From assembly GCA_016188625.1 (NCBI GenBank), contig JACPHL010000154.1:1-5546 (forward strand): DNA of 5,546 bases. The letters run 5' to 3'. The DNA is from Candidatus Rokuibacteriota bacterium (GTDB lineage: Bacteria > Methylomirabilota > Methylomirabilia > Rokubacteriales > JACPHL01). Numbering within the stretch: the stretch's first letter is position 1; every line of letters begins with the position of its first letter. This document shows positions 1-5,546 of this stretch, piece by piece. The notes beneath the pieces are model-generated. The model was not told the origin of the DNA, did not search any database, and saw nothing but the letters and a program-made list of their open reading frames with translations. A program made the translations under genes and the position numbers.

Positions 1-65
1 TGGGCAGGGAATTGAGCGATGAGATGAACCCCGCCCTGCGTCGGACTGGCTGGATCGCGGGCGGT

Positions 66-87
66 CGGGGGCCTGCCCGGGCCCCCG
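66..87 (-). terminator. GC-rich hairpin after the regulator gene, possible terminator
   Basis: Positions 66-73 pair perfectly with 80-87 (8 bp, all G-C) around a 6-nt loop. The hairpin begins about 15 nt past the minus-strand stop codon. No T-run follows on the minus strand, so it is not a classical intrinsic terminator. It may act with Rho, protect the 3' end, or simply reflect base composition. The rest of 1-102 shows no supported gene. Confidence 0.3.
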
Positions 88-102
88 GGGGTCCCGGCGA
101 GG

Positions 103-3100
103 CTACGGCTCGGCGAGCCGGAGCCCGAGGCGGGCGGCGAGCCCGAGGCTCCGCTTGACGTACTCGGGGATCCGCAGGGCCTGGAAGAGGGCGTGCGCCT
201 CCCCGAGATGCGCAGCGGCCGCCGCCGGCTCTCCCCGCTCCTGGGCGAGGGCGGCGAGATCCAGGCGGGTCCGCCCGAGGTCGTAGCGCGCCTGCATCGC
301 GGCGAAGGTTCCGAGGGCCTCGCCCAGGCGGGCCTCGGCCTCGGGGAGATCGCCCTGGACCCGAGCGATCCGCCCCAGCGACCGCTGGAGGCAGCCGACC
401 CCGTAGAGGGAGCTCGCCTGCCGCGTGACGGTCAGGCCTCGGCGCGCCAGGGCCAGGGCCTTCTCCACCTCGCCGATGGCCCCGTACGCCTCGGCCAGGA
501 AGGCCATGAACAACCCGAGGAGTTGCGCGAACCGGAACTGCCCGACCTGCTCGACCGCCTGCTCCAGCACGGGGATCGCCCGGGCGGCCTCCCCCTTCTC
601 CAGGTAGGCGTGTCCGAGCCAGCCGAGGGCGATGGCGGTGGTGAGGGGGTCCGGCGCGCGTTCCAGACCCCGCTGACACGCCTGGATGCCGGCCTCCCAG
701 TCTCCTCGCGCCGCATGGATGATCCCTGTGGTCCAGGCGGCGCAGCTCTCCAGCTCCGGATCCCCCACTATCTCTCCCAGCGCGGCGGCCTGCGCCTCGG
801 CCTCGAGCGCGGCCTCGAACTCCCCGCGGACCATCCGGTTGAGCCCCATCGCCCAGTACGCCGGGCCGAGCCACCATCGCTCCTGGGCGCGCTCCAGGAG
901 GGCTACCGCCTGCCGGGCGTGATCGAGCCCCTCGTGGGGCCGGCCAGCCAGGGCCCCCTGCTGGGCCAGGACGTAGTGGACCTTGCCCAGCGTCGCCTCG
1001 TCCCCGCCCCGCGACGCCTCGGCGAGGCCCGCCTCGGCGTGCTCGGTCGCGCGCGCGTCGTCGCCGATGAAGAGGTAGCTCCGGCTGAGCAGGAAGTGGT
1101 AGTGGCCGCTCAGCCGGGGGTCGTCCAGCCGCTCCAGGGTCGCCTGATGGGGGGCCAGGAGGGTTATGATCTCCTGGAAGCGGCCCAGGGGGACGAAGGA
1201 GGAGGCCTGGCGGAGGAGGAGGTCGAGGTGGCACCGGTCCCGTTCCTCGGGCGGCAGGCGATCGACGTGGGCGAGGGCGTCGTCGAGGATGCGGATGGCC
1301 TCGGTATGGGCGTGTCCCCGGGCGGCCCGCTCCGCGAGCCGGGTCAGGTACTCCAGGGCCTTGGCCGCCTGCTCGGCCCTGGAGTAGTGGTGGCCAAGGC
1401 GATCGTAGACCTCCTCGAGGCGCCCGGCGTGGATCGCCTCCAGGGCCCGCGCGGCCGCGGCGTGGAGGGCCTGCCGCTGGCTGATCGTCAGGCCCTCGTA
1501 GACCACCTCCTGGGTGAGGGTGTGGGTGAAGGCGTAGGCCGGCTCCGGCCTGCCGCTCTGCAGATAGAGGAACTCGAGCCGGGTGAGCTCCCGGAGATGG
1601 GGGTCGAGCTCCCCGGGCCCCTCCCAGACCGCCTGCAGGAGGGGGAGCGGAATCTCCCGGCCGATCACGGCCGCCACCTGGAGGAGCCGCCTGGGCTCCT
1701 CGGTCAGCCGATCGGCCCGGGCGAGGAGGACCTCCTGGATCGTGTCGGGCACCGCCGCGGGGGCGCGGAGCTCCTCCGTCGTCCCCACGCTCCGCGCCAG
1801 CTCCTCCAGGAAGAACGGGTTCCCCTCGGCCTTGTCGAGGATCACCGCGGCCAGGGCCTCGGGGACGTCGTCCCGCCGGAGGACCGAGCGCACCACGCTC
1901 AGGCTGTCCTCCCGGGAGAGGGGCTGAAGGGCCACCTGGGTCACGTACGACCGCTCCACCCATGGCGGCCGGTAGCCGGGCCGGTAGGTGCCGAAGAACA
2001 GGACGGGCACCCCGGCCCCGATCTCCATCAGGGAGGCGAAGCACTCCTCCGTCATCGTGTCCACCCAGTGAAGGTCCTCCACGACGAAGACGATGGGACG
2101 CCGACGGCTCCCGTTGAGGATCATCTGCTGGAGCGTCTCGAAGGTCCGGGCCTTGATCGCGCCCGGGCTTAGCGCCGCCAGCCGCTCCGTGCCCTCCTTC
2201 ACCCCGAGGAGCCAGAGGAGGTAGGGCGCCGATTCGTCGGGGTCCATCCCCACATCCTGGAGGCCGACCCGGATCTTCGCGGCGATCGCCTCGGGGGTAT
2301 CGGTCTCCGTGATCCGGAAGCTCTCCCGGAGGATCTCGAGCACCGGCAGGTAGGGGATGGCGGCGCCGTAGGACTGGCAACGCCCCTCGAGGTACGTGAC
2401 CTGGGCGTCGGCGAGGCTCCGGCGGAACTCGAGGATGAGCCGGGACTTGCCGATGCCGGCCTCGCCCAGGATGCCGACGACCTGCCCGTGCCCCTGCATG
2501 GCGGTCAGGAGCCGGCCCTGGAGCAGCTCCAGTTCGTGACCCCGTCCCACGAACGCGGCCATCCGCCGCCCGAGCCCCGGCCGCTCGGCCGCGACCAGCG
2601 AGAACGCCCGCCCGTGCCCCCCCGCCGCGCCCTCCGGGATGAGCGCGAAGTCGCGCTCGAGGAACGGAGCCGCCGCCTCGCTCACGGAGATGCTGTCGGG
2701 CTCGGCGCCGGCGATCAGCGCCTCGAGGACCGCGCCCGCCTCGCGCTTGGCCTCCAGGTCGATGGTGGCCGCGCGGCCGACCTGGCCCAGCATGAACTGG
2801 CCGGTGTGGATCCCGATCTTGAAAGCCGGTGGCTCGCCGGGGTCCGCCCGGGCCCGGTCGGCGGCCTTCTGGATCGCCACCGCGGCGAGCGCGGCGCGCC
2901 GCGGGGCGTCTTCGACCGGCTCGAGCCCGAAGGTGGCCACCAGGCCGATCGGGCTCAGCTCCTCGACCCGGCCGCCGAAGCTCTGCACCTTGTCCACGAG
3001 CACCTCGATGGCCCGGCTCGTCTCGGGGGCGGCGGCCTCGCCGGCCGGGAGCACGACGGCGCGCAGGAGCGTGAGGCGCCGGCGCTCCCACCGGAGCCCC

Positions 3101-4140
3101 GGGGTCCCGGGGGCGATCGGCGGCGCGGGCGTCGGGGCCTCCCCCCTCGCGACCCGCCGACGGGGCGGCGCGGCGGTCTCCTGGCGGAGCCCGTACTTCT
3201 CGATCCGCGCGCGGAGGGTGTTGCGCGAGATTCCCAGGCGGGCCGCGGCGCGCGAGATGTTCCACTGGGTCTGGCGCAGGATGTCGAGGAGGTGACCGCG
3301 CACCGCCTCGTCCAGCGTGGCGGCCGCAGGCTCGCGCGGGTCCTGGCGCGGCTCCCCGCGCCCCGTCTCGGGCAGCCCGAGGACCGCGGCCGTCACCTCT
3401 CCACTTTCCGAGAGGAGCGCGATCCGCTCGATGACGTTGGCGAGCTCCCGGATGTTGCCGGGCCAGGGGTAGGCCAGCAGGGCGGCGCGGGCGTCGGCGG
3501 CCAGGGCCCTGGACGGCAGGGCGTAGTCGCGGCAGGCGCGGGCGAGGAAGTGCTCGGCGAGGTGGAGGATGTCCTGTCCCCGCTCGCGGAGGGGCGGGAG
3601 CCAGAGGGTGAGGACGGCGAGGCGGTGGTAGAGGTCCTCGCGGAAGCGCCGGGCGCGGGCGGCGACGGCGAGGTCCTGGTTGGACGCCGCGATGATCCAC
3701 ACGTCCGCCGGCTCACTCCGGGTGGCGCCGAGGCGGCGGACGGCGCGCTCCTCCAGCACGGTGAGGAGCTTGGCCTGGAGCCCTTCCGGGAGGAGGCCGA
3801 CCTCGTCGAGGAACAGGGTGCCGCGGTGGGCGGTCTGGAAGAGGCCGGGCTTGGCCTGGCGGGCGTCGGTGAAGGCGCCGCGCTCGTAGCCGAACAGCTC
3901 GGCCTCCAGCAGGGTCTCGGGGATGGCGGCGCAGTTGACGTCCACGAAGGGGCCGCCGGCGCGGGGCCCGGCACGGTGGAGGGCGCGGGCCAGGACGCCC
4001 TTGCCGGTGCCAGTCTCCCCCTGGAGGAGGATGGGGGGCAGGCGCTGCCCCTCTGAGCGTCGCCGTAAGAGCCGCCGGACCTGCTCCCGGACGGCCACGA
4101 GCCCCGGGCTCTCCCCGATCAGCTCCGCCAGGGGGTCCAT
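103..4140 (-). CDS. Sigma-54-dependent activator fused to a degenerate cyclase-like domain, a second P-loop ATPase and a TPR tail
   Basis: Predicted cytoplasmic transcription activator (bacterial enhancer-binding protein) of about 1345 residues, roughly three times the usual family length. Numbering is from the ATG at 4140. The sigma-54 AAA+ domain (about 3-258) has Walker A GETGTGKG (41-48), a GAFTDA loop (88-93, usual form GAFTGA), Walker B GTLFLDE (107-113), sensor I IIAASNQD, the arginine-finger segment FREDLYHRL and sensor [11 protein letters not shown] Fis-type HTH follows (about 276-318, core [16 protein letters not shown]), then a Pro/Arg-rich linker. A class III cyclase-like domain (about 351-516) keeps IGIHTGQ but lacks the catalytic residues. 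An AAA_16/STAND-like ATPase (from about 530) has [12 protein letters not shown] (559-566), Walker [12 protein letters not shown] and [12 protein letters not shown]-like repeats fill about 911-1335. No receiver, PAS or GAF domain precedes the AAA+ module. The 4140 start was chosen because AAGG lies 6 nt upstream and the AAA+ fold begins at once; 4176 (ATG) and 4227 (TTG) are longer in-frame alternatives. The gene is divergent from a sigma-54 promoter, its likely target. Confidence 0.93.
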
Positions 4141-4146
4141 GGCGCG

Positions 4147-4150
4147 CCTT
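4147..4150 (-). promoter_or_regulatory. Ribosome binding site deciding the regulator start
   Basis: On the minus strand AAGG (within ATAAGG) sits 6 nt before the ATG at 4140. The upstream ATG at 4176 has only a G-rich run too far away. The TTG at 4227 has GAGG directly abutting it. This favours 4140, moderately. Confidence 0.5.
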
Positions 4151-4162
4151 ATCTTACCCCTG

Positions 4163-4182
4163 CTGCTCAATCGCATGCTCAG
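4163..4182. promoter_or_regulatory. Candidate activator-binding dyad (upstream activating sequence)
   Basis: A 20-bp imperfect palindrome of the form CTG-N2-CA-N2-CG-N2-TG-N2-CAG, with 6 of 10 symmetric pairs. It is centred about 110 bp upstream of the predicted sigma-54 start site, a usual distance for activator sites. The same stretch also holds a direct repeat TGCTCA at 4164-4169 and 4176-4181. Assignment to the neighbouring Fis-type HTH is inference. Confidence 0.33.
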
Positions 4183-4195
4183 GTTTTTACCACCC

Positions 4196-4207
4196 CCAGA
4201 GCCCTGG
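4196..4207. promoter_or_regulatory. Second short dyad upstream of the sigma-54 promoter
   Basis: CCAGAGCCCTGG is a 12-bp near-palindrome with 5 of 6 pairs symmetric, centred about 80 bp upstream of the predicted start site. It does not share an obvious sequence with the dyad at 4163-4182, so it is either a site for another factor or chance. Confidence 0.18.
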
Positions 4208-4255
4208 TCATTCCCGCCGACGTTCAACCTCGCAGTTTTTCTGGCGGATTGCTCC

Positions 4256-4270
4256 TGGCACCCGAGTTGC
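4256..4270 (+). promoter_or_regulatory. Sigma-54 (-24/-12) promoter for the TRAP-associated operon
   Basis: The sequence reads TGGCAC, five bases, TTGC. It matches the RpoN consensus (TGGCAC-N5-TTGC) at every conserved position, with the GG and GC doublets exactly 12 bp apart. Taking the GC as the -12 element, transcription would start near 4282, giving a leader of about 65 nt before the ATG at 4347. It lies next to, and points away from, a gene for a sigma-54 activator, so a local regulatory link is likely. No transcript data were available. Confidence 0.83.
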
Positions 4271-4279
4271 GTCCGGACT

Positions 4280-4317
4280 CCGCAGTATGCGGCTCGAAAA
4301 CAGCGAGCCCTTGCAAG
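4280..4317 (+). repeat. Clustered short inverted repeats in the 5' leader
   Basis: Three palindromic elements are packed together. CCGCA/TGCGG (4280-4284 with 4288-4292) has a 3-nt loop. GGCTCG/CGAGCC (4291-4296 with 4304-4309) has a 7-nt loop. CTTGCAAG (4310-4317) is a perfect palindrome. The first two share 4291-4292 and cannot form fully at the same time. They begin at the predicted transcription start, so they could form leader structure. No T-run follows, so this is not an attenuator terminator. Confidence 0.35.
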
Positions 4318-4334
4318 AAGAGGAGACGAACCGG

Positions 4335-4341
4335 AAGGAGG
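4335..4341 (+). promoter_or_regulatory. Strong ribosome binding site for the TatT-like gene
   Basis: AAGGAGG, a near-full anti-Shine-Dalgarno match, lies 5 nt before the ATG at 4347. It fixes that start and shows that translation begins in the frame encoding the lipoprotein signal peptide. Confidence 0.85.
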
Positions 4342-4346
4342 TTGGC

Positions 4347-5287
4347 ATGAAGAGGCCCATGCATCGAGAAGCCGCCAGATCGGCCCCCCTGCACCCCAGC
4401 GGGCGGGCGTTCGGCCTGGTGGTCGTCCTCGCGGCCCTCCTCGCCGGCTGCTCGATGAATCGGATCGCGGTGGGCCTCGTCGGCGACGCGCTCGCCGGCG
4501 GCGGGGGCGTCTGGGCCGCCGACGACGACCCGGAGCTGGTCCAGGACGCCCTGCCGTTCGGGCTGAAGACGTACGAGAGCCTGCTGGCCGTCTCCCCCGA
4601 GCACCGGGGGCTCCTCCTGGCCGCGGCCCGCGGATTCAGCGCCTACGCCTACCTCCTCCAGGACGAGGCGGATCGGATCGAGGCGAGGGAGCTGGGGCGG
4701 GCGCGCGAGCTGCGCGCCCGGGCGCGCCGCCTCTACCTCCGGGGCCGGGACTACGCCCTCCGCGGGATCGAGATGGCCAATCCTGGCTTGCCGCGCTCGC
4801 CACGACCGGGGTGGAGGAGGTGCCGTTCCTCTACTGGGCCGGCGCCGCCTGGGCCGGGGCGCTCTCCGCGGCCCAGGGCGACCTCGACCTCCTGGCCGAG
4901 CTGCCCGTCGCCGGTGCGCTGGTCGGGCGCGTCCTGGCGCTGGACGAGACCTATGAGCTGGGGGCGGCCCACGAGTTCTTCGTCTCCTACGAGGGGAGCC
5001 GCCCGGGCGGCAGCGCGAGCCGGGCGCGCGAGCACTACCACCGGGCCCTCGGGATCTCCGGCGGCCGGCGGGCCTCGGCGCACCTCGCCCTGGCCGAGGC
5101 GGTCACGATCCGGGAGCAGAACCTCGCCGAGTTCCGGGGCCTGCTCGCCGCGGCCCGCGCGGTGGATCACGACCGGGTCCCGCACCTTCGGCTCGTCAAC
5201 ACGATCGCCCGACGCCGCGCGCTCTGGCTCGAGTCGCGGATCCCGGACCTCTTCCTGGCGGCGGGCGACGGGGAGGAGAACCCATGA
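4347..5287 (+). pseudogene. TatT-family TRAP transporter-associated TPR lipoprotein, frameshifted (may be intact in the real genome)
   Basis: Resembles the TRAP transporter T-component family (Treponema Tp0956/TatT), helical TPR-like lipoproteins that bind the periplasmic solute receptor of a TRAP transporter. The ATG at 4347 opens a lipoprotein signal peptide: charged N-terminus, hydrophobic stretch from about 21, lipobox LLAGC with Cys35. Ser at +2 suggests outer-membrane sorting. The N-terminal half (147 codons to 4787) has family-like segments such as [28 protein letters not shown] and RARRLYLRGRDYALRG. The C-terminal half, with VPFLYWAGAAW, HEFFVSYEGSRPGG, AREHYHRALGISGG and LAEAVTIREQN, lies in the -1 frame from about 4790 to the TGA at 5285-5287. 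Restoring one base at 4788-4789 would give NPGF followed by AALATTG and a protein of about 313 residues, normal for the family. Without it, the first frame stays open to the window end. The stop overlaps the next gene's start. Family call strong; whether the lesion is real or a sequencing error is unknown. Confidence 0.85.
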
Positions 5288-5546
5288 AGCGCATCCTGAT
5301 GGGTGTCCTGGTCGCGACCGGCCTCCTGCTCGCGGCTCCGGTCCACGCGAGGACGCTGACGATCAAGCTCGGGACCCTGGCCCCGGAGGGCTCCTCCTTC
5401 TACCGCCTCATCCGCGACATGGCCGAGGCGTGGCAGGAGGCCTCGGGCGGGAGGATCCGGGTCCGCATCTACCCCGGGGGCGTCGCCGGCGACGACCCCG
5501 ACATGGTCCGGAAGATGCGGGTCGGCCAGCTCCAGGCTGCCGCCGC
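5284..5546 (+). CDS. TRAP transporter substrate-binding protein, DctP/TatP type (partial, 3' end beyond window)
   Basis: The first 87 codons of a periplasmic solute receptor for a TRAP transporter, which would capture a substrate (often an organic acid) and deliver it to the DctQ/DctM membrane permease. The N-terminus is a Sec signal peptide: MKR, a hydrophobic core ILMGVLVATGLLLAAP, and an Ala-x-Ala-like site with cleavage likely after VHA (residue 22). The mature start TLTIKLGTLAPEGS, followed by RDMAEAWQEASGGRIRVRIYPGG and then DDPDMVRKMRVGQLQAAA, is typical of the DctP family. The ATG overlaps the upstream TGA as ATGA, and GGAGGAG lies 5 nt before it, so the gene is probably translationally coupled to the TatT-like gene and belongs to the same sigma-54 operon. 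The substrate cannot be predicted here, and the diagnostic C-terminal part is outside the window. Confidence 0.92.
   Translation, partial: MKRILMGVLVATGLLLAAPVHARTLTIKLGTLAPEGSSFYRLIRDMAEAWQEASGGRIRVRIYPGGVAGDDPDMVRKMRVGQLQAAA

Follow-up and report, generated by a model that had tools for sequence, protein, structure and literature searches.

The window examined here, which is the entire 5,546-nt stretch of DNA, contains the gene for what is probably a sigma-54 activator that lacks an N-terminal sensor and is gated by a C-terminal STAND module; the protein would be bound at a UAS, would probably repress its own gene, and would contain a pseudocyclase acting as a relay. Its domains, its lost catalytic residues, the DNA sites, and the rarity and conservation of those sites were all observed by computation. 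On sequence, the regulator belongs to the sigma-54 activators and to the STAND proteins, not to the cyclase enzymes. The analysis adds three points to the sequence-only reading that preceded it: the cyclase is a pseudoenzyme, a paralogous family is widespread in Rokubacteria, and DNA sites and probable targets are legible.

Architecture of the regulator

The gene and the features of its product are as follows.

103..4140, minus strand: regulator gene, a single ORF with its ATG at 4140 and its stop at 103-105, encoding 1345 aa
3604..4119, minus strand: AAA+ sigma-54 interaction domain, residues 8-179 (PF00158, 1.7e-58)
4000..4020, minus strand: Walker A motif GETGTGK of the activator ATPase, residues 41-47, conserved in the family
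3862..3879, minus strand: sigma-54 contact loop GAFTDA, residues 88-93
3379..3588, minus strand: AAA+ lid (AAA_lid_14), residues 185-254 (PF25601, 1e-20)
3193..3294, minus strand: Fis-type HTH (HTH_8), residues 283-316 (PF02954, 1.7e-10)
2581..3093, minus strand: pseudocyclase, a class III cyclase fold without catalytic residues, residues ~350-520 (profile, model and residue check)
1999..2553, minus strand: STAND nucleotide-binding domain AAA_16, residues 530-714 (PF13191, 1.8e-30; match of the model to 6mfv)
2443..2466, minus strand: Walker A motif GEAGIGKS of the second ATPase, residues 559-566, conserved in the family
2065..2079, minus strand: Walker B motif EDLHW of the second ATPase, residues 688-692 (motif match)
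130..1338, minus strand: TPR superhelix, residues ~935-1337 (TPR_12; regular helix pairs in the model, pLDDT >90)

Pfam matches on the translation occur in the order Sigma54_activat - AAA_lid_14 - HTH_8 - AAA_16 - TPR_12, in agreement with the order that the sequence-only reading had proposed. As that reading had also held, the AAA+ domain lies near the N-terminus with no sensor ahead of it (the Sigma54_activat match begins at residue 8), the Fis HTH is internal and is followed by the NOD-TPR tail, two P-loop ATPases occur in one chain, both with intact Walker motifs, and the chain carries a TPR tail, seen both in Pfam and as helix pairs in the model. Each of the best NCBIfam matches is confined to one portion of the chain, the activator or the cyclase-ATPase region, and none spans the whole.

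Francke et al. distinguish four basic activator architectures, none of which has a STAND or other sensor behind the Fis HTH; in the published basic architectures the sensor is ahead of the AAA+ domain, there is none, or PTS domains follow it, as in the LevR type (PMC3162934). Pfam then listed ~136 activator compositions (PMC3162934), so rarer activator architectures exist. A search of open-access papers found no description of the domain architecture reported here, and a large family of activators with a huge, immune-receptor-like STAND sensor at the C-terminus is apparently undescribed so far.

PspF and the type Ic activators are alike in having the AAA+ domain at the very N-terminus, a Fis HTH, a divergent target, and a UAS between the genes. 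However, the HTH is the last domain of PspF, whose activity is held in check by PspA, whereas the regulator here adds ~1000 residues of STAND sensor. Nor is it PspF proper, as its score against TIGR02974 is 236 bits with a cut-off of 444, and its neighbor is a TRAP operon rather than psp genes.

The STAND module and its probable mode of action

The full NOD extends beyond the AAA_16 match to residue ~880. Its Walker A motif is kept in 53/53 family members and its Walker B motif is recognized in 49/53, with the simple pattern missing the other 4. The model of the sensor (residues 349-1345, 997 residues) has a pLDDT of 87.5, with a pTM of 0.58 that makes the placing of domains relative to each other unreliable; its best PDB match is PH0952 (6mfv; 5e-16), a TPR-sensor STAND protein of known structure, and further structure matches include Avs3, Apaf-1, and CED-4. 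AAA_16 and TPR matches in Pfam, together with the predicted fold match to PH0952, Apaf-1, and CED-4, point to a STAND-TPR protein. Pfam finds no LuxR HTH of the kind that marks the MalT/LAL proteins, and the chain ends in TPR helices.

Several known systems share part of this scheme. MalT likewise places a NOD switch with a TPR sensor over a transcription activator of uptake genes, and its homolog PH0952 is the best match of the sensor model; the output of MalT is a LuxR HTH, whereas here it is an N-terminal AAA+ sigma-54 activator with a Fis HTH, and a pseudocyclase lies between. AfsR (SARP-NOD-TPR) is similar in that its transcription activator is N-terminal and the NOD-TPR tail behind it is inhibitory (PMC10936776). 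Its SARP output uses the housekeeping sigma factor, however, and AfsR has neither an AAA+ ring nor a cyclase fold. The TOMM kinase/cyclase fusions (TIGR03903) combine a cyclase fold, an ATPase module, and an output domain; TIGR03903 matches residues 329-976 of the regulator (7e-76), but the score of 256 is far under the cut-off of 706. In the Rv0386-type cyclase-ATPase-LuxR proteins, a cyclase fold and an ATPase module are also joined to an output domain. The output is a kinase in the TOMM fusions and a LuxR HTH in the Rv0386 type, unlike that of the regulator here. The earlier interpretation of the protein as a sigma-54 counterpart of the MalT/Rv0386 scheme is upheld as the best fit.

From these features and the DNA sites described below, we infer the gating, the inducer, the autorepression, and the role of the pseudocyclase. 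Sigma-54 activators work as UAS-bound AAA+ rings. STAND NOD-TPR proteins are closed with ADP at rest and multimerize with ATP when an inducer binds, and in MalT-like proteins the NOD-TPR tail inhibits output until ATP or inducer acts (PMC6468293). In AfsR, the activator domain is inhibited by the NOD-TPR tail, and ATP binding relieves this inhibition (PMC10936776). Taken together, the sigma-54 rings, the STAND switch, and the tail inhibition of AfsR suggest that the C-terminal module would block ring assembly before inducer is present, and homology would assign sensory control to this module.

In the resting state, the chain would be kept closed and ADP-bound by the TPR arm and NOD, with the N-terminal AAA+ domains unable to form a ring. 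An inducer, perhaps tied to the solute of the adjacent TRAP transporter (a link suggested by the target alone), would bind the TPR arm, upon which the NOD would open, ATP would be loaded, and the protein would multimerize. Multimerization would bring the AAA+ domains together as a ring, and the GAFTDA loop of this ring would remodel the sigma-54 polymerase, while the internal Fis HTH would keep the protein at a UAS ~70 bp upstream of the -24/-12 promoter. If this is true, the ring would be controlled in a further way, by a STAND switch that follows the HTH, and two nucleotide-driven assembly machines would be joined in one chain.

Alternatively, the C-terminal module could be a scaffold set by a partner protein, such as a transport component, docking on the TPR arm, or activity could simply follow protein level; we regard this as unlikely, but it has some points in its favor. 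TPR arms usually bind proteins, transport proteins are among the target genes, PspF is also under a partner protein (PspA), and MalK, MalY, and Aes dock on MalT. However, the conservation of the two ATPase sites favors a functional nucleotide switch.

DNA elements upstream of the regulator

Three putative elements lie between the regulator gene and tatT.

4151..4156, minus strand: -10-like hexamer TAAGAT, 10 nt from the ATG, the putative, near-leaderless promoter of the regulator itself
4176..4192, plus strand: candidate UAS TGCTCAGGTTTTTACCA, conserved at this place in relatives and present in two copies in the genome
4256..4270, plus strand: predicted -24/-12 sigma-54 promoter TGGCACCCGAGTTGC, directed toward tatT, its position conserved in the family

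Outward from the regulator ATG, the order is thus -10-like hexamer, candidate UAS, and divergent -24/-12 promoter. The last is the sole match in the window to TGGCAC-N5-TTGC when up to one mismatch is allowed; it is exact and points away from the regulator. Counts were made in the 51 family loci with enough upstream sequence, which are related, so that the counts are not fully independent: 28/51 have a divergent -24/-12 promoter within 450 bp of the regulator, and in 24/51 it lies at 95-130 bp from the start, where 0.054 are expected (same-strand count, 1). As a control, only 1/312 other genes in the family loci has a -24/-12 promoter at 95-130 bp. A -10-like hexamer on the regulator strand ~10 nt from the ATG was found in 32 of the 51 loci (0.19 expected), and the -35 of the regulator itself is weak, with a long spacer. 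This hexamer suggests that the regulator message is probably almost leaderless, in which case the UAS would lie over the upstream promoter region. Many loci contain, between regulator and promoter, a motif ~33-52 bp from the regulator start; one subgroup has it as GGTGTTCAActcTTGACCACC, and the subgroup of the window as TGCTCAnnTTTTTACCA. The regulator gene carries a conserved cis-cassette.

PspF is autorepressed through a UAS located between two divergent promoters. Here, the candidate UAS falls between the regulator gene and the divergent target gene, over the presumed position of the regulator promoter, so PspF-like self-repression is likely.

The AAA+ domain contains Walker A and Walker B motifs, which are retained across the family, and the sigma-54 loop is GAFTDA, not GAFTGA, in all members (53/53). 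The Fis HTH, a candidate UAS near a putative -24/-12 promoter, and rpoN in the genome are further features expected of a bacterial enhancer-binding protein. The loop variant could be taken to indicate a regulator or repressor that, like TyrR or VpsR, uses its AAA+ domain independently of sigma-54, but this seems highly improbable. GAFTDA is an accepted variant that occurs naturally, with working examples in FlgR (PMC3162934) and in the Desulfovibrio protein DVU2106 (PMC4641369). Moreover, -24/-12 promoters are conserved at a fixed distance and rpoN is found in the source genome and in 20/20 relatives tested, which, with the family-wide motifs, rules out a sigma-54-independent relic.

Probable targets

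Two genes begin on the plus strand of the window behind the predicted promoter.

4347..5283, plus strand: tatT, TRAP T-component lipoprotein, probable target (PF16811, 3.7e-26); frame broken near 4785
5284..5546, plus strand: start of dctP, TRAP solute-binding protein, probable target (PF03480, 1.9e-7); a scaffold gap (N) follows

The UAS motif was first derived from the family loci, and its genome-wide count is a separate test: with up to two mismatches, the motif of the window has two matches in the 2.6-Mb genome, both exact (reversed control, 0), at window position 4176 and at contig position 8130. A -24/-12 promoter follows each copy, 80 bp on in the first case (TGGCACCCGAGTTGC) and 66 bp on in the second (TGGCATCTGGCTTGC), and the contig has no other plus-strand match to the -24/-12 pattern. 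Downstream of the first pair is the operon of a TRAP transporter, tatT-dctP-dctQM; downstream of the second is a gene (8261-9079) for a lipoprotein outside known families. Orthologs of this lipoprotein (58-68%) occur in the regulator loci of L039, L040, L049, L056, and L105; in L039, the ortholog is immediately divergent from the regulator, behind a UAS and a -24/-12 promoter. Thus tatT-dctP-dctQM and the lipoprotein gene at 8261 are the probable targets in the source genome. Such rare pairs of UAS and -24/-12 promoter offer a starting point for understanding how genes are regulated in this uncultured soil lineage.

At other family loci, the genes that lie divergently or nearby include TRAP and SBP_bac_5 transporters, DsbD, an aminotransferase fusion, and FA hydroxylase, and the commonest encodes an uncharacterized protein of ~190 aa. 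This variation rules out a single target common to the family, and each paralog seems to serve a local target. A defense system was also ruled out, as PADLOC matches the activator domain alone, via RtcR/PspF-like models.

The pseudocyclase domain

The region between the HTH and NOD had been called cyclase-like, and as a statement about fold this is confirmed. For a 33-sequence profile of the region, class III cyclases are the only matches among solved structures (CyaB is the best at 8e-6, followed by CyaC at 6e-5), and an AlphaFold model of it (pLDDT 89) matches class III cyclases at a TM of ~0.7. The Pfam cyclase model run on the single sequence falls below cut-off, with an E-value of 0.2 compared to 1e-24 for one free-standing sister, and the catalytic residues are lost.

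The second metal Asp is absent in 55/55 fused proteins, and none has a complete catalytic set, whereas every complete free-standing cyclase-NOD-TPR sister (16/16) has retained the two metal Asps along with the base Asp and the Arg. Three apparent exceptions are at or near the end of a contig, on the side where an activator part would be expected, and group within the fused family. Class III cyclase enzymes have two metal Asp, base-binding, and transition-state residues, and the regulator shares the fold alone. These observations indicate that loss of catalysis accompanies the fusion to an activator; the split between dead and intact cyclases is a clear case of an enzyme made into a regulatory part. 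A chain that both activates transcription and synthesizes a cyclic nucleotide would account for the presence of the cyclase fold, but the missing Asp in every fused protein rules out an active cyclase and, set beside the intact sisters, leaves such a bifunctional protein extremely improbable. The pseudocyclase is most likely a dimerizing relay between the HTH and NOD, as cyclase folds dimerize, which would suit a dimeric HTH on a palindrome.

The free-standing cyclase-STAND-TPR proteins occur in the same genomes, with the same domain order and at most ~50% identity to the sensor module; the one scanned has a zinc ribbon in place of the activator. In a tree of the cyclase domain, which may be skewed by the loss of catalytic residues, fused and free-standing proteins separate in one change with a support of 100. 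The NOD tree mixes them, requiring 7 changes with all rows and 4 without two long branches, and the test of a single history gave an AU p of 0.046. NOD-TPR modules may therefore have been swapped between regulators and enzymes, although support is marginal. We tentatively suggest, while leaning slightly to the side of doubt, that these proteins are a new class of sigma-54 activators that has expanded in Rokubacteria to several paralogs in each genome. In this class, assembly of the AAA+ ring would be governed by an inflammasome-like STAND switch instead of by phosphorylation or a ligand domain at the N-terminus, the pseudocyclase would be the mechanical coupler, and NOD-TPR modules would have been exchanged with the intact free-standing cyclases.

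Distribution of the family

End-to-end matches to the regulator were found at 53 places in 31/58 sampled genomes of the same order, with up to 4 per genome and 41-62% identity. The family protein set (n = 53) comprises the ORFs extracted from 52 matched places and the window itself. An assembly join of two genes, which the sequence-only reading had listed among the findings that would undo it, has a negligible chance of being correct even with an N gap on the same scaffold and the frame break in tatT, as it is excluded by the 53 open end-to-end relatives in 31 other genomes. Named records assign the family to Candidatus Rokubacteria, phylum Methylomirabilota.

The Rokubacteria are a widespread, uncultured lineage of soil and groundwater. 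No genome in a thin sample from two other phyla (57 Myxococcota, 80 Pseudomonadota) had an end-to-end match. Matches also occur in MAGs labeled Chloroflexi and Acidobacteria (L104, L110); their scaffold names belong to the same soil series as many Rokubacteria bins, so these may be binning errors. Another family of the same class includes two more genomes with the regulator, which is complete in G087 and partial in G086.

Probable divergent targets across the regulator family

The gene most frequently found divergent to regulators of this family encodes an uncharacterised protein of about 190 aa that looks membrane-anchored, and it is often followed by a related second protein of about 155 aa; there is no Pfam match. 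Examples, to which other loci can be added, are:

L066, 10547-11119, commonest divergent target
L065, 5413-6192, commonest divergent target
L075, 10636-11304, commonest divergent target

In L107 (2901-5474) and L210 (2928-5561), which hold the closest relatives of the window regulator (64-65%), the divergent gene is an aminotransferase class III fusion, and putative -24/-12 sites are placed at 144-145 bp. At their orthologue in the window, the TRAP transporter operon takes its place; targets therefore differ even among close relatives of the regulator.

At a further family locus, L209 (G097:C520), identity to the window protein is about 71% in the activator domain and only about 34-39% in the sensor module fused to it, a pattern that would fit sensor modules having been exchanged or evolving much faster.

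Regulator start region

A -10-like hexamer (window 4151-4156) recurs about 10 nt upstream of the regulator ATG in 32 of 51 family loci with enough upstream sequence, a spacing that suggests nearly leaderless transcripts in this family.

TRAP operon and second candidate activator site

The tatT gene (window 4347-5287, + strand) is interrupted by a frame change near 4785, its first half lying in the frame of 4347 and its second half, as far as 5287, in a different one; the gene could be a genuine pseudogene, or the break could stem from faulty assembly. The end of the window coincides with a scaffold gap, since a run of Ns within dctP begins directly after it (from about 5547 of L038, contig C279, which contains the window), and beyond the run dctP continues in a different frame.

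Elsewhere in L038 (8130-9079), a second exact copy of the candidate activator site (UAS) and a putative -24/-12 site (8196) precede a gene for a lipoprotein of 272 aa that belongs to no known family and whose orthologues (58-68% identical) are found near related regulators.
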